Shown: piece after piece, positions 1 to 64,000 of the stretch
Layout of the letters: each line of letters opens with the position of its first letter
Position numbering within the stretch: position 1 is the first letter of the stretch
NCBI GenBank assembly: GCA_938034445.1
Contig: CALHLD010000034.1
Location: 1-64,000, forward strand
DNA from: an uncultured archaeon
GTDB lineage: Archaea > Thermoproteota > Nitrososphaeria > JACIWG01
Length of the DNA stretch: 64,000 bases
Direction: 5' to 3'
Notes under the pieces: generated by a model
Database searches by the model: none
Told to the model about the DNA's origin: nothing
Seen by the model: only the letters and a program-made list of their open reading frames with translations
Program-made: the position numbers and the translations under genes

Positions 1-1213
1 TAGGATACTTGTCAGCAAGCATGTGAGCCCACTGTCCTATATTTCCACCATCAATCAAAAATATACTGTCTTCAGCAAATGGTTTGAGCGCTTTAACCAA
101 GCCTTTTCCAGTAAGCTTGCCATCAACCTTCTCAGGCACCCTCTCCATTTTTTCTCTAAAATCAGTGAACCTCTTTCTAGCTTCAATAAGCCATTCCCTT
201 CTAGCCTGCACACCACGTCTAAAGCCTTCCTCCCTAACCTTTTTTAAAACTGAAGCAGGATCCGCAACCACGGGAATGTAGGGCTTTATTCCCTGAAACA
301 CTTGCACCGGATCAACATCTATTCTAACAATCTTAACATCTTCACGAACATGAGGTGGGGTAAGAAATCCTATCCTATAATCTACACGCGCTCCAACCAA
401 AATAATAAGATCTGCCTCATCCAGAACTTTGGGGCCACCACTTGCAGCACCAATTACTCCAATAAAACCATCATATTGTTCATCAACTATTCCACGGTCC
501 CAAATTGGAATAACTAATGGTATAGAAAATGTTCTAGAAAATTCTATAACTTCTTTTGCAGAATCCATTCCACAATAAAATAGATTTCCACCAACTATAA
601 GAAGTGGTTTAGCTGCCTTATCAAGTAATTCAATAATCCTATTAACTGTTGTATCCTTCACCTCTCCTAGATGCAAGAAACCCTCTACTAGAATATTTTT
701 AAATCCCGTATTCTTAACTTCTTCTCTTAAAACATTTTCAGGGATTGTAAGGTGCACTGGACCAGGTGTACCTGAAACTGCAAAAGATATTGCTCTTCCA
801 AGCTTATAAGCTAGCTCGTCGCCTGAATTCACACTATCAGAATACTTGCATATTTTGGAAGCAAGCCCTTCCTGATCAAATTCTTGGAAGACACCTTTAC
901 CACTACCATATCCACTACTTGCTCCTGTGATAAGGAGGACTGGAGCATGGTCAAAATATGAGTTGACAAGACCAGATAAAGCCATAGCATGTGCAACACC
1001 ACTGCTTACAATACAGGCACTAAGCTTACCAGTTAACCTAGCATAAGAATCTGCAATATATGCCGCAGCCTGCTCATGGCGGACATCTATAAGCCTTATT
1101 CCCTCTCTAACAAGCTCTGGATAAAGAAGATGAAGTCCATTACCGCATAAGGTTGAAACAAACTCTATTCCATTATATTTTAACATTTTTGCAACAAACT
1201 CTGCACCTTTCAA
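1..1213 (-). CDS. Thiamine-pyrophosphate enzyme, acetolactate synthase (IlvB)-like, 3' truncated by window edge
   Basis: The minus strand is open without a stop from a TTG at 1213 to the first base, about 404 codons of a family that usually has about 550, so the C-terminal part lies outside. An in-frame TGA at 1222-1220 just upstream forces the TTG start. Visible features are the N-terminal Pyr domain with the TPP-activating glutamate in RHEQAAAYIADSYAR (about residue 46), the GTPGPVHLTIP stretch that ends this domain, a central FAD/ADP-like domain (VDVDPVQ, VVADPASV), and the start of the PP domain (DGGNIGQWA) at the window edge. The family catalyses TPP-dependent 2-oxoacid decarboxylation or carboligation. 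Nothing here fixes the substrate, and no IlvN/IlvC neighbours are seen, so branched-chain synthesis is not assured. An A/T-rich box at 1241-1250 is a plausible promoter. Confidence 0.85.
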   Translation of the reverse strand, partial: MKGAEFVAKMLKYNGIEFVSTLCGNGLHLLYPELVREGIRLIDVRHEQAAAYIADSYARLTGKLSACIVSSGVAHAMALSGLVNSYFDHAPVLLITGASSGYGSGKGVFQEFDQEGLASKICKYSDSVNSGDELAYKLGRAISFAVSGTPGPVHLTIPENVLREEVKNTGFKNILVEGFLHLGEVKDTTVNRIIELLDKAAKPLLIVGGNLFYCGMDSAKEVIEFSRTFSIPLVIPIWDRGIVDEQYDGFIGVIGAASGGPKVLDEADLIILVGARVDYRIGFLTPPHVREDVKIVRIDVDPVQVFQGIKPYIPVVADPASVLKKVREEGFRRGVQARREWLIEARKRFTDFREKMERVPEKVDGKLTGKGLVKALKPFAEDSIFLIDGGNIGQWAHMLADKYP

Positions 1214-1325
1214 GTTTGTTCATACTAGAAATTACATTAGTTTATTTAAACTTTATTATAATGTTAAGATTTTCTTAGGGAAGATTTTGGATGAAAGATG
1301 TTTGTAATGATTAATAAGGTAAAAG

Positions 1326-1334
1326 TTTATATAT
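1326..1334 (+). promoter_or_regulatory. TATA box for the 1358 ATPase gene
   Basis: TTTATATAT lies about 25 bases before the ATG at 1358, preceded by a purine-rich AAAAG that could be a BRE. The spacing implies transcription starting at or next to the start codon, that is, a leaderless mRNA. Confidence 0.7.
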
Positions 1335-1357
1335 GTAGATTTTAGATTCTTACAATC

Positions 1358-2746
1358 ATGTTTGTAAGATTTGTTAATCGAAAAAATGAACTGTCAACTT
1401 TAGAAACCTTATATAAAGAGGGAAGACCACAACTAGTTATAGTTTATGGGAGGCGAAGGGTTGGCAAAACTAGACTACTTTTAGAATTTTTGAAGGGGAA
1501 AAATGCTCTCTACTTTTATATTCCAAGAGGCGGTGAAGAAACCATATTAGGTGAACTATCTAGGATTGTAGAAGATGAATTTTTTAGAGGATTCAAGTTT
1601 AAAGATTTTCCAGCCTTCTTAGAATATTTAGCTAAAAGGCTTGAAGAAAAAACTGTTATCGTAATCGATGAATTTCAAAGACTTAGTGAGGTGGAGGGTG
1701 CCATTTCTTATATTCAAAAGTTTTGGGATGAAAAGTTTTCTAAAACTAGTTCCATGCTTATTCTCTCAGGCTCCTCAATAGGCTCTATTAAGAGGGTTGC
1801 TTTTCATGGAGACGCACCTCTATATGGGAGGAGAACCTTTTCAATTAAGGTTACTCCATTTAAATTTTTGGAAGTTCGAGAATGTTTTCCAAATATGGCT
1901 CCTGAAAACCTTGTTAAAATTTATGCAGCATTTGGGGGGATTCCTGCCTATCTTGAAAAAATTGATGAAAAACGTACGCCTGAAGAGAATATAGTTGAGC
2001 TGATACTTAAGAAGGGTAGTGTACTATATGATGAACCAGAATACCTTCTTCTTGAAGAGTTAAGGGTTCCCACACATTATATGGATATTCTTACAGCAAT
2101 ATCTTTAGGCAAATGTTATTTAAGTGAAATTGCTGATTTTACAAAGATAAAAAGAGAAAATCTAACCACCTACTTAAATTCACTGGAACTTTTGGAATTG
2201 ATTTCAAGAGAATATCCTGTCTTGGTTGAAAAGAAACGTTCTAGATATTATATTGTGGACCAATTTTTCGAATTTTGGTTTAAGTTTGTAAGGCCCAATA
2301 AAGTTGCTTTAGAACTTGGCTTGGAAAAAAATGTTTGGAACAAAATTTCAGAAGAATTTAATTCGTATTTGGGAAAAGTTTTTGAAAAAATTTCAAAAGA
2401 ATATATTGTATCTAGAATAAAGTTTGGAGACCTTGGCATAGAAGCTGATGTGATTGGAAGATGGCAGTATGGTGGTGAAGAAGTTGATTTAATAGCATAT
2501 TCTACAAAAGAAGGGAAAGGAATTGTTTTTGAAGTAAAATGGAAAGAATTGTCTTATGATGACGCTAAAAGAACCCTTACAAGACTTATTGAAAAAAGTT
2601 ATCACATTAGAGTAGATAAGAAAGTGTATGGTCTAATAGCTAAAAGACTGTCTGAAAAAGGGAGACTATGTAGAGAAGGTTTTTTGGCTTTCGACTTAGA
2701 TGATTTGGTTTCAAATCAGTTCTCTTATAGTAATACTGTAAAGTAA
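1358..2746 (+). CDS. Archaeal AAA ATPase with C-terminal nuclease-like (DUF234) domain
   Basis: A 462-residue protein of the archaeal ATPase family (Pfam Arch_ATPase plus DUF234). Walker A is GRRRVGKT (31-38), Walker B is IVIDEFQ (101-107), and a sensor-like LILSGSS follows near residue 135. The middle (about 235-300) looks like a winged helix (YLSEIADFTKIKRENLTTYL). The C-terminal region keeps a restriction-endonuclease-like core: E375-x-D377 followed after 14 residues by FEVKWK (E392, K394). The family belongs to the MNS/STAND-related ATPases and its function is not established; toxin, defence or DNA-linked roles have been proposed. Transcription appears leaderless from the TATA box at 1326. 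A second archaeal ATPase lies at 3126-4247, facing it. Confidence 0.85.
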   Translation: MFVRFVNRKNELSTLETLYKEGRPQLVIVYGRRRVGKTRLLLEFLKGKNALYFYIPRGGEETILGELSRIVEDEFFRGFKFKDFPAFLEYLAKRLEEKTVIVIDEFQRLSEVEGAISYIQKFWDEKFSKTSSMLILSGSSIGSIKRVAFHGDAPLYGRRTFSIKVTPFKFLEVRECFPNMAPENLVKIYAAFGGIPAYLEKIDEKRTPEENIVELILKKGSVLYDEPEYLLLEELRVPTHYMDILTAISLGKCYLSEIADFTKIKRENLTTYLNSLELLELISREYPVLVEKKRSRYYIVDQFFEFWFKFVRPNKVALELGLEKNVWNKISEEFNSYLGKVFEKISKEYIVSRIKFGDLGIEADVIGRWQYGGEEVDLIAYSTKEGKGIVFEVKWKELSYDDAKRTLTRLIEKSYHIRVDKKVYGLIAKRLSEKGRLCREGFLAFDLDDLVSNQFSYSNTVK

Positions 2747-2897
2747 CAGTATTATGGAAGAGCATTTATGCTTAAAAATTTATTTACTCTACCCTATAAG
2801 ATGTTAAAGTATGTTTTGGTAAAAGGATTTTTGAGAGGAGGAGAAGAATAAGCTTATTGAAAAGATTGCGAAAAAGATTGTAGAAAAACGATTAGAG

Positions 2898-3158
2898 GTG
2901 CCAGCCATTTTCTTTTTGGAATCTATAAAGCCCGTAGCGTTTGTTGGCATTCAGATTAGCTATATTGTTTTTGCCCCATTTCTTTATCTGCTTGGGCCTG
3001 AAAGTTTTAATTACCTGAGTGTTTTTGAAAAAAGGGAGGATATAGAAAAGCCTCTTTCAAAGATTGAAGAATTATCTGAAGCTGAAAGGGGGAGAGGGAA
3101 CTTAACTAAAACTACTCAAAATAAATTATTTCAAGAACTTGTTTATGCCATAATTTAA
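2898..3158 (+). CDS. Small conserved-looking membrane-associated protein, probably frameshifted at its 5' end
   Basis: Function unknown. The predicted 86 residues hold a hydrophobic segment (about 12-34) and a charged tail. The reading frame is open upstream to 2835 and the extra part (NKLIEKIAKKIVEKRLEV) looks like real coding sequence, but it has no good start codon. An ATG at 2801 lies about 25 bases after the A/T box at 2775-2784. It opens 16 codons in another frame and stops at 2851; skipping one base in the A/G-rich stretch 2838-2850 would join it to the main frame as a protein of about 118 residues. The GTG at 2898 is therefore probably not the original start. The 3' end overlaps the convergent ATPase gene by 33 bases. 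The sequence resembles small archaeal proteins I recall only as conserved hypotheticals. Confidence 0.5.
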   Translation: MPAIFFLESIKPVAFVGIQISYIVFAPFLYLLGPESFNYLSVFEKREDIEKPLSKIEELSEAERGRGNLTKTTQNKLFQELVYAII

Positions 3159-4247
3159 TACCGGATCCACTATCTTATATAAGCCGTCTTCCTTTTCAAT
3201 AACCCCCATCTTAACAAGTCTTTCAAGTAATTCAGTGAAGTTTGAGCTATCAACTTCCATACCCTCCTCAACCTCTAACGCCCTTTTTACTGCACTCCAT
3301 GTTGAAGGTTTTTCTGCTATAGTCCTTAAAATCGTTTTATACCTTTTTTCAGCTCTCGATTTGACTAGAAACCTTTGCAGTTCAGTAACCTCTTGTATAG
3401 CCGCTTTGTCAAGAATCTTCTCTATCGAATATTCACCTTGGCATACGCTCCATCCAAAGTATGTAAGCCAACCCAATATACCATCAAGTTTTTCAACAGC
3501 ATTTCTAATAAGTTCCTCATCCACGTTAAGGTTAGCTTCCCTGAATCCTCTTCTCAAAAATTCTAAGGATTCTCCAAAACTAATCCTTCTAAGTCTAACC
3601 TCGTATAGGAGTCTACCATATAATGGTGAATCTGGGTCATCAATTTTAAGCAGGTCATACAGCAGCCCTATCTGGGAACCAGTTATGATTACACCAATAT
3701 TTTTAAGGTTATCGTAGATGTAAGCGAGCATTGTCGGAAAGTTTATAGGCAATACTCTAAGCTCTTGAGCTTCATCTATTGCGATAGCTATTTTTAAGCC
3801 ATTCTCTTTAGCCACTTGATCAATTTTATCTAGAACGAAGGCTATTTCCACCCTATTTTCTTTTCCCCACGATAAACTAATTGTAAACCCTCTCACATCA
3901 ACTTCAACCCCTCTTATATTCTGAAGTAAACTGATAACCTTATCTCTAACCCTTACCTCTTTGCTTAAAAAAGAATTTAGTGCATACCCAAACTCTTTTA
4001 TGAAACCTCTTAATGTAATGTTTCCCTCAGACATAATAATTCTTCTACTATCGATTAATATATTCGGAACATTAAATCCATTCAAAAAGCATCTAAGCAA
4101 ACTTGATTTCCCCGTCCTCCTCATACCTAACAATAGAATGATGCGTCCTTTATCAAATCCTGTCTTCAATCTTTTAAGTTCTTCTTCAAAATTATACAGC
4201 TCTTTAATATCCGTTTTTGGTGCTAAATCAAAAAGCAACTGGTACAA
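3126..4247 (-). CDS. Archaeal AAA ATPase, winged-helix C-terminus
   Basis: A 373-residue archaeal ATPase (Arch_ATPase family). Walker A is GMRRTGKS (41-48), Walker B is IAIAIDEAQE (about 155-164), and a sensor-like GVIITGSQIG follows. The last 90 residues form a winged-helix region ending in YKIVDPVLNYGINKFLK, typical of this family in thermophilic archaea. There is no nuclease motif at the C-terminus, unlike the ATPase at 1358. The start is a TTG at 4247, close to where transcription from the TATA box at 4283-4291 should begin, so the mRNA is probably leaderless. A cluster of inverted repeats (4237-4271) covers the start region and suggests tight control, possibly autoregulation. The biological role is unknown. 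Confidence 0.8.
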   Translation of the reverse strand: MYQLLFDLAPKTDIKELYNFEEELKRLKTGFDKGRIILLLGMRRTGKSSLLRCFLNGFNVPNILIDSRRIIMSEGNITLRGFIKEFGYALNSFLSKEVRVRDKVISLLQNIRGVEVDVRGFTISLSWGKENRVEIAFVLDKIDQVAKENGLKIAIAIDEAQELRVLPINFPTMLAYIYDNLKNIGVIITGSQIGLLYDLLKIDDPDSPLYGRLLYEVRLRRISFGESLEFLRRGFREANLNVDEELIRNAVEKLDGILGWLTYFGWSVCQGEYSIEKILDKAAIQEVTELQRFLVKSRAEKRYKTILRTIAEKPSTWSAVKRALEVEEGMEVDSSNFTELLERLVKMGVIEKEDGLYKIVDPVLNYGINKFLK

Positions 4248-4271
4248 CCACCAGTTACTGGTAGTACTACC
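4237..4271. promoter_or_regulatory. Overlapping inverted repeats, likely operator of the 3126-4247 ATPase gene
   Basis: AACTGGT (4237-4243) is inverted as ACCAGTT (4250-4256). ACCAGT-T-ACTGGT (4250-4262) is a perfect palindrome around one base. GGTAGTACTACC (4260-4271) is a second perfect palindrome sharing bases with the first. Together they cover the start codon and the expected transcription start of the minus-strand gene. Confidence 0.5.
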
Positions 4272-4282
4272 ACTAATATTAA

Positions 4283-4291
4283 AATTTTATA
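4283..4291 (-). promoter_or_regulatory. TATA box for the 3126-4247 ATPase gene
   Basis: Read on the minus strand the sequence is TATAAAATT, about 35 bases before the TTG at 4247. Transcription should start near 4258-4262, inside the palindromes. Confidence 0.55.
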
Positions 4292-4370
4292 GCTTAAGAA
4301 ACATATCATAACATCATTTGAAGAAGTTCCCTAAATTTTAATTTTTATAAAAATATGGACCAGCTTGACG

Positions 4371-6185
4371 CTATTCCCATTTCCTTAATTTAAGGTATTC
4401 TGGCATAGTCTTATCAAGATATACTACTGCATTATTTGATTTTCTGTTAGGTTCCTTAAGCAATCTTTGAGGTAATGTGTCCTCCTCCCTCGATATTCCA
4501 TGTTTTAGGTTAAACGCTCTCTTCAAATTATATATTCTTTCACCAGCCTTTAGTGCATCTTCAATTGTAATGTTTTCTCCTGTAACAGCATTAAATGCTC
4601 TAATAAACCTGTTTTCTGCACCATATCTTGGGTTAACTAGCAGACACCATCCTGCTGCTGTTAGGAAAGCCCACCAATCTTCTATAGTTTTGGCAATGAA
4701 CGCCTTTTTTTCTGTTGAAGTTCTATCGCCATAATCTTCATATAATCCAATTTCAGGAAACTTTTGTCCTGAAAATTCTACGAACAAGCTTATTCCTTCC
4801 ATGTGGTCTGCACCAACAGGACTGCAAGCATAGTGTGGCCCACCACCTTGGAACGCTCTTGGATCATGTGCTGGGATCTCTAGACCTTTAACGTGCATTG
4901 CATAATATTCTGCACCCTTGCCTATAAGTGTTGCAGCCCTCCTTGACCCTTCAGCTAAAATATTTCCAAACCCTTCTCTTTTCGCAATTTTGTGTACAAG
5001 TTCTATTGCCGCATCAGCGTTTCCAAACCTTAACTCTAAACCATCTGTATCACCTTTATCCAAAATGCCTCTTTCATAACATTCCATTGCAAACGCTATT
5101 GTTGCGCCAGTTGAAATGGTGTCCAATCCATATCTATTACATAAGTCGTTCAAAAGATTGATTGCATAAATGTCATCAATTCCACAATCGGAACCTAGCA
5201 TCGAAAGGCTCTCATATTCTACTCCTTCAACTGAACCCTCCTTTAAAGCATATTTTCCTTCACCAGCCTTAGAAACTCTTCTGCAGCCTATAGCACACAT
5301 GTAACAGCTACTATTTTTTTCAAGAATCTTTTCGAACCCTCCAGGCCATCCGATTTTCTCAGCCCTCTTTTGATCGAATTCTCCAAACTGTTCATTAGCA
5401 AAATTGTATGTAGGACTATCTCCAATAGAAATCATTGTAATGTATCCTGCCATCGTACCACCATCTCTTAACCTTTTAACAATGGCAGCAGTATTATAGA
5501 ATTCGAGAACTTCCTGCATAACCCTTCTTAACCCTTCGGGGTCAGCGACCTCAACCTTACCAGTACCTCTTACCGCTAGTGCCTTAAGTCTCTTATATCC
5601 CATCACTGCACCCACACCACATCTTGCAGCAGCTCTTCCAGCGTCATCATGCATTATTGCAGCATATCTGACAAGGTTTTCTCCAGCAGGACCAATGCAT
5701 GCGACCTCAAACCTTTTATCTCCAATGTCACCACATATCATCCTATCACATTCTCTGGCATCTTTACCCCAATACGCTGAAGCATCCCGCAACTCAATAT
5801 TCTCGTCGTCAACGTAAAGGTAAACCGGTTTCTCGCTCACTCCAGTAAATATTATCATATCGTATCCTGCAAACTTTAGCATTGGTCCAAAAAATCCTCC
5901 AGCACTAGCGTCACCAAAGCATCCAGTGAGAGGTGACTTTGTTACAACAGAAAATCTTCCAGCACTTTGAACCATTGTTCCAGTTACTGGGCCAGTGGTG
6001 AAAATCAGTAGATTGAGTGGGTCAAAGGCTCCAGCCCAAGCAGGAACCTCGTCATACAATATCTTTCCAGCCGCACCAACACAGCCAACATATTCTTTGA
6101 CAAGCTGCTTATTTAAAGGCTCTACAGAAATCTTTTTTGTAGAAAGGTTAACTCTAACAATTTTCCCTCTATAACCAAACCACAT
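4371..6185 (-). CDS. aor: Aldehyde:ferredoxin oxidoreductase family (tungstopterin enzyme)
   Basis: Full-length at 604 residues. It oxidises an aldehyde to the acid with ferredoxin as acceptor, using a tungsten (or molybdenum) bis-pterin and one [4Fe-4S] cluster in the cytoplasm. The N-terminal pterin-binding domain is recognisable (TGPVTGT, then SPLTGCFGDASAGGFFG at 84-100). The cluster ligands are C294-x2-C297-x3-C301 and probably C514 near the C-terminus. A GPAGENLVRYAAI block (165-177) and an AHDPRAFQGGGPHYACSP region are also family-typical. The substrate class (AOR, FOR, GOR or a WOR type) cannot be told from sequence alone. No ferredoxin or MoaD gene is adjacent. The ATG at 6185 follows a TTTAAAATATAG promoter-like stretch near 6197-6208. 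Confidence 0.92.
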   Translation of the reverse strand: MWFGYRGKIVRVNLSTKKISVEPLNKQLVKEYVGCVGAAGKILYDEVPAWAGAFDPLNLLIFTTGPVTGTMVQSAGRFSVVTKSPLTGCFGDASAGGFFGPMLKFAGYDMIIFTGVSEKPVYLYVDDENIELRDASAYWGKDARECDRMICGDIGDKRFEVACIGPAGENLVRYAAIMHDDAGRAAARCGVGAVMGYKRLKALAVRGTGKVEVADPEGLRRVMQEVLEFYNTAAIVKRLRDGGTMAGYITMISIGDSPTYNFANEQFGEFDQKRAEKIGWPGGFEKILEKNSSCYMCAIGCRRVSKAGEGKYALKEGSVEGVEYESLSMLGSDCGIDDIYAINLLNDLCNRYGLDTISTGATIAFAMECYERGILDKGDTDGLELRFGNADAAIELVHKIAKREGFGNILAEGSRRAATLIGKGAEYYAMHVKGLEIPAHDPRAFQGGGPHYACSPVGADHMEGISLFVEFSGQKFPEIGLYEDYGDRTSTEKKAFIAKTIEDWWAFLTAAGWCLLVNPRYGAENRFIRAFNAVTGENITIEDALKAGERIYNLKRAFNLKHGISREEDTLPQRLLKEPNRKSNNAVVYLDKTMPEYLKLRKWE

Positions 6186-6280
6186 AACCCTCAGACTATA
6201 TTTTAAACAATTTAAAGTTTACTGGCCACATTTTACAAAATATTTTACTGTAAATTTATTGCATGAAATTAGCACCTAAA

Positions 6281-6319
6281 AATTTAAAAATAATCTTTTA
6301 AACCCTTTATAGTGGGTGA
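6281..6319 (+). promoter_or_regulatory. Promoter and ribosome binding site of the thermosome gene
   Basis: AATTTAAAAATA (6281-6292) is a TATA-like box. GGTGAT (6315-6320) matches the archaeal anti-Shine-Dalgarno sequence and sits 6 bases before the ATG at 6327. This favours 6327 over the in-frame GTG at 6312. Confidence 0.55.
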
Positions 6320-6326
6320 TAAAATT

Positions 6327-8003
6327 ATGGCAGCAACAGCAATTCCGGCTGTTACTGCCTCCGGCCAACCTGTCCTAATTTTAAAAGAAGGCTCAACCGA
6401 AACAAGAGGAAGAGAAGCACAAAGAAATAACATAATTGCTGCAAAACTTATAGCAGAAATAGTAAGAACTTCCCTAGGACCCCGTGGAATGGACAAGATG
6501 CTCGTTGACAGCTTAGGCGATGTCACTATAACAAACGATGGTGCAACAATACTAAAGGAAATTGAAGTACAGCATCCCGCTGCAAAGGCTATGGTTGAAA
6601 TCTCTAAGGCTACTGACAGTGAAGTAGGCGATGGAACAACTTCTGCTGTCGTCCTAGCCGGCGCATTACTTGAGAAGGCGGAAGAGCTTCTTGAGAAAAA
6701 TGTTCATCCAACAGTAATCGTTGACGGCTACAAGAAGGCCTCTGAGAAGGCGAAAGAAATATTAAATAACATTGCAATAACTGTAGATCCAAAGGACAGA
6801 GAATGGCTAATGAAGGTAGCTAAAACCAGCATGGCAACAAAACTTGTTTCAGCAGAAAGCGAGTACCTTGCAGGACTAGTTGTTGACGCAATTCTTTCAG
6901 TATTAGAAGAACAGGATGGCAAACTTAAAGTGGATATCGATAACGTGAAGGTAGAAAAGAAGGCTGGCGGCTCACTATTGGATACAAAGCTTATAAAAGG
7001 GATCGCATTAGACAAGGAAGTTGTTCATAGCGGTATGCCTAAGAGAATTACTAACGCTAAAATCGCATTACTAAACTGTCCTCTTGAGATCGAGAAGACT
7101 GAGTTTGATGCAAAGATAAACATTAACAACCCAGAGCAGATCAAAATGTTCCTTGAAGAAGAGAACAGGATGCTAAAAGCCATGGTCGACAAAATAGCTT
7201 CTGCAGGCGCTAATGTCGTCATATGCCAGAAGGGTATAGATGACATAGCACAACATTATCTAGCTAAAGCAGGAATACTTGCGGTGAGAAGAGCAAAAGA
7301 AAGCGACATGGCTAAGCTAGCAAGAGCGACAGGAGGAAGAGTTGTAACAAATCTTGAAGACCTGTCACCAAATGACCTAGGATACGCTGAACTCGTAGAA
7401 GAAAGAAAAGTAGAGGAGGACAAGTGGGTTTTTGTTGAAGGATGCAAGAACCCAAGAGCAGTAACAATATTCATAAGGGGAGGAACACAGAGGATTGTTG
7501 AAGAAGCAGAAAGGTCCATCCACGATGCCTTATGTGTAGTAAGAGATGTTGTATTAAAACCAAAGATCGTGTTAGGAGCTGGTGCACCTGAAGCAGAAGC
7601 TGCTACAAAATTACTTGAATACGCTCAAACACTTTCTGGAAGAGAACAGTTGGCAGTACAAAAGTTTGCTGAAGCGGTAGAATCAATACCATTAACTATA
7701 GCAGAAAACGCTGGCATGGACCCAATAGACACAATGGTTGAACTAAGAGCAAGACACAGTAAAGGCGAAGTAACAGCAGGGGTAAACGCACTAGAAGGAA
7801 AGGTAGACGATGTAAAGAACTTTGGAGTATACGAACCACTGATTGTAAAGGAACAAGTACTTTCAGCAGCAACCGAAGCAGCAACAATGATACTGAGAAT
7901 AGACGACGTTATTGCAGCAGGAAGACTTAAGGAATCAAAGCCCTCGGGAGAAAAAGGCGGAGCTGGTGAATCATCATCAACACCATCGTCAGAAATTGAC
8001 TAA
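6327..8003 (+). CDS. thsA: Thermosome subunit (group II chaperonin)
   Basis: A 558-residue subunit of the archaeal double-ring, ATP-driven folding chaperone. Hallmarks are LGPRGMDKMLVDSLGDVTITNDGATIL in the first equatorial segment, GDGTTSAVVLAG (ATP hydrolysis loop), the apical domain, and the C-terminal equatorial GAGAPEAEAA plus NAGMDPIDT blocks. The tail is acidic and serine-rich rather than the usual Gly/Met repeat. The start is taken as ATG 6327 because a GGTGAT ribosome site precedes it; a GTG at 6312 would add five residues. Only one subunit gene is in the window, so the ring may be homo- or hetero-oligomeric. The gene is monocistronic with its own promoter and a T-run after it (8049-8055). 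Confidence 0.96.
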   Translation: MAATAIPAVTASGQPVLILKEGSTETRGREAQRNNIIAAKLIAEIVRTSLGPRGMDKMLVDSLGDVTITNDGATILKEIEVQHPAAKAMVEISKATDSEVGDGTTSAVVLAGALLEKAEELLEKNVHPTVIVDGYKKASEKAKEILNNIAITVDPKDREWLMKVAKTSMATKLVSAESEYLAGLVVDAILSVLEEQDGKLKVDIDNVKVEKKAGGSLLDTKLIKGIALDKEVVHSGMPKRITNAKIALLNCPLEIEKTEFDAKININNPEQIKMFLEEENRMLKAMVDKIASAGANVVICQKGIDDIAQHYLAKAGILAVRRAKESDMAKLARATGGRVVTNLEDLSPNDLGYAELVEERKVEEDKWVFVEGCKNPRAVTIFIRGGTQRIVEEAERSIHDALCVVRDVVLKPKIVLGAGAPEAEAATKLLEYAQTLSGREQLAVQKFAEAVESIPLTIAENAGMDPIDTMVELRARHSKGEVTAGVNALEGKVDDVKNFGVYEPLIVKEQVLSAATEAATMILRIDDVIAAGRLKESKPSGEKGGAGESSSTPSSEID

Positions 8004-8102
8004 ATTCTCCAACAATTTATAATTTAAAAATAATTTCTTCCCCTATAATTTTTTTATAGTAATTTTTAAATCCTATAAAATTTGAGTCTAATTGACAGTA
8101 GT

Positions 8103-9059
8103 ATGAAATATAAGGTTGTTATAACAGCTCCAATAAATGAGGAAGGAATAAGATTGTTAGAAAAGGAGGCTGAGGTCTTCATTTTTCCAAAACCTCCAAC
8201 AGTGGAGGAACTTAAAAAAGCAGTTGTCGACGCAGACGCACTACTAGTTACAATGAATGTTGAAAACATAAACCGAGACTTAATCTACTCAGCACCAAAA
8301 CTCAAGATTATTGCAAGACATGGTGTAGGCTACGATAATGTTGATGTAAAGGCGGCAAGCGAAAGAGGAATATGGGTTACAACAGCACCAGTATTAAGCG
8401 AGACAGTTGCAGACCAAGCCTTCGCATTGCTCTTAACATTAGCAAAAAGAACATGTGAAGCAAACCATTTTGTTAAATCAAAAAAGTGGACAGTAAGAGA
8501 TCCGTTTATCTTCCAAGGAGTCGACGTTTGGGGTAAAACAATTGGTATAATAGGCTTAGGTAGAATAGGCTACGCTATAGCGGAAAGGGCAAAAGGCTTC
8601 AAAATGAAAATACTCTACACAGACATAGTAAGAAAAAAGGAATTGGAAGAAAAATTGGACATAGAATATAGAACATTAGAAGACCTACTAAAAGAATCAG
8701 ACTTCATAATAATATCATGTTCACTTACAGAGCAAACAAGAGGACTAATAGGGGAAAAAGAATTAAAGATGATGAAAAAATCAGCATACATAATAAACAT
8801 TGCAAGAGGCCCAATCATAGACCATAAAGCATTGTTGACTGCATTAAAAGAAAAATGGATTGCAGGAGCAGGTTTAGACGTATTCTACAAAGAACCACTA
8901 CCCTTAGATGACCCAATACTAGAACTAGATAACGTAATAGTAACACCACACATAGCCTCAAACACAATAGAAAACAGAAAAAGACTTGCAGTTACAGCAG
9001 CACAAGAAATATTAAGAGTCCTACACGGAGAACAACCACTCTATCCAGTAAAAAATTAA
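8103..9059 (+). CDS. D-isomer-specific 2-hydroxyacid dehydrogenase (glyoxylate/hydroxypyruvate reductase or phosphoglycerate dehydrogenase type)
   Basis: A 318-residue NAD(P)-dependent dehydrogenase. It has the Rossmann motif GIIGLGRIG (about 147-155) and the catalytic Arg (NIARGPIIDH), Glu (FYKEPL) and His (VTPHIAS). It lacks the C-terminal ACT domain of long phosphoglycerate dehydrogenases. ATG 8103 is chosen because MKYKVVITAP aligns with the family start; a TTG at 8082 would add seven residues. A paralogue of similar length lies at 12432 and a glycerate 2-kinase at 17477, so glyoxylate or hydroxypyruvate reduction feeding glycerate metabolism is a reasonable guess. Serine biosynthesis cannot be excluded. 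Confidence 0.9.
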   Translation: MKYKVVITAPINEEGIRLLEKEAEVFIFPKPPTVEELKKAVVDADALLVTMNVENINRDLIYSAPKLKIIARHGVGYDNVDVKAASERGIWVTTAPVLSETVADQAFALLLTLAKRTCEANHFVKSKKWTVRDPFIFQGVDVWGKTIGIIGLGRIGYAIAERAKGFKMKILYTDIVRKKELEEKLDIEYRTLEDLLKESDFIIISCSLTEQTRGLIGEKELKMMKKSAYIINIARGPIIDHKALLTALKEKWIAGAGLDVFYKEPLPLDDPILELDNVIVTPHIASNTIENRKRLAVTAAQEILRVLHGEQPLYPVKN

Positions 9060-9060
9060 A

Positions 9061-9069
9061 TTTTTTTTT
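9061..9069 (+). terminator. Poly-T terminator after the 8103-9059 dehydrogenase
   Basis: A run of nine T residues begins two bases after the TAA. This is the form of an archaeal intrinsic terminator, which needs no hairpin. Confidence 0.5.
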
Positions 9070-9134
9070 ACTAAATAAAATATTAATTAAATAAAAAATT
9101 TAAGGACCCATGATTGTGAACTAAACAAAAAAAA

Positions 9135-9144
9135 TTTTATATAT
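9135..9144 (+). promoter_or_regulatory. TATA box of the sugar-type ABC importer operon
   Basis: TTTTATATAT precedes the ATG at 9167 by 23 bases, so the transcript should begin only a few bases before the start codon. GAAGG directly before the ATG is too close to be a good ribosome site. Confidence 0.65.
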
Positions 9145-9166
9145 CTTAAAAAGGATATGTGAAGGT

Positions 9167-10636
9167 ATGAGCGGAGAACCAAAGAAAGTAGATAGAAGGA
9201 ACTTTCTTTACGCTGGTTTGGGTGCTGTAGCTTTAGTTGCTATTGGTGTTGCAGCATATAATGCAATGAACCCATCAGTAGTAACACAGACAGTAACAAC
9301 ATCCGTACCAACAACTTCAGTTGTAACGACAACAGTGCCAACAACAACCGCAACAACAGTAACAACAGCAACAACAATCACAACCACAACAGGAGTCCAA
9401 AAACCAAAACTAACAGTTCTATTCATGTCAACTTATGCGCCAGCAATAAATGACTGGCTAACAGCAAGAACGCTCGTATGGGCTTCTAAAAGGGGTGTAG
9501 ATGTAGAAATTAGTACAGCATCATATATGGAAATAAAGCCAAAGATTCTAACAGGTGTTGAAACAGGAAACCCGCCAGACCTGGTATTCGGTGGCGGCGA
9601 CCTTGTCGCTTTGCTCGCAGAAGACCCTAAAGCAAGGCATATTGAACCAGTAGATGATGTGTACAAAGAATTAGGTGAAGACGATATGGTTGAAAAGCTA
9701 GTGAAATGGTACACAATTGATGGAAAGAAATATGCAGTAGACCTCGCTTTGCACGCTAATCAAGTACATCTTATTAAATCGTTTGTGACGGAAGTTGGAA
9801 GAAAGCCTGAGGAACTAGATACATGGGATGATTATATTGAGTTTGCTAAGGAAGTCAAAAGGCGCCATCCTGACAAGTATCCATTGGGCTTTACTCTAGG
9901 TAAATGTTATGATGGAACTGAAACTTGGTACTTAACATGGTGGCCACATGGTGGTGAAATGTGCACTGGTAGAAGTTCCACTGCTGTAAAGTTTGACAGC
10001 CCAGAAAGTCGTGAAAACTTACAGCGTATTATTAACTGGTACAATGATGGTCTCATCAATCCACAAATGTTGCAGGCTGATGAAATGTTAAACAATAACG
10101 CCTATTTAACTAGATCAGCTGCTTTCATTATAGAGGGCCCAACACCATATTATGCAGCAGTTACAAGAAATCCCGAATTGGCGGGTGACACAATTTTGAA
10201 GGTTCCACCGAAGGGACCTAAAGGTAGATTTACATGGGGTTCACAGTGGCCACTCTACACCTTCAGTGCCTCAAAGAACAAAGAGTTAGCAAAAGACCTA
10301 ATGATATTCCTTATGAAGGATAAAGCAGAATACAAGAAGATGATACTAAGTGGTCTATTGGCTGTAGGGCCAATCTATAAGAGTCTAATTGAAGAACTTG
10401 CTAATGATAAAAATGTTGGTCACCTCTATAGTGTATATAAGGACTCTATACCTATTGTTACTTTCTATTCATATCCATTAAGTGAGCCAACTAAAGCTAT
10501 GGACACAGTTCAAGCCAATTATTTGGTGGCAGACTTATTCTCAATGACTTTAATCGATAAAAAGGATGTCGATACTGCAGTAAAGACTGTTGGAGACCAG
10601 ATAAAAGAAATATTTAGACGGACTTACGGGCAATAG
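9167..10636 (+). CDS. ABC transporter substrate-binding protein (family 1, carbohydrate type), Tat-type signal
   Basis: A 489-residue extracellular binding protein. The N-terminus carries a twin-arginine motif (DRRNFLYAG) and a hydrophobic segment (residues about 14-31) with no clear lipobox. A roughly 45-residue Thr/Val-rich linker follows (about 36-80), typical of archaeal proteins held on the membrane with a spacer. The rest is a family 1 solute-binding fold (GGDLVALLAEDP, GGEMCTGRSS, AFIIEGPTPYYAA). It should deliver its ligand to the two permeases encoded directly downstream. The ligand cannot be read from sequence; sugars, oligosaccharides or polyols are typical. No ATPase gene is in this operon. 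Confidence 0.9.
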   Translation: MSGEPKKVDRRNFLYAGLGAVALVAIGVAAYNAMNPSVVTQTVTTSVPTTSVVTTTVPTTTATTVTTATTITTTTGVQKPKLTVLFMSTYAPAINDWLTARTLVWASKRGVDVEISTASYMEIKPKILTGVETGNPPDLVFGGGDLVALLAEDPKARHIEPVDDVYKELGEDDMVEKLVKWYTIDGKKYAVDLALHANQVHLIKSFVTEVGRKPEELDTWDDYIEFAKEVKRRHPDKYPLGFTLGKCYDGTETWYLTWWPHGGEMCTGRSSTAVKFDSPESRENLQRIINWYNDGLINPQMLQADEMLNNNAYLTRSAAFIIEGPTPYYAAVTRNPELAGDTILKVPPKGPKGRFTWGSQWPLYTFSASKNKELAKDLMIFLMKDKAEYKKMILSGLLAVGPIYKSLIEELANDKNVGHLYSVYKDSIPIVTFYSYPLSEPTKAMDTVQANYLVADLFSMTLIDKKDVDTAVKTVGDQIKEIFRRTYGQ

Positions 10637-10639
10637 ATT

Positions 10640-11497
10640 ATGAGATTAAGAACTCGTGAGGCGTTAGAAGGCTACTCCTTCTCAACGCCTGCCTTTCTTC
10701 TTTTATTTTTAGTATTATTCTTTCCATTTGCATATGTAATCTACATAAGCTTCTTCGAAAAAATATTTGGATATGAACCAGTATTTTCAGGGCTTAAAAA
10801 CTACCTTCTAATTATAAGTGATCCGATATTCAAATACTCTCTCTATATTTCAACACTTTATACGGTCGTGGCCGTGATATTTAAATTGATACTAGGTCTT
10901 GCCTTTGCAATACTCTTTGCACAAGAATTTAGAGGAAGAACAGTGGTAAGGACAGTGGCTGTTATTCCATGGGGTATACCCTTGTTTGTGGTAGCAGCAT
11001 TATTCTTCTGGTTCTTTGATTACAACCTAGGTCTAGCAAACGCTATACTAAAAGCACTGTTCGGTGTTAAACTGTTTTGGCTTGGTCCAGATTGGGTAAT
11101 ACCTTCAATCATCTATGTTAATGTTTGGAAAGGTATACCATTTTTTATGGTCAACTTCTTAGGCGCCTTACAGACGATACCGAGAAGCTTGTATGAGGCT
11201 GCTGAGATTGACGGTGCTAGTGCTTGGCAAAGGTTTAGACATATTACAATTCCTGGTATAAAATATGTTATGCTAATCGTGTGCCTACTCTCAACCATAT
11301 GGACTTTTGGAGAATTTGACACAATATTTTTCTTGACTAGAGGTGGTCCAGGATATCTTACCCATATTGTTCCCATATACATATATCATCAAGCTTTCTC
11401 AAACTTTAGTGTTGGGACCGCAGCAGCTGCCTCTGTTATCAGTGTACCGATTTTCCTAGCACTTATCTCTATAATTTTATGGGCTTTAAGGAGGTGA
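10640..11497 (+). CDS. ABC transporter permease, MalF/UgpA type
   Basis: A 285-residue inner-membrane permease with six predicted membrane spans. The cytoplasmic EAA loop that contacts the ATPase is EAAEIDGASAWQRFRHITIPG (about 192-212). It starts three bases after the binding-protein stop. Its stop codon TGA (11495-11497) lies inside the ribosome binding site of the next permease, which implies translational coupling. With the MalG-type protein it should form the heterodimeric channel of a carbohydrate-type importer. Confidence 0.92.
   Translation: MRLRTREALEGYSFSTPAFLLLFLVLFFPFAYVIYISFFEKIFGYEPVFSGLKNYLLIISDPIFKYSLYISTLYTVVAVIFKLILGLAFAILFAQEFRGRTVVRTVAVIPWGIPLFVVAALFFWFFDYNLGLANAILKALFGVKLFWLGPDWVIPSIIYVNVWKGIPFFMVNFLGALQTIPRSLYEAAEIDGASAWQRFRHITIPGIKYVMLIVCLLSTIWTFGEFDTIFFLTRGGPGYLTHIVPIYIYHQAFSNFSVGTAAAASVISVPIFLALISIILWALRR
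11488..11497 (+). promoter_or_regulatory. Strong Shine-Dalgarno site that fixes the second permease start
   Basis: AAGGAGGTGA is a full-length match to the anti-Shine-Dalgarno sequence, five bases before TTG 11503. It overlaps the last codons and stop of the upstream permease. An upstream in-frame ATG (11479) has no such site. Confidence 0.75.
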
Positions 11498-11502
11498 ATA
11501 AG

Positions 11503-12360
11503 TTGAAAAGAAGCACTTCACTTCTAATTAAAAAGATTCTCATATACGTTTCAGCAGTTATAGTATTCTTGTGGACCGCTCTTCCACTTTACTGGATGGT
11601 TACAACGGCTTTTAGGCCTGAAAAAGAAATATATGAGGGCCTAGTTATTCCTAAACAACTTAGTTTAAACGCTATTTCCGCCATTTTTGGGTTTGGTGAA
11701 GAATATATAACCGTTGGAAGTACAATCACACCATACATCATCAATAGTACTTACATATCGATAATAGTGATGGTTATTTCAACTATACTTGGTGTTTCAG
11801 GAGGATATGCTTTGGCTAGGATACGTTTTCCTGGAAAAGACATACTGTCTAGCTTATCCCTTTTCGCATACGTTTTTCCGACAGTCGTTATAATGGTTCC
11901 AATCTTCTACCTCTTCTCCATGTGGAAACTTGTAAATTCTCCCACCGGCCTTATCTTAGCACTATTATCTCATACACTACCCTATACGCTTTGGATGCTT
12001 CGAGGCTTTTTCCAAACTATACCTATCGACATAGAAGAAGCTGCCTTTATAGACGGTTGTAACAGAATTAAGACAATAATTAGAATAGTATTTCCATTAT
12101 CCACTCCAGGAATTGTTGCAACAGCAACATATGCGTTCATATTGGCTTGGAACAATGTTCTATTTCCACTTATACTCATATCTAGGACAGACTTGCAGGT
12201 TGTATCTATTGGAATATTGAATTATATGAAGGCTGACTTTGTTCCATGGGATAGGCTTATGGCTGCAAGTTTTATTGCAACATTACCTCCAACATTACTC
12301 TTCTTCGCAATACAGAGGTACATTGTTGCAGGGTTAACTGCTGGAGCTGTCAAAAGATAG
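11503..12360 (+). CDS. ABC transporter permease, MalG/UgpE type
   Basis: A 285-residue permease with six predicted spans. Its EAA loop is EEAAFIDGCNRIKTIIRIVFP near residues 180-200. The TTG at 11503 is preferred because of the AAGGAGGTGA site before it; an ATG at 11479 would add eight residues and overlap the previous gene. It completes the importer begun at 9167. The energising ATPase must come from elsewhere. One candidate is the orphan MalK-like gene at 25895, though that protein has altered catalytic residues. Confidence 0.92.
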   Translation: MKRSTSLLIKKILIYVSAVIVFLWTALPLYWMVTTAFRPEKEIYEGLVIPKQLSLNAISAIFGFGEEYITVGSTITPYIINSTYISIIVMVISTILGVSGGYALARIRFPGKDILSSLSLFAYVFPTVVIMVPIFYLFSMWKLVNSPTGLILALLSHTLPYTLWMLRGFFQTIPIDIEEAAFIDGCNRIKTIIRIVFPLSTPGIVATATYAFILAWNNVLFPLILISRTDLQVVSIGILNYMKADFVPWDRLMAASFIATLPPTLLFFAIQRYIVAGLTAGAVKR

Positions 12361-12381
12361 AATAAATTATTTCTTTTCTTC

Positions 12382-12388
12382 TTTTTTT
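12382..12388 (+). terminator. Poly-T terminator after the ABC importer operon
   Basis: A T7 run sits 22 bases after the MalG-type stop, inside a pyrimidine-rich stretch. It fits an archaeal intrinsic terminator before the next gene. Confidence 0.4.
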
Positions 12389-12431
12389 AAAATTTAAATT
12401 ATTGATTCTATAACTTTATAGATGATGTAGA

Positions 12432-13433
12432 TTGGAAAAGCCAGTCGTATTAAATATGATTCTAGGCAAGCCTGCTGAACTTTTCTCAGAAAATTTTAGA
12501 AGGAAGTATGATTTTCGGCAGAATCCATTTGGTAAATGGTTAAATGAGGAGGAACTGGTTAGCGTAATTAAGGATGTTGACGCTGTCATCGCTGCAAGTG
12601 AACCATATACTGCTAGAGTCTTTAATGCTGCGTCAAAACTTAAAATTATTGCAAGGTTTGGGGTTGGATACGATAATGTTAACATTCAAGAGGCTACAAA
12701 GCATGGTGTTTTTGTAACAATTTTGCCTGGTGTTAATGCTGAAACTGTGGCAGAACATACTGTGGCACTTATTTATGCTGTAGCAAGGGGTATTGTGGAT
12801 TGTGTTAAATCAACTAAACCAGAAACTTGGAGTTTGGTGCAGAAAAAATATTATTCAACACACACTCCATTTGAGCTTTATGGAAAAACTTTGGGCATAA
12901 TAGGGTTGGGTGCTATTGGAACAAAGGTTGCAAAATTATGTAGTGGTCTTGATATGAAAATTTTAGCTTTCGACCCATACACTAAACCTGAAAAGGCTAA
13001 GGAAGTTAATGCTGAACTCACTTCCTTAGAAAGGCTTTTGAAGGAAGCGGATGTTGTCACAATACACTGTCCCCTTACTCCGGAGACAAGACATTTGATT
13101 GGTGAAAAAGAACTTAGTATGATGAAAAGGAATGCTGTACTAATTAATGCTGCACGTGGCCCTATTGTTGACGAAAAAGCACTTTATAAGGCTTTGAAGG
13201 AGGGTTGGATTCTTGCAGCGGGACTTGATGTCATGGAAAAGGAACCTCCTGAACCAGATAATCCCCTCTTTACCTTAGAGAACGTAATTATCACACCACA
13301 TGTTGGAGGTGCTAGTTTAGAAAATTTTATGAGATGTGACGCCATTATTGAAGAGCAGATAGAGCAGGCTTTAAGAGGCGAAGTTCCAAAATTTGCATTA
13401 AATCCTGAAGCTATAAATTATGTGAAGAGGTAG
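12432..13433 (+). CDS. D-isomer-specific 2-hydroxyacid dehydrogenase (phosphoglycerate dehydrogenase-like)
   Basis: A 333-residue NAD-dependent dehydrogenase, a paralogue of the enzyme at 8103. The Rossmann motif is GIIGLGAIG (about 155-163). Catalytic residues are seen in NAARGPIVDEKAL, EKEPPEP and ITPHVGGAS. There is no ACT domain. The TTG start at 12432 is the first in-frame start after the promoter-like A/T stretch; the next gene begins only ten bases after its stop, so the two are probably co-transcribed. Coupling to a URO-D family gene is unusual for serine biosynthesis and suggests a catabolic 2-hydroxyacid or glycerate route, but this is inference. Confidence 0.9.
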   Translation: MEKPVVLNMILGKPAELFSENFRRKYDFRQNPFGKWLNEEELVSVIKDVDAVIAASEPYTARVFNAASKLKIIARFGVGYDNVNIQEATKHGVFVTILPGVNAETVAEHTVALIYAVARGIVDCVKSTKPETWSLVQKKYYSTHTPFELYGKTLGIIGLGAIGTKVAKLCSGLDMKILAFDPYTKPEKAKEVNAELTSLERLLKEADVVTIHCPLTPETRHLIGEKELSMMKRNAVLINAARGPIVDEKALYKALKEGWILAAGLDVMEKEPPEPDNPLFTLENVIITPHVGGASLENFMRCDAIIEEQIEQALRGEVPKFALNPEAINYVKR

Positions 13434-13443
13434 GTGTAATATT

Positions 13444-14592
13444 TTGGATCATAGGGAAAGATTTTTTACAGCACTAGACCATAAGGAACCAGATTATGTT
13501 CCAATAGCAGACTTAAGCATTGACCCCCCTATTGTTGAGGCTATCTTAAACAAAAAACTTGGCTTTGGATTAACAAAGTTTGGTGAAGGTGTTTCTGAAA
13601 AGGGTGCTAGTAAAGCATGGTATTCTGCAATAAGCTATAGGAGGGCTTTAGTGGAAGCGTGCATGAAACTTGGCTTTGATGGAGCCCCCTTTATCTCTGA
13701 CTACTCGCTTGTGACAAAAGATTATGAGCCAAAGTTCGTTGATAGAGGAAAGTTTGTTGACCAGTGGGGTAGAATAATGCAGACAAGTGAGAGGGCGAAG
13801 ACAACATATTTTGTTGATGGAGTAATAAAAACTCCTGAAGATCTGGAGAAGTTTGAACTTCCAGACGGTTTTCATCCAGATATTATGGAAATGATGGAAG
13901 AAATAATAAGACCTTTTAAAGAAGAGGATATTGTTGTTATGGGTCAAGTTCATAGTGGATGGCATATGGCTTTCCAAGCGAGAGGTGGAATTGACAAGAT
14001 TTCTATAGACTTTTACAAGAATCCTGATTTTGCTAAAAGGCTTTTAGAAAAGTATGCTAAAGCTTTCCAGAGGCTTACTGAAGCAATGATTAAGGTTGGT
14101 GTTGAAGTGATATGGGTTACAGACGATTATGCTGACAACAATGGTCCACTAATAAACCCAAAACTTTTGAGACAGTATGAGTTCCAAAATTTGGCGAAAA
14201 TTGTTGAAATCGCTAGAAAATATAAGGTTCCTGTTATGAAGCATTCAGACGGTAACCTTTACATGATAATAGAAGATATTATTCAGACTGGCATTACTGG
14301 ATTACATCCCATTGAACCTGGAGCCATGGACTTAAAGGATGTTAAGGAAAGGTATGGGGATAAGATATGTTTGGCTGGAAGTGTTGACTGCAGGTATATT
14401 CTACCGTTTGGAAGTGAAGAGGATGTTAGGAAAGAAGTTAGAAGGTGTATTGATGCTGCTGCAAAAGGAGGCGGATACATACTAACCTCAAGCAATTCTC
14501 TTCATGCTGATGTTAAGCCAGAAAACATTTTCATAATGGTAGATGAAGCAAGAAAGTATGGAAAATATCCGATAAAAAAGTTAGATTCATAA
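13444..14592 (+). CDS. Uroporphyrinogen decarboxylase (URO-D) family protein, methyltransferase-like
   Basis: A 382-residue TIM-barrel protein of the URO-D family. It opens with the family signature RERFFTALDHKEPDYVP (residues 4-20). It keeps a VMKHSDGNL segment (H near 265) and the GLHPIEPGAMDLKDVKERYGD and LAGSVDCRYILPFG blocks, where a zinc ligand set is expected in the corrinoid methyltransferase branch (MtaA/MtbA-like). Genuine haem-pathway HemE is unlikely because no haem genes are nearby and the substrate-binding arginines are not evident. The family often demethylates or methylates via corrinoid proteins, but none is encoded in this window. It is co-directional and ten bases after the dehydrogenase. 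Confidence 0.85.
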   Translation: MDHRERFFTALDHKEPDYVPIADLSIDPPIVEAILNKKLGFGLTKFGEGVSEKGASKAWYSAISYRRALVEACMKLGFDGAPFISDYSLVTKDYEPKFVDRGKFVDQWGRIMQTSERAKTTYFVDGVIKTPEDLEKFELPDGFHPDIMEMMEEIIRPFKEEDIVVMGQVHSGWHMAFQARGGIDKISIDFYKNPDFAKRLLEKYAKAFQRLTEAMIKVGVEVIWVTDDYADNNGPLINPKLLRQYEFQNLAKIVEIARKYKVPVMKHSDGNLYMIIEDIIQTGITGLHPIEPGAMDLKDVKERYGDKICLAGSVDCRYILPFGSEEDVRKEVRRCIDAAAKGGGYILTSSNSLHADVKPENIFIMVDEARKYGKYPIKKLDS

Positions 14593-14617
14593 AAATTCTT
14601 TAAACCAACTCTAATTT

Positions 14618-15724
14618 TTATTGCCCAATCATATGCTCAAGTTCTTGTAAAAATCTGTTATTCTGTTCTCTTGTCCCAACTGTTACCCGTAGGCAGTTTC
14701 CAAGTCCTCTAACATCGCTTAAGTTTCTTACACATATTCCTTTGCTAAGAAGTTTTTTGTGAACAATGTTTGCATCTAGGTCTTTAACTCTAAATAGTAT
14801 GAAATTAGTTTCACTAGGATATGCTTCAATTTTTTCTATAGAACTCAATAGATTGTAGAGTCTTTCTCTTTCCTCTACAATTTTTTTAACCCATTCTTCC
14901 ATTTGCTGAATGTCTGATAGTGCTATTGCACCTAATTTGATAGAAATTACGGTTAACGAATTCGGTGGTCTTACAAGATTCAATTTTTTAACCGTTTCCT
15001 CGTTAGCTAACAGGTATCCAACTCTCGCTCCAGCCAAAGAAAACGCCTTTGAAAGTGTCCTAATAATAACTATGTTAGGGTACCTTGAAATTAAGTTTGC
15101 AGCCGTTTTCCCACAATATTCATAGTATGCTTCATCGACTACAACCAAGCTATCCGTTTCCTCTACGATGCCCTTTATCTTCTCTATTTCAGTAAAGTTT
15201 CCTGTCGGATTATTCGGATTACATAAGAATATGACATTAGCTTTTTCTCTGTCACATACTTGGATAATATTTTCTACATCATCTTCAAAACCATGTGTCT
15301 TTCTTGGAACCTCAATAACTTTTGCTCCAGCTAACTGAGAAGATATTTTTAGCATAGAATATGTTGGCGCTGAAATTATAACCTTGTCCCCATAATCTAT
15401 GAACGTTTTTGAAACTATATCTATTCCCTCATCTGCTCCATTGGTTATCACGACACAATCTTCTCTAACATTGGCATACTTGCAAACTTTATCCAACAGT
15501 TCAGGATATCTTGTATCAGGATATTGGTTTACCTGTAAGCTTGGTAATATTTCTTTAAGTTTACTTAACCATTTTTTTGGAACAAAAGGTGACGCGTTTG
15601 TGTCAAGCCTTAAAACTTTCTCAACAGGAATATTAGCCATTTTAGCAACTTCCTGGCTGGAAATTTCCCACTCGTAGGGAACAAAATTTTCGAATACTCT
15701 TCGAATCTTCATTACCCTAGCCAT
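14618..15724 (-). CDS. hisC: Histidinol-phosphate aminotransferase (class I/II PLP aminotransferase)
   Basis: A 368-residue fold-type I aminotransferase. It carries the family landmarks LDTNASPFVP, NGADEGID, LCNPNNPTGN, VVDEAYYEY, and the PLP lysine in RTLSKAFSLAGARVGYLLA. HisC transfers an amino group to imidazole-acetol phosphate in histidine synthesis. In archaea this clade may also transaminate aromatic oxoacids. It stands alone: no other his gene is in the window. It is convergent with the URO-D gene, with only 25 bases between them. ATG 15724 is used; ATG 15712 is an alternative four codons in. Confidence 0.88.
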   Translation of the reverse strand: MARVMKIRRVFENFVPYEWEISSQEVAKMANIPVEKVLRLDTNASPFVPKKWLSKLKEILPSLQVNQYPDTRYPELLDKVCKYANVREDCVVITNGADEGIDIVSKTFIDYGDKVIISAPTYSMLKISSQLAGAKVIEVPRKTHGFEDDVENIIQVCDREKANVIFLCNPNNPTGNFTEIEKIKGIVEETDSLVVVDEAYYEYCGKTAANLISRYPNIVIIRTLSKAFSLAGARVGYLLANEETVKKLNLVRPPNSLTVISIKLGAIALSDIQQMEEWVKKIVEERERLYNLLSSIEKIEAYPSETNFILFRVKDLDANIVHKKLLSKGICVRNLSDVRGLGNCLRVTVGTREQNNRFLQELEHMIGQ

Positions 15725-15817
15725 TAAATTTACAATATTTTATTCTTTTTGTAAAAATCGCTTTTTTAAATGCCTTTAAATTTTTTAAACTATAAATTAG
15801 TATTTGGTAGAGTGCGG

Positions 15818-16873
15818 ATGTTAACTGAAGTTATAAAGATAGACCCATTAAATCCCAACCCATCTATTATAAAATATGTTGCTGAAATTATTGTAAAAGG
15901 TGGGCTTGTCGCTTTTCCAACAGAAACTGTTTATGGTTTAGGCGCCGACGTTTTTAACTCCAGTGCAGTAAGGAAGATTTTTGAAGTAAAGGGTAGGCCT
16001 ATCGATAACCCTCTGATTGTTCACGTATCAAATTTAGAACAGCTTGAAAGGGTTGCCTATGATCTTCCAGATAAGGCTTTAAAGCTGATAGACTACTTTT
16101 GGCCTGGCCCTTTAACCTTAATCTTCAAGAGAAAAGATGAAGTTCCTCCAGAAGTTTCTGCATACTTGCCTACTATCGCTGTTAGGATGCCCGCTAACCC
16201 TATAGCATTGTCATTAATTAGTGAATCAAAAACTCCTATCGCGGCCCCAAGTGCGAATATTTCTTCTAAGCCGAGTCCAACTTCAGCTGAGCATGTAATA
16301 AAAGACTTGTACGGTAAGATTGATGTAATTGTTGATGGTGGAGAAACATTGTATGGTGTTGAATCCACAATCTTAAACATACAATCAGATCCTCCAAAAC
16401 TTTTAAGGCCTGGTGCTATACCGTTAGAAGAGATTGAGAAGGTAGTTGGACGTGTGGATGTTAGTGAGGCTGCATTGGCTGAAAAGCCTTATCAGCTTAT
16501 TGCCGAAGCCCCTGGAATGAAGTATAGACATTACGCTCCTAGGGCGCCAATGTTTCTTGTTGAAGGTGAAATGGACAGGGTTGTCGCCAAAATAATTGAG
16601 CTCGCTAGAAAGGATATGTTGAATGGATTGAAGGTGGGCGTTCTTGCTACAAAAGAAACCTGCAAACTTTATCCCGAATCCTTAAATGTTATAGTATTAG
16701 GTTCGATAAGTGAACCATATACCATTGCACATAATCTCTTTAAAAGTTTGAGAATGATGGATGATCTTAATGTTGACAAAATATATGCTGAAGGCTTGCC
16801 TATGAAGGGTATACTTTTTGCTGTACAAAATAGGTTAAGAAAGGCTTCAGGCCATAATATTATAAGGGTTTAA
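15818..16873 (+). CDS. sua5: L-threonylcarbamoyladenylate synthase (Sua5/YrdC)
   Basis: About 351 residues: an N-terminal YrdC domain and a C-terminal Sua5 domain. It makes threonylcarbamoyl-AMP from threonine, bicarbonate and ATP for the t6A37 modification of ANN-decoding tRNAs. Motifs are PTETVYGLGAD, KGRPIDNPLIVHV, RMPANPIALSLI and AAPSANIS. The linker APGMKYRHYAPRAP separates the domains. I start it at ATG 15818 (MLTEVIKIDP) because the box at 15789-15797 would give a leaderless transcript there; an upstream in-frame ATG at 15770 adds 16 non-family residues. Its 3' end overlaps the convergent glycosylase gene by four bases. Confidence 0.93.
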   Translation: MLTEVIKIDPLNPNPSIIKYVAEIIVKGGLVAFPTETVYGLGADVFNSSAVRKIFEVKGRPIDNPLIVHVSNLEQLERVAYDLPDKALKLIDYFWPGPLTLIFKRKDEVPPEVSAYLPTIAVRMPANPIALSLISESKTPIAAPSANISSKPSPTSAEHVIKDLYGKIDVIVDGGETLYGVESTILNIQSDPPKLLRPGAIPLEEIEKVVGRVDVSEAALAEKPYQLIAEAPGMKYRHYAPRAPMFLVEGEMDRVVAKIIELARKDMLNGLKVGVLATKETCKLYPESLNVIVLGSISEPYTIAHNLFKSLRMMDDLNVDKIYAEGLPMKGILFAVQNRLRKASGHNIIRV

Positions 16874-17451
16874 TGCTTTGAAACAAAGCTGTTCCCCTTT
16901 ATATAAAATCTTAGTTTTCTATCCAAATCCTCTTTAACACCAACCCTATATGCTGAGACTATTTCGATCTTTTCTTCTTTCAAAGAGCAGATTATTAATT
17001 TGCTACTTCTATCATATACTTTTACTCCGTTTAAATCATTTGTAATGTTCAATGCTACAGTCAACTTTCCAGGTCCGTTTGTTAAATTTGATAGGTCATC
17101 TATTCCCCTAAATTTTCTCATCATATCAATGCCTTCTATGGGCTCTAATGCCCTAATAAGTACTCCGCCAAAAATTTTATTGTATGCAATGATGTTAAGC
17201 AACCAGTTTGCATGAACCATGTAAATGAATGTTGTTCCTTGTTTAAAGTTTGAAATTTTTGGCAAAAATTCTTTTCTAAAAGCAGGGTCGCCTTCGCTAT
17301 AATAGGCTTCTGTTTCAACAATCTTACCAACCACTTTTCTTGAATCAAATCTTCTAACTAAAGCTTTACCTAATAGTTTCTTGGCAACATCTTCGGGGTT
17401 ATCAACATAAAACTTTTGAGACAAAACTTTGTACATGAAAAATATCGCCAC
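16870..17451 (-). CDS. mpg: 3-methyladenine DNA glycosylase (AAG/Mpg family)
   Basis: A 193-residue base-excision repair glycosylase that removes alkylated purines. Family landmarks are KVVGKIVETEAYY (catalytic Glu in the ETEAYY block), the TTFIYMVHANWLLNIIAY beta-region, GGVLIRALEPIEG and LTNGPGKLTVALNI. The length matches the family. Met 1 and Met 6 are both possible starts. It overlaps sua5 tail to tail by four bases. It may share a transcript with the glycerate kinase gene (17477-18940), which lies 25 bases upstream on the same strand. Confidence 0.88.
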   Translation of the reverse strand: MAIFFMYKVLSQKFYVDNPEDVAKKLLGKALVRRFDSRKVVGKIVETEAYYSEGDPAFRKEFLPKISNFKQGTTFIYMVHANWLLNIIAYNKIFGGVLIRALEPIEGIDMMRKFRGIDDLSNLTNGPGKLTVALNITNDLNGVKVYDRSSKLIICSLKEEKIEIVSAYRVGVKEDLDRKLRFYIKGNSFVSKH

Positions 17452-17476
17452 AGTAGATAATGTTTATGATAGAAAA

Positions 17477-18940
17477 CTATTTTTGCTGTATTAATGTTTT
17501 GAGATAGTCTGGTAGCCCAATATGAGTTGCCTCACTCCTTCCTCCAACATAAACAACCCTTAAATCTTGAACATTGGTCCCCCGTGCTCCCGTAAAAATT
17601 AGGTCATCAAGTTTTGTGAGAACATTATAAGAATTATGTTCCTCCAACTCTTCAAGCACACTAATTCCCTCTTTCTGTGCTCTTTCCATCGTATAGCCAT
17701 CCACGATACCTCCAGCTGCATCAGTCGGACCATCTGTTCCGTCTGAATCGATTGACGCTATAACAATATTTTTGCTTCCAGAAATTCTTACAGCCGCAGA
17801 AAGGACAAGTTCCTGGTTTCTACCTCCAATCCCCTTCTTTCCACCAACACTTACAACTACTTCTCCACCACACAATAGCATTGCTGGAGGCTTCAGCGGT
17901 CTCTCATAAACTTCAATTTCGTTTGCTATGTAGGCTAATGTTTCTCCAACACTTTTTGCCTCAATATCACTTAAGCTTGACGCTAATATGGTTACATTTA
18001 GCCCCATATCTTCTGCCTTCCTTTTTGCAGCATATAGCATATATTCTGGACCCATTACTCGAAAGTGATAGTGTGGTTTGTTAGCTAGTTCCTCAAGCTT
18101 GAGTGGGCCATATTGTGGATCCGATTTCTCTAAATACGCTCTAACGGACGCTGGAACTTTATCCCAAAGACCATATTTTTTCAAAATTTTGATCGCCTCA
18201 TTATATCCTCTTATAATTGGCTTAATGTTAACTTTTACCCCTGGCGGTCTTTCGTCAGTGTGTACTGCAATTAATGTTGCATCATTAACATACCTTCTCT
18301 CCTTCCCCCTTAATATCATAAGGTTCCATCTTACAACATTCGTGTCCCACATGGTTGCACCCTTATCAAAATATAGCATCCTAGTAGTTTCCCTTATATC
18401 TTCAAGACTTATTCCAGGTCCAGGTAAAGCCATTAAAGCTGATGCTCCACCAGATTCGGCAAAGAATACTATATCATCCTTCCGCGCCTTCTTTAATATC
18501 TCAAGTATACGCTTCGACCCTTTAACGCTGTCTTCGTCAGGCAAAGGATGTCCTGCGAGGGTGACCTCGATTTTTTTCAGTTCAACCTTTTCACCCTTTT
18601 TTGCGTTAATGTGTCCTTCTGTTATATGGTCTCCTAAAACGTCCTCTATTGCTTTAGCCATTCTTTGTGCAGCTTTCCCTCCGCCAACAACATAAATGTT
18701 CCTTACCTTGTTTAAGTCAAATATTAGTGGCTCAGTAATCTTGTTCCCTTCTGAAGTAAATCCTGGAATCTGTTTGCAGTCGATCTTTAATATGTTTCCT
18801 TCGAGTCTTATTAATTTTCTGACATTATCGTATGGATCTGACGCCTTTAATCCTTCCTCTAAAACCTCTAAAACAGTCCTTCTCCCTTCAATATTACCAT
18901 GGGCTATAAGATTATCAAAGTTTTTAATAATCCTCATCAT
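17477..18940 (-). CDS. gck: Glycerate 2-kinase (GckA/MOFRL family)
   Basis: A 487-residue, two-domain kinase that phosphorylates D-glycerate to 2-phosphoglycerate with ATP. The N-terminal DUF4147 domain shows VVGGGKAAQRMAKAIE (about 81-96) and FFAESGGASALMALP. The C-terminal MOFRL domain shows LCGGEVVVSVGGKKGIGGRNQE and IASIDSDGTDGPTDAAGG. This is the archaeal class of 2-kinase used in branched Entner-Doudoroff and glycerate catabolism. Two 2-hydroxyacid dehydrogenases and an Ldh2-type oxidoreductase close by would supply or consume glycerate. ATG 18940 or the ATG next to it serves as start. Confidence 0.93.
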   Translation of the reverse strand: MMRIIKNFDNLIAHGNIEGRRTVLEVLEEGLKASDPYDNVRKLIRLEGNILKIDCKQIPGFTSEGNKITEPLIFDLNKVRNIYVVGGGKAAQRMAKAIEDVLGDHITEGHINAKKGEKVELKKIEVTLAGHPLPDEDSVKGSKRILEILKKARKDDIVFFAESGGASALMALPGPGISLEDIRETTRMLYFDKGATMWDTNVVRWNLMILRGKERRYVNDATLIAVHTDERPPGVKVNIKPIIRGYNEAIKILKKYGLWDKVPASVRAYLEKSDPQYGPLKLEELANKPHYHFRVMGPEYMLYAAKRKAEDMGLNVTILASSLSDIEAKSVGETLAYIANEIEVYERPLKPPAMLLCGGEVVVSVGGKKGIGGRNQELVLSAAVRISGSKNIVIASIDSDGTDGPTDAAGGIVDGYTMERAQKEGISVLEELEEHNSYNVLTKLDDLIFTGARGTNVQDLRVVYVGGRSEATHIGLPDYLKTLIQQK

Positions 18941-18966
18941 CTCATTACCTAACAGTTTTTTCGATT

Positions 18967-19435
18967 TTAAATTTTAAATAAATAACTCTCTATCCCTACC
19001 ACTAATATTTTTGGAATTTTACAGGATTGTTCTTGGATCCAATCTTTTATTCCAGGAACATTATCGAAAATGTTGTCTGTGGAGATTATTGTGTGATCTG
19101 GAACCTGATTTAATGCTGTTGCCGCATAATATGCGTCAAAGATGGATTTCAAATTATATTGTCTCATTAGAGTTAGCGCTAAAAGGTCGATTTCATAGTT
19201 TGTATCAAGAAAGATTAAATTCCTTATTGCAAATAATGATGCTATCCTTGAAATAAGTTCATCAATTTTTAATCCCTCCTCTATACTAACGTAGTAGATT
19301 TCATGAATGACTTCTCTTGATGTATAAAACTTTCCCAAAATCACCTTCCATGACTTTTGATATTAGCTTTATTGCAGTATCCTTTAACCAATCATCTTTT
19401 TTTAGATAAGCATATAAAATGTCAGTTTCAATCAT
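18967..19435 (-). pseudogene. vapC: VapC-type PIN toxin, interrupted by a one-base frameshift
   Basis: The first 35 codons run from ATG 19435 (MIETDILYAYLKKDDWLK) in one frame. The remaining 120 codons run from about 19337 to 18967 in another (GKFYTSREVIHEIYY). The join is at GGGAAAG (plus-strand complement 19330-19336), where one fewer A restores a normal PIN domain of about 155 residues. The acidic residues expected of a Mg-dependent RNase are present: ETD at the N-terminus, IFDAYYAATAL, and ISTDNIFD. As written, a GTG at 19344 would start only a truncated 125-residue product without the first catalytic Asp. The ATG overlaps the end of the VapB gene by eight bases, a classic VapBC arrangement. 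Confidence 0.7.
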
Positions 19436-19673
19436 CAAATATTTTTCTCCTCCTTGCCCCTTCTATTGCATCCTTTCTACCCACTTTTTCAGCCAAATCC
19501 TTTAATTCTCTCCTACTCTTCTTAGTAATAATCCATCCACCTTCTGGTGTCTTTGGTAATGGTATCACGACAAGAAATGATTCAGCTGGTATCACAATTG
19601 CATTTGTATCTCTAATTCCAACCTCTTTTGGAATAACCATTCTTCCCCTGCTGTCTACTTTAACAATCGACAA
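19428..19673 (-). CDS. vapB: VapB/AbrB-type antitoxin
   Basis: An 81-residue protein with an N-terminal swapped-hairpin AbrB domain (IVKVDSRGRMVIPKEVGIR, AIVIPAESFLVVIPLP) and a basic helical tail that would bind the toxin (SRRELKDLAEKVGRKDAIEGARRRKIF). It should neutralise the PIN toxin encoded next and repress the shared promoter. The start is a TTG at 19673 with AGGGG ten bases upstream. It is divergent from the Ldh2-type gene at 19765. Confidence 0.82.
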   Translation of the reverse strand: MSIVKVDSRGRMVIPKEVGIRDTNAIVIPAESFLVVIPLPKTPEGGWIITKKSRRELKDLAEKVGRKDAIEGARRRKIFDD

Positions 19674-19764
19674 TTTAACCCCTAAAATGTATTTTGACCC
19701 ACTATAATATGTTTTACACCATTCATAATAAAATTTTTTAAGAGCCGATAGTTAAGCATGTTTC

Positions 19765-20799
19765 ATGGCACAGAAAATTGTTTTCGCCAATGAATTGAAG
19801 ACTCTCTGTGAAAATATCTTTTTGTCTGTCGGAGCAAGTAGTGAGGAAGCAAAAATTGTTTCAGAATCTCTTGTAGAATCTAACCTTCTAGGTGTTGACT
19901 CCCATGGTGTTATGAGGGTTCCAGATTATGTGAGGATGGTTAAAGAGGGCAGAATTAAGGTTAAAGCGGAAATAAAGGTTATCAGAGACGAAGGGGCAAC
20001 GATTTTAGTTGATGGCGATTTTGGATTCGGTCAGGTTGTTGCAAGAAAGGCCGCTAATCTTGTTTTGGAAAAGGCGAACAGCTATGGTGTTGGCGTTGTA
20101 GGTATAGTACGTTCAAATCATATTGGTAGGCTTGGTGAATATACGACTCTTGTTGCAGAACATGATATGGTTGGGCTAATGTTTTGCAATAGTGGTCCTA
20201 AAGGTGGTATCGTAGCACCATATGGTGGTGCCTTAAGAAGATTTGGTACAAATCCTCTTTCTATAGCCTTCCCTAGTCATAGTAGACCCTTTCTGCTTGA
20301 TTTTGCAACTTCCATAGTTGCCGAAGGTAAGTTGAGGAGAAAATATATGTTGAAGGAAAAGGTTCCTGAAGGTTGGATAATCGACGGAGAAGGTAATATT
20401 TCAACAGACCCTGCCGACTTCTATGAAAGAAATGGTGCACTTTTGCCTTTTGGAGAACATAAAGGATACGCTCTTTCAATGGCTGTTGACGCATTGGGAG
20501 GTATATTGACGGGCGCTCATTTTGTATCACATCCTGAATTTTCTGGTGGTAACAATGCACTTTTGATAGCGTTAAAGATATCCAGTTTTAGGCCAATTGA
20601 CGATTTCAAGTCAGAAGTCGACGAATTCTTTAAGGTGATTAATAGTACTCCTCCAGCGAAAGGCTTCCAAAGGGTTGTGGTTCCAGGTGAAATAGAATAT
20701 GGTATTAGGGAAAAAAGGCTTAAGGAAGGTATTCCAATAGATTTAGAAATTTGGCAGCGTATTGAAGATGTTGCAAAGGAACTTGGTGTACCAATTTAA
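19765..20799 (+). CDS. Ldh2/YlbC family NAD(P)-dependent oxidoreductase (malate/L-lactate/ureidoglycolate type)
   Basis: A 344-residue member of the Ldh2 family, a fold unrelated to the classical LDH/MDH. Family motifs are LLGVDSHGVMRVPDYV (about 41-56), VRSNHIGRLGEY (about 112-123) with the catalytic His, APYGGALRRFGTNPLSIAFP, and LLPFGEHKGYALSMAVD. It reduces or oxidises 2-oxo/2-hydroxy acids such as malate, sulfolactate or ureidoglycolate; the substrate is not fixed by sequence. Leaderless transcription from the A/T box around 19730-19743 fits ATG 19765. It sits near glycerate kinase and two other hydroxyacid dehydrogenases. Confidence 0.9.
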   Translation: MAQKIVFANELKTLCENIFLSVGASSEEAKIVSESLVESNLLGVDSHGVMRVPDYVRMVKEGRIKVKAEIKVIRDEGATILVDGDFGFGQVVARKAANLVLEKANSYGVGVVGIVRSNHIGRLGEYTTLVAEHDMVGLMFCNSGPKGGIVAPYGGALRRFGTNPLSIAFPSHSRPFLLDFATSIVAEGKLRRKYMLKEKVPEGWIIDGEGNISTDPADFYERNGALLPFGEHKGYALSMAVDALGGILTGAHFVSHPEFSGGNNALLIALKISSFRPIDDFKSEVDEFFKVINSTPPAKGFQRVVVPGEIEYGIREKRLKEGIPIDLEIWQRIEDVAKELGVPI

Positions 20800-20859
20800 T
20801 GCTAAAAAATTAAATTTTTTATAGGCAGTGTCTATATTTTAACGATAGGGTGGATAAAA

Positions 20860-21198
20860 TTGTGGCGGATAATTAGGTCTAAAGAATATTCTTTTGAGCC
20901 TTATGGTAAAGGTGTAGCTGATATAAAGAGACTCATGCGCCAATCTTCTGCTGAAGGTAGATTTGAGGGTCTTGGACTTTTAAGAATCCCATCAAATGGT
21001 ATATTCCCTAAACATGTTCATCCAGAAAGGGAAGAAATATATTATGTTTTGTCGGGTTCAGGTATTCTTATGATAGAAGATAATGAAGTTAATATAATGG
21101 AAGGAGATGCTGTTTATATTTCTGGAAACGTTCATCATGGTTTGAAAAATGTGTCAGAGAAAGAGTTGATTGTATTTTATACTACAGCCTTCAAGTAA
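20860..21198 (+). CDS. Cupin-domain protein
   Basis: A 112-residue single-domain cupin (Cupin_2). The metal-binding set is present: H-x-H in FPKHVHPEREEIYYVLSG (about 49-66), Glu six residues later, and the second-motif His in ISGNVHHGLKN. The family includes isomerases, dioxygenases and small-molecule sensors. Nothing here selects between them. The TTG start is preceded by a G-rich AGGGTGGAT that may act as a ribosome site. It lies between the Ldh2-type gene (same strand) and the convergent PIN-ATPase. Confidence 0.85.
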   Translation: MWRIIRSKEYSFEPYGKGVADIKRLMRQSSAEGRFEGLGLLRIPSNGIFPKHVHPEREEIYYVLSGSGILMIEDNEVNIMEGDAVYISGNVHHGLKNVSEKELIVFYTTAFK

Positions 21199-21211
21199 CC
21201 CTATTCACTTA

Positions 21212-22756
21212 TTAAGTTTCTATCTCTAAAGGCTTTAGGATTATGTTTACTCTAAACTGTTTCTCTATCCGTTCAAATTTCTTCCTACATTTTTTCATTA
21301 CATATGCCATTTGATGTGAGGGCATCGATATTGTCACGGTTCCACCATGAGACTGTATTCTTGCTTCACTGTCTGGAACATATTTGTCAAGAATATTGTT
21401 TATCATAAGATTAACTCTTGAAACTTTTTTACCACTTTCTTTAATTGGTACAACGAACGTTCTTTCACCAAACACGTAGATTTCAAATTCCACGTTCCCT
21501 GTCATAAAGTTTTTAATTAATACTACTGGCCTACTCAAATCTGCTTCAGTCAAGCCATGAGGAACTTTAACGCATGTTTCAAGGGTGTAGACTGTTTCAA
21601 CAAGCCCCCTGTTTATAAATACTACTGTATCAATTATCGAAGGTATTATTCCAAGCTCTACTCTGCCTATGAACCTTTGTATAGCATCTATTGGTGTGGT
21701 CGCATGGATTACTCCAACCATTCCTATTCCAGCTAATCTAAGGTCTGTAAAAAGTTTAAAGTCATCAGTATCCCTCATTTCATCAAAAAATGTATAGTCT
21801 GGTCTACTCAAAAGAAGGATATCGTGTAATTCCTCTGAAGATGACTTACTTTTAGAATAGTGTGTCACAGAAGGTGGTAGATGAAGGTCTCTGGGCGATT
21901 CTATAGTCTTTATGATCTTATTTTCTCTAAGATAGTATTTTGCAAGTGCTTGAGCAAATGTTGTTTTACCCATGCCTGGTGCACCCGCTATAAGTATACC
22001 TTCTGCCCTCTCTCTAAACCTTCTAATAAGCTCTGGATCGAGATTATAGTCTTCAATTTCTGGTTCAGCTACCTTTTTAGTTATTGTTAACTCGAGTTTG
22101 TCAGAGAGAGGTGGAAAAGTTATAACTATCCTATAATCATTTAACATTATAATAGTTGAACTTTCACGTCTTATTTCAAAGAATCCTTCACCTGCTTCAA
22201 CTCTCTGAAATATTTCTTCAACTATCTTTTCAAGCTCATTCTTGTCGATTGGTTGTGATCCGATATCTTCAAGGCGCCAGTTGCCAGGTCTGCCAACTTT
22301 AACCTTTGGAACAACGCCCTCTTTCAAATGAACAGACATTACATCGTTAAAAAAGTATCTTGTATAGAGAGGTGGCTTTAGGTTTGTTCTGCTATCTCTA
22401 AGAACCCTTATTCCTAGAGATTCAGCCAACTTTGCTAAACTTTCCTTCGAAGTCATAAGATAAAGACCATTTTCTAGAGCAAGTCTTAAAACAGCTTCGT
22501 CTGGATCGTTAACTCCATCCTGTTTTCTAACTTCAATACTTACTCCCTTTTCTTCTGACATAATCTTTAATCTATTCAATTCCTCGAGTCCAACATTTTC
22601 TCCTTTCTCAGCAGCTCTTCTAATATTATTGTATACGACCTCAGAAATAATTATCTTTTTAATATTATTTCCTCTAGATATGATGTCTCGAGCAAATCCT
22701 GATTTTATTGCAGAAAGGTCTGCAACACCTACTTCTGGAATCATTTGGAACCGCAA
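21212..22756 (-). CDS. PIN domain-PilT-type ATPase-KH-like protein (COG1855)
   Basis: A 514-residue archaeal protein with three parts. An N-terminal PIN-like domain (about 1-125; ADLSAIKSGF, DPDEAVLRLA) is followed by a secretion-ATPase domain with Walker A GAPGMGKTT (about 260-268) and DYTFFDEMRDTDDF as Walker B. The C-terminal KH-like RNA-binding region (RIQSHGGTVTISMPSHQMAYVMKK) has a GGT in place of the usual GxxG loop. The family is widespread in archaea and its function is unresolved; RNA processing is likely. TATA (22772-22782) suits a leaderless start at TTG 22756. The ATG at 22744 is the alternative. Confidence 0.87.
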   Translation of the reverse strand: MRFQMIPEVGVADLSAIKSGFARDIISRGNNIKKIIISEVVYNNIRRAAEKGENVGLEELNRLKIMSEEKGVSIEVRKQDGVNDPDEAVLRLALENGLYLMTSKESLAKLAESLGIRVLRDSRTNLKPPLYTRYFFNDVMSVHLKEGVVPKVKVGRPGNWRLEDIGSQPIDKNELEKIVEEIFQRVEAGEGFFEIRRESSTIIMLNDYRIVITFPPLSDKLELTITKKVAEPEIEDYNLDPELIRRFRERAEGILIAGAPGMGKTTFAQALAKYYLRENKIIKTIESPRDLHLPPSVTHYSKSKSSSEELHDILLLSRPDYTFFDEMRDTDDFKLFTDLRLAGIGMVGVIHATTPIDAIQRFIGRVELGIIPSIIDTVVFINRGLVETVYTLETCVKVPHGLTEADLSRPVVLIKNFMTGNVEFEIYVFGERTFVVPIKESGKKVSRVNLMINNILDKYVPDSEARIQSHGGTVTISMPSHQMAYVMKKCRKKFERIEKQFRVNIILKPLEIET

Positions 22757-22801
22757 CTATTTAAGATGTTCTTATATAAAAGTTTCTGTAACGTTCAAAA
22801 C

Positions 22802-24088
22802 TTATTTTATTGGATAGACTCCGAATTCGCGAACAGTCTTATACATTACTAAAACATTTTCTATCGGAATCCTAGCGAGAACATTATGTATCGTGTTAAA
22901 GACGAAACCTCCTTTTGGCCCAAATATTTTGATCCTATCTATAACCTCTTGTCTTACTTGTTCAGGTGTTCCAAAAGGTAGTGTTTTCTGTGTCTCTATC
23001 CCTCCACCCCAAAAAACTATCTTATCTCCATACTTTGTTTTCAAATATGAGGGGTCCATGTTTTTTGCTGATGTTTGTACTGGATTAAGTATATCGAATC
23101 CAGCGTCTATAAAATCTTCTATGAAAACTTCAACTGAACCACATGAATGAATAAATGTTTTCCATTCCGTATGTTCATGTATCCATTTGTTAACCTTCTT
23201 ATGATGAGGTTTGAACAGTTTCCTATACATTTCCTTAGACATTATTGGCCCATGTTGAGTTCCAAAGTCCGTTCCCGAAACAAAAACGACATGTACACGA
23301 TTTTTTACAACCTTATATATTTTCTCAAGATTTTCTAAAGCTATTTCACATTGTTTTTCGAAGACTTTGCTTATAAAGTCAGGTCTCAATTTAAGACACA
23401 TATACCACTCTTTAACACCTCTAACTCCTTTAGGGTGCTTTAGGTTTAAGCCTGGAACGAGTGCAATATCGCCAAAGCTTGTTCCTCCAAAGTTTGCAAA
23501 TATCGCATAATCTGTTCCATGATAAAGCTCTTCAGCCATATTCCTATAATATTCTAGCTCCTCATTCGAAATCGGTTTAAATTCTTCAATGTTATCCTCA
23601 ATCCTAAGATTTTTCCAGTCTATAGGCTCTTGTCTATCTATTGCATCGAAAAAGTATCCGTTTTTAGGCATTTTTGCACAGGGTAGAACACTCTTATCAC
23701 CTTCAGGGTACATGAAAACTTCCCCCGATTCTGAGGGTTCAGTATTGAATCCCTCTGGAACAAGTACTGGCGTTCCATCGAAAGGCAGTCTCCATGGCTT
23801 CCATTTTTCCTTTTTAAACCCAAACATTGTGTAGCAGCTGCTCAATTCAACGACATCAACACCAAGAGCCTTTCTTAAGTCATCTCCAATTTCACCCAGC
23901 ATCTGATAAGGTTCTATAACCTTCACAGGCGTTTCTGGTGGGTCAAGCTTTAAAGCCTGTCTGAGTGCATAAACTGTGCTAACATGCATTCCAGTTACAG
24001 CACTGCCTCCTAAATCTAAAGGTATTCGGTCTGGCTCCATATGATTTAACGCTGCCAAAACGCGTTCTCTAGATTTCATCCCATTCAT
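22802..24088 (-). CDS. URO-D family protein, corrinoid methyltransferase-like
   Basis: A 428-residue URO-D barrel, larger than and distinct from the one at 13444. It begins with KSRERVLAALNHMEPDRIPLD. A TFIHSCGSVEVFIEDFIDAGFD segment holds the His and Cys expected to bind zinc in MtaA/MtbA-type methyltransferases. WGGGIETQKTLPFGTPEQVRQEV follows. A HemE role is improbable. Related proteins in anaerobes transfer methyl groups from O-methyl or N-methyl compounds through a corrinoid protein, but no corrinoid-binding or activating protein is encoded within the window. Met 1 and Met 4 are both possible starts. Confidence 0.85.
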   Translation of the reverse strand: MNGMKSRERVLAALNHMEPDRIPLDLGGSAVTGMHVSTVYALRQALKLDPPETPVKVIEPYQMLGEIGDDLRKALGVDVVELSSCYTMFGFKKEKWKPWRLPFDGTPVLVPEGFNTEPSESGEVFMYPEGDKSVLPCAKMPKNGYFFDAIDRQEPIDWKNLRIEDNIEEFKPISNEELEYYRNMAEELYHGTDYAIFANFGGTSFGDIALVPGLNLKHPKGVRGVKEWYMCLKLRPDFISKVFEKQCEIALENLEKIYKVVKNRVHVVFVSGTDFGTQHGPIMSKEMYRKLFKPHHKKVNKWIHEHTEWKTFIHSCGSVEVFIEDFIDAGFDILNPVQTSAKNMDPSYLKTKYGDKIVFWGGGIETQKTLPFGTPEQVRQEVIDRIKIFGPKGGFVFNTIHNVLARIPIENVLVMYKTVREFGVYPIK

Positions 24089-24148
24089 ATTAACTACACT
24101 CTAACCATTTAAAAAATTTATTATTAAAGGGTTCCCATATTATATACT

Positions 24149-24544
24149 ATGGTGGAAAGGAGTTTAGACTGGCTAAAGCAGGCTAAAAGAGACTTGGAAA
24201 ATGCAGAATATGAAATTAAAGGCGGCTTCTTTGAATGTGCCTGTTTTTTGGCTCAACAGGCTTCAGAAAAGGCTGTTAAAGCCGTTTTTCAGAAGATAGG
24301 TGTTGAAGCTTTTGGTCATTCAGTTGCAAGCTTAATTAAAAAACTTTCTGAACATTTTAATTTGGACCCAGAACTTATAAGGTTTGCTAAGGAATTAGAT
24401 AAAGCATATATTCCAACACGTTACCCAAACGCTCATCCTGAAGGCGCACCATACGAATTATATACTAGAGAGGAGGCTGAAAGGTTGGTTGAATATGGGA
24501 AAAAAATTGTCGGATTCTGTGAAGTTCTATTATCCAAGATTTAA
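24149..24544 (+). CDS. HEPN-domain protein (HEPN/MNT pair)
   Basis: A 131-residue all-helical HEPN protein (COG2250 type). It opens with ERSLDWLKQAKRDLENAEYEIKGGFFECACFLAQQASEKAVKA and carries the family block YIPTRYPNAHPEGAPYELYTREEAERLVE. The RYPNAH stretch has an R-x4-H spacing like the HEPN ribonuclease motif, though in this subfamily it may not be catalytic. Its 3' end overlaps the nucleotidyltransferase gene that follows, which defines a HEPN/MNT toxin-antitoxin-like pair. In known pairs the MNT partner modifies and silences the HEPN protein. Confidence 0.88.
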   Translation: MVERSLDWLKQAKRDLENAEYEIKGGFFECACFLAQQASEKAVKAVFQKIGVEAFGHSVASLIKKLSEHFNLDPELIRFAKELDKAYIPTRYPNAHPEGAPYELYTREEAERLVEYGKKIVGFCEVLLSKI

Positions 24545-24860
24545 TAGGGAAAGTTTGATAGAATATCTAAAATTGAAGGCGCTTGAATTAAAGGAAAAAA
24601 TACCATTAGCCAAGCTCATATTATTCGGCTCTTATGCCAAAAATAGGTATACTGCAGCAAGTGATATCGATGTCCTCATAATATATAAAGGTAATAGGTT
24701 AAGTGACGATTATCACATAATCTGGGACACTCTACAGCTGCCTGAAGTCCAACTTCACATATATACATTAGATGAGTTTGAAAAATTAAAATCTTCAGGC
24801 AGCAGTTTTCCTAAAGAAGTTGAAAAAGGTGTTATTGTATATTCTTGTGATGGAGAATAA
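24495..24860 (+). CDS. Minimal nucleotidyltransferase (MNT) of the HEPN/MNT pair
   Basis: A protein of about 121 residues of the DNA polymerase beta-like minimal nucleotidyltransferases. The core is LFGSYAKNRYTAASDIDVLIIYKG: the GS dipeptide and the S-D-I-D metal-binding pair are present, but the usual R-A-R-G is replaced by Y-A-K-N. ATG 24495 overlaps the HEPN gene by 50 bases; a TTG at 24489 or a later start is possible. Such proteins transfer AMP or NMP to the HEPN partner or to other targets. It is convergent with spermidine synthase. Confidence 0.82.
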   Translation: MGKKLSDSVKFYYPRFNRESLIEYLKLKALELKEKIPLAKLILFGSYAKNRYTAASDIDVLIIYKGNRLSDDYHIIWDTLQLPEVQLHIYTLDEFEKLKSSGSSFPKEVEKGVIVYSCDGE

Positions 24861-24879
24861 CCCTTGATATTATTAATTT

Positions 24880-25800
24880 TTAAGCAGGCATAAAAACTGG
24901 TTCACTGTCGAATATAATCCTATTTTCTTCCTTCAACTTTCTTTCAATATGAGGTGGTAAGGTGAAGATGCTTTTATGAACTTTTGGCGTATAAAATTTT
25001 AGAGTAGTGACACCTCTTTTCTTTATCTCTTTCTCTAAGTATTCTATTTCAACTTTTTCTGGATCGTACCTTTTTGAACCTATAACAAATCCCCATGTGG
25101 AAGCAAATGAGGGGATCCAAACGTGTGCTGCCCTAACAATATTGAACACTTTTGACATAGTATTATATATCGCTGAAAAACAGTCTATACTATAGAAAGT
25201 TGAAGTCGCCTGAGTCACTATAATACCATCATCTGAAAGTCTTTGGTAAAGTTTTTGATAAAATTCTTTAGTATAAAGCAAATAGGATGGTCCCCCACCT
25301 AGTGGGTCTGTGACATCAATGATGGCCGTATCAAAAGTTGTGCTTGTTTTTTCAACAAATTTTCTTCCATCAGCAAAGATAAGCTCCAATCTAGGGTTCT
25401 CAAATGTATTTTCGCACATTTCTCTTAAATATTTTTTTGAAAGTTCAACCACTTGCTTATCGATGTCGATCATTACTACCTTATCTACACACTTGTGTTT
25501 TAGAACTTCTCTTGCTGTCGCACCCTCTCCCCCACCAATTATTAGTACACTTCTTGGCTCAGGGTGCGTGAAAAGTGCCGGATGGACCAGTGTCTCATGG
25601 TATATCCATTCATCCCTTGTAGAAGATTGAACCTTTCCATCGAGTACAAGACATAGGCCTAGGTCATAAGTTTCAATAATATCGACTTGCTGATACTCTG
25701 TTCTACCACTATAAATTATTCTTTTAACCTTATGGATTACTGAAGTATAGGGTGTCTGATGTTCAACAAACCATCTCCAAGGCATTTCATCTGATTGCAT
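24880..25800 (-). CDS. speE: Spermidine synthase (polyamine aminopropyltransferase)
   Basis: A 306-residue aminopropyltransferase that uses decarboxylated S-adenosylmethionine to extend putrescine, agmatine or longer polyamines. The N-terminal beta domain ends at LDGKVQSSTRDEWIYHETLVHPALF. The Rossmann part shows IIGGGEGATAREVL (about 88-101), VMIDIDKQVVEL, FADGRKF and IIDVTDPLGGG. This last motif has V-T where many family members have S-S. Thermophilic archaea often use agmatine first, so the exact substrate is open. A polyamine-type ABC system is at 50664-54825. Confidence 0.93.
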   Translation of the reverse strand: MQSDEMPWRWFVEHQTPYTSVIHKVKRIIYSGRTEYQQVDIIETYDLGLCLVLDGKVQSSTRDEWIYHETLVHPALFTHPEPRSVLIIGGGEGATAREVLKHKCVDKVVMIDIDKQVVELSKKYLREMCENTFENPRLELIFADGRKFVEKTSTTFDTAIIDVTDPLGGGPSYLLYTKEFYQKLYQRLSDDGIIVTQATSTFYSIDCFSAIYNTMSKVFNIVRAAHVWIPSFASTWGFVIGSKRYDPEKVEIEYLEKEIKKRGVTTLKFYTPKVHKSIFTLPPHIERKLKEENRIIFDSEPVFMPA

Positions 25801-25894
25801 GCTTATAGGTTAGCTTACTCAATCTTAAAAATAATTTTTCTAGAGGATATTAATCCGTAAAATTTAAAACGCCAATTGTATCATATATTCTTTG

Positions 25895-26644
25895 ATGGTT
25901 AGGGTAAGTTTAAGGAATGTTTCAAAAAGGTTTGGTAATGTCGTCGCTGTTGATAGACTAAGCTTAGACATTGAAGATAACGAACTTTTTGTTATAGTTG
26001 GACCAAACGGATGTGGCAAGACAACAGTTTTAAAGCTTATCGCAGGATTAATTAGACCAGATGAAGGAAAGATATACATTGATGAAAAGGATGTTACAAA
26101 CCTTCCTCCTTCAAAAAGAAATGTTAGAATGGTCTTCCAAAACTATGCACTCTACCCTCATATGAAAGTTTACGAGCAAGAAGGATATTCCAATTTAACA
26201 TTTGCACTAAAAATCAGGAAATATTTAAAGGATAATATTGTTAGCAGGATTGAAATGGTTTCCAGAAAATTAGGTATAACCGAAGACCTTTATGAAAGGT
26301 ATCCTGGAGAACTCTCTTCAGGACAACAGCAGAAGGTTGCTGTTGGAAGAGCTATAGCGCTACCGCCACAAATTTTCCTTTTAGATGAACCTTTAGCACA
26401 TTTAGACCCTCCAACAAGACTTAAAGTTAGAGAAGAAATTAAAACTTTGCACAGGGATTTAAAGGCTACCACAATTTATGTTACAAACGAATTACCTGAA
26501 GCTTTCGCTATGGCAGATAGGATGGCGATCATGCGCGAAGGTAGGATAGAACAAGTAGGTAGAGCGCAAGAAATTTATGAAAATCCTGCAAGCAAATTTG
26601 TTTCAGATTTTATAAAAACATATGATCTACTTTACAGGCTATAA
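25895..26644 (+). CDS. Orphan ABC ATPase, MalK-like but without TOBE domain and with altered catalytic loops
   Basis: A 249-residue nucleotide-binding protein. Walker A is GPNGCGKTT, the Q-loop is MVFQNYALYP, and Walker B is IFLLDEPLAHLD. The signature is LSSGQ rather than LSGGQ. The H-loop, normally YVTHD, reads YVTNE, so the His that positions the gamma-phosphate is replaced by Asn. The C-terminal regulatory/TOBE region of MalK (about 110 residues) is absent. It has its own promoter region and no permease beside it. It could serve the ATPase-less importer at 9167-12360, or it may be regulatory or weakly active. ATG 25895 fits a leaderless start. Confidence 0.85.
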   Translation: MVRVSLRNVSKRFGNVVAVDRLSLDIEDNELFVIVGPNGCGKTTVLKLIAGLIRPDEGKIYIDEKDVTNLPPSKRNVRMVFQNYALYPHMKVYEQEGYSNLTFALKIRKYLKDNIVSRIEMVSRKLGITEDLYERYPGELSSGQQQKVAVGRAIALPPQIFLLDEPLAHLDPPTRLKVREEIKTLHRDLKATTIYVTNELPEAFAMADRMAIMREGRIEQVGRAQEIYENPASKFVSDFIKTYDLLYRL

Positions 26645-26737
26645 AATTTATCACATTTGTGTTAAAGTGTTGTATGATCTAGAGAATATTTTCAAATTTA
26701 ATGGTAAATGTTTAAAGGGTCTTCTTCTTAAGCCAAG

Positions 26738-27598
26738 ATGATGATAGGAGACGTAATAATTTCTGTTGAAAACCTCTCATACTCATACATGTCTGGAAAC
26801 TCTTTTGCACTAAATAATGTAAATTTGAGGATTAGAAGGGGCGAGTTTGTTGTAATCATGGGTCCTAGTGGGTGTGGTAAGAGTACACTACTTTACACAT
26901 TTAATGGAATCATTCCACATCTTTTCAGAGGTAAAATGGATGGGCGTGTTATTGTTGACGGGATTGATACAAGAGAAAGTAGTATTTCTAAGCTTAGCCA
27001 AATTGTTGGCATGGTCTTCCAGAATCCTGAAACACAGATTGTTTCCTCAACGGTTATCGAAGAAGTTGCTTTTGGTCCAGAAAACCTTAACCTATCCACT
27101 GAAGAAATACAGAAGAGAGTTGAGGAAGCATTAACTATTGCACGATTGACGGAAAAAAGAGATTTTGCGACAACAAGTCTTTCTGGTGGCGAAAAGCAGG
27201 CTTTAGCAATAGCGTCAGTTATTGCCTTAAGGCCTAAGGTTTTAGCACTAGACGAGCCAACAAGTATGCTTGATCCAGCCGGTGCTGCTCTAGTATCAAA
27301 TATAATAAGTGATTTGAATAAAAAGTTCGGTATCACTGTTATTGCTGTAGACCATAGAGTTGAATGGGCCGTTAATGTTGCAGACAGGCTTATTGTAATG
27401 GATAGAGGTCAAATTGTAATTGACGATAAACCATCAAATGTCTTCAAATTATATGGATTAGTGAAGAGTATAGGTTTTAGGCCGCCGCAGGTTACAGAGC
27501 TAGTATATAGATTAAGGGATAATGGTCTTCCAATAGAAGAGTTTCCAATAAATGTTGAGGAAGCTGAAAGGTTGGTGAGGTGGTTAGTTGATGACTGA
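26738..27598 (+). CDS. ecfA1: ECF transporter ATPase EcfA (first subunit)
   Basis: A 286-residue ATPase of an energy-coupling-factor importer. It shows GPSGCGKST (Walker A), VGMVFQNPETQIVSSTVIEEVAFGPENL (the EcfA-type Q-helix), LSGGEKQALAIA (signature), VLALDEPTSMLDP and the H-loop VDHR. The C-terminal region that binds EcfT follows. The next gene overlaps by a few bases, so the two ATPases are co-translated. The gene starts the operon EcfA-EcfA-membrane protein-S-EcfT; a TTTAAAGG box about 25 bases before ATG 26738 suggests leaderless transcription. Confidence 0.93.
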   Translation: MMIGDVIISVENLSYSYMSGNSFALNNVNLRIRRGEFVVIMGPSGCGKSTLLYTFNGIIPHLFRGKMDGRVIVDGIDTRESSISKLSQIVGMVFQNPETQIVSSTVIEEVAFGPENLNLSTEEIQKRVEEALTIARLTEKRDFATTSLSGGEKQALAIASVIALRPKVLALDEPTSMLDPAGAALVSNIISDLNKKFGITVIAVDHRVEWAVNVADRLIVMDRGQIVIDDKPSNVFKLYGLVKSIGFRPPQVTELVYRLRDNGLPIEEFPINVEEAERLVRWLVDD

Positions 27599-28430
27599 AG
27601 CGATAAGGGCTGAGGGAATAGAGTATGTGTATCCAAACGGTTTCCAAGCATTGAAGGGTGTAAACGTTTCTATAAATGAAGGAGAATTTGTTGCAGTCAT
27701 GGGCCAGAATGGTAGTGGCAAAACGACTTTAGTGAAGCATTTTAATGGCCTGCTTAGGCCAACTAAAGGGAAAGTTTACGTGTTCGGAGAAGATTCGTCA
27801 AAACACACTACCGCTGAATTGTGTAAAATTGTAGGTTATGTCTTCCAAAACCCTGATCATCAAATATTTAGCAGCACACTTTTAGATGAAATAGGTTTCG
27901 GTTTAAGAAACCTCGGATATCCTGAAGGTGAAGTCATAGAAAGGGTTAAGGTTGTTCTGGAGAAGGTTGATCTAAAAAAAAGTTTAACGGATAACCCTCA
28001 TTTTATGAGTATGGGTGAAAGGCATAGAGTTGCTATAGCATCAATACTTGTCTTGGAGCCAAAGGTGCTCATATTAGATGAGCCGACTACAGGCTTGGAC
28101 TATAAAAGGTCTTTGGAGCTTATGGAGCTTGTTAAAAAAATAAACAGAGAAGGTAAAACAATAATTTTAGTAACACATGACGTTAATCTTGCTGCACAAT
28201 ATTCTGAAAGAGTTATAATATTGAAGGATGGTAAAATAATTGCAGACGGAAGCTCGAAAAAGATTTTATCAGATGCGTCTTTGTTGTCTAAAAGCAACCT
28301 TATTCCTCCACAAATAAATCTTCTTGCAAAAAAACTTAAAGACTTAAATGTTCCAGAAGATATAATAAAAGTTGAAGAAATGGTTGATTTTTTACAAAAA
28401 TATGTTAATTTAACAAAACTAAGTAAATAA
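27591..28430 (+). CDS. ecfA2: ECF transporter ATPase EcfA (second subunit)
   Basis: A 279-residue partner ATPase. Walker A is GQNGSGKTT, the Q-helix region is VGYVFQNPDHQIFSSTLLDEIGFGLRNLG, Walker B is VLILDEPTTGLDY, and the H-loop is VTHDV. The signature reads MSMGERHRVAIA instead of LSGGQ, so the two composite ATP sites should be unequal. The ATG overlaps the end of the first ATPase gene. The two proteins should form the heterodimer that drives the EcfT and S subunits encoded downstream. Confidence 0.92.
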   Translation: MTEAIRAEGIEYVYPNGFQALKGVNVSINEGEFVAVMGQNGSGKTTLVKHFNGLLRPTKGKVYVFGEDSSKHTTAELCKIVGYVFQNPDHQIFSSTLLDEIGFGLRNLGYPEGEVIERVKVVLEKVDLKKSLTDNPHFMSMGERHRVAIASILVLEPKVLILDEPTTGLDYKRSLELMELVKKINREGKTIILVTHDVNLAAQYSERVIILKDGKIIADGSSKKILSDASLLSKSNLIPPQINLLAKKLKDLNVPEDIIKVEEMVDFLQKYVNLTKLSK

Positions 28431-28432
28431 AG

Positions 28433-28444
28433 TTTATATATATA
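28433..28444 (+). promoter_or_regulatory. Internal TATA box within the ECF operon
   Basis: TTTATATATATA lies directly after the second ATPase stop and 25 bases (centre) before GTG 28461. It should allow separate leaderless transcription of the membrane components. Confidence 0.6.
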
Positions 28445-28460
28445 GAGTAAAAGATATACT

Positions 28461-28760
28461 GTGATATGCATGATAGTTGTACCAGACTATGCCTACGCTT
28501 TCATAATACTTGGTTTAATCCTATTCATACTTGGCGTACTTTTACGGTTTTCGAAGAAGGCTCACTCTGGCGCTCTAATGCTTGTAGGTATACTACTGCT
28601 GGTGGTGGAGTTAATGGATATTGCTGTCCAGAGTGCAGGCGGTGCATCAGCTTTAGCTGGCCCTCAAGGCAATTTCCTTTTAAACATTGTAGCCTTGATA
28701 ATAATCGTGGTTGGTATTTTGATAGGATATTTTGCAATTAAAAGAGGTGCTAGAAAATGA
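28461..28760 (+). CDS. Small three-span membrane protein of the ECF operon
   Basis: A 99-residue hydrophobic protein with three predicted membrane helices (about 10-29, 38-56 and 72-93) and a basic C-terminal tail (KRGARK). I recognise no family. The stop overlaps the start of the S-component gene (ATGA), so the two are translated together. In other transporters such small proteins act as accessory S-component subunits, as in the CbiN/NikN cases; a similar role is inferred only from position. GTG 28461 fits the TATA spacing; ATG 28470 is an alternative. Confidence 0.75.
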   Translation: MICMIVVPDYAYAFIILGLILFILGVLLRFSKKAHSGALMLVGILLLVVELMDIAVQSAGGASALAGPQGNFLLNIVALIIIVVGILIGYFAIKRGARK

Positions 28761-29596
28761 AGGGAACAAGTGTTCTTTGGAAAATTTTGGCTGTTGTTTT
28801 CATAATATTAGCTGCAGCGCTGGGAATATATGGTGCAATCACATTTGCTTCGGCAGGAGGTTTCGGCGCCAAAAACTGGGTTTTCGGAGTAGCATTTCTT
28901 TCCATTGGAATAGGCACTTGGCATATTATTGCAGCACCATTCTGGATTGTTGGTACCATACTGTTTTTTATGGAAATGTTCGGTTACACTATCAAAGGCT
29001 TCAAGGTAGTAAGATATAGGTTAAGGTGGGATAGTGTTGACATAGCTACAGCCGCATTATCTGCAGCAGTATATGGTGGTGGTCTAGCAGCTACTGGTGG
29101 TCTTACAATAATACCTGGCTTCACATGGATTAGGCCAGCGAACGCCCTTGCACCATTGTTCGGCCTATTATTTGGTGTACCAGGTGCTTTAGGTACTGCT
29201 GTAGGTAACCTTCTCGCAGACAGTTTGGCAGGCTATCTCGGCTGGGGTAGCTTAGGTGGAGGTTTTATTGGAAACTTCCTCCTAGCATATATACCATACA
29301 AGTTTGTAAGAGACCATTCGCTTAGGGATGCAAGAAGTATTGCAGAATACTATCTTTTTGGAGTTATACTTGGTAGTGTATGGTGCAGCTTCTACATTTC
29401 ATGGTTCCTATCATACTTTAACACCTTAACTGGTGTAATAGGTCTTCCTCCACTCTTCGTTTGGGGCATATTCTCCCCGTTTGTAATAATCAATAACGCT
29501 ATTGCCGAAATATTTACTCCACTCCTAGTATTTCCTCTGTTTCCCTTGGTTAAAAACTGGGGTCTACACTGGTCTGACAGAGTGCAGTGGCTTTAA
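28757..29596 (+). CDS. ECF transporter substrate-binding (S) membrane component, ligand unknown
   Basis: A 279-residue membrane protein. The first 90 residues hold two or three extra membrane helices. From about residue 95 it looks like an S component: ATAALSAAVYGGGLAATGG, then RPANALAPLFGLLFGVPGALGTAVGNLLAD, the small-residue-rich pattern seen in QueT/ThiW-like S subunits. A long helical C-terminal part follows. Its place between EcfA and EcfT genes supports the role. The ligand (vitamin, metal or nucleobase) cannot be read. No riboswitch is seen upstream and no biosynthesis gene is adjacent. Confidence 0.75.
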   Translation: MKGTSVLWKILAVVFIILAAALGIYGAITFASAGGFGAKNWVFGVAFLSIGIGTWHIIAAPFWIVGTILFFMEMFGYTIKGFKVVRYRLRWDSVDIATAALSAAVYGGGLAATGGLTIIPGFTWIRPANALAPLFGLLFGVPGALGTAVGNLLADSLAGYLGWGSLGGGFIGNFLLAYIPYKFVRDHSLRDARSIAEYYLFGVILGSVWCSFYISWFLSYFNTLTGVIGLPPLFVWGIFSPFVIINNAIAEIFTPLLVFPLFPLVKNWGLHWSDRVQWL

Positions 29597-29623
29597 TCTC
29601 CCCTCAAATTTTTTTGATCCAAA

Positions 29624-30418
29624 TTGAGTTGGGTATACGGTCTCTATAAGCCTGGAAAAAGTATAATGCATAGGATTGATGCTAGAGTAAAGCTTGCCTA
29701 CTTAGGCTTCTATTTTGCTATAATAGGTTTTTTCACAAATCCACTAATCACTGGCATGATCTACTTAAGCATATTTCCTGCTGCCATTATCGCAAGAGTT
29801 TCTGTAAAAAGGCTTCTTCTAACCTTTTACACCTTCGGTGTAGTGTTGATTGTATCATTGCTTATGTGGCCTTCCTATTATAGAGATGTTGGAGTTGTTA
29901 TATTCGATTTGCCCATATTTGGTGAAGTAACGGACTATGGCTTTATGATAGCGGTAAACAACGTGTTCAAAATAGTTACACCTATCACAGCATTCTTAGT
30001 TTATATTTCTGTTACAAAACCGTATGATATTGTGCAAAGTTTCATTAAACTTAGATTGCCCTATAAGGTTGCCTCTATTGTTTCGATCGCATTAAGATTT
30101 CTCCCCGTCACCTTTACTGAAACAAGGACTATAATTGAAGCTCAAGCTGCAAGGGGTCTTGACTTAAGTAAAGGTAATATTCTTGTAAGATTAAAAAAGT
30201 ATACTGCAATATTTATTCCATTGATTGTGAGAATGTTGAAGATGAATGTTGAGCTGGCTATGAGTTTGGAGGCAAGATGTTTTGGTGCATATAATAAGAG
30301 GACTTTTATAAATGAAATGAGGATGCGGAAAGAAGATTGGGTCTTCCTTGCCACAATTATATCAGCTTTTATAATATTGATCTTCTTAAGGTACTTTTAC
30401 AATTTCGGTGTATTATAG
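29624..30418 (+). CDS. ecfT: ECF transporter transmembrane scaffold EcfT
   Basis: A 264-residue integral membrane protein (CbiQ/EcfT family) with about five or six spans. It begins with HRIDARVKLAYLGFYF, the family's first helix. The two cytoplasmic coupling motifs are AQAARGLDL and SLEARCFGAY (the Ala-Arg-Gly boxes, the second with C in place of G), which dock onto the ATPases. The start is a TTG at 29624, 27 bases after the S-component stop. It completes the transporter. Confidence 0.92.
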   Translation: MSWVYGLYKPGKSIMHRIDARVKLAYLGFYFAIIGFFTNPLITGMIYLSIFPAAIIARVSVKRLLLTFYTFGVVLIVSLLMWPSYYRDVGVVIFDLPIFGEVTDYGFMIAVNNVFKIVTPITAFLVYISVTKPYDIVQSFIKLRLPYKVASIVSIALRFLPVTFTETRTIIEAQAARGLDLSKGNILVRLKKYTAIFIPLIVRMLKMNVELAMSLEARCFGAYNKRTFINEMRMRKEDWVFLATIISAFIILIFLRYFYNFGVL

Positions 30419-30421
30419 AAT

Positions 30422-31216
30422 CTATTGCATTTGATTAAGTTTTACTATACTAGAAAATGTTGTAAGATATGTTCCATCTTCTAAAAATAGTTTTGTCTTC
30501 TCATCTATCATGTACCTTAAAATTATTGAATTTTCAACAGCCTTATTTACAGAAATTCCTCCTACTATTCTGTTAAATGGTGGTGTGATAACGAATTTTA
30601 TATTCTCTTTAGATACGTTTCCTTTAAATTTATTTTTTAGGAAAATTTTGGAAAACTTTTCTCTATCAATTTCTCCAACAATCCATACTGGTTCTGTGAG
30701 CTTTAGTCCTGTTGTATCCTTTAATTCAATCAAGTAGTGTCCGTGTCCTGTAATCATATATTTTGAATGGATACTTTCCGGTTGTGGGAATGCGTGTCCA
30801 TGAAAGAGTGAAATATCTCCATATTTGCATTTAATAATTGCTCCTCTACTTCCAGTTAAAGTGACATTTGATGGTAGAAGTTTCTTTAACCCTCCATCAT
30901 GATTTCCTAATGTAACATTTACTTCACTAAACCATTTTTTTAATTTTTCAAAAAATACTGTTATCTGATATAAGTCGAAGTTGGATGCTGTTGCAATCTT
31001 ATGTTTAACGTCACCGAGTATATATAGTGTTTTCGTATTCGTTTTTTTCCCCAAATTTATGATCTCTTGTGCTAAGATTGACGCCCTTTCTGGCACATTC
31101 GCACCCTTTTTAATAAGTTCAACTTCATAGCCTAAATGTATGTCTGAAATCACAAGAATTTTTCTTTTACAATTCAATAAGACAGCATGTTCTTTAAACA
31201 ATATTTTAACATCCAA
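30422..31216 (-). CDS. Archaeal metallophosphoesterase (Lhr-associated type)
   Basis: A 264-residue calcineurin-like phosphoesterase. Metal ligands appear in order: SDIHLG (about 24-29), GDVKH, GNHDG, HGHAFP and GHGH. Archaeal proteins of this type are often encoded near large Lhr-type helicases, and here the helicase lies two genes upstream on the same strand. This supports a nucleic-acid phosphodiesterase or repair role rather than a metabolic phosphatase. It is convergent with ecfT, with three bases between stops. Confidence 0.85.
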   Translation of the reverse strand: MDVKILFKEHAVLLNCKRKILVISDIHLGYEVELIKKGANVPERASILAQEIINLGKKTNTKTLYILGDVKHKIATASNFDLYQITVFFEKLKKWFSEVNVTLGNHDGGLKKLLPSNVTLTGSRGAIIKCKYGDISLFHGHAFPQPESIHSKYMITGHGHYLIELKDTTGLKLTEPVWIVGEIDREKFSKIFLKNKFKGNVSKENIKFVITPPFNRIVGGISVNKAVENSIILRYMIDEKTKLFLEDGTYLTTFSSIVKLNQMQ

Positions 31217-31288
31217 TAGTCATCAAACATATTTTTAAAGATACAATAAGAATTTAAACCTTTAAAATTTTAAATTATCTACAAAACC

Positions 31289-31984
31289 TTATTCTTGTTT
31301 CGAAATTAATGGAAATATTTCTGAAACAATATACATTGATAGTTCTGGGATATCAATTTTAGTGAAAGAGACTACAATACCGTTCCTCGTGAACCCGACT
31401 ACGTATCCGAATTTCTTAGACCTTGTTACAAGATACCAGAGCTTACCATGAGTGAGATATTCTCTGTAAAGTGAAGTGTTTGCGAGGCTTGAGCCATATA
31501 GTGAAAGTTTGTTGATGTTGGGAATGTCTACGTCGTCAAAGAATAAGACTTTAGCATCCTCCATATGCTCTTCATGATACCTTCTAATAGTTTCTGGGTC
31601 GATTCTTGCCTCCAGAATCTTTCCTGGAACCAAAAAGATTATTTTGCTAAGCTGATTTGCAATATTATTTGCTCTCTCCTTTTTTTCATAAACTAAAAGA
31701 AAAAGTCTACTATTTTCATGAGAATGAAATTCAAAAATTGTTTCATATGTTCTCGGAATCAATTTCATTTCACCTCTACTTGGTACATGAAATGGTATAT
31801 CATAGCAATATGTGCCCCTTAACATTTTTCCAGTGATTTCAAGGTCCTTTATCTCGTTCGCTAACTCTATTTTCTGTTGGCCTTCAGTGTACTCGTTAAC
31901 AACTTTAAACCCCTTAAGTTTTAAAGCCAACTCTTCAAATGTAATAAACTCTTGCGAAACAAATATTTTGCAGGCTAGAACCAT
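31289..31984 (-). CDS. Uncharacterised protein between Lhr helicase and metallophosphoesterase
   Basis: A 231-residue soluble protein that I do not recognise. It has no membrane segment or signal peptide, and no P-loop. Visible features are mixed alpha/beta content, a HVPSRGEMKLIPRTYETIFEFHSHEN stretch with clustered histidines and acids, and ARIDPETIRRYHEEHMEDAKVLFFDDVD. Its position between the helicase and phosphoesterase genes, all on the minus strand with gaps under 75 bases, suggests a partner in the same process. That is inference from context only. Confidence 0.7.
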   Translation of the reverse strand: MVLACKIFVSQEFITFEELALKLKGFKVVNEYTEGQQKIELANEIKDLEITGKMLRGTYCYDIPFHVPSRGEMKLIPRTYETIFEFHSHENSRLFLLVYEKKERANNIANQLSKIIFLVPGKILEARIDPETIRRYHEEHMEDAKVLFFDDVDIPNINKLSLYGSSLANTSLYREYLTHGKLWYLVTRSKKFGYVVGFTRNGIVVSFTKIDIPELSMYIVSEIFPLISKQE

Positions 31985-32021
31985 AAAATATACTTACATT
32001 ATGATAGTATAAAATCTTTTT

Positions 32022-34871
32022 TCAAATAAACCTTTTCTTAAGATTTCTTTTACTCACTTCTATAATTCTGTTTACAAGTTCATCCGACAAAATCTTATGC
32101 TTTTCCAATATTTCTTCTACATCCTTCAACGTTAAGGTAGGCTCTGCTAGCACAAACGATGCTATACCACCATATTTCTCAATAACTTGAGCTGTTTTCG
32201 TAATCCTTCTGTAGATTCTTTTTAATTGTTTAGGCGGCTTTGCCGCCCCCAACCTCATCCTATGTGCCAATCTTTTAATTTTCTCCTCATCTTCTTGAGA
32301 CAATCCAATCTTTTTTGACTCACACTTTGGACAACTTATTCCATAGAGCAAGTTTTTTACTCTAAAATTTTCTACGTAATTCCAGCATTCTGTGCACACC
32401 ACTGTAAAGGCTTCCTCTAAAAGTCTTGCTCTCACAACCTGCACTATAATATGTTTCAGCCTTTCTGGGGGCACAATCTCCGTTCTCCTACTTAACTCTT
32501 CAATACCAACCCTTGCTATTGGTGAAAGCTCCTCTTCCAAAACAGTTTCTAACTTAATTTCTTTAGACCTTATCATTTCAAGCACCTTTATAGAATTTTC
32601 TATATCTGTTTCACTTCTTAAGGTACTTCTTAAAGCCTCTTCTATTACAGCCGTATCCTTTAATGCCTCCATTAACTTCTGTATTGAAATATCAGAAAGT
32701 GTTGCCTCCTTTGATATTGCACCAAACTTTTTTGCAACATTAACAAAATGTCTCTTAAATATTCCTGAGCCAAGCAATTCTTTCCTAACAATCTCTTCCA
32801 GTTGCTGAGGTTCAATGCCATTTAATGCGTCTACCACATCTTGTTGTGTAAGCCATGGTGCCCTCAAAATAATCCGATATGGGTCAAATTGGACTCCAAC
32901 AGGGTACCCAAACCTATTAGATAGTATGTAAGATAGTGCTCTTCCCAAAGTTCTGTTTACTAGATGCCCCCAGCAACATTGTACTATAATAAATTCTTTC
33001 CACTTTTCTATCGTAACAGTTTTATCTGTGGGTACTGGAAAACCTTTTTCTATATGCTCAAATATCTCTTTTAAACCGTATTCACATTCATTGGGGGGAA
33101 TTGAATATTCTTGACATATTAGGCTTACTATTTTTTCTTTACCAATACTTTTATGATAATATTCCTCTACTCTTCTTCTTAATATTCCGACTTCCTTCGC
33201 GATCTCATATGGTACAGGAATTTCTTCACCGACCCAAAATGGAATCGCGCCCGACGGATCATCTTCCGGTCTAACATGAACTTTTCCATCAGAAATATTC
33301 TCAACCCTCCAGATGGCTCCTCTTAAAATAAATTTTAGGCCAACTTCACCATATTCGGTTACAAAACTTTCATCTAAAGTTCCAACTGGCTCACCATTTT
33401 CGTCTATAACAAGATAATGCTTTTCTTCAGGTATCATTGAAAGTGTGTTGAAATAGTATTGGTAAAGTGGTCCAATCCTTAAAGGTTTTCTAAAGTTGTT
33501 GTCTAAAACCCTTGCAAGAGGCGGTCTCCTTTCACATAAGTACCTTAAAACCATCATAAATTCTTCTTTAGTAAGATTTCTATAAATAAAAGACCTTCTA
33601 ACTAGCTCGAAGACGTCTTCTAAACTTAGTTTATGTCCATCTAAAAGTATTCCAGCTAACTGGTGTGCTAAAACATCCAGAGGCTTGTCTATGACATGCG
33701 TTTTCTCTAGAACCCCCTCTACAGCCCTTCTAGCTATTATAACAGATTCCCAAAAGTCGTCAGAATCTTGAGTTACTATGATACCCTTTGCCACCATACC
33801 AATCTTGTGACCACTTCTTCCAACTCTCTGAACAAGTCTGGTAACCTGTCTTGGTGAATTATATTGTATAACTAGATCAAGCCTACCTATGTCAATGCCC
33901 ATCTCAAGAGAGCTAGTGCAAATTATACTCTTTAATAGGCCCTCTTTCAATTCCCTTTCTGCCTTAACTCTTGAAGATTTAGATAGTGAGCCATGATGAA
34001 CAGATATTGGAAATTCGCTTTCCCAGACCTTAAATCTACTACCAAGAATCTCGTTTTCTATTCGTGTATTTGTGAATACAAGTGTAGAGTTATGTTCTTC
34101 AATCAACTTCCTTATTAACCTAAGACGGGCTACAACCTCTGGGAACATGAAAAGCTTTGATGCGAGAAGGTAGTCTTGGGGTTGAGGCCGTGGATAAACT
34201 ATTTCAACCTTAAGCTGTCTATCAATTCTAACATCTATAATCTTGCAGCCTCTATCTGTTCCAACAAGAAATTTTGCAACATTTTCAGGCGAACCTACTG
34301 TAGCGGATAATCCAATTATTTGAAAATCTTCACCAACGTTTTCTCTTAAACGTTCTAGACCAAGAGAAAGCTGTGCCCCCCTTTTGTCTTCAGCAAGTTC
34401 ATGAACTTCGTCAACGATAACCCATTTTACAGCTTTCAAATGTTTCCTAATTCTCTTTGCTGGAAGTATTGCCTGAAATGTTTCGGGTGTAGTTATTAAT
34501 ATGTCTGGTGGTGCAATAGACTGTTTACTTCTTTCTAAAGTGGTTGTATCGCCATGTCTTACAGCCAACTTTAAATCAAACCTTTTACACCACCACTCGA
34601 GACGGTCAAGTAAGTCCCTGTTTAACGCCCTTAATGGCGTTATATAGAGTAGTTTGATGCCTGGAAACCTTTCCTGGGAAATGATCTTGCTTAAAATTGG
34701 TAGAAAGGCTGCTTCAGTTTTACCTGTCCCTGTTGGTGCGACAAGCAAAACATTTTCTCCGCCTAATATTTGTGGAATCGCCCTAGTCTGAGGTTCAGTT
34801 GGTTCTCTAAACCCGAATTCTTCTATAGCCTTTTGTACTGTTGACGGAAATAGCTTAAACACATTTTCCAT
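32022..34871 (-). CDS. lhr: Lhr-type DEAD/DEVH-box helicase
   Basis: A 949-residue superfamily 2 helicase with the Lhr-core layout. Two RecA domains are followed by a winged helix, a beta-sheet bundle and an Lhr C-terminal domain. Motif I is APTGTGKTEAAF (about 43-54), motif II VDEVHEL, motif III LSATVG and motif VI QRVGRSGH. Near the C-terminus are two Cys pairs, C-x2-C (VVCTECW) and C-x2-C (SCPKCES), that should bind zinc. Lhr proteins unwind RNA:DNA hybrids and branched DNA in repair. It leads a same-strand group with the 231-residue protein and the phosphoesterase. Confidence 0.94.
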   Translation of the reverse strand: MENVFKLFPSTVQKAIEEFGFREPTEPQTRAIPQILGGENVLLVAPTGTGKTEAAFLPILSKIISQERFPGIKLLYITPLRALNRDLLDRLEWWCKRFDLKLAVRHGDTTTLERSKQSIAPPDILITTPETFQAILPAKRIRKHLKAVKWVIVDEVHELAEDKRGAQLSLGLERLRENVGEDFQIIGLSATVGSPENVAKFLVGTDRGCKIIDVRIDRQLKVEIVYPRPQPQDYLLASKLFMFPEVVARLRLIRKLIEEHNSTLVFTNTRIENEILGSRFKVWESEFPISVHHGSLSKSSRVKAERELKEGLLKSIICTSSLEMGIDIGRLDLVIQYNSPRQVTRLVQRVGRSGHKIGMVAKGIIVTQDSDDFWESVIIARRAVEGVLEKTHVIDKPLDVLAHQLAGILLDGHKLSLEDVFELVRRSFIYRNLTKEEFMMVLRYLCERRPPLARVLDNNFRKPLRIGPLYQYYFNTLSMIPEEKHYLVIDENGEPVGTLDESFVTEYGEVGLKFILRGAIWRVENISDGKVHVRPEDDPSGAIPFWVGEEIPVPYEIAKEVGILRRRVEEYYHKSIGKEKIVSLICQEYSIPPNECEYGLKEIFEHIEKGFPVPTDKTVTIEKWKEFIIVQCCWGHLVNRTLGRALSYILSNRFGYPVGVQFDPYRIILRAPWLTQQDVVDALNGIEPQQLEEIVRKELLGSGIFKRHFVNVAKKFGAISKEATLSDISIQKLMEALKDTAVIEEALRSTLRSETDIENSIKVLEMIRSKEIKLETVLEEELSPIARVGIEELSRRTEIVPPERLKHIIVQVVRARLLEEAFTVVCTECWNYVENFRVKNLLYGISCPKCESKKIGLSQEDEEKIKRLAHRMRLGAAKPPKQLKRIYRRITKTAQVIEKYGGIASFVLAEPTLTLKDVEEILEKHKILSDELVNRIIEVSKRNLKKRFI

Positions 34872-34955
34872 AATTTACCAGCATCAAACCGTTCTGTAAT
34901 CTCTAACTATATAAATAGTAAAGAATTGATTCACATTTCTAACTGATTTAATTTT

Positions 34956-36239
34956 TTAAAGTGTGAAAATCATGTAAACCATGTAGACTGCTGTGTTGAG
35001 TACTGTAATTATCAGACCATACTTAAAGAATTCCTTAAATGATATTGTTATGCCATAATGTCCTTCAAGATATTCTATTATAATTATGTTTGAAGCCGCT
35101 CCCAATAGTGTAAGGTTGCCTGCTATTGTAGAAGCCATTGCCAATGTAATCCATTCAATCTGAGTGGGTGTAGTAGTGCTTGTAGCCTTCAAGTATTCGA
35201 CATAAAATTTTGCAAAAGGAACATTGCTTAATACTTGGCTAAAAATAATTGAAGATAGTATTATATTAAAAAGTTTGCCTATAATTCCAGAGCCTATTGC
35301 TGGTACTAATGAAATTAGTTCTTTAACTATGCTTGTTCTCCAGATTCCATCCATTGTTATAAACATTGTTATAAAAAATAGTATTGTCCCCCAATCAATA
35401 TGCTTCAAGATTTCTCTCGGACTACTTGATAGTAGATAAAGAATGCTTGCTATCACAAATGGTATAAAACCATATTCACGTACATGCGGTAATCCGTACA
35501 TGCTTAGTATGTCGTTTGCGAGTAAAATGCAAACTACAAGGACGGTACCGGTTCCCCCCAATATCGCGTCTCTAAAATTTTTTAACTGTTCGCTTGGAAT
35601 GAAGCCTGTCTCCACTTTTGCATTCTTTATATTAAAGAGCTTAAAAAGTACTATTGGTGTTATGATCAGGTTTATGAATGTTGGAATAGCAAGATACTGT
35701 AGAAAGGTTATCATTGGCGTATCCATACCTGAGCCTATAGCAATTAGAACGTTCTGAGGATTGCCCATTGGTGTTGTAACAGAACCTATTGTTAAGGAAA
35801 ACGCTAGAAGAATGAACATAAATGTTAAAGGTAATCCAGTTGCCCTAGAAAAATAGAATGCAAGAGGTGGACCCATTAATGCCACTGTATCGTTGACTGT
35901 GAACGCAGCAAGGAGTCCAAACAGGATACTCGATGCCACTACAAGTGTTAACCTACTCTTAAATATCGAAACCCATTTGAATGATATATAGTTTAGTAAG
36001 CCACTTGTGTCAGCTAATGCTACAATAGAAAACATTCCAATGAGAAACATTATCACCTGCCAATCTATAACATTGGCTATTTCATCGCTTGGAACTAGTC
36101 CAGTTAATACTGTAATAAATGCTGCTGATGCCATGAGAGCCCAAATTGGAATTTTAGCCCTCTTACTCCTTAGAATCAAGCTTACAATTATGTATAAAAG
36201 TAAAATTGACGCAATAAACTGGTTTGCTGTAGTAAGCAT
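34956..36239 (-). CDS. ArsB/NhaD/CitM-type ion transporter (SLC13-like)
   Basis: A 427-residue membrane protein with about 11-12 predicted spans (ion transporter superfamily). Family landmarks are VNDTVALMGPPLAFY and TPMGNPQNVLIAIGSG in the first half, and LSNVPFAKFY and LTLLGAASNIIIIE in the second; the N-P and A-S-N turns are the substrate-coordinating hairpins. Substrates in the family include arsenite, sodium/proton, citrate and dicarboxylates. No arsenic genes are nearby, so an organic anion or Na+/H+ role is at least as likely. Confidence 0.87.
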   Translation of the reverse strand: MLTTANQFIASILLLYIIVSLILRSKRAKIPIWALMASAAFITVLTGLVPSDEIANVIDWQVIMFLIGMFSIVALADTSGLLNYISFKWVSIFKSRLTLVVASSILFGLLAAFTVNDTVALMGPPLAFYFSRATGLPLTFMFILLAFSLTIGSVTTPMGNPQNVLIAIGSGMDTPMITFLQYLAIPTFINLIITPIVLFKLFNIKNAKVETGFIPSEQLKNFRDAILGGTGTVLVVCILLANDILSMYGLPHVREYGFIPFVIASILYLLSSSPREILKHIDWGTILFFITMFITMDGIWRTSIVKELISLVPAIGSGIIGKLFNIILSSIIFSQVLSNVPFAKFYVEYLKATSTTTPTQIEWITLAMASTIAGNLTLLGAASNIIIIEYLEGHYGITISFKEFFKYGLIITVLNTAVYMVYMIFTL

Positions 36240-36297
36240 ATTTTTATACCAGTTTTAGGTCTAAGAGTTTGAATTTAAAAGCATTAAATCTATTCTT

Positions 36298-36870
36298 CTA
36301 ACTCTCAGAACTTTCTTTTGCGGGCGCTGCAAGCATTAAATTTAAGAGTGACTTCAGGTCTACTTCCACAAGACTTCTCCATCCCAATGAAAGCATTTCA
36401 CCTTCCCTATTCAAGTAGCCCTTTCTTATAAAACGTCTAATGTTCCATTCCACTCTCCATTTTGGAAGTTTTTCCTTAAGAAGTCTCTCAACCTCATTTA
36501 TTGGAGCTTTTCCATGTTTTGCTGTTAAATAGCTTAATATGATAGTTAGTGCAGCCATGTCATCAACGCTCATTCCAGATGCTGAAGCGTCCCTTAAACT
36601 GAGACTGTCCTTAAAGATCACATAATATCTGGCACTCTCAGCCTCCTCCCCTACTGCTGGTGCTAATATTTCTCCGGACTCATTCACAACCTTTATGGTT
36701 AAACCTATTCTCTCAAGTTCTGACGAAAGCACTTCTAAAACTTTTTTATAATCTTTTCCAAGACTTCTTTTTAGCTCCCATCCTTTAACGCCAGGCGCCC
36801 TAACTTTAGGCAATAGTAGAAGCTGCAAAGCTTTCCTAACTTTTATCTTCATCTCCTCTTCTGAACTCAA
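36298..36870 (-). CDS. Kite-type tandem winged-helix subunit of an SMC-like complex, Nse3/MAGE-like
   Basis: A 190-residue protein. The N-terminal winged helix (about 8-55: KVRKALQLLLLPKVR, ELKRSLGKDYKKVLEVLSSEL) is followed by a linker with a strand (RYYVIFKDSL). A second winged helix (about 105-175) shows AALTIILSYLTAKHG, INEVERLLKEKLPKW, NIRRFIRKGYLNREGE and LGWRSLVEVDL. The order and spacing match the MAGE/Nse3 homology domain, which ends with a 'YL...GPR' region, better than bacterial ScpB. That is my visual comparison, not a search result. The TTG start overlaps the kleisin stop (TTGA), so translation is coupled. It is last in the operon nuclease-SMC-kleisin-Kite. Confidence 0.65.
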   Translation of the reverse strand: MSSEEEMKIKVRKALQLLLLPKVRAPGVKGWELKRSLGKDYKKVLEVLSSELERIGLTIKVVNESGEILAPAVGEEAESARYYVIFKDSLSLRDASASGMSVDDMAALTIILSYLTAKHGKAPINEVERLLKEKLPKWRVEWNIRRFIRKGYLNREGEMLSLGWRSLVEVDLKSLLNLMLAAPAKESSES

Positions 36871-37631
36871 TGTTTCTCACCTAACTTTTGTATTGAAATT
36901 GCGAGGGATCTAGGTTGCCTTTTTTGTCCTCCTTTAACGATCTCAATCTTTTCCTCTAGTGGTTTTATCTCTAGGCTCACGTATCCCATTGAAATTATGT
37001 GCGCTAATAGCACTGCTCTGATTATTGTCTCATTATAATCTTTTCCTTTAACAATTTTCCAGTAATCCACTCTTTCTTCAGCCTCTAAAATTTTATCAAG
37101 TTCCATGCTCAATTCTTCAAGCCTCCTATTTAATTCCTCTTCTGTCAAAATCTTCATTTTCAAAAGTTCTTCTTTGTCTAAGGTTGAAAGTTTAGTTTCT
37201 TCGACAAATTCCTCCCTAAACCTTTCTGAAAGTGGTAGTAGTGCATTCCAGTAGTTTGCTGCACGGATCATCTCATTTAATGTTACCTGTTCTATCTTAA
37301 CTATAGGATGCCAGCTTCTTGAAAATATTTCAGCCAATCTTTCAGGCGATAACGTAAGTATCTTTAGTTCGACTATAAGCGGGTCAACATAAAGCGATGA
37401 TGCCTGATACCTGACCCATTTTTCTTGCAGTTCAACTATTCCGGCTAGCAGTCTTAAAGCTTCAGCGTCCATTAAAATTTCATCCAATTCTTTTAGATTT
37501 GGTAAAAGTTCCTTTAGCCTTAGAACATATTCTTTGACATCAACCTTGAATGGGTCAAGGTTTAAACCTATAACTTTATTTAAAATTTCAACTATCTTAA
37601 GAATTTTTTGAACCCTTTCACTTTCTTGCAA
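36867..37631 (-). CDS. Kleisin-like (ScpA/Nse4-type) subunit of an SMC-like complex
   Basis: A 254-residue, mostly helical, acidic protein. The N-terminal helices (about 1-60) could contact the SMC neck. The middle has EALRLLAGIVELQEKWVRYQASSLYVDPLIVELKIL, resembling the ScpA helical segment. The C-terminal part (about 208-245: NETIIRAVLLAHIISMGYVSLEIKPLEEKIEIVKG) looks like the small winged helix by which kleisins cap an SMC head. The start TTG lies 14 bases inside the SMC gene and the stop overlaps the Kite gene. Sequence similarity alone is weak; gene order makes the call. Confidence 0.65.
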   Translation of the reverse strand: MQESERVQKILKIVEILNKVIGLNLDPFKVDVKEYVLRLKELLPNLKELDEILMDAEALRLLAGIVELQEKWVRYQASSLYVDPLIVELKILTLSPERLAEIFSRSWHPIVKIEQVTLNEMIRAANYWNALLPLSERFREEFVEETKLSTLDKEELLKMKILTEEELNRRLEELSMELDKILEAEERVDYWKIVKGKDYNETIIRAVLLAHIISMGYVSLEIKPLEEKIEIVKGGQKRQPRSLAISIQKLGEKH

Positions 37632-39633
37632 TTGAGCCTACACCACTTTTTCCATCAACTATTTGAGTGACAATATAGTTTACATTGTCGCCGTATACGT
37701 TAACTTGGCTTGGTGTTATCACAATATACTGTTTTGGTTCATCTTGAACCATTTGAAATATTGCCCTAAACATTCTTTCCCTGTTAACTGGGTCCATGTG
37801 CACATCAAATTCGTCAACTGCAACGATGGGTGATGCTGAAAGCTTTTGGAGTGCAAGAAGGAAGGCAATTGTAGCGGTACTCCTTTCACCGCCACTTAAT
37901 GTATAAGCGTCTAAGACAGCTGGCTTCGCTCCTCTGAATCCTATTAAAAGTTCAAGGCCTGATTTCTCAAAGTCTTCCTCATTAGTTAATCTAATATAAC
38001 CGTATGCGTTTAACCCTCTTAGAAGCTCCTGATATTTTGGGTTGACAAAATCCAATATCCTGTAAATTTCATCATGCCAGACTTTCTTTCTTTCTTCAAG
38101 CTCCCGTAAAACTACTTCTTTATTTTCTAGAACTTTTTTAAGCTTTTCCTCTAGTTCCATGTACCTTGAATAATATGTTTCAAATATGTTTTTTGCTTCA
38201 TCTGGGACATCCGAATATGTTTCAAGTTGAGCGTTTATGGAAGAAAGTTCACTTTCTATATCGTTTAACTGCCTTACTGTAGGCGGTCTTGGTTCCATTG
38301 CCTCTTTTTGTTTTTCTAAATTTTCTAGTTCTTGTTTTAGCTCATTTAGGTTGCGTTCAATTTCAGCAACTTCTTTCTCGTGAACTCTTTTTTGATATGC
38401 TTGGAGTGTAGCATTCGCTTTTTCCTCAGAATATTTTCTTATCAAAGTAAATAGGCCTTCTTCGATTTCTGTAATAGATTTTTCAATCAAATTTATTTCA
38501 TACACTATTTCATGAACTTTCTTGGTTTCTACATCAGATTCCCTCTTGTAACCTTCTAAAAGTATTTCAATATCCTTCTGTAATAATCTTATATCCTTAT
38601 TGTCTTCCTTTATTTTCTGTAAAATATTGTTCAACTTAGACAAGATGTTCTCGAATGAAGTCATCATTTCCGAAAGTGATTTAATTCTAGACTCTACTGC
38701 CTTTTTGTCAGCATCTAAAAAGATAAGAGAATGGTAACTTTTCTTAAGCTTGTTAAAATTAGAATACATGTCCTTTTCTAGTAGGCTACATTTTTCCTCT
38801 GACAAAAGCAGTTTCCTAGAAAGTTCACTTAGCTCCTTTCTCTTTAGCTCAAGCTTATTTGAAGTCACCTCTATTCCTTTTTCTAATTTTATAACTTGAG
38901 CCCAAAACTTTTCTCTTAATAGGCTGTCTCTTTTAACTATGAGCTCCTGTTTCTTCACATATCTGTCATAAACGTCTTTCCAGTGAGAGAGCGTTTCTTT
39001 AGCCATGTCCATAAGCTGCTTTATGGCCGTTTCCTCGCTAACTAAGCTCTTCAACTTATTTTGCGATTCTATAATCTTTTCCCTATAACCTGTCAAACCT
39101 ACAACTTCCTCAACCATCTTCAGCTTATCTTGTGGACTTACTATAGCAAATTCTTCAACCATTCCCTGATGCATTATAAGGAGCATGTTGTCTGGATTAA
39201 TGTTAAAGCTTGAGAGAATCTCTCTAACTTCAGAAGACGTTGTCTCCTTGTAGTCTATTTCAAACCAGTATGATCCATCTTTTCTCAAATATCTTGAAAT
39301 CATAAACGTATCAGAGTGTGAGAGAGGTATTGGTCTTTTCCCGTTGAAGCTACTGTTATCAAAGACTATTGTTACACGTCCAAGGTCCTTACCTCTTCTA
39401 ATAAGGTCACTTAACCTTCTAGATCTTTCTGTATAAACTTGTCCAAGTGCAACAGAGATTCCTAAAAGTATTGAAGACTTTCCAGAACCGTTTGGCCCAC
39501 ATATTATATTCAATCCTCTCGTTAGGGGAATTCGAGCATACTCGTATGACATAAAATTTTCTAAGATAACTTCACGAATGTATGTTAACGGTCTTCTTCT
39601 TGTATCCAATATCTTTTCTCCTGATTGCAACAA
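37618..39633 (-). CDS. Short hinge-less SMC-like ATPase with Smc5/6-type head motifs
   Basis: A 671-residue ABC-type head with a coiled coil. Walker A is GPNGSGKS (46-53) after an NFMSY N-terminus, and the Q-loop has HQG at 155-157. Coiled-coil segments cover about 165-515 with a break at EPRPPTVRQ (447-455). The signature is LSGGER (579-584), and Walker B plus D-loop is VAVDEFDVHMDPVNRER (604-620). DEFDV with 'MD' is Smc6-like, while 'MDP.N..R' is Smc5-like. No 150-residue globular hinge and no CxxC zinc hook can be found, and the protein is about half canonical SMC length. It overlaps the kleisin gene and lies 44 bases after a RecB-type nuclease gene. Likely a DNA-tethering or repair ATPase. 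TTG start. Confidence 0.85.
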   Translation of the reverse strand: MLQSGEKILDTRRRPLTYIREVILENFMSYEYARIPLTRGLNIICGPNGSGKSSILLGISVALGQVYTERSRRLSDLIRRGKDLGRVTIVFDNSSFNGKRPIPLSHSDTFMISRYLRKDGSYWFEIDYKETTSSEVREILSSFNINPDNMLLIMHQGMVEEFAIVSPQDKLKMVEEVVGLTGYREKIIESQNKLKSLVSEETAIKQLMDMAKETLSHWKDVYDRYVKKQELIVKRDSLLREKFWAQVIKLEKGIEVTSNKLELKRKELSELSRKLLLSEEKCSLLEKDMYSNFNKLKKSYHSLIFLDADKKAVESRIKSLSEMMTSFENILSKLNNILQKIKEDNKDIRLLQKDIEILLEGYKRESDVETKKVHEIVYEINLIEKSITEIEEGLFTLIRKYSEEKANATLQAYQKRVHEKEVAEIERNLNELKQELENLEKQKEAMEPRPPTVRQLNDIESELSSINAQLETYSDVPDEAKNIFETYYSRYMELEEKLKKVLENKEVVLRELEERKKVWHDEIYRILDFVNPKYQELLRGLNAYGYIRLTNEEDFEKSGLELLIGFRGAKPAVLDAYTLSGGERSTATIAFLLALQKLSASPIVAVDEFDVHMDPVNRERMFRAIFQMVQDEPKQYIVITPSQVNVYGDNVNYIVTQIVDGKSGVGSIARK

Positions 39634-39677
39634 TAGAGCTTATACAATATTGGTCTTAAAAGTTTAATTTTTTCTCT

Positions 39678-40376
39678 TTAACTTTTAGCTTCAAGTCTTT
39701 TTTGAATACTTTTAATATTTTTCTGTATGCTCTTAAAAGCATTAACCATTTCCATAAAAAATAGTACTCTTTTAGCCTGTTTCTTCATACCCTCGTATCC
39801 TTCAGTTTTACGTAATATCCCCTTCTCTCTCATTAAAGAAAGATGTTCTCCCAACTTTTCTAAGCTAATGTTTAAGCTTTTTGCACATTTGTCGAAAGTT
39901 TCTTTTTCAGAAAGTGCTTTAAGAATCTTTAGCTCCTTTCTAGTTATGTTTTCGAAAACAGCTAAGCTTACTAACCCATATTCTTCTAACACATCCCTTA
40001 AAGCTTCTCTAACAATATAATCTAAGTCTTCAGGCTCTATTAGATAATAGTAGTCTGGAAACAAAAAAACTTTTACTTTAAGTTCTTCAGCCAAAACTTC
40101 TGTAGCTTTGTCAGCATAACCTTTACATATGATCAGAGGCTTTAGTTTAAGCACCATAGAATTTGCGTAAGCTTGTCTCACATCACTTACCCCAATTCTT
40201 CCTGCTTTAACTTCAACACAGTATACATCCCCACTTTCATCCTTTGCTATAAGGTCTACTTCAAAAACCTGTGTTCCATTTAGTACAATCTTCTTGTTCT
40301 TTTCCAAAATTTGAAACCCCATCTTTTTAAGAATACTCTTAGCTATCCTTTCACTACTTATACCTCTTCTGGACAA
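39678..40376 (-). CDS. RecB-family (PD-(D/E)xK) nuclease with winged-helix C-terminus
   Basis: A 232-residue protein that leads the SMC operon. The nuclease core reads FEVDLIAKD (E39, D41) and YCVEVKAG (E55, K57), with a downstream QAYANSMVLK helix carrying the motif Gln. From about 155 the protein is helical and like an ArsR/MarR winged helix (TRKELKILKALSEKETFDKCAKSLNISLEKLGEHLSLMREKGIL), then ends in a basic amphipathic helix. A TTG start at 40376 follows AAGGAG at a good distance. I infer that it cuts or processes DNA handled by the SMC complex; no experimental basis is known to me. Confidence 0.82.
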   Translation of the reverse strand: MSRRGISSERIAKSILKKMGFQILEKNKKIVLNGTQVFEVDLIAKDESGDVYCVEVKAGRIGVSDVRQAYANSMVLKLKPLIICKGYADKATEVLAEELKVKVFLFPDYYYLIEPEDLDYIVREALRDVLEEYGLVSLAVFENITRKELKILKALSEKETFDKCAKSLNISLEKLGEHLSLMREKGILRKTEGYEGMKKQAKRVLFFMEMVNAFKSIQKNIKSIQKRLEAKS

Positions 40377-40473
40377 TAAGCTCCTTTGTACATAATCTTA
40401 TCCCTCTTTTAAATTTTAAATCCTTTGCATAATGTTAATTAGCCTATTCTATTGAACCGTTCCCGAATAGAAG

Positions 40474-41196
40474 TTGCCTAAAAAAATCGATGTCGTATCA
40501 TTCGACGTTTGGGATACAATCTTGGACCTTAAACCTTTTCATGTAAAAATTGCTGAAAAAATAGCATCATATACTTCAAGAGAGTATAAGAGGGTGTATC
40601 TTGAACTAGAAGAGAACTATAGGATTTTAAAAGACTATAGGCGACGTAGAATGCTGAAATTTGATGATTTAATTAATCACTGTCTAGAAATTTCTTCAAA
40701 AAATCTTGGCATTAGTGTTGAGGTGATAAAAAAGTGTGTCACTAAAGCTGTGCTTGAAGTAGACAGTAGGTTACTCGTTATAGAAGGTGTTCACAATATA
40801 TTTTCGGAGCTTATTAGGTCTGGTAGAAGGCTTGTTACAGTAGGAAATCTTATTTTCTGGCCAGGATCCTATAATAGAATATTGCTTGAAAGGACAGGCT
40901 TAACAGAATATTTTTCCCTCCAGGTTTATGCTGACGAAGTAAAAGTTTCTAAGCCGGACAGAGAAATTTTTCTAAAAGTTTGTGGTGAGCTTAATGTTCT
41001 TCCCGAGAATGTTTTACATGTTGGAGACAATAGAGTTGAAGATTTTGAAGGCGCGTTATCTGCTGGAATGAATGCTGCATGGATTAACCCTAAAATGAAT
41101 TCACATATTTTCGAAGAAGATAAAGGTGTAGCAATTAAATCAATAAAATATTTGATTAAAGCATTGAATAAGATTGAGTTAAGAGAAAAGGGTTAA
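40474..41196 (+). CDS. HAD-superfamily hydrolase
   Basis: A 240-residue haloacid-dehalogenase-like phosphatase. Motif I is SFDVWDTIL (catalytic Asp 11 and Asp 14, where a Trp replaces the more common Gly/Phe). Motif II is in VTVGNL, motif III is the Lys in VKVSKPDREIF, and motif IV is HVGDNRVEDFEGA. A helical cap occupies about 20-100. Substrate unknown. TTG start. It is divergent from the nuclease-SMC operon and convergent with the radical SAM gene (nine bases apart). Confidence 0.88.
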   Translation: MPKKIDVVSFDVWDTILDLKPFHVKIAEKIASYTSREYKRVYLELEENYRILKDYRRRRMLKFDDLINHCLEISSKNLGISVEVIKKCVTKAVLEVDSRLLVIEGVHNIFSELIRSGRRLVTVGNLIFWPGSYNRILLERTGLTEYFSLQVYADEVKVSKPDREIFLKVCGELNVLPENVLHVGDNRVEDFEGALSAGMNAAWINPKMNSHIFEEDKGVAIKSIKYLIKALNKIELREKG

Positions 41197-41205
41197 CATA
41201 AAATA

Positions 41206-42654
41206 TTAGCTGATCACCTTCTCATATTCTTTTAAGAGCATACTTTTACTATATCCATGGTCTATAAAATCCCATGGAAGGACTTCATCGACTTTCTGTT
41301 CCCCTAAAAATTTTGAAAGCCCTTTAAAATCGTTGTTCTCGAAAACTTTAGAAACACTCTCATCTCCTCTCGAAAGAATTGTCTGTACAGCATATTCTAT
41401 AATATCAGGTATTCTAGCATCTATCTTAAGTCTGCTTGTTTCTGATTTAAGATACTCTATCTTTCTTTTAAGCTGATTTAACCCTTTCTTAACATTTTGA
41501 AGTCCTCCAAAGGGAAGCCATTGGAAAGGTGTGTGCGGTTTTGGAACAAGCGGGTTTACTGAAATCTTTACTGCACCAACTATTTCTTTAACTTTATTAG
41601 CTAAATTCACTATTTCTTTAACATCATCCATTTTTTCATTCGGTAACCCTATCATAAAATATAGTTTTATTTTATTAAATCTTTTCGAAGACGTCTTTGC
41701 TGCATTAAGGATGTCGTCTGAGGTAATACCCTTCCCTATAATCTTCTGTAAATGTTCGGATGCTGTTTCAGGCGCCAAGGTTAACGTTTTCAGTCCCCCT
41801 TCATGCAGAAGTTCAATGAGTTGCTCGTCAACAGTGTCGGCTCTTATAGATGATGGTGAAACATTAAATCCTTTTCCCACATAATATTCTAGCATTTCAA
41901 TAAAATTTGGGTTATCGGTTGGTGATGGTGCAACTAAAACAACCTTTTCAACACCTTTTAAATCAGGCATATCATTCAAGTTCCTCCATCTCGGTGGCGA
42001 ATAGAGGCTTCTGACAACACAAAATCTGCATTTTCTTATACAGCCTCTCCCTATTTCTAGAATAAAACATCTGCCATACACTCCTTTTCCTACTATTTCT
42101 GTGGGTATATGTGTGCCAACTTTAGCTTTAACTCTTCTAACTTTATCTTCCTTTCCTGTGTAAACGCCCTCTATTCCAGAAAGCTCCTCCTTAGATTTAG
42201 CTTCAAGTATTTCGCCAACCTTTTCCTCAACTTCTCCTATAAAAAATGCATCAAAATATCCTGTTAATGGTTTTGGGTTTATCATAATAGCAGGGCCGCC
42301 TGCAATCTTTAATCCCTTAAAATTACTCTTTTTTAGAATTTCTATTGCCCTAAAATAGTCAAGCTCATATTGTAAACTAAATAGTGCAATATCAAAATTC
42401 TGTAATGGAGTCGAATTTTCAAAGCCTCTTATCCCTTCAAAGATATCGTAATAGAATCTCTCACAGTATGCGTTGTTTTCGAAAACCTTTGAATATATTA
42501 TTTGGAGGCCAATATTTGATATTCCTCCAACATATTTGTTTGGATATACTAACGCAACTCTTTTCATTCCCCTTTTATACTTTCTAATAAATGGGTTAAA
42601 CTCTATTTTTCTTAAAGCTTCTATTTCTTCTATTCCTAGACTTTTAAGTTTCAT
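41206..42654 (-). CDS. Radical SAM protein with B12-binding-like N-terminal domain
   Basis: A 482-residue radical SAM enzyme. The cluster motif is C-x3-C-x2-C in GRGCIRKCRFCVV (about 199-211). The N-terminal 170 residues have the Rossmann-like form of cobalamin-binding domains (VALVYPNKYVGGISNIGLQ, FDIALFSLQYELDY) but no clear DxHxxG. SAM-barrel blocks follow: SPSSIRADTVDEQLIELL, TLAPETASEHLQKIIGKG and YFMIGLPNEKMDDV. Archaeal proteins like this are annotated only as Fe-S oxidoreductases. RNA or cofactor methylthiolation or methylation is possible. It lies 29 bases downstream of reverse gyrase on the same strand. Confidence 0.87.
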   Translation of the reverse strand: MKLKSLGIEEIEALRKIEFNPFIRKYKRGMKRVALVYPNKYVGGISNIGLQIIYSKVFENNAYCERFYYDIFEGIRGFENSTPLQNFDIALFSLQYELDYFRAIEILKKSNFKGLKIAGGPAIMINPKPLTGYFDAFFIGEVEEKVGEILEAKSKEELSGIEGVYTGKEDKVRRVKAKVGTHIPTEIVGKGVYGRCFILEIGRGCIRKCRFCVVRSLYSPPRWRNLNDMPDLKGVEKVVLVAPSPTDNPNFIEMLEYYVGKGFNVSPSSIRADTVDEQLIELLHEGGLKTLTLAPETASEHLQKIIGKGITSDDILNAAKTSSKRFNKIKLYFMIGLPNEKMDDVKEIVNLANKVKEIVGAVKISVNPLVPKPHTPFQWLPFGGLQNVKKGLNQLKRKIEYLKSETSRLKIDARIPDIIEYAVQTILSRGDESVSKVFENNDFKGLSKFLGEQKVDEVLPWDFIDHGYSKSMLLKEYEKVIS

Positions 42655-42683
42655 AGTCTACGCACTTTGGAGATTTTAAGACA

Positions 42684-45506
42684 TTAACAATATCTTCTTA
42701 TACTAAGTATTTCTTTGTAAAGGTTATCAAGTATTTGCTGATAATCCACTTTACCTTCCTCTATCGAATCCATGATCTTCTTTAACTTTTTTGTAGTTTC
42801 TTCTGAAATAAATTCATAGAATCTTTTGTTTAGGTAAAAGTATACTTGATACCCTTTCTTTGTTGGAATTATATCCCTTCTATCGTTCTCCTTCACATAT
42901 CCTCTTTGAAAGAGGGTTGTAACAATTTTTGCATATGTTGATGGCCTACCGATATCTTTTTGTTTCATTAACTTTATTAGGTCTGATTGCTTTAAAAGTG
43001 AGATTGTCGGCGCTTTCCAACTTCTTATACTTACAGCCTTAAATTCTCCTTCATCCACTTCCGGAATAAGACTTATCTTTTGGACAAGATTGAATCCTTC
43101 TTCCAATATCCTTATGTAGCCTTCAATAAACTCAATCTTGTTGTTAAATCTAATCTCATACCTTTCTTTTAGCACCTTTACTTGTTTCATTTGGCTTGCT
43201 ATAAATCTTCTAAATATTTGATCATACAGCTGAAGGTGTTCTTGTGTGAGTTTTTTCGCAAGCTTTATGCTTCCTAGAGTAAGCATATGCTTTAATCTTG
43301 TAGCGTCAATTGGTCTAGTTGGCCTTATACATTCGTGAGCACCCTCCTTAGACCATTCTCTTGGCTTAAAGAAGGTTTCATTAAATTTGTCAACTATATA
43401 CTCTTTTGCAACATTTTGTCCAGTAGGAGAAACTCTTATGCTATCTGTTCTATGGTATGTTATTAATCCTAATTCGAATAAATCTTGTGCAATACCCATA
43501 GTCTTGTGTACGCTAAACTTTAATGCAATAGCAGCCTCTTGGAGTAATGTGTCTGTAGAATATGGTGGTGGTGGATTAATTTCTATTTCCTCCTTAGACA
43601 TGCATCTTACATGATATTGTGTCGTGCGCAGTTTTTCAACTTCCTCCTTAACAGCACTATCCTCTATTAATGGCTCTTTTACAATAAATTCCAGTCCATT
43701 TTCTAATACTATTTCAAAGAATGTCTGGAAACTTTTTCTAGATTCATTTGCTCGATTAATAATCCATCCTAGAACAGGTGTTTGCACTCTTCCTGCTGAA
43801 AGTGTCTTATCGTTAAACCTATCCCAAAGTTTTGCGCTCAACTCGAAACCTAGCCATCGGTCTTCGATTCTTCTAACCATCTGTGCCTCTACAAGTCTCA
43901 TATCCATATTTCTCATGTTTTTTAACCCATTCACTAAAGCTCTTTTTGTTATTTCATGAAATTCTATTCGTTTTATTTGCGATGTGTATGGTGAGAGTAC
44001 TGTTGCTATATCCCATCCTATCTTTTCTCCTTCGGCGTCTGCGTCTGTACCTATTAATATTTGGTCTGTTTCTAGCGCAAGTTTTCTTAAAGCTTCAACT
44101 ATCTCGGCTTTATCAACTAACTCTTTTTGACAATATGGACACTTTTTCACGGGTCTAGTGAAAGTCTTTTTGCATTTTCTACAAACTTTTATAGTAATGT
44201 ACGATGGTACAAATTTTCCATTTAATTTTATTACACCATGTACACTATTCCTTCCCAAATCGTATGTAGGTAAATCGAAAATATGTCCTCCACTTGCAGT
44301 TATGTTAAGAATATAATCGCCTGTACTCACCTCATAAACTGTTAAGCTGTTAACTATTCTTTTACTCGGTTTTCCAAAGAATCTTGCAATCGTTTTAACC
44401 TTGTTCGGTGATTCGACAACTAAGAGTGCCGTTGTTATAGGATCTTTAAATTGTGGGCTTATTGTGCCCGCCATAAGCATTTTTATTGTAGCCCTATCTC
44501 TGTCAACTTCTTCCAAAATTTCATTTAAGTTTACTTCATTAAAATTTTTCCACTCTATTTCTTCAGAAAATAGTCTAGATTCTTTAACGAGTCCATTAAA
44601 TGCTTTTTTATCATCAACAATTGTGACAGAAATTCCTTTTGAAATCCCTCCAATAAACATTCTTGATGTTCTTCCTGAAGCCTGTATATATGCTACAGTA
44701 TCGGGTACAACCAAAAATGGTTTATCTTTTTCCGAACTTATCGTTATATTCGGAGAAGATCTAACTTTTTCTATAATTTCTTTCTTTGACAAAAGTTCTA
44801 TAAGAAACATTCTTATCTTTTCTAACTTTTCTTTTATTGCACCCTTATAGCCTTCAAGTCTAACGTTACTATACATTGAATATAAAATCTCTTTTATAAC
44901 ATTAGATGGCACTTGATGTAATATGTTCCTTAATTCGATAATATATTTTTCAATAAGCGCCTGTTCCTCCTCTCCCACAAGTTCCTTTAAATGTGAAAGT
45001 AGGATTATAGCACGGGTTGGAGTGAAATCCTTTTCCATATCAAGGCTTATCCTAAATTTAGGTACTCCCGCAAATATAGCATACCTTATTGCATGCGGTA
45101 AATCTATTCCTCTTGCAAGAGGACTCCTATAGGATGCAATTCCAATTAAAAGCTCAACCTTACCTGAAGAAAAATCTTCTAAAATTCTAGCTTTAGCCCT
45201 ATTATATAATGAAACACTAAATTTTTCTTTCAATAATCTCTCATATAATCTTTCAGCAAATTCTAGACCTTTATCCATTGGCACAAATATGATTCCACCA
45301 GAGCCGAGTAGCCTAACAAGTTGCACAACCTTTTCTTCAACATCTTCATTGTCTTCAACAAAAAGGTCTTCTATATTTCTAATAAATTCTATCCTGGACC
45401 CGATTTCGAAGCCCATGAGTTCCTTAAACAACTTTATTCTCTTAGTCCTTTTTGCTCTCGGAGACGCACCTGACACTATAATATTTCCAACCCTTATACT
45501 GTTCAC
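42684..45506 (-). CDS. rgy: Reverse gyrase, C-terminal part (second helicase domain plus type IA topoisomerase)
   Basis: The 940 residues from GTG 45506 hold the second RecA-like domain (LIGIASYRSPLARGIDLP, ASGRTSRMFIGGISKG), a Toprim domain (LLVVESPNKVKTIARFFG, GTDADAEGEKIGWD), a zinc finger (CRKC, CPYC), RRIEDRWLGFELS and LSAGRVQTPVLGWII. The topoisomerase active-site Tyr is in LITYHRTDSIRVSPTG. This frame is open to 45656 and its upstream codons (IIAQGLRLIELRREYQKNLKKGG) continue the protein, so GTG 45506 is internal, not a real start. Joined to the N-terminal part by one base skipped at about 45633, the protein would be about 1,220 residues, normal for reverse gyrase, the hyperthermophile enzyme that introduces positive supercoils. 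Confidence 0.9.
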   Translation of the reverse strand: MNSIRVGNIIVSGASPRAKRTKRIKLFKELMGFEIGSRIEFIRNIEDLFVEDNEDVEEKVVQLVRLLGSGGIIFVPMDKGLEFAERLYERLLKEKFSVSLYNRAKARILEDFSSGKVELLIGIASYRSPLARGIDLPHAIRYAIFAGVPKFRISLDMEKDFTPTRAIILLSHLKELVGEEEQALIEKYIIELRNILHQVPSNVIKEILYSMYSNVRLEGYKGAIKEKLEKIRMFLIELLSKKEIIEKVRSSPNITISSEKDKPFLVVPDTVAYIQASGRTSRMFIGGISKGISVTIVDDKKAFNGLVKESRLFSEEIEWKNFNEVNLNEILEEVDRDRATIKMLMAGTISPQFKDPITTALLVVESPNKVKTIARFFGKPSKRIVNSLTVYEVSTGDYILNITASGGHIFDLPTYDLGRNSVHGVIKLNGKFVPSYITIKVCRKCKKTFTRPVKKCPYCQKELVDKAEIVEALRKLALETDQILIGTDADAEGEKIGWDIATVLSPYTSQIKRIEFHEITKRALVNGLKNMRNMDMRLVEAQMVRRIEDRWLGFELSAKLWDRFNDKTLSAGRVQTPVLGWIINRANESRKSFQTFFEIVLENGLEFIVKEPLIEDSAVKEEVEKLRTTQYHVRCMSKEEIEINPPPPYSTDTLLQEAAIALKFSVHKTMGIAQDLFELGLITYHRTDSIRVSPTGQNVAKEYIVDKFNETFFKPREWSKEGAHECIRPTRPIDATRLKHMLTLGSIKLAKKLTQEHLQLYDQIFRRFIASQMKQVKVLKERYEIRFNNKIEFIEGYIRILEEGFNLVQKISLIPEVDEGEFKAVSIRSWKAPTISLLKQSDLIKLMKQKDIGRPSTYAKIVTTLFQRGYVKENDRRDIIPTKKGYQVYFYLNKRFYEFISEETTKKLKKIMDSIEEGKVDYQQILDNLYKEILSIRRYC

Positions 45507-45612
45507 GAAATTTTCTATATTCCTTTTTATGCTATCTATCTCATTTGCTAACTCTGTTACATTTCCACCTTTTTTTAAATTTTTTTGATATTCTCTTCTG
45601 AGTTCAATTAAT

Positions 45613-46356
45613 CTAAGCCCTTGAGCTATTATTTTCTTCTGAAAAACCTGCCAAACTTAGCACTTTATCAACATTTTTTGACGATTTTAATAGTGCGTCA
45701 ACATCGTCTACCACAATTAAATCGAAAATATCTCCATTTACCATTTCAAAGTTTTTTGAAAGGAAGGCTGATGTTGTAACCAATATGTGATACTGTCTAC
45801 TAATAATCGTTTCTTTCTCCAATTCCTTTTCCTTTTCACTTAACATTGAATGATATCTTGCAATTTTTACTGTCGCCCCAATTTTTTCTAAAAATGATAT
45901 AATTCTTTGATAAGTTTGTTCTGCTAAAATTGCAGTTGGAACAATTATGTAGCATTTTCTGTTTTTTAGAGCATAGTAGAGTGAAAGGATTATTCCAAAA
46001 ACACTTTTACCCATCCCTGTTGGAGCTATAATTGCGAAATTTTTTCCAGAAAATATTCTTTTAGCCCACGTTCTCTGGGCACTCCAAAGCCTACTTCCCG
46101 TAGTCTTGTAAAATAAATCATTTAACTCCTCTAACTGTATTTCAATTTTGTATAAGCTGTGCAAATTTTTTAACGAACCATGCTCTTTCAAGATTTCTAA
46201 AATATATGATAGTGTGTTTTTTCTGTCTCTTATAAGTTCTAAAATTTTTTCATCAGGTAAAGGCAAACATTTTTCACATGGAACTTTTAAAGAGAGTCTA
46301 TAATCGTTTATATCGTCTCCACAGTTTGGACAAAGTTTTAGAAAGATAGCTTTCAT
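45613..46356 (-). CDS. rgy: Reverse gyrase, N-terminal part (zinc finger and first helicase domain), frameshifted
   Basis: The 247 residues start at ATG 46356. A zinc finger (C9-x2-C12 and C27-x2-C30) is followed by the helicase gate with RLWSAQRTWAKRI (Q-motif-like), Walker A APTGMGKS (111-118), VPTAILAEQTY and Walker B LIVVDDVDALLKSS. The last eight residues (after FSEE) are out of register with the family, and the frame stops at 45613. The continuation lies in the frame of the 42684 gene. One extra A in GAAGAAAATA (45639-45630) is the simplest cause. If the sequence is right, this is a split helicase half-domain. Nanoarchaeum has a split reverse gyrase, but there the break is between the helicase and topoisomerase modules. 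Confidence 0.88.
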   Translation of the reverse strand: MKAIFLKLCPNCGDDINDYRLSLKVPCEKCLPLPDEKILELIRDRKNTLSYILEILKEHGSLKNLHSLYKIEIQLEELNDLFYKTTGSRLWSAQRTWAKRIFSGKNFAIIAPTGMGKSVFGIILSLYYALKNRKCYIIVPTAILAEQTYQRIISFLEKIGATVKIARYHSMLSEKEKELEKETIISRQYHILVTTSAFLSKNFEMVNGDIFDLIVVDDVDALLKSSKNVDKVLSLAGFSEENNSSRA

Positions 46357-46537
46357 CTATTATGTTCCAAATTATTAATGCCTATAACGTATATAATTTT
46401 TAAGGTCTAGTTGGTATCTAAACTAAAAAGAAGTTAAAGAGTATAATAAAGTAACATGAGTTGGATCCATTTTTAGATGAGCTTGCAAATATAGTTCTCG
46501 CTGAATAAGATTATAGCCTAATTTTTGACTGTCAGTG

Positions 46538-46990
46538 CTAGACTGAAATATCTGATACAATTGCTTTTCCAATGCGAACTATGTCCTCTGTCTTTATCTC
46601 TAAAAGCTTTGTTCTAGAACCTCCACCACAAAATACTGTTTTATATGAAAGTAGGCTACCATCCATTACTATCTTCATTGGAGTCTTATGTCCTATTGAT
46701 GGTGTACCACCCGGGGGATATCCACTTACCTGTTCAGCTTGTTCAAAAGGAACAAGGCGTACTCTTTTTACACCAAGAACCTTAGCAGCCTTATCTAAAT
46801 CAACCCTCTTATCTCCTGGAACAATAAGTAGGACATATTCTCCTGAATCAGTTTTTGATACAAGATTTTTAGTGAGCCTGTTTAATTCGATTCCAGCAGC
46901 CCTTGCAGCATCAGCAGTATGTATTGTCTCAGATTTCTCGATAAACCTATACCATACACCATTTTCTTTCAAAAACCCTTCTAAATCCAT
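46538..46990 (-). CDS. YbaK/ProX-type aminoacyl-tRNA deacylase
   Basis: A 150-residue trans-editing domain that hydrolyses mischarged tRNA such as Cys- or Ala-tRNAPro. Family landmarks are HTADAARAAGIELNRLTKNLVSKTDSGEYVLLIVPGDKRVD with the catalytic Lys of TKNLV, then KRVRLVPFEQAEQVSGYPPGGTPSIGHK and the closing VFCGGGSRTKLLEIKTEDI. The length is complete. ATG 46990 follows a TTTTAAATAAAC promoter-like stretch near 47008-47019. It is divergent from the amidase gene. The 180 bases downstream to reverse gyrase hold only a 15-codon open frame. Confidence 0.92.
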   Translation of the reverse strand: MDLEGFLKENGVWYRFIEKSETIHTADAARAAGIELNRLTKNLVSKTDSGEYVLLIVPGDKRVDLDKAAKVLGVKRVRLVPFEQAEQVSGYPPGGTPSIGHKTPMKIVMDGSLLSYKTVFCGGGSRTKLLEIKTEDIVRIGKAIVSDISV

Positions 46991-47084
46991 ACAACCTTCT
47001 CTAAAAACAAGTTTATTTAAAAATTAATAAAACTATCATAAACATATATAACCTCAATAATTTAATAACCTTGCAGTGATGTAG

Positions 47085-47984
47085 ATGATTAAATATATTA
47101 GCAAAAAGAATATAATATACAAGTTTAGTTCAAAAAATAAGCCTGTAGAAACTGCTTTACCGGGTGACATGGTTATTTTTGAAACAATAGACTGTTTGAG
47201 TGAACAGATTAGGAGTGAAGATGATTCCATAAGCACCATTGACTGGGGTCGCGTAAATGGTGCTACAGGCCCACTTTATGTTGAAGGTGCGGAGCCTGGT
47301 GACACCTTAATAGTCAAAATATTAGATATTAATGTAAGTGATAAAGCTTTCCTTGTAACAGTACCGGGCCACGGAGTGCTTTCTGACCTAAAATTTTCTT
47401 CTAAAATAAAAATGTTAAAGACTAGTAAATATACTACTACTTTCGGTTCATTAAATATAAAATCGAATCCAATGATAGGTACAATAGGTGTTGCACCAGC
47501 ATACGATGAAATTCCATGCGGTGATCTAGGTCGTCATGGTGGTAACATGGATGTCCCAATATTAAATGCTGGCTCAATATTGTATCTTCCAGTTTCAGTA
47601 AAAGGTGCCCTTTTAGCCCTTGGAGACCTCCATGCTTTACAAGCTGACGGCGAACTCTGCGTTTCTGCAGCCGAAACTTCTGGGGAAGTGCTTGTAAGAG
47701 TAGAGTTGATAAAAGGTAGGCAGCCAAGGTACCCTATCTTAGAAAATAGGGATATTATAGCGATACTAGCTTTTGGTAACACAATAGATGAGGCAATTCA
47801 TGCTGTCACCCAATATGCAGTTGAAACATTAATGGTTTCACAGAAGCTTAGTTTTGAAGAAGCTTATATGCTTGGGAGTTTAATAGTTAATTTGAGGATA
47901 AATCAGCTAGTTGACCCTAAAAAGGGTGTAAGAGCAGAAATTCCTAAAGATTTCGTAAAATTTGAAGATTTTCTAAGTGTTTAA
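47085..47984 (+). CDS. Acetamidase/formamidase family protein
   Basis: A 299-residue FmdA/AmdA hydrolase that releases ammonia from formamide, acetamide or related amides. Typical blocks are VDCLSEQ-like ETIDCLSEQIRSE, NGATGPLYVEGAEPGDTLIVKILDI, RHGGNMDVPILNAGSILYLPVSVKGALLALGDLHALQADGELC and GNTIDEAIHAVTQYAVETL. The CATATATA box at 47042-47049 lies upstream, and AGTGATG (47075-47081) may be a ribosome site before ATG 47085. An amino-acid permease gene follows on the same strand, so amide or amino-acid nitrogen use is plausible. Confidence 0.92.
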   Translation: MIKYISKKNIIYKFSSKNKPVETALPGDMVIFETIDCLSEQIRSEDDSISTIDWGRVNGATGPLYVEGAEPGDTLIVKILDINVSDKAFLVTVPGHGVLSDLKFSSKIKMLKTSKYTTTFGSLNIKSNPMIGTIGVAPAYDEIPCGDLGRHGGNMDVPILNAGSILYLPVSVKGALLALGDLHALQADGELCVSAAETSGEVLVRVELIKGRQPRYPILENRDIIAILAFGNTIDEAIHAVTQYAVETLMVSQKLSFEEAYMLGSLIVNLRINQLVDPKKGVRAEIPKDFVKFEDFLSV

Positions 47985-48058
47985 ATAATTTTTCAATAAG
48001 AACAAATTTTTGATAGAAAGATTTATTAATGTAGTAATTGATGTGGTTTTGAGATAAG

Positions 48059-49627
48059 ATGGGTTCGTCTGACGAACTTAAAATATACGTTCGACGTTCT
48101 TCTGGTCTCGTAAAAGAAATTTCGGCTTGGGATGCACTAGTTTACAATGTTCTAATTATGGCCCCTACCGCAGTTTTCGTTTACGGTGTTTGGGCTCTCG
48201 GCATCTTTCCAGGTGTACACTTGCCAACTACGGTATTTCTTGCAATGGCCATTAGTATTGTAATAGGATTATATTATGCTTATATGTCCATCATAATGCC
48301 TAGGACCGGCGGTGACTATATCTGGGTTAGTAGGCTTATCCATCCGTCGATAGGTTTCGCAATAAACTTTTTCCTTTTTATAACCTTATTATCTGTTGCA
48401 GGCTCTTACGTTCCATGGTTTACACAGTATGCTCTTTCACCATTATTTGAAGCGTACGGTATGCTTGACGCTGTCTCTTGGGTTAATGATCCTTGGAACA
48501 TGTTCTTGATTGCTGTAATTTTCTATATTCTAATAGCCCTACTTATGTCAAGGGGTGTTAGAGTTACAAAGTATGCTTTTTGGACATTCTTTTTAATAAT
48601 ATGTGCTGGTGTAGTAACTTACGCTATCACTTTTTATACGATGTCCCCTTCCTATTTCCAGTCCTCTATAGCTTCAGCATACAATTTTGATTCTAGCGAT
48701 ATAATTTCAACAGCTATTTCTAATGGTATGCCTGAAACATTTCTTATGTCTGCAACATTTTCTGGTGTAATGTTTACAATTCTCAACTTTCTTGGATTCA
48801 ACAATTCAGTATATCTTGCTGGAGAAATTAAAGAAGTTAGAAAGTCCCAGTTGATTGCTATAATTGGTGCTGTACTCGTTTTCGGTTTAATTACTTACAT
48901 TATTTATGATGCAACATACTCTGGTATGGGTGCAAACTTTGTTGCATCTTTATCGTACCTACTTGTTAATAGTCCAGATAATTATCCGTTAGGTGAAACA
49001 CTACCATTCTTTCACATACTAGCGATGCATGCTGTTCCTCTTCCCGCATACACTATTATAGTCTGCGGCTTTGCCGCAATGACTCTTTCAGCAATATTAG
49101 TCTACATTTTTACCACAGTGAGACTCCTTTTTGCATGGTCTTTTGATAGGATTGTTCCACAGTTTCTTTCAAAGGTTGATTCAAAATATGGTACACCTTA
49201 TACTGCTTTAATTACCGTGACCATTGTCGCAATTATTGCACAGTACCTTTGGCTTTTCACGCCACTGCTAAATTATTTTGTCTTTGTTGTTCTGGGATGG
49301 GGTATAATGACATTTGTTGCATCACTTGCAGGAATAATTTTGCCCTATAGAAGGAAGGAGCTTCTCGAGCTTGCTCCAGCTGTTGTTAGGAAAAAGGTTT
49401 TGGGTGTACCAGTTTTAGCAGTTCTGGCAGTATTAAGTGCTATCCTATCGATTTGGCTAGCGTGGGTTGGAACAGAACCTGCTGTTTCAGGCCTTACACC
49501 CGATGCTGTCGTTTTCTTAGTAGGAATATACGTGGTTGGAGTAGTAATTTATGTTGCAAGTTCGATATACCATAGAATGAAAGGTATCCCGCTTGAGCTT
49601 GCCTTTAAAGAATTTCCACCTGCATAA
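48059..49627 (+). CDS. APC-family amino-acid permease
   Basis: A 522-residue transporter with about 12 predicted spans of the amino acid-polyamine-organocation family. It has the N-terminal re-entrant region (SAWDALVYNVLIMAPTAVFVYG), IIMPRTGGDYIWVSRLIHP after helix 2, and FLGFNNSVYLAGEIKEVRKSQ near the middle, all family-typical. The substrate is unknown. It lies 74 bases after the amidase gene with its own TTTATTAA-like box near 48022, and 12 bases before a phosphoesterase gene on the same strand. Confidence 0.9.
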   Translation: MGSSDELKIYVRRSSGLVKEISAWDALVYNVLIMAPTAVFVYGVWALGIFPGVHLPTTVFLAMAISIVIGLYYAYMSIIMPRTGGDYIWVSRLIHPSIGFAINFFLFITLLSVAGSYVPWFTQYALSPLFEAYGMLDAVSWVNDPWNMFLIAVIFYILIALLMSRGVRVTKYAFWTFFLIICAGVVTYAITFYTMSPSYFQSSIASAYNFDSSDIISTAISNGMPETFLMSATFSGVMFTILNFLGFNNSVYLAGEIKEVRKSQLIAIIGAVLVFGLITYIIYDATYSGMGANFVASLSYLLVNSPDNYPLGETLPFFHILAMHAVPLPAYTIIVCGFAAMTLSAILVYIFTTVRLLFAWSFDRIVPQFLSKVDSKYGTPYTALITVTIVAIIAQYLWLFTPLLNYFVFVVLGWGIMTFVASLAGIILPYRRKELLELAPAVVRKKVLGVPVLAVLAVLSAILSIWLAWVGTEPAVSGLTPDAVVFLVGIYVVGVVIYVASSIYHRMKGIPLELAFKEFPPA

Positions 49628-49639
49628 TGGGACCAGAAG

Positions 49640-50614
49640 ATGTTCTCGCTTGGAAAGTCTAGAAAACTCCGTATATTTTTTTCCTCTGACATTCATGGTA
49701 GTGATAGCTGTTTTAAAAAACTGTTAATGGTTCCCAGAACATATAAGGCTAACATAGTAATTGTTGGTGGTGATATTACTGGGAAAGCTTTAATTCCGAT
49801 AATTTCTAAAGGCGACGGCTCTTTTGAGACATATTTTCTTGGTGAAAAAATTTATGTAAATGGTATCGATAAACTTAATAGTTTAAAAGAAAGAATTCGT
49901 GCTATAGGCTTCTACCCCTACGTTACTGACGAAAAAGGTGTTAATGAGTTAAAAGAAAATTTTAAATCAGCTGAAACTGTTTTTGAGGAACTTATTAAAG
50001 AATCCCTTTATTCTTGGATAAAGATGGCTGACGATATTTTAGAAAAAATGGATGATGTTAAGTTCTTTATAATACCTGGTAATGATGATTCCTATGTTGT
50101 GGATAAAATTCTTTCAGAATCAAAGCATATTATTAATCCTGATGAAAAAGTTATTGAAATAGACTTAAATTATAAACTTTTTTCTCTAGGTGTATCAAAT
50201 ATTACTCCATGGCACTGTCCAAGAGACTTACCTGAAGAAAATATTTTAGCAAAAATCGAGGCCCTTTTAAATGATGTTGTTGGTGAACAACTTATTTTTA
50301 ATATTCATGTTCCACCTTATGGAACTCATGTAGATTTGGCTCCTAAGTTGAATGAAGAATTAAAACCTATACTCAAACCTGGAGGCGAATATGAGATGAT
50401 TCATGTGGGTAGTATTTCTGTAAGAAAGGCTATTGAAAAGTACCAGCCAAAAATAAGTTTTCACGGCCATATTCATGAATCAAGGGGTGTTGATAGGATT
50501 GGTTCAACTCTTATTTTTAATCCTGGAAGCGAATATAATACTGGTATACTTAGAGGAGTATTAGTTGAAATGGATGAAAAAAGGGTTAGAGACTATATAT
50601 TTACTCAAGGCTAA
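49640..50614 (+). CDS. Metallophosphoesterase
   Basis: A 324-residue calcineurin-like phosphoesterase, unrelated in detail to the one at 30422. Metal ligands: SSDIHGSD (about 15-22), VGGDITG, IPGNDDS, NIHVPPYGTHVD and FHGHIHES. An insertion of about 75 residues lies between motifs II and III. The substrate is unknown. It starts 12 bases after the permease gene, so the two are probably co-transcribed, although no functional link is obvious. Confidence 0.87.
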   Translation: MFSLGKSRKLRIFFSSDIHGSDSCFKKLLMVPRTYKANIVIVGGDITGKALIPIISKGDGSFETYFLGEKIYVNGIDKLNSLKERIRAIGFYPYVTDEKGVNELKENFKSAETVFEELIKESLYSWIKMADDILEKMDDVKFFIIPGNDDSYVVDKILSESKHIINPDEKVIEIDLNYKLFSLGVSNITPWHCPRDLPEENILAKIEALLNDVVGEQLIFNIHVPPYGTHVDLAPKLNEELKPILKPGGEYEMIHVGSISVRKAIEKYQPKISFHGHIHESRGVDRIGSTLIFNPGSEYNTGILRGVLVEMDEKRVRDYIFTQG

Positions 50615-50663
50615 AAATTGAAATTAAGTTTTTAAATTGCTTAAATAATCCTTTTGTAATAAA

Positions 50664-51539
50664 ATGCTATCGGACCCTAATTCTAAACTAAATTTGAAAA
50701 AATTAAAGGGATACCTTCTTATAGTTCCAACATTCGTTTTCGAATTACTTTTTTTCATAATACCATTAATTATAGTTTTTGCATACAGCTTTTCTAAAAT
50801 TGATTCTTTTGGACGAATAACCTATGAGTTTACACTGCAAAATTATTTTAACATTTTGACTCCAGAATTCACTAAGACAATATTGAGAACCTTGGCTGTA
50901 GCATCACTTTCCACAGTCTTTTGTCTAATACTAGGCTATCCTATAGGATACTATATTGGTTTTAAAGAAAAGAAGTACCAGAATTTACTTATTATGCTAA
51001 TAATTATTCCATTTTGGCTAAGTTTTGTAGCAAGAACATACTCTATAATCTCAATCTTCAGCACAAATGGGATATTTAACCAAATACTAACCCTTTTAGG
51101 TTTTGTTGGCGATAAACCCCAATGGCTTTACAATTGGTATTCTGTAGTTTTCGGTATGGTATACAACTATTTACCGATGATGGTTCTCCCAATTTATGCT
51201 TCTGCTGAAAAGTTAAACCCTCAATACCTTGAGGCTGCACAGAGTTTAGGGGCTTCCCCCATAAAAGTGTTTTTTAAAGTTACATTACCTTTAACGATGC
51301 CCGGTATTTTTGCTGGCTCAATATTGGTGTTTATTCCTTCTGTTGGAGAATTTTTAGTACCAGAGCTTTTGGGTGGAATAGAATGGTATATGATTGGTAA
51401 CCATTTATGGATAATATTTTTGGCTATGGGCAACTACCCATTAGGTTCAGCCCTGTCTATTGTGTTAATTGTTTTGGTACTATTAATAACAGTATTGTAT
51501 ATTAAGTATTTTGCGAGGGAGGTCGAATTAGGCTTTTGA
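50664..51539 (+). CDS. potB: Spermidine/putrescine-type ABC permease PotB
   Basis: A 291-residue permease with six predicted spans of the PotB/ThiP type. It has the EAA loop LEAAQSLGASPIKVFFKVTLPL near residues 190-211. The next permease gene overlaps by four bases. With PotC it forms the channel for a binding protein and ATPase encoded in the convergent pair at 52639-54825. Polyamines are the usual ligands, but related systems carry iron, thiamine or organophosphonates. Confidence 0.88.
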   Translation: MLSDPNSKLNLKKLKGYLLIVPTFVFELLFFIIPLIIVFAYSFSKIDSFGRITYEFTLQNYFNILTPEFTKTILRTLAVASLSTVFCLILGYPIGYYIGFKEKKYQNLLIMLIIIPFWLSFVARTYSIISIFSTNGIFNQILTLLGFVGDKPQWLYNWYSVVFGMVYNYLPMMVLPIYASAEKLNPQYLEAAQSLGASPIKVFFKVTLPLTMPGIFAGSILVFIPSVGEFLVPELLGGIEWYMIGNHLWIIFLAMGNYPLGSALSIVLIVLVLLITVLYIKYFAREVELGF

Positions 51540-52333
51540 AACGAATATTTGATAAGTTTCTAAAAGCTTATCTGATCATAATTTTTATTATATTATATGC
51601 GCCTATTGCCATCCTAGTACTTTTTTCTTTCAATGAAGGTATAACGATGGGTGGTAGGAGAATTGGTTCTACAGTCATATGGAAGGGTTTTTCTCTCGAA
51701 TGGTATGATAAGCTTCTTAGAACTCCCGAAATTTGGACTGCTTTAGGAAACAGTACAATTATTGGAGTTATAACATCACTTATCTCTGCTGTTTTAGGAA
51801 CGATTTCTGCATATGCTCTGGTAAGATATGATGTTAAGGGTAGAAACCTATTTTATATAATAATGCTTGTTCCAATAATAATACCTGAAATCACTGAAGC
51901 CCTATCACTATTACTTTTCTATGTACTTTTTAATATAAAACTTGGTTTAAATACTATTATAATTGGTCATGCAACATTCTGTATCGCTTACGTTTTTACG
52001 GTTGTTAGAGCTAGGCTTTCAGACTACGACCGTTCATTAGAGGAGGCAGCTTTAAGCTTGGGTGCAACTCCATTTCAGACTTTTACTAAAGTCACTTTAC
52101 CAATACTTGCGCCTGGAATTTTAGCAGGTTCACTACTAGCTTTCACACAATCTTTTGATGACCTGATAAAAGCATCTTTCACGACAGGTTCTGGTGTAAT
52201 AACATTGCCTATGCTAATATTTTCTAAAATAAAGTCAGGTGTGTCTCCGGAAATAAATGCTATTGCTACAATAACTTTAATCATTTCTGGAACATTGGCT
52301 TTCATAAGCTACTGGATTTCAAGTAGAAGTTAG
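51536..52333 (+). CDS. potC: Spermidine/putrescine-type ABC permease PotC
   Basis: A 265-residue permease with six predicted spans. The EAA loop is EEAALSLGATPFQTFTKVTLPI. FTQSFDDLIKASFTTGSGVITLPMLIFSKIKSGVSPEINA is the segment typical of PotC. The TTG start overlaps the potB stop, which ensures equal production. Its 3' end faces a small Lrp-type gene 23 bases away. Confidence 0.9.
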   Translation: MKRIFDKFLKAYLIIIFIILYAPIAILVLFSFNEGITMGGRRIGSTVIWKGFSLEWYDKLLRTPEIWTALGNSTIIGVITSLISAVLGTISAYALVRYDVKGRNLFYIIMLVPIIIPEITEALSLLLFYVLFNIKLGLNTIIIGHATFCIAYVFTVVRARLSDYDRSLEEAALSLGATPFQTFTKVTLPILAPGILAGSLLAFTQSFDDLIKASFTTGSGVITLPMLIFSKIKSGVSPEINAIATITLIISGTLAFISYWISSRS

Positions 52334-52356
52334 ATCTTTTTATCAAAATCTTTTCT

Positions 52357-52587
52357 TTAGTCAGCTACAATTAGGGTCATTGTTGACACAACATTATCCA
52401 TTTTTCTAATTTTGGATGAAATGAATTCTCTTAACTTTTCCAAAGATTCTATATAAACTTTGGCTATTATATCGAATGTTCCATACACTAAAAATGCTTC
52501 TTTAACATTCTCCATTTTCCTAAGCTGTATCAAAAGTTTTTTTTCATATCCTGAATCCGCATTAATTAGTAGGTAGGCTGTTGGCAT
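52357..52587 (-). CDS. Stand-alone Lrp/AsnC ligand-binding (RAM) domain
   Basis: A 76-residue protein made only of the RAM/ACT-like effector domain (AYLLINADSGYEKKLLIQLRKMENVKEAFLVYGTFDIIAKVYIES, then VSTMTLIV). It lacks the DNA-binding helix-turn-helix of full Lrp proteins. Stand-alone copies are common in archaea and may bind amino acids and pair with full-length regulators. It is inserted between the potBC and potAD pairs, on the potAD strand, so it may sense a ligand of that system; this is inference. Confidence 0.88.
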   Translation of the reverse strand: MPTAYLLINADSGYEKKLLIQLRKMENVKEAFLVYGTFDIIAKVYIESLEKLREFISSKIRKMDNVVSTMTLIVAD

Positions 52588-52638
52588 GCACTGCGGTGGA
52601 TGTGCAATAGAATATAAACTTTTTAAAATTTTTAATTT

Positions 52639-53703
52639 CTAGTCTTCTTTTGGCAAAATTATTGCGTCTTCAATATTCCAGTTTACGAAAACATTTTCTC
52701 CTTTATTAAATTGTCCACCTATCGCCTGTGCTCGTGCCAGTATTTCAAAGTGTCCTCCTATTGAAATCTTGTAAATTGTATCGTCTCCCCTGTAAATATA
52801 TTCCTCAATCTTTCCTTCTATAGAATTATCGAATTTTCTAACATAATGATGTTTTGTTATAAGGATTTTTTCAGGTTTTATGCTTATGTAAACTTCCCTA
52901 TCGAAGAAATCCTTGGGATAAAGGCCCTTTAATTCAAAACCATTTACTATAATCTTGTTTCCATCTAAGCATTTTCCCGATAGAAGGTTACTCTCTCCAA
53001 CGAATTGTGCAACAAACTTTGTCCTTGGCTTTTCATAAACTTCTCTAGGTGTTCCAACCTGTTCTATATGTCCCTTATTCATTACCGCAATCCTGTCAGA
53101 CATCGCCATAGCCTCTCCTTGATCGTGTGTAACGTAAATGAAAGTGTTTTTTGTCTCATCATGTATCCTCTTTATTTCGGTCTGCATCTGGAGTCTAAGC
53201 TTTAAATCTAGTGCACCTAGTGGCTCATCTAAGCATAAGATGGATGGTTCGGTTACAAGTGCTCTCGCAAGAGCGACTCTCTGTCTCTGTCCACCGCTTA
53301 ACTCATTAATTCTCCTGTTCTCGAAACCCTGTAACTCAACCAGTTCAAGCATTCTTGCAACCTTTTCTTGTATTACATCTTTTGACAGTTTCTTTAATTT
53401 TAGTCCGAAGGCAACATTTTCTCCTACAGTAAGGTGGGGAAAGAGTGCGAGCGACTGAAAGACCATGCCAACATTACGTTTATATGGTGGTACATCGTTA
53501 ACAACATTCCCTCCAATCTTTATTAAACCCTTTGTTGGCTCCTCAAACCCACATACTAGTCTTAATGTTGTAGACTTACCGCATCCACTTGGTCCAAGAA
53601 GTGAAAAGAATTCTCCAGGCTTAATGTAGAGGTTTATATTGTCCACTGCGGTTATTGAACCATATTTCTTTGTCAAGTTTATAAGTTCAAGGTCGCGGGT
53701 CAT
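52639..53703 (-). CDS. potA: Spermidine/putrescine-type ABC ATPase PotA
   Basis: A 354-residue ATPase. It has GPSGCGKSTT (Walker A), VFQSLALFPHLTVGENVAFGLK (Q-loop), LSGGQRQRVALARAL (signature), LCLDEPLGALD (Walker B) and YVTHDQGEAM (H-loop). A C-terminal TOBE/OB region (about 240-354) is complete. All catalytic residues are standard, unlike the ATPase at 25895. Its start directly abuts the potD stop, so it is the second gene of a potD-potA operon. Confidence 0.93.
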   Translation of the reverse strand: MTRDLELINLTKKYGSITAVDNINLYIKPGEFFSLLGPSGCGKSTTLRLVCGFEEPTKGLIKIGGNVVNDVPPYKRNVGMVFQSLALFPHLTVGENVAFGLKLKKLSKDVIQEKVARMLELVELQGFENRRINELSGGQRQRVALARALVTEPSILCLDEPLGALDLKLRLQMQTEIKRIHDETKNTFIYVTHDQGEAMAMSDRIAVMNKGHIEQVGTPREVYEKPRTKFVAQFVGESNLLSGKCLDGNKIIVNGFELKGLYPKDFFDREVYISIKPEKILITKHHYVRKFDNSIEGKIEEYIYRGDDTIYKISIGGHFEILARAQAIGGQFNKGENVFVNWNIEDAIILPKED

Positions 53704-54825
53704 TTACGCCCTAATCTCCGACCAAAGCTTACCCATAAGGTTTCTTTCTTCTTGCGTGAAAGGTCGGAGAATCTCAAGTTTATCCATTACCTCGTCTGAT
53801 GGGTATATGTTTGGGTCTTCAGCAATTTCTGGGTAAACATACCCTCTTTCAACTGTTATTTTGCATGGGTTTGCTATAAAGAGATAGTTGCTGTTTATTG
53901 CGGCTATCGATGGTCTGAGCATGTAGTCTATGAATTTATGTGATATGTTCAAATTTTTTGATTCATTTAAGAGCACAAAATTATCCATCCAAAGTGTCCC
54001 TCCTTCTCCAGCTATTTTATAGCCTATACTTTCATTCTGGTACGATGCAAGATATATGTCTGTACTGTAGCCTAAAGCTAAAACTGCATCACCAGATATC
54101 AACAGTTCCTTAACTTGTTCTGCAGAAAATTTCAGGAGATACGGTTTAATTTTTAAAATTAGTTCTTTAGCTTGAGTTAAGTGGTCTTCGTTAGTGTCAT
54201 TTATACTATAACCGAGGTACTTTAATGCTGCCGCAAAAACTTCTCTCATTTCATCAACTAATACAACTTTCTTACTATACTTTGATATCTTAGATTCATC
54301 AAATATTATTTCGAATCCTTCAAAGTCCTCTGTTACAACATCCTTGTTGTATCCTATTCCAGTTGTACCCCACATATAGGGAACTGAATACTCTTGTTTT
54401 TGATCAAAGGGTGGATTACGAAATTTATCGCTAACGAACTTAAAGTTTTTTATTTTTGTATAATCGAGTTTTTGAAGCAGATTCTGTTGTATCATTTCTC
54501 CCACTTTATAGTCTGATGCAACAACAACGTCAAAGCCTGACCCACCAGCCCTAATCTTTGCAAACATTTCATCAGGGTTACTGTATGTCGTGTACGTTAA
54601 ATTAACACCATATTCGTCTCTAAAATCATCACATACGCCTGGAGCTATGTAATCGTACCAATTGTAAACATTAATTGTTGGCTCGATTTCTAAACTTGAC
54701 CTTTTTAAAGCCTCTTCTAGTTTATTAATCTCATTTTTTCCAATAACGTATTGGATTACTCCTCCTGCTAAAGCTCCTGCGCCAAATACTGTTCCAATTT
54801 TTAAAAAATCTCGTCTGTTAGGCAA
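53704..54825 (-). CDS. potD: Polyamine-type substrate-binding protein PotD, Tat signal
   Basis: A 373-residue binding protein of the PotD/PotF type. The N-terminus is MPNRRDFLKIGTVFGAGALAG: a twin-arginine signal with a hydrophobic stretch and no lipobox. The mature part begins with EIEPTINVYNWYDYIAPGVCDDF, the hallmark 'NVYNW..YI.P' of the family, and includes VPYMWGTTGIGYN. Ligand-site residues typical of polyamine binders (Trp and acidic groups) are plausible but not verified. The start is TTG 54825, about 30 bases after a TATA box. Confidence 0.9.
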   Translation of the reverse strand: MPNRRDFLKIGTVFGAGALAGGVIQYVIGKNEINKLEEALKRSSLEIEPTINVYNWYDYIAPGVCDDFRDEYGVNLTYTTYSNPDEMFAKIRAGGSGFDVVVASDYKVGEMIQQNLLQKLDYTKIKNFKFVSDKFRNPPFDQKQEYSVPYMWGTTGIGYNKDVVTEDFEGFEIIFDESKISKYSKKVVLVDEMREVFAAALKYLGYSINDTNEDHLTQAKELILKIKPYLLKFSAEQVKELLISGDAVLALGYSTDIYLASYQNESIGYKIAGEGGTLWMDNFVLLNESKNLNISHKFIDYMLRPSIAAINSNYLFIANPCKITVERGYVYPEIAEDPNIYPSDEVMDKLEILRPFTQEERNLMGKLWSEIRA

Positions 54826-54854
54826 TTTTTTATGTTTAATGGTTTAAAAAAACC

Positions 54855-54863
54855 TTATATAAA
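54855..54863 (-). promoter_or_regulatory. TATA box of the potD-potA operon
   Basis: On the minus strand it reads TTTATATAA, about 30 bases before TTG 54825. The 206-base gap to the divergent surface-protein gene also holds TTTATTAA (54998-55005), a likely TATA box for ATG 55032 on the plus strand. No other structure is evident there. Confidence 0.6.
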
Positions 54864-55031
54864 CATTAATTTCATGCCAAAAAATTTCCTGGACTCAATT
54901 AAATTTTGGTGTTACAACTTCAAAAATTTTTGTCTTTGACAGACTTATTAAAGTACATAATTATGTAATTTTGTATTTTTTTTCTTTCACCGTTAACTTT
55001 ATTAATCACATATTCTTAATTAGTTGGATTA

Positions 55032-57455
55032 ATGTTGATGGAACGCACTATTTGTAAATCTAGTAAAAAGCTTCTTTCTTCTAAAAAATTTTTGGCCATT
55101 TCAGTAATCATTTTCTTAGTTTTTCCACTATTATTGTTTACCAACGTATTGGCACAGGAAGAGCCTTTGTCACTGGTTTTAACTCCTGCACTAAAGTCGG
55201 TTCCAGCTGATGGAAAACCTCATCCAGCCTTCTTTATCTCAGTTGTTGATAGTAATGGAAATCCATATTTGTTAGAGAATCCTGTTGAAGTTATATTATC
55301 TAGTTCTGACGATAACATTTTAAAGGTTCCAAAGAAAGTGGTGATAGGTAGTGGTTCATATTATGCGATAGTTAATGCGACTAGTAATGTTTCTGAAAGT
55401 AGGACTGTCGAGGTATCAGCTGCTGCAACAGGTTTCAAATCTTCTGTAATTAATATGGTTGCTGAACCGCTCGCGGGCACACCTAAGGCTTTAAAGGTAA
55501 CATTGCTTCCAGATATCCTTGCTCCATCTGTTGGAGCTAAATCCAAGATTGTGGTTACTCTTGTCGATTCTTACGGTAACCCTACAAAGGCTAGAACAGA
55601 TCTAACGGTTTCTCTATCTTCATCAAATAATCAGATTGCCTACGTTGAAGAAGATTCAATTAAAATACCTAAGGGCAGCTTTTCAGCCCAAGGTAATGTT
55701 ATTGCTAAAGGTTTCATAGGAAGCACAACCATTACTGCATCATGTGCCGATCTCATGCCCGACTCAATGACTTTAAGAGTTTCAGGTGCAAAACCTGAAA
55801 AGCTCTACGTGATGCTACCTCCACTTCTATGTGTACGTGAAAATCTTTCCATTCCAGTCGCTATTGTTGACCAGAACCTTATGCCTGCTAAAGTGCCCTA
55901 TCCGGTTACAGTGAAACTTTATTCAAGTAACAGATCTATTGCTGAAGTAGAACCAGAAGTTGTTATTAGTGGTGAAGAATGGTTTACGTTAGCCCATGTC
56001 TATGTTAACAATACTGGTAGGGCTACAATTTACGCATCATCTGCAAACCTTCTAACTGCGAGCGTTGATATAGAAGTGATAAATAATACTGCTAAACCCT
56101 ATTCAATAAAAGTTTATTCTCTTGCACAAATGTTTCCATCTGACGAGAAAGAATATACTTCCCTAATGGTGCAACTTTTAGACAAAGATGGTAAACCATG
56201 TAAAACCAACAATTCAATAGCAGTTAACGTATTCTCCTCATATTTCGATGTTTTTTCTACAGAAACTCAAATTATTATAGGTGCAAATAGGTCTGTTGAA
56301 TATGTTAAAGGTACTCCAAAAGCTTATGGCCAAGTAGAAATAACTGCTGTAACATCAGATTTAGTCAAGGGAAGCTGCACAGTAAATGTTTACTCACCCG
56401 TTCCATCTACTACAACAATAATAATTCCACCAATACCAACAGGAGGTGAAGTAGAAGCATGCATTGTAACATCAAGTTCAGGTCTACCTGCTCCAGTTCA
56501 ACTGAACACTCTTGTTTTACTCTCTCCATCAGACACTAAAGTTGTAGGTGTTGAAGAGAACGTCGTTCTAGAAAAGAAGAGCTACTACCAGATTTTCAAA
56601 ATTTGGGGTAAGTCCCCTGGAAACTTTTTCCTCACAGCTTCAGCCAGTGGAATTCCTTCTGGCAGCATAACCTCAACAGTACATGTGGTTAGAGCATCGA
56701 CATTCTTTATCACAACAATAAAACCATTAACCACACTCTCGTTTCCCATATCTGTTCAGTTATTAACCTCGACTGGAAGTCCTGGTGTAGTCGGTGAATC
56801 GTTCACTATAAAAGTTGCTTCAAGCAATGCTACAGCTATTTCGGTAGTGCCTGAAGTTAGTATGGGGCCGGAAAATGCTGAAGTTATACTGTTTGCTAAT
56901 GCTAATTCACCAGGAAATAGCTACATCTCATTTGTAGCCGACGGCTTTACAACATCATCAATACATCTAATTCCACATACTTATACTGCTTCATTAAACA
57001 TTATTTCGGTTGCATCAGCAAAAGCTGGCGAAAACATTATAATAGACGTACAAGCCATAGTAAACAATAGGCCATGCAAAGGTCTCACCATAAAATGGTC
57101 TGGTATGGGTCTTCAGCAGACCCAAACTGTAACAAAATCTGACGGTAAATCTAACAATCTACTATATGTCCAAGAACGGGAAAATGTGATAGAGGTTTCA
57201 GCTACAATTGTAGGGGTTGGAACAATATCCAATAAAACACTAATTTGGGGAATACCATACTCAGAACAAATTACAACCACAACTACAACTCCTCCCCCTC
57301 CACCACCTTATGCAATATTATTTGAACCGCTTGTGATAATACCAATAATAGTTGTAGTCGTCTTAATCTTGGCATTCCTCATATTCAGAAGCAGATCAAG
57401 GAAAGTGGTTGAAGGTGAGGAAGAAGAATTAGGTGCCGAAGAAACTGCTTCCTAA
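55032..57455 (+). CDS. Large secreted, membrane-anchored surface protein with repeated Ig-like domains
   Basis: An 807-residue protein. A signal peptide (about 12-42, hydrophobic FLAISVIIFLVFPLLLF, then VLAQEEP) is followed by about six tandem beta-rich units of 90-110 residues. Each begins near a 'VSADGK/PSVGAK' turn and carries 'DSxGNP' and 'LSSSxxxIxxV' elements, as in bacterial Ig-like (invasin/BIG) repeats. A Thr/Pro stalk (TTTTTTPPPPPP) precedes a membrane helix (about 763-785) and an acidic tail. This is the layout of an archaeal cell-surface or adhesion protein. Ligand or partner unknown. It is divergent from potD. Confidence 0.82.
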   Translation: MLMERTICKSSKKLLSSKKFLAISVIIFLVFPLLLFTNVLAQEEPLSLVLTPALKSVPADGKPHPAFFISVVDSNGNPYLLENPVEVILSSSDDNILKVPKKVVIGSGSYYAIVNATSNVSESRTVEVSAAATGFKSSVINMVAEPLAGTPKALKVTLLPDILAPSVGAKSKIVVTLVDSYGNPTKARTDLTVSLSSSNNQIAYVEEDSIKIPKGSFSAQGNVIAKGFIGSTTITASCADLMPDSMTLRVSGAKPEKLYVMLPPLLCVRENLSIPVAIVDQNLMPAKVPYPVTVKLYSSNRSIAEVEPEVVISGEEWFTLAHVYVNNTGRATIYASSANLLTASVDIEVINNTAKPYSIKVYSLAQMFPSDEKEYTSLMVQLLDKDGKPCKTNNSIAVNVFSSYFDVFSTETQIIIGANRSVEYVKGTPKAYGQVEITAVTSDLVKGSCTVNVYSPVPSTTTIIIPPIPTGGEVEACIVTSSSGLPAPVQLNTLVLLSPSDTKVVGVEENVVLEKKSYYQIFKIWGKSPGNFFLTASASGIPSGSITSTVHVVRASTFFITTIKPLTTLSFPISVQLLTSTGSPGVVGESFTIKVASSNATAISVVPEVSMGPENAEVILFANANSPGNSYISFVADGFTTSSIHLIPHTYTASLNIISVASAKAGENIIIDVQAIVNNRPCKGLTIKWSGMGLQQTQTVTKSDGKSNNLLYVQERENVIEVSATIVGVGTISNKTLIWGIPYSEQITTTTTTPPPPPPYAILFEPLVIIPIIVVVVLILAFLIFRSRSRKVVEGEEEELGAEETAS

Positions 57456-57535
57456 CCCCCATCTTTTTTATTTAAAGATATTTTAAATTTGCAAAAGATT
57501 TAAAATTGAACAAATGATTAGGGCTGGCGATAGGT

Positions 57536-58246
57536 ATGAAGTTAATAATTTTTGGTCCACCTGGTTCTGGAAAGGGAACATATTCTATGAGATTGAGGGA
57601 AAGATATGGTTTAGAAAAGATTTCTACTGGTGACATATTCAGAGATGAAATAAAAAGGGGAACAATTCTGGGCAAAAAGATAGAAAACTATTTGAAGGAA
57701 GGAAAACTTGTCCCAGACGATGTAGTTATAGAGGTTGTTAGAAGAAAGCTGGAGGGTTTAGAAAACTTCATACTAGATGGTTTTCCTAGGACTGTTGAGC
57801 AGGCGAAAGTTCTAGATAGTATTACAAAAATTGATGCGATAATAAAAATCAACGCTCATAAAGAAATATTGATTAAAAAAATTTCTGCAAGAAGAATATG
57901 TTCGAATCCAAAATGTGATGGAAACTATAACGTAGCCGATATAAAGAAGACTATCGAAGGTATCGAGTACATTCTTCCACCACTACTTCCAAAAAATGAC
58001 ATGAAATGTGATAAATGTGGTTCACCTTTAATTCAAAGAGACGATGATAAGCCTGAAGTTATTGAGGAAAGGTTAAAAGTTTATGAACAGCAAAGTAAGC
58101 CTGTAATAGAATACTACACAAAAAAAGGCACAATTCCATTCATAGAAGTTTGGATGAACAGGCCTCCAGAAGAGGTTGTAGAAAATATTGTGAAATCGAT
58201 CGAGAAGCTTAAATCATGCTCTTCAAACCGGAACCAGTCAATATAA
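57536..58246 (+). CDS. adk: Adenylate kinase
   Basis: A 236-residue long-form adenylate kinase that interconverts ATP + AMP and 2 ADP. The P-loop is GPPGSGKGT (7-15), the AMP site KISTGDIFRDEIKRG, and DGFPRTVEQA follows. A LID domain carries four Cys (CSNPKC and CDKC), expected to bind zinc. The bacterial-type rather than the short archaeal AdkA fold is used. The 3' end overlaps the convergent threonine synthase gene by 38 bases. ATG 57536 gives the canonical N-terminus. Confidence 0.95.
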   Translation: MKLIIFGPPGSGKGTYSMRLRERYGLEKISTGDIFRDEIKRGTILGKKIENYLKEGKLVPDDVVIEVVRRKLEGLENFILDGFPRTVEQAKVLDSITKIDAIIKINAHKEILIKKISARRICSNPKCDGNYNVADIKKTIEGIEYILPPLLPKNDMKCDKCGSPLIQRDDDKPEVIEERLKVYEQQSKPVIEYYTKKGTIPFIEVWMNRPPEEVVENIVKSIEKLKSCSSNRNQSI

Positions 58247-59309
58247 TTAATACACTTTCTCTTTCACTTAATTTCTTTTCCTTTAAAAGTTTCAAGTATA
58301 CAGCATAAGCTACTGCTGAACTCGGTTCCACATACACTCCCTTTTTCGCTAAACTGTTATGTGCTTTAATAATCTCGTTTTCATCAACAATTTCTGCATC
58401 TCCATCAATCTTTTTCATCATATTATACATTTCTTCAAGTAAGGGTGGATTTGTTGTTATTAAGGCATCTGCGACAGAAAGTATCTTTTCAGGTTGAACA
58501 TACCTGCTTCCCTTCATCTTATGGTATAATGGTGAAACTTGGCTTGTCTGGCATGCTATAATTTTAGGCATTTTATCGATTATGCCAGAATCAAGTAAAT
58601 GGTTAAAACCCAATATGACCCCAAGTAAGAGGGTGCCCGCTGAAACTGGTAACAGTATGTTATCAAATGTCTTCCAGTCCATTTGTTCAGCGATTTCGTA
58701 AGCCAATGTTCTTATACCGTCTTTAAAATATGGGTGCCAAGAATGGCCCACATATATGCTGTCTCTAGCATTTTGAGCTGCAGCCGACACATCTTCTCTT
58801 CTTCCTTTAACTGTGTAAACTTCAGCTCCATACTTTTTTATTTGAAAGAGTTTCGGTCCAGAAGCGTTTTCTGGAACAAATATTTTCGCTTTCAATCCTG
58901 CTTTGGCACAGTATGCTGCAATTGATGCGCCAGCGTTACCTGAAGAATCTTCTGAAACGTATCTAATCCCTTTCAAATTTGATGTTATCCCAGAAATTAA
59001 CGTTGATGAGCCCCTATCCTTGTATGAGCCTGTAGGCATTAAAAAATCGAGCTTAAACCAAAGATTGTTCTCAAACTTGATAATTGGTGTGAAGCCTTCG
59101 CCAAGCGTGACCATAGAATCTCTAATGTATGGATAAAATTTTTTGTAACGCCATATACTATAGTTTTTTTTATCGATAAGATCGATAGAAAATTTTTCTT
59201 CTAAAACTATATTGAATGGTGCACCACATTCACACTTCCAACTTATGTTATCCCAGCTTTCTTTACCACATTTACTACATTTTACAATGTATCCCATACA
59301 GTTGGGCAT
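58209..59309 (-). CDS. thrC: Threonine synthase
   Basis: A 366-residue fold-type II PLP enzyme converting O-phosphohomoserine to threonine. An N-terminal zinc ribbon (CSKC and CEC, residues about 11-31) precedes the PLP lysine in MPTGSYKDRGS, the phosphate loop DSSGNAGAS, and a C-terminal ILTGSG. The zinc ribbon and length are those of archaeal ThrC. Related cysteate synthases are possible but less likely. The gene precedes no other threonine gene. It overlaps adk at the 3' end and follows an ABC-2 exporter pair on the same strand. Confidence 0.9.
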   Translation of the reverse strand: MPNCMGYIVKCSKCGKESWDNISWKCECGAPFNIVLEEKFSIDLIDKKNYSIWRYKKFYPYIRDSMVTLGEGFTPIIKFENNLWFKLDFLMPTGSYKDRGSSTLISGITSNLKGIRYVSEDSSGNAGASIAAYCAKAGLKAKIFVPENASGPKLFQIKKYGAEVYTVKGRREDVSAAAQNARDSIYVGHSWHPYFKDGIRTLAYEIAEQMDWKTFDNILLPVSAGTLLLGVILGFNHLLDSGIIDKMPKIIACQTSQVSPLYHKMKGSRYVQPEKILSVADALITTNPPLLEEMYNMMKKIDGDAEIVDENEIIKAHNSLAKKGVYVEPSSAVAYAVYLKLLKEKKLSERESVLIILTGSGLKSMI

Positions 59310-59339
59310 GCATATTGTATCTCATAACCTTTACTATAC

Positions 59340-60071
59340 CTAAATCTCCCTCCATCTAGCCATCTTAACAGTCAAAAAGATTGAGAATAGAAGAGAAAGA
59401 ATCAAATATGTCCAGCTCATCAAAATCTCGTTGAAGCCGAGACTAACTAGGTTCATACACTGTTTCAATATTTGGGCTGAATGGGTTGTTGGTATTAGGT
59501 AAGCTAAAGGTTTTAAGATTTCGGGAACAACTTCTATTGGATAAAATATTGGAGGTAAAATTGTAAGTATAAGGCTTAGAATTGAACTTATTTGCCATCC
59601 ATTTCTAGCGTTTGGAACAAATGTTGAAATGTAAAAGCTTATTGCTGAAACTATTATCCATGTGACTATAGATACTACAATTATTGTAATTATAGCTATA
59701 AGGCTTGAGCTCATTATAGCAAGTGGTATTAAAAGTATAATTATTCCTGGGGAGGAGAAAAAGAGTTCTGCTAAGGCAATACCCGCCATATATTCTAAAG
59801 CAGATAATGGTGATGCCACAAATATGTCTTGAAGTTTTATTTCACGTTTTATCCAAACAATATCTCCCATTACACTAACACCTGCTCCAACAAATATCAT
59901 AAGATATGATCCCACAAATGCTGTCGGCAAAGCCTTTTCACCAATAATCGTGTAAAAGAGGAAGAGGATAGTGAAGGGTGTTGAAAAAAGCCATACCATT
60001 GAAAGAAGGTTTCTCCTCAGCCAAAGAAAACCATACATGTAGCCTAAAATTAAAACAGACATTATTCCCAT
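59340..60071 (-). CDS. ABC-2 type transporter permease
   Basis: A 243-residue membrane protein with six predicted spans of the ABC-2 (DrrB/NodJ-like) type. It carries the family's terminal LSLILTILPPIFYPIEVVPEILKPLAYLIPTTHSAQIL block. Its start is three bases after the stop of the ATPase gene, and the pair forms a simple exporter for an unknown drug, lipid or polysaccharide. It is followed on the same strand by thrC. Confidence 0.87.
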   Translation of the reverse strand: MGIMSVLILGYMYGFLWLRRNLLSMVWLFSTPFTILFLFYTIIGEKALPTAFVGSYLMIFVGAGVSVMGDIVWIKREIKLQDIFVASPLSALEYMAGIALAELFFSSPGIIILLIPLAIMSSSLIAIITIIVVSIVTWIIVSAISFYISTFVPNARNGWQISSILSLILTILPPIFYPIEVVPEILKPLAYLIPTTHSAQILKQCMNLVSLGFNEILMSWTYLILSLLFSIFLTVKMARWREI

Positions 60072-60074
60072 TTC

Positions 60075-60977
60075 CTATTCACCTTCAGTTGCAAGGTCTA
60101 CAAAAACATCGTCTAATGTTATTGGTGACGTTTGCACCCTAACCCCCCTCTTTATGGACATGTTTACAAGCTCTTGTGCCGTTCTCTCATCTGTTAACAC
60201 ACGTTTTCTGTCTCCAACAACAACTATTCGACCATATGACCTTAACTCTTCCTCCGTAAACCCATTATAGATTTCAACTTTAATCTTCTCTTTGACTTCA
60301 CTCTTTAACTGTTCCACACTTCCTTTAGCGATAACATTACCATTATTTAATATAACAATATCGTCGGACAGGACTTCAGCCTCATCCAAATAGTGTGTTG
60401 TCAAGATTATTGATCCATATTTCCTGCAATATTCCCTTATAACCTTCCAAATATTTCTCCTACTTAGTGGGTCTAATCCTAATGTTGGCTCATCCAAAAG
60501 CAATAATTTTGACTTAGTAGCCATCGCCATTGCAACCAAGGTTCTCTGTCTTAAACCCCCAGAAAGCTGGTCTGCATGAACATCCTTGTACTCAAGTAAT
60601 TCGAGAGCTGACAAAGCCTCCAAAGCATTTTCTCTAGCCTCCTCTTTGCTGAAACCTCTAATCCTTAAAGTATAGTATACGTGATCCCATGGAGTGAGAG
60701 GAGGTAAAGTTGAGCCTTCTTGAGGCATAACCGTGATATTTTTTCTAACATTTTTACTTTCTTTAACGACATCATATCCTAAAACGTATGCTCTTCCCCT
60801 AGATGGTAAAAGTTGTGTCCCAATTATCCTTAAAAATGTTGTTTTACCGGCACCATTCCTTCCCAATATTGTAAAAACTCCTTGGCCTTTAAACTCGAAG
60901 CTAACATTATCTAAAGCCTTCACTCCACCCTTGTATGTTTTTGTAAGTTCGACAGCCTTCAAAATCTCTAATGTCAT
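60075..60977 (-). CDS. ABC-2 type transporter ATPase
   Basis: A 300-residue ATPase of the CcmA/DrrA type. Walker A is GRNGAGKTT, the Q-loop VMPQEGSTLPPLT, the signature LSGGLRQRTLVAMAM, Walker B LLLLDEPTLGLDP, and the H-loop TTHYLDEAE. The C-terminal DUF4162-like extension (KIKVEIYNGFTEEELRSYG) is present. The permease follows directly. The pair probably exports an unidentified substrate. Confidence 0.92.
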   Translation of the reverse strand: MTLEILKAVELTKTYKGGVKALDNVSFEFKGQGVFTILGRNGAGKTTFLRIIGTQLLPSRGRAYVLGYDVVKESKNVRKNITVMPQEGSTLPPLTPWDHVYYTLRIRGFSKEEARENALEALSALELLEYKDVHADQLSGGLRQRTLVAMAMATKSKLLLLDEPTLGLDPLSRRNIWKVIREYCRKYGSIILTTHYLDEAEVLSDDIVILNNGNVIAKGSVEQLKSEVKEKIKVEIYNGFTEEELRSYGRIVVVGDRKRVLTDERTAQELVNMSIKRGVRVQTSPITLDDVFVDLATEGE

Positions 60978-61124
60978 ATCTAAATCCCCTTTAACACAAT
61001 CACATTACACTAGTAAGGTGCAATAAATCCCGAAGGCATCTTTATTAAACTTTTTTGCATATAAACTCTTGATAAGACATTAAGATGTAAAAAGTTTAAT
61101 AATCTTAGAAACAAAGTTGAAATT

Positions 61125-61859
61125 ATGAGCGGTAAAAAAGTTAAAGAAATTAATGAAATGACAAATGAAGAAATAATTCAAGAATTGAAAAATTTTGACA
61201 CGGCAACAATATGTAATGTTGTCGCAACCTATCCTGGTAGCGATATATGTCTGAAGTTATATGATGCGTGGTATGGAGAATATTATACAGACCAGACATT
61301 AAAGTGTATGTACCCTGAACTTGGGCCAGTATGTGGTTACGCGGCAACAGCATGGTATTCTGAAGAGTCCACCAACTATACAAAACTTGACAAATTTATA
61401 TTACTAGACCATTTATATGAAACAAAGAAGCCAATAATCTTGGTCGCTAAACAAACTTATCCCCCTGAGCTCAAGAATCTTTCTGGACTTTTTGGGGGAA
61501 ACATGACCGCACAGTTTAAGGCAATGGGTGTAGTTGGTGTAGTAACAGATGGTCCCATGAGAGACCTTGAAGAAATTAAGGAAATGAAGGTCCAGTATCT
61601 GGCGACAGGCTTAACATCAGGTCATGGTCCCTTAATGTTAAGGGGGGCAAATATTCCAGTTAAGGTTGCTGGAATGGCAGTTGCGCCAGGAGACATTGTG
61701 CACATGGATGTGTGTGGTGCCGCAAAGTTTCCGGAAAGATTTTTGCCAAGAGTTCTAGAGTATGCTCGTGAACTTAGAAGAAGGGAGATAGAGCAGCAGA
61801 AAGTGTTTAAGGACCCAAACTTTGATTACCTAAAGTGGAAAGCAACTCAAATTAAATAA
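61125..61859 (+). CDS. RraA-like protein (aldolase/demethylmenaquinone methyltransferase fold)
   Basis: A 244-residue RraA-family protein. The catalytic stretch is VVGVVTDGPMRDLEEIKEM (the D-G-x-x-R-D motif that holds the metal and oxaloacetate-like ligand), followed by LTSGHGPLMLRGANIPVKVAGMAVAPGDIVHMD. Family members are 4-hydroxy-4-methyl-2-oxoglutarate aldolases, oxaloacetate decarboxylases or RNase E inhibitors; no RNase E is expected in archaea. The protein is about 80 residues longer than bacterial RraA, at both ends. GTTTAATA (61094-61101) lies about 27 bases before ATG 61125, a leaderless arrangement. Confidence 0.87.
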   Translation: MSGKKVKEINEMTNEEIIQELKNFDTATICNVVATYPGSDICLKLYDAWYGEYYTDQTLKCMYPELGPVCGYAATAWYSEESTNYTKLDKFILLDHLYETKKPIILVAKQTYPPELKNLSGLFGGNMTAQFKAMGVVGVVTDGPMRDLEEIKEMKVQYLATGLTSGHGPLMLRGANIPVKVAGMAVAPGDIVHMDVCGAAKFPERFLPRVLEYARELRRREIEQQKVFKDPNFDYLKWKATQIK

Positions 61860-61875
61860 TTTTTTACATCATTTT

Positions 61876-62127
61876 TTATACAACTTTTTTTATTAGATCG
61901 CTCAGGGAATCTTCCATAACTATCCTATTAACTAGAACAATTTTCTCCCTAAGTTTCATAAAAATTTCCTTTACCTCTCCATCATTCATTTTCCTTAGAT
62001 CAAGAAAAAATGTTAGGCCATATAATGGGATCAATATAAGGGGATCCATTCTAATCACAACTTTCGCTCCTTCTGCAACCTTGACAAGTGCGTCGAGTGA
62101 TGTTAATTCTAAAAATTCTTTTACCAT
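61876..62127 (-). CDS. Small uncharacterised protein
   Basis: An 83-residue protein with no recognised family. It is predicted to be helical with one hydrophobic stretch (LILIPLYGLTFFLDL, about 30-44) between charged segments, which may be buried rather than membrane-spanning. The frame is convincing in codon use. AGGTGA occurs about 13 bases before ATG 62127. It is convergent with the RraA-like gene (16 bases apart) and divergent from the MFS transporter. Confidence 0.55.
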   Translation of the reverse strand: MVKEFLELTSLDALVKVAEGAKVVIRMDPLILIPLYGLTFFLDLRKMNDGEVKEIFMKLREKIVLVNRIVMEDSLSDLIKKVV

Positions 62128-62273
62128 AACACATGTTTCACCTAACTGTATAAAAAATTTTGTCCAAAAAATTTATTTTTGAATAAACAATTATTGGTAA
62201 CTTTTTATTAAAAGATAAGACATATTTTTTATTATAGTAAAATTTTTATAATATTTTTACTTGTTCCTAATAT

Positions 62274-63563
62274 ATGGGGAAACGATATCGTTGGCTTGTT
62301 TTATCAGTATTCATGTCTTTTGTAATATTCCATTATGCTGATAAGCTCATGATAAGTTTTCTAACACCCTCTATTATGAGTGAATTCAAGATAACTTACA
62401 CGGAAATGGGTATGGTGTTCACGGGTAGCTTGATTGTAGCCTCAATACTCTATCCTACTTGGGGCTATCTTTATGACAAGTATTCTAGAACAAAGTTAAT
62501 TTCTTTAGCATCTTTTATATGGGGTGCAACAACATGGATTAGTGCCATTGCAAGAAACTTTTTCAATTTTCTAATATCAAGGTCCGCTACTGGCATAGAT
62601 GATTCCTGCTATCCTGGAATATATAGTGTTGTTTCAGACTATTTTAAACCTGCTGAAAGGGGGAGAGTTATGGGTTTACTCTATGCCTCAAATGTTGCTG
62701 GAACCATATTAGGGAGTTTAATATCACTTTTTGTTGGTTCACAGTATGGTTGGAGATACGCTTACTTTTTCACTGGATCAATAGGAATACTTATTGCATT
62801 AATTGTATACATTTTTGTCAGAGATCCTCAAAGGGGCATTTCTGAACCAGAGCTAGAGTCTTTCAATAAAATAACTGTATATAGAATTAGTAAAGAAAAT
62901 GTCCTTAATGTATTAAGGAGGAGAACACTAATACTATTGTATATTCAATGTTTTTCTGCAATGTTTGCTTGGCAATCTATAATATACTGGATGTTCAGTT
63001 ATCTTGTAAATGTGAGAGGCTATCCTAATGATGAAGCAACCTTTTTCATGATAGTTTTAATGATTTTAATGACTTTTGGATACATTGTGGGCGGTATTTT
63101 TGGAGACTTTTTATTCAAAAAATATAGACGTGGTAGACTTCTATTTTCTACTCTGATTGTTTTTGCAAGTGCAATTTTGATAACCTTAACAATTTATGCC
63201 GGATCCAAAGATATTTTCCAGTATTTTGCTGTTATTACTGCATCAGTTATTCCTATGGCGTCAGCTAATGTTATAGCAACTATAAACGATATAACGGAGC
63301 CGGAAGCAAGAAGTTTAGCGATATCTATTCACGAATTCTTTGGGAACATTGGAAGCGCCATGTCCCCTCTTGCTGCCGGGATCATAGCTGATGCTTACGG
63401 GTTAGGTGTAGCTATTGCCTCTATATCTTCAACAGCATGGCTTTTCTGTGGAATATTCTTGTTTATTGCCTCACTTTTCGTGGTTAAGGATATGAATAAG
63501 CTTAGAAGTCTAATGCATGAGAGGGCTCAGCTTGAAAGGAAGAAGTTGGAGGCTGATAAATGA
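62274..63563 (+). CDS. Major facilitator superfamily transporter
   Basis: A 429-residue permease with 12 predicted spans. MFS motif A is GYLYDKYSRTKLIS (after helix 2) and GGIFGDFLFKKYRRGRLLF (after helix 8). The N-terminal half shows RSATGIDDSCYPGIYSVVSDYFKPAERGRVMG, typical of organic-anion transporters of the ACS/GudP-like branch. TTTTTATAATA (62243-62253) sits about 26 bases before ATG 62274, so the transcript is leaderless. The stop overlaps the next gene, a nitrilase-family gene, suggesting uptake of an amide or nitrile-like compound; inference only. Confidence 0.9.
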   Translation: MGKRYRWLVLSVFMSFVIFHYADKLMISFLTPSIMSEFKITYTEMGMVFTGSLIVASILYPTWGYLYDKYSRTKLISLASFIWGATTWISAIARNFFNFLISRSATGIDDSCYPGIYSVVSDYFKPAERGRVMGLLYASNVAGTILGSLISLFVGSQYGWRYAYFFTGSIGILIALIVYIFVRDPQRGISEPELESFNKITVYRISKENVLNVLRRRTLILLYIQCFSAMFAWQSIIYWMFSYLVNVRGYPNDEATFFMIVLMILMTFGYIVGGIFGDFLFKKYRRGRLLFSTLIVFASAILITLTIYAGSKDIFQYFAVITASVIPMASANVIATINDITEPEARSLAISIHEFFGNIGSAMSPLAAGIIADAYGLGVAIASISSTAWLFCGIFLFIASLFVVKDMNKLRSLMHERAQLERKKLEADK

Positions 63564-64000
63564 TGGCTGGTATTGCAGCGATACAGTACAAGTTTGAAAC
63601 TTCAGATTATCTGGATTCTTCTAGGTTTAGGGAAAAGATGATTAAACTTGGTGTTGATGCTTCAAAATTAATCGGGGGAGAGGGTATTATTGTTTATCCC
63701 GAAAATGTAGGCGTCTTTCTAGTACTGGATGGTACAAATGTCGTCGAAGGAGAAGATATCTCAAATGCATTAAAAAAGCTTGTAATAAAAAATTTTCCTA
63801 AACTTGTTTCAATAATGTTAACAAATATAACAAGTAAATGGACTGAATCAATACTCATTTGGAAAAGCAATTCTATGCTTGAAACTTATGTTAAAACTTT
63901 TGAAGAGGTTGCTAAGAAAAGTGGATGCTATATTGTTGCCGGCTCAAACTTTGTCAAATTTGAGGGTAAGGTAAGAAATATTTCTTACACTTTTGATCCA
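63560..64000 (+). CDS. Carbon-nitrogen hydrolase (nitrilase superfamily), 3' truncated by window edge
   Basis: Open from ATG 63560 (or the adjacent ATG 63563) to the last base, 147 codons without a stop. The start IAAIQYKF matches the family. VYPENVG holds the first catalytic Glu. ETYVKTFEEVAKKSGCYIVAGS and NISYTFDP follow as in the family's core; the catalytic Lys and Cys lie beyond the window. The family hydrolyses amides, N-carbamyl compounds or nitriles. The start overlaps the MFS transporter stop (ATGA), so the two are co-translated. Confidence 0.8.
   Translation, partial: MMAGIAAIQYKFETSDYLDSSRFREKMIKLGVDASKLIGGEGIIVYPENVGVFLVLDGTNVVEGEDISNALKKLVIKNFPKLVSIMLTNITSKWTESILIWKSNSMLETYVKTFEEVAKKSGCYIVAGSNFVKFEGKVRNISYTFDP

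Follow-up and report, generated by a model that had tools for sequence, protein, structure and literature searches.

A conserved archaeal operon encoding a predicted hinge-less Smc5/6-like complex

Does a compact gene cluster in an uncultured archaeon encode an SMC machine with its own nuclease, built for repair or for defence against foreign DNA? The question was raised by four minus-strand genes in the window, a stretch of 64,000 nucleotides (contig CALHLD010000034.1, positions 1 to 64,000). The original prediction described these genes as a RecB-type nuclease, a hinge-less SMC, a kleisin-like and a Kite-like protein, and inferred a compact Smc5/6- or Wadjet-like DNA-entrapping machine. We confirm that the genes, their strand and their spacing are as it described them, with overlaps of 4 bases (Kite/kleisin) and 14 bases (kleisin/SMC) and a 44-base gap between the nuclease and the SMC. 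Its interpretation is only partly supported, since three of the genes form a conserved unit of Smc5/6 type while neither the nuclease as a subunit nor the Wadjet-like reading finds support. The features are as follows.

36298..36870, minus strand: Kite protein (190 aa), predicted tandem winged helix, Nse1/Nse3-like
36867..37631, minus strand: Nse4-like kleisin (254 aa), predicted N-terminal helical bundle and C-terminal winged helix
37618..39633, minus strand: short, hinge-less SMC ATPase of the Smc5/6 lineage (671 aa)
39475..39498, minus strand: Walker A of the SMC (GPNGSGKS, residues 46-53)
37885..37899, minus strand: ABC signature of the SMC (LSGGE, residues 579-583)
37792..37821, minus strand: Walker B and D-loop of the SMC (AVDEFDVHMD, residues 605-614)
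39678..40376, minus strand: PD-(D/E)XK nuclease with a C-terminal winged helix, a lineage-specific neighbour outside the conserved unit
32022..34871, minus strand: Lhr-type helicase (DEAD/WH_Lhr/DEAD_assoc), a conserved neighbour in Nitrososphaeria
31289..31984, minus strand: conserved protein of unknown fold (p231), a candidate accessory factor
30422..31216, minus strand: calcineurin-like metallophosphoesterase (PF00149, E 4e-7), neighbour of Lhr and p231

Conservation and linkage of the three genes

Relatives of the SMC are encoded in 332 stretches of the genome contigs searched, which makes a chance reading frame untenable, and the best 80 of these come from Nitrososphaeria, Bathyarchaeota, Hecatellales and ANME-1/Methanosarcinales MAGs. 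Of 70 loci with enough downstream sequence, 59 carry SMC, kleisin and Kite tightly adjacent in this order, one has them split, and ten, all ANME-1 or Methanosarcinales, lack the two partners next to the SMC. In one Hecatellales MAG (locus L057, 6133-8883) about 2.7 kb separates the SMC from kleisin and Kite. The ANME-1/Methanosarcinales loci L058, L059, L062, L067, L069, L071, L078, L080, L081 and L098 have the SMC gene apart from a kleisin-Kite pair elsewhere. In 10 of 11 genomes searched from that group (one of them, L095, with adjacent genes) kleisin and Kite are nevertheless present, side by side. The SMCs sampled from this group nest inside the other archaeal sequences, which suggests gene transfer.

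In 250 genomes of the phylum, the SMC was found in 114, the kleisin in 113 and the Kite in 113. SMC and kleisin agree in 245 of these genomes (both in 111, neither in 134), and of the five exceptions four are less complete assemblies (70-78%) while the fifth has a truncated SMC frame. The two co-occurrence counts were 111/3/2/134 and 110/4/3/133. The Fisher p of 1e-64 overstates independence because related genomes share ancestry, but the splitting of the genes in ANME-1 with retention of all three is a separate argument for one complex. The distribution is near-fixed in whole families rather than patchy, and near-complete genomes of one large family in the same class (f3, including genomes G006, G009 and G012) lack SMC, kleisin and Kite together, a clean concerted absence. 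As a rule there is one such SMC, one kleisin and one Kite gene per genome, and second matches are pieces of the same gene. Co-occurrence with the SMC gene in other genomes and the presence of winged-helix or kleisin folds, here judged from predicted models, had been set beforehand as conditions for the prediction, and both came out in its favour.

The nuclease behaves differently. It carries E9, D41 and E55-x-K57, read from the sequence, and matches UPF0102/YraN and Mrr_cat, so that RecB-type is a loose wording for a PD-(D/E)XK nuclease. It lies beside the SMC only in the window's genome and one congener, and it is absent at the same locus in another member of the same family (L022). Homologues with 38-40% identity occur in family f5 (genomes G010, G013 and G040) and lie away from the SMC in the two where this could be checked, G010 and G013 (in G010 at 0.90 Mb, with the SMC at 1.24 Mb). 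Co-transcription in this genus is plausible, but the nuclease is not a conserved subunit.

In Nitrososphaeria the operon commonly lies beside the Lhr-type helicase and near the metallophosphoesterase, a linkage that for Lhr is mostly confined to this class. Lhr proteins are tied to DNA repair (PMC8301817). The highly conserved p231 is, in most relatives, encoded divergently upstream of the SMC gene, in about 40 loci across Nitrososphaeria, Bathyarchaeota and ANME-1. It co-occurs with the SMC in 101 of 114 genomes but is also found without it in 13 genomes, which makes it an associate rather than an obligate subunit. Searches for a Pfam family, a fold or a PDB relative of p231 gave none. Scans for promoters and terminators, which use a bacterial model, gave only chance numbers.

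Kinship of the three subunits

The SMC matches PF02463 (E 4e-36), and Walker A, the signature SGGE and Walker B are invariant in an alignment of 62 homologues (G46, P47, N48, G49, G51, K52 and S53; D607, E608, D610, H612 and D614). No SMC_hinge match and no CxxC zinc hook was found in any of the 62. The distance from Walker A to signature is 430-558 residues in these homologues against 985-1043 in canonical archaeal Smc proteins, about half, and the arm tip, where a hinge would sit, is the least conserved and gappiest part of the alignment. When the PDB was searched with the family profile, the ten best sequences were all SMC6 or SMC5 (222 to 186 bits; SMC6 222, SMC5 202), ahead of SMC2 (175) and archaeal Smc (172). 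A tree of 418 head columns with Rad50 as outgroup places the short SMCs with SMC5 and SMC6 (98/94), apart from canonical archaeal Smc with SMC2/3 (97/90). The eukaryotic rows of this tree were read from PDB alignments; for SMC2 and SMC3 a query sequence served only as bait, and the PDB entries that it found supplied the rows. The AU test rejects an exclusive clade of short plus archaeal canonical SMC (p 0.0001) but does not quite reject short plus canonical plus SMC2/3 (p 0.08), and SMC5 and SMC6, which are long branches, do not necessarily form one clade. Discrete features agree with the tree: most homologues have QSGGE[RK] (57 of 62) and SPFR ... DEFDVHMDxxNR ... ITP as in SMC5/6 (DEFDVxMD in SMC6), where canonical archaeal Smc reads [LI]SGGEK ... 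FYLxDExDAxLD ... [TS][LF]K.

The original kleisin and Kite calls rested on weak similarity and gene order, and both are upheld, since profile search, fold prediction and co-occurrence agree. For the kleisin, the best PDB matches of the profile are yeast Nse4 (E 3.4e-4) and human EID3 (0.005), an Nse4 paralogue, followed by archaeal ScpA (0.03). Pfam Nse4_C is matched by 33 of 50 members (best E 5.4e-6) and ScpA (PF02616) by none. Most of the Nse4_C matches lie below the curated cut-off of 26 bits, the individual scores shown being just below it while covering nearly the whole domain, and the window's own kleisin has no Pfam match. The AF2 model, of moderate confidence (pLDDT 76, pTM 0.36), shows an N-terminal helical bundle with a long third helix and a C-terminal winged helix. 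The first two Foldseek hits are Nse4, followed by cohesin, condensin and ScpA kleisins, and the winged helix overlays that of ScpA with TMt 0.79.

For the Kite, a profile search of the PDB found no relative by sequence, and only fold comparison was informative. The AF2 model (pLDDT 83) is a tandem winged helix whose best Foldseek hits are Nse1/Nse3 (E 8.9e-6, TM 0.58). The six matches with E below 0.001 are Nse1/Nse3 or MAGE proteins, with MukE coming later. Pfam MAGE was matched by 3 of 48 members and ScpB (PF04079) by none.

The same genome keeps a separate operon with a full-length 1178-aa Smc, a 213-aa protein in the ScpA position (assigned by position and sequence, as PF02616 did not reach threshold) and ScpB. 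Profile comparison of the kleisin and Kite with the genome's own ScpA and ScpB found no match, and the short SMC system is therefore additional.

An Smc5/6-like reading and its alternatives

The best explanation, to which we assign a probability of about 0.82, is a second archaeal SMC complex of the Smc5/6 lineage, a housekeeping, ATP-driven DNA clamp. What the analysis shows is the gene arrangement, the ATPase motifs, the absence of a hinge or zinc hook from the 62 homologues, the co-occurrence and the resemblance of the subunits to those of Smc5/6; the folds of kleisin and Kite are predicted, and assembly, contacts, DNA entrapment and function are inferred, with co-occurrence as indirect support. 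In this view two copies of the short SMC would bring their heads together on ATP, and the kleisin would bridge one SMC neck and the other SMC cap through its two terminal domains. The Kite, probably a dimer, would sit on the middle of the kleisin and with the heads form a clamp around DNA, as Nse1/3/4 do in Smc5/6. Without a hinge the arms cannot close a ring in the usual way, and closure should depend on heads, kleisin and Kites, or on a non-conserved contact at the coiled-coil tips; the complex may act as a head-proximal clamp, or dimerise through those tips. The likely role is chromosomal maintenance rather than plasmid defence, as inferred from the Smc5/6 kinship, the wide near-fixed distribution within lineages, the absence from mobile elements and the linkage to an Lhr helicase and a phosphoesterase. 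Repair or the handling of replication forks and junctions is only slightly more likely than not, with general chromosome organisation as the main alternative. The system is Smc5/6-like and not strict Smc5/6, the genome-guarding complex of our own cells, which has two different SMC subunits, two different Kites and a hinge where the archaeal unit has one SMC gene, one Kite gene and no hinge.

The alternative that survives best, though unlikely, is a shortened second copy of the condensin-type Smc-ScpAB system that has lost its hinge and resembles Smc5/6 through convergence or long branches. It is left some room by the AU test (p 0.08), by a single-sequence search that ranks Pyrococcus Smc first and by the weak resemblance of the kleisin to ScpA. 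However, all three subunits prefer Smc5/6 partners, and neither the ScpA and ScpB families nor the genome's own ScpA and ScpB are matched.

A Wadjet-like defence machine, in which the nearby nuclease cuts foreign circular DNA detected by the other subunits, is more doubtful still. The four genes do share one direction of transcription here, and the SMC shows weak similarity to LmuB and JetC models, as any SMC head would. Against this, searches with defence models gave no match to JetA, JetB or the Toprim nuclease JetD, and viral contigs and plasmids hold no close relatives. The confined linkage of the nuclease, the near-fixed distribution and the resemblance of kleisin and Kite to Nse4 and Nse1/3 also speak against it. 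Membership among the archaea-specific SMC-related proteins (ASRPs; coalescin ClsN, Sph), to which the original prediction alluded, is very improbable in spite of similar length (about 600-700 aa) and archaeal distribution, since the zinc hook found in nearly all of them is absent, the ASRP model (NF045487) scores 82.5 bits against a cut-off of 300, and ASRPs show no consensus of flanking genes (PMC9389158) whereas kleisin and Kite are fixed partners here.

That archaea have an SMC clustering with SMC5/6 has reportedly been proposed (Yoshinaga and Inagaki 2021, cited in PMC9389158 and PMC10003631), probably for the same or overlapping proteins. A 2023 review lists only Smc-ScpAB and MukBEF/MksBEF/Wadjet as prokaryotic Kite-based complexes (PMC10512200), and a study of archaeal Smc found complexes lacking Kites (PMC7055376). 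In the papers searched, which do not cover the whole literature, we found no description of this operon, of its missing hinge, or of an archaeal Nse4-like kleisin or Nse1/3-like Kite. Smc5/6 is the one eukaryotic SMC complex with Kites, and little is known about where the partner proteins of eukaryotic SMC complexes came from (PMC10003631). An archaeal unit whose SMC, kleisin and Kite all match Smc5/6 would date the whole core to archaea and provide a minimal, possibly thermostable version to reconstitute. The lack of a hinge makes it testable whether the hinge is needed for DNA clamping, loop extrusion or ring closure, and two SMC complexes in one archaeon allow a clean comparison of Smc-ScpAB with an Smc5/6-like machine. 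A bolder possibility, as likely as not, is that the operon is the archaeal sister, or surviving form of the ancestor, of the eukaryotic Smc5/6 core, with its three components together before eukaryotes. It would then work as a DNA clamp or motor without any hinge, showing the hinge to be dispensable in a true SMC-kleisin-Kite machine.

Other SMC genes and a split reverse gyrase

Some Bathyarchaeota encode a further SMC-like protein on the opposite strand a few kb upstream of the operon (loci L063, 667-2775; L084, 2133-4226; L086, 1-604), and the one scanned (L063) has a zinc-hook match (Rad50/ASRP-like). A small contig of the window's own MAG (L114, contig C37 of genome G000) carries a bacterial-type SMC and an AtpB-like ORF and is probably contamination. 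Within the window, reverse gyrase is split into two minus-strand ORFs, at 42684-45506 and 45613-46356, that match model positions 266-1172 and 3-232, respectively. The congener has one intact 1221-aa ORF at the corresponding place (L214, 1847-5512), so the split is a frameshift or an assembly error.

Follow-up and report, generated by a model that had tools for sequence, protein, structure and literature searches.

Three linked genes that are conserved together, encoding an SMC, a kleisin and a kite, lie in the window (the whole stretch of archaeal DNA that was analysed, 64,000 nucleotides). We consider it likely, with a probability of roughly 0.8, that this trio encodes an archaeal Smc5/6-like complex composed of one SMC, one Nse4-like kleisin and one Nse1/Nse3-like kite, a reading for which no interaction or function data exist. 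The scope of an earlier note on this DNA, which had singled out the kite alone as Nse3-like, was too narrow, and a three-subunit complex is the more likely reading. We call the trio "Smc5/6-like" and not Smc5/6 because two SMCs, two kites, a hinge and Nse2 were looked for and not met; the Nse2-type domain (zf-Nse) was above its cut-off in none of 151 genomes, with one weak row overall and none in the window's own genome. The three genes are as follows.

36298..36870, minus strand: kite subunit (tandem winged helix, Nse3/MAGE- and Nse1-like), 190 aa, TTG start
36867..37631, minus strand: kleisin, 254 aa, whose orthologs match Pfam Nse4_C
37618..39633, minus strand: SMC ATPase, 671 aa, short arms, likely SMC5/6-related, no hinge detected, 14-base overlap with the kleisin gene

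The genes are tightly packed in the order SMC, kleisin, kite, with the kite coming last and overlapping the kleisin gene by 4 bases. We inspected 44 fetched kite loci with their flanks, which represent 22 of the 33 related kite genomes, three further loci and 19 of the 157 phylum-wide kite genomes; one locus at a contig end without an SMC (L010) was left out, giving 43 complete trios. The order SMC-kleisin-kite on one strand is found in 42 of these 43, the exception being L092, in which the SMC gene is inverted and lies about 2 kb away, and each of the 43 has one SMC and one kite. Lengths range from 468 to 756 residues for the SMC (median 602), 186 to 299 for the kleisin (median 254) and 158 to 290 for the kite (median 190), where the shortest SMC and the shortest kite are truncated at contig ends and starts were assigned by script.

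The kite open reading frame is real and conserved, and it is more than a product of chance. It reads on the minus strand; the plus strand across 36298-36870 has many stops. The earlier note had described a Kite-like frame with a series of sequence elements, and all of them are present in the order it quoted: KVRKALQLLLL, DYKKVLEVLSSEL, YYVIFK, AALTIILSYLTAKHG, FIRKGYLNREGE and LGWRSLVEV. The parts of the protein that matter for its comparison with other kites are these.

36607..36846, minus strand: first winged helix of the kite (about residues 9-88), placed by alignment and the secondary structure of models, with invariant P26-G27, E32 and G38
36355..36567, minus strand: second winged helix of the kite (about residues 102-172), ending in R165-x-x-x-E169
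36364..36378, minus strand: codons R165 to E169 of the kite, with R and E invariant in 42/42 aligned kites

The 42 aligned kites are 25-84% identical to the window kite, and P26, G27, E32, G38, K134, Y152, R165 and E169 are invariant among them; at W164, in the "GWR" end, 35 of them carry W and seven carry L. (The kite alignments A1 and A5 omit L010 and L057, A5 also omits L104, and L089 and L106 enter A5 from a later start.) The earlier note had also proposed that the kite has a "W-G-P-R" end in common with MAGE. This likeness is loose: the MAGE form of this end is W-G-P-R-A-x-x-E, and only R-x-x-x-E (R165, E169) of the claim held up; NSE1 has an R-x-x-x-E at the positions that the profile aligns with it. 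The window kite contains no cysteine, so that a RING is not possible.

A protein search recovers the kite from 33 of 61 related genomes (own genome counted): none of the 24 members of one family (f3) has it, and 33 of the 37 other genomes do. With a profile built from 24 kites, matches appear in 157 of the phylum's 398 genomes and in 78 of its 164 genera (own genome counted), nearly always with one copy per genome and with a single match in the own genome. The genome-wide scans with the kite profile and with Pfam MAGE, Nse4_C and Nse1 covered these 398 genomes of one phylum, with Asgard archaea outside the sample. This distribution bears on the possibility that the archaeal genes were acquired from eukaryotes by lateral transfer, a possibility weighed here without a tree of eukaryotic kites or kleisins. 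We regard such a transfer as very unlikely in view of the breadth of the distribution and the deep divergence of the kites, and because each subunit of the trio is single, where eukaryotes have a pair of SMCs and a pair of kites.

Judged by sequence profiles, the kite family is closer to MAGE/Nse3 and Nse1 than to ScpB. This is a statement about the family and not about the window protein alone: since the latter gave no meaningful family match (Pfam, NCBIfam) or PDB match, nor a Pfam MAGE match in the scan of its own genome, the subfamily argument rests on the family. Searched against 177,635 PDB sequences, the kite profile found 7dg2_C best, a chain named "MAGE domain-containing protein" in an Nse1-Nse3-Nse4 entry, with NSE1 behind it (E 0.04-0.12). 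The E-value of 7dg2_C was 0.0072 for a profile of 24 sequences and 0.003 for one of 42, and a top hit to MAGE was the outcome that the earlier note had named as support. The E-values are marginal overall (0.003-0.12), and a designed repeat protein came second with the 42-sequence profile (E 0.014). A better match to ScpB or MukE, which would have refuted the earlier note's assignment, was not found, as no ScpB and no MukE chain appeared at E<=10. A control profile made from 12 ScpB proteins of the same genome group, in which 54 of 61 genomes had ScpB, retrieved five ScpB-type structures (E 2e-36 to 6e-7) without bringing up any MAGE or Nse chain; the PDB match sets of the two profiles are disjoint.

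The same preference emerged when profiles were compared with each other. HMM-HMM comparison of the kite gave 70.7% against MAGE (E 3.8e-5, 116 columns, score 35.4) versus 0.5% against ScpB, with ScpB against MAGE at 0.2%, and 30 column-shuffled kites reached at most 1.9% and a score of at most 19.1. The MAGE/Nse3 side of this comparison is thin, consisting of four sequences of which only the first 127 residues were used.

Pfam models scanned over the archaeal genomes point to the kite gene as well. Pfam MAGE (PF01454) was above its curated cut-off in one of the 398 genomes, at the kite, and each of its 13 top-ranking rows falls on a kite gene. Among the 27 rows with E<0.01, 19 overlap a kite, seven are in genomes without a kite match and one lies elsewhere; the 14 control genomes gave no match. 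The best MAGE rows in orthologs cover the second winged helix (MAGE positions ~118-206). Scanning 42 kites against Pfam, with the best 25 of 32 families considered, returned MAGE in four at E<=10 (best 2.8e-4) and SMC_Nse1 in six (best 0.0068), together with chance-looking families that reach 5e-4, near the best value for MAGE. Neither ScpB nor MukE was found in a scan of 24 kites with all families listed, and Pfam ScpB (PF04079), run over 61 genomes of which 33 carry a kite, hit none of these kites at E<=1, yet was above its cut-off away from the kite in 54 of the 61. For positions relative to the kite, we used only MAGE rows below 0.01 and Nse4_C rows below 1e-3, and the kites of G084, G115, G254, G324, G336, G415 and G431, whose coordinates are unlisted, were excluded as positions.

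Being below the MAGE-domain cut-off, the kite is filed as MAGE/Nse3-like. We claim no preference for Nse1 over Nse3, or the reverse, because the kite resembles both and because Pfam Nse1 proved unspecific over the 398 genomes (none above cut-off, four of the 12 best rows at kites). The suggestion that the window protein reflects an archaeal source of Nse3 thus held only in part. As the kite resembles Nse1 as well as Nse3, it is better described as a relative of an undivided Nse1/Nse3 kite, with the direction of descent left without a tree.

The predicted fold supports a tandem winged-helix kite at low model confidence. Kite models were built from four sequences; AlphaFold2 gave a mean pLDDT of 54.8 and a pTM of 0.44 for the window kite and a mean pLDDT of 67.2 and a pTM of 0.44 for an ortholog that is 40% identical (L011). 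In both low-confidence models, helices and strands are predicted in the tandem-winged-helix order. A Foldseek search of 350,542 chains placed MAGE, Nse3 or Nse1 in all top five positions for the window model (E 5.4e-4 to 4.5e-3) and in all top seven for the ortholog model (E 2.9e-5 to 1.9e-3). ScpB followed at rank 17 and rank 9, respectively, and a Wadjet JetABC chain was at rank 10 for the window model (E 0.13). TM-scores by query length were low (0.30-0.47).

VIA-align, which compares geometry only and ignores sequence, ranked ScpB first for both low-confidence models. For the window model, ScpB reached a Z of 8.0 (71 aligned), Smc5/6 chains 7.6, 7dg2_C 7.3 (155 aligned, rmsd 7.1) and MAGE-A3 7.0. 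For the ortholog model, ScpB reached 9.5 (76 aligned) and 9.2 (133 aligned, rmsd 7.8), MAGE-B1 8.4, MAGE-G1/NSE1 8.1 and 7dg2_C 7.9 (159 aligned, rmsd 7.6). The best Smc5/6 or MAGE chain was therefore 0.4 (window) and 1.1 (ortholog) Z below ScpB, and MukBEF chains scored 7.0-8.1 against the kite models. Middling Z values of the ortholog model are shared with MarR and ORC winged helices, and such values are common for winged helices. Geometry alone hence leans slightly to ScpB, and the subfamily assignment comes from sequence profiles and not from geometry. Taken together, the earlier note's claim that the kite has the element order of Nse3/MAGE, a eukaryotic Smc5/6 partner, is supported by sequence profiles, HMM-HMM comparison and Foldseek, while superposition by VIA-align leans to ScpB.

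These results bear directly on a first rival, in which the kite would be a ScpB that has diverged, and the trio an additional SMC-ScpA-ScpB complex, shortened but otherwise of the usual prokaryotic type. In its favour, the tandem winged-helix fold is common to kites, VIA-align puts ScpB first with both models, the N-terminal part of the kleisin aligns with ScpA (E 0.035), and the window SMC taken alone scores prokaryotic Smc first. Against it stand the Pfam ScpB model, which marks no kite and finds its ScpB elsewhere, the disjoint PDB sets, the HMM-HMM value of 0.5% and the preference of the SMC family profile for Smc5/6. We consider this rival very unlikely. A second rival, convergence, would make the kite a generic tandem winged-helix DNA-binding protein. 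The marginal E-values of the kite and the middling VIA-align scores shared with MarR and ORC winged helices speak for it; the shuffled nulls below 2% speak against it, as do the three linked genes, which point to three subunits of one complex. We judge convergence, too, to be very improbable and retain the reading of the kite as the MAGE/Nse3-like subunit of an Smc5/6-like trio.

The kleisin family matches Nse4, again at the level of the family, as the window kleisin alone matched no Pfam family, Nse4_C included, and gave nothing useful against NCBIfam. The region concerned is the C-terminal one.

36897..37064, minus strand: C-terminal winged-helix region of the kleisin (about residues 190-245), Nse4_C/ScpA-C-like, placed by alignments

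A Pfam scan of 41 kleisins found Nse4_C in 15 of them, with a best E of 3.5e-7 against 0.0013 for the next family and with ScpA absent from the best 25 of 33 families, and no ScpA was found in a scan of 23 kleisins with all families listed. Against the PDB, the four best matches of the 41-sequence profile were three Nse4 chains and EID3 (E 1.6e-4 to 4.5e-4), which span 70-80 C-terminal positions, and ScpA-type chains came next (E 0.035-0.088); the N-terminal part of the family profile resembles the ScpA N-terminus (E 0.035). The 23-sequence profile gave a weaker and mixed result, with EID3 at 0.012, ScpA at 0.02, an unrelated M protein at 0.023 and Nse4 at 0.034. The kleisin alignments A2 and A6 omit L010, L040 and L057, and A6 also omits L106.

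Genome-wide, Pfam Nse4_C was above its curated cut-off in 13 of the 398 genomes. Its matches gather at the kite: 52 of the 56 rows below 1e-3 share its strand and adjoin or overlap it, with a median gap of 27 bases; two more share its strand and sit about 2 kb upstream, and two are in kite genomes without listed kite coordinates. One of the 14 control genomes gave an Nse4_C match, below the cut-off. The two upstream matches are on G134:C19 and G230:C1, and each of these genomes also has a second, weaker Nse4_C match; this placement suggests a different gene order, with the kleisin before the SMC, in the family concerned (f40).

The ATPase motifs of the SMC are intact, and the top-scoring matches of its family profile are Smc5 and Smc6.

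39475..39498, minus strand: Walker A, residues 46-53, GPNGSGKS, with 7 of 8 positions invariant in 24/24
37885..37899, minus strand: ABC signature LSGGE, residues 579-583, with SGGE invariant in 24/24
37810..37827, minus strand: Walker B, residues 603-608, ending in D607-E608, invariant in 24/24

In the PDB search with the SMC family profile (A3), the ten best matches were all Smc5 or Smc6 (200-220 bits), followed by prokaryotic Smc (195 bits), SMC2 (151), SMC1 (137), SMC3 (129) and SMC4 (116). A profile of canonical SMCs from 12 of 30 loci of the same class instead found prokaryotic Smc and then full-length SMC2, SMC3, SMC1 and SMC4 (220-334 bits), with no Smc5/6 among the best 60 of 83 PDB rows. 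When the window SMC was searched alone, two prokaryotic Smc constructs came first (116 and 114 bits) and Smc5 third (105 bits), and its best NCBIfam model, SMC_prok_A, was far below cut-off. The ASRP model (NF045487) was rejected as an identity for the window SMC, at 82.5 bits versus a cut-off of 300.

A hinge was not detected. The window SMC has no match to the hinge family (PF06470) at E<=10, and the hinge is not among the best 25 of 36 Pfam families for 24 SMC orthologs; the canonical SMC of the own genome does match PF06470, with 61 bits. The trio SMCs are short and without a detected hinge (window SMC and 24 members), and their mode of dimerisation is an open question.

Archaeal SMCs termed "SMC5/6-related" have been shown to group with Smc5 and Smc6 (Yoshinaga and Inagaki 2021, via PMC9389158), and the window SMC most likely is one of them. 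PMC9389158 describes the same SMC split, and its main text makes no mention of kleisin, kite or Nse. These SMCs were thus already known. We found no report of archaeal Nse4- and Nse1/Nse3-like partners in the open-access literature searched; bioRxiv and most subscription journals were outside the search, and priority is therefore unsettled.

The trio exists beside a canonical SMC complex. Elsewhere in the own genome lie a canonical SMC (1178 aa), then a 213-aa open reading frame, then ScpB (96.7 bits); therefore, kite and ScpB coexist in this genome. The 213-aa frame is possibly a divergent ScpA and is taken so by position only. Pfam ScpA has no match in the own genome, and because the frame beside the canonical SMC is also unmatched, this null is uninformative on the trio. 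Among the other SMC genes of the own genome (L051-L054, which are not trio loci), a 3.3-kb contig of the same assembly (G000:C37, L051) carries a C-terminal SMC part with SMC_prok_B as its best model (TIGR02168, 397 bits); this contig may be a stray from another organism. In a further family (f5; G010, G013, G040; L045, L043), the kite is present in three of four genomes, two of which are 99% and 95% complete, a canonical SMC was not found at E<=1e-20 in any of the four, and ScpB was above cut-off in none of the four. It is conceivable that the trio is the sole SMC-kleisin complex of these genomes.

Upstream of the SMC, the window carries a possible accessory gene.

39678..40376, minus strand: possible accessory gene with a YraN(UPF0102)/Mrr-like nuclease domain and a C-terminal winged helix, 44 bases upstream of the SMC

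Because a nuclease-like gene adjoins the trio elsewhere in only one of the fetched loci (L009, same genus), it is probably not a core part of the trio. Its winged helix has a weak match to a Csa3/CARF model (E 5.6e-5). Its presence nonetheless raises a third rival, in which the trio would serve mainly in anti-plasmid or antiviral defence, as a Wadjet/Lamassu-type system that combines a kite-kleisin-SMC core with the upstream nuclease. In support of this rival, the gene lies close to the SMC, the SMC matches PADLOC models of mad3, LmuB, AriA and JetC, the Wadjet JetABC chain was found by Foldseek at the rank given above, and Smc5/6 itself has been called a viral restriction factor (PMC9458440). 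On the other side, kite and kleisin have no PADLOC model match at E<=0.01, and the SMC matches spread over many ATPase families. The nuclease is not conserved beside a trio that is itself widespread and nearly always has one kite per genome. Searches with the kite profile likewise yielded no credible match, with no relative among viral contigs, one chance-level match among plasmids and none among phages. We consider a defence system unlikely.

Returning to the Smc5/6-like reading, we propose the following assembly, by analogy. Two SMC heads would be bridged by the kleisin, with its N-terminal part on one neck and its C-terminal winged helix on the other head, and a kite homodimer would sit on the middle of the kleisin, giving SMC2-kleisin-kite2. 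The kites and the engaged heads may then clamp a DNA duplex in an ATP-dependent manner, as Nse1-Nse3-Nse4 do in yeast Smc5/6; both the assembly and the clamping are inferred. In the yeast clamp, for which Nse4 is the scaffold, Nse3 secures the DNA from above, and only the Nse3 kite touches DNA, whereas in MukBEF both MukE copies do so (PMC9191643). The inferred symmetric kite pair of the trio would recall MukE. Without a hinge, the dimer would have to rest on the heads, the kleisin, the kites or the coiled-coil tips. Most likely, and again by inference, the complex holds or translocates DNA during repair or chromosome maintenance, alongside the canonical SMC complex. A split in eukaryotes would have turned its one SMC into Smc5 and Smc6, and another its one kite into Nse1 and Nse3.

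Among known systems, the eukaryotic Smc5/6 core (Smc5, Smc6, Nse4, Nse1, Nse3) has the three subunit kinds in common with the trio, and its members are the best or near-best matches of the trio families. The trio differs from it in having one SMC and one kite, a median SMC length of 602 aa, an undetected hinge and no Nse2-type domain above cut-off. SMC-ScpA-ScpB resembles the trio in its row of SMC, kleisin and kite and in its tandem winged-helix kite, and ranks first in the geometry-only comparison, but stands apart from the trio's kite and SMC families in the sequence-profile tests. ASRP, coalescin and Sph are short archaeal SMC-like ATPases, as is the trio SMC; most ASRPs have a zinc hook (PMC9389158), whereas the window SMC has no Rad50_zn_hook match. 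Wadjet/MksBEFG and Lamassu are kite-based or short-armed SMC systems with a nuclease nearby, like the window locus. They differ in that the trio's kite and kleisin lack a PADLOC match and that the nearby nuclease is UPF0102/Mrr-like and not conserved beside the trio; JetD of Wadjet (JetABCD) is Toprim-like. ScpB, Wadjet/Lamassu, ASRP/coalescin and a generic winged helix were considered as identities and rejected.

The trio suggests that the Smc5/6 machine is older than eukaryotes. Whether Smc5-6 gained and lost Hawks or represents a distinct branch was left open by Wells et al. 2017 (PMC5228436). A linked SMC-kleisin-kite set in which all three families match Smc5/6 points to the distinct-branch answer and makes it testable. 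In addition, the trio offers a three-protein, apparently hinge-free model of the Smc5/6 core. It also qualifies an earlier statement, made about the SMC-ScpA complex, by which SMC complexes of archaea are without kites (PMC7055376). A bolder reading, towards which we lean by a small margin, is that archaea already had a minimal but complete Smc5/6, equipped with a kleisin and a kite of its own, as a branch distinct from SMC-ScpAB. Eukaryotic Smc5/6 would then have inherited its kites and lost no Hawks, the pairs Smc5/Smc6 and Nse1/Nse3 would have arisen by duplication of one archaeal SMC and one kite, and the archaeal machine would be hinge-free.

A helicase gene is a frequent neighbour of the trio.

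32022..34871, minus strand: Lhr-type helicase (DEAD, WH_Lhr, DEAD_assoc)

It was found near the trio in 17 of 25 loci of the first set and in six of 19 of the second, the fetched stretches being unequal in length, and a functional link to the trio is possible but uncertain. Beyond the trio, two adjacent open reading frames on the minus strand (42684-45506 and 45613-46356) resemble, from a reading of the sequence only, the topoisomerase and the N-terminal helicase parts of a reverse gyrase, which may have been split by a frameshift.
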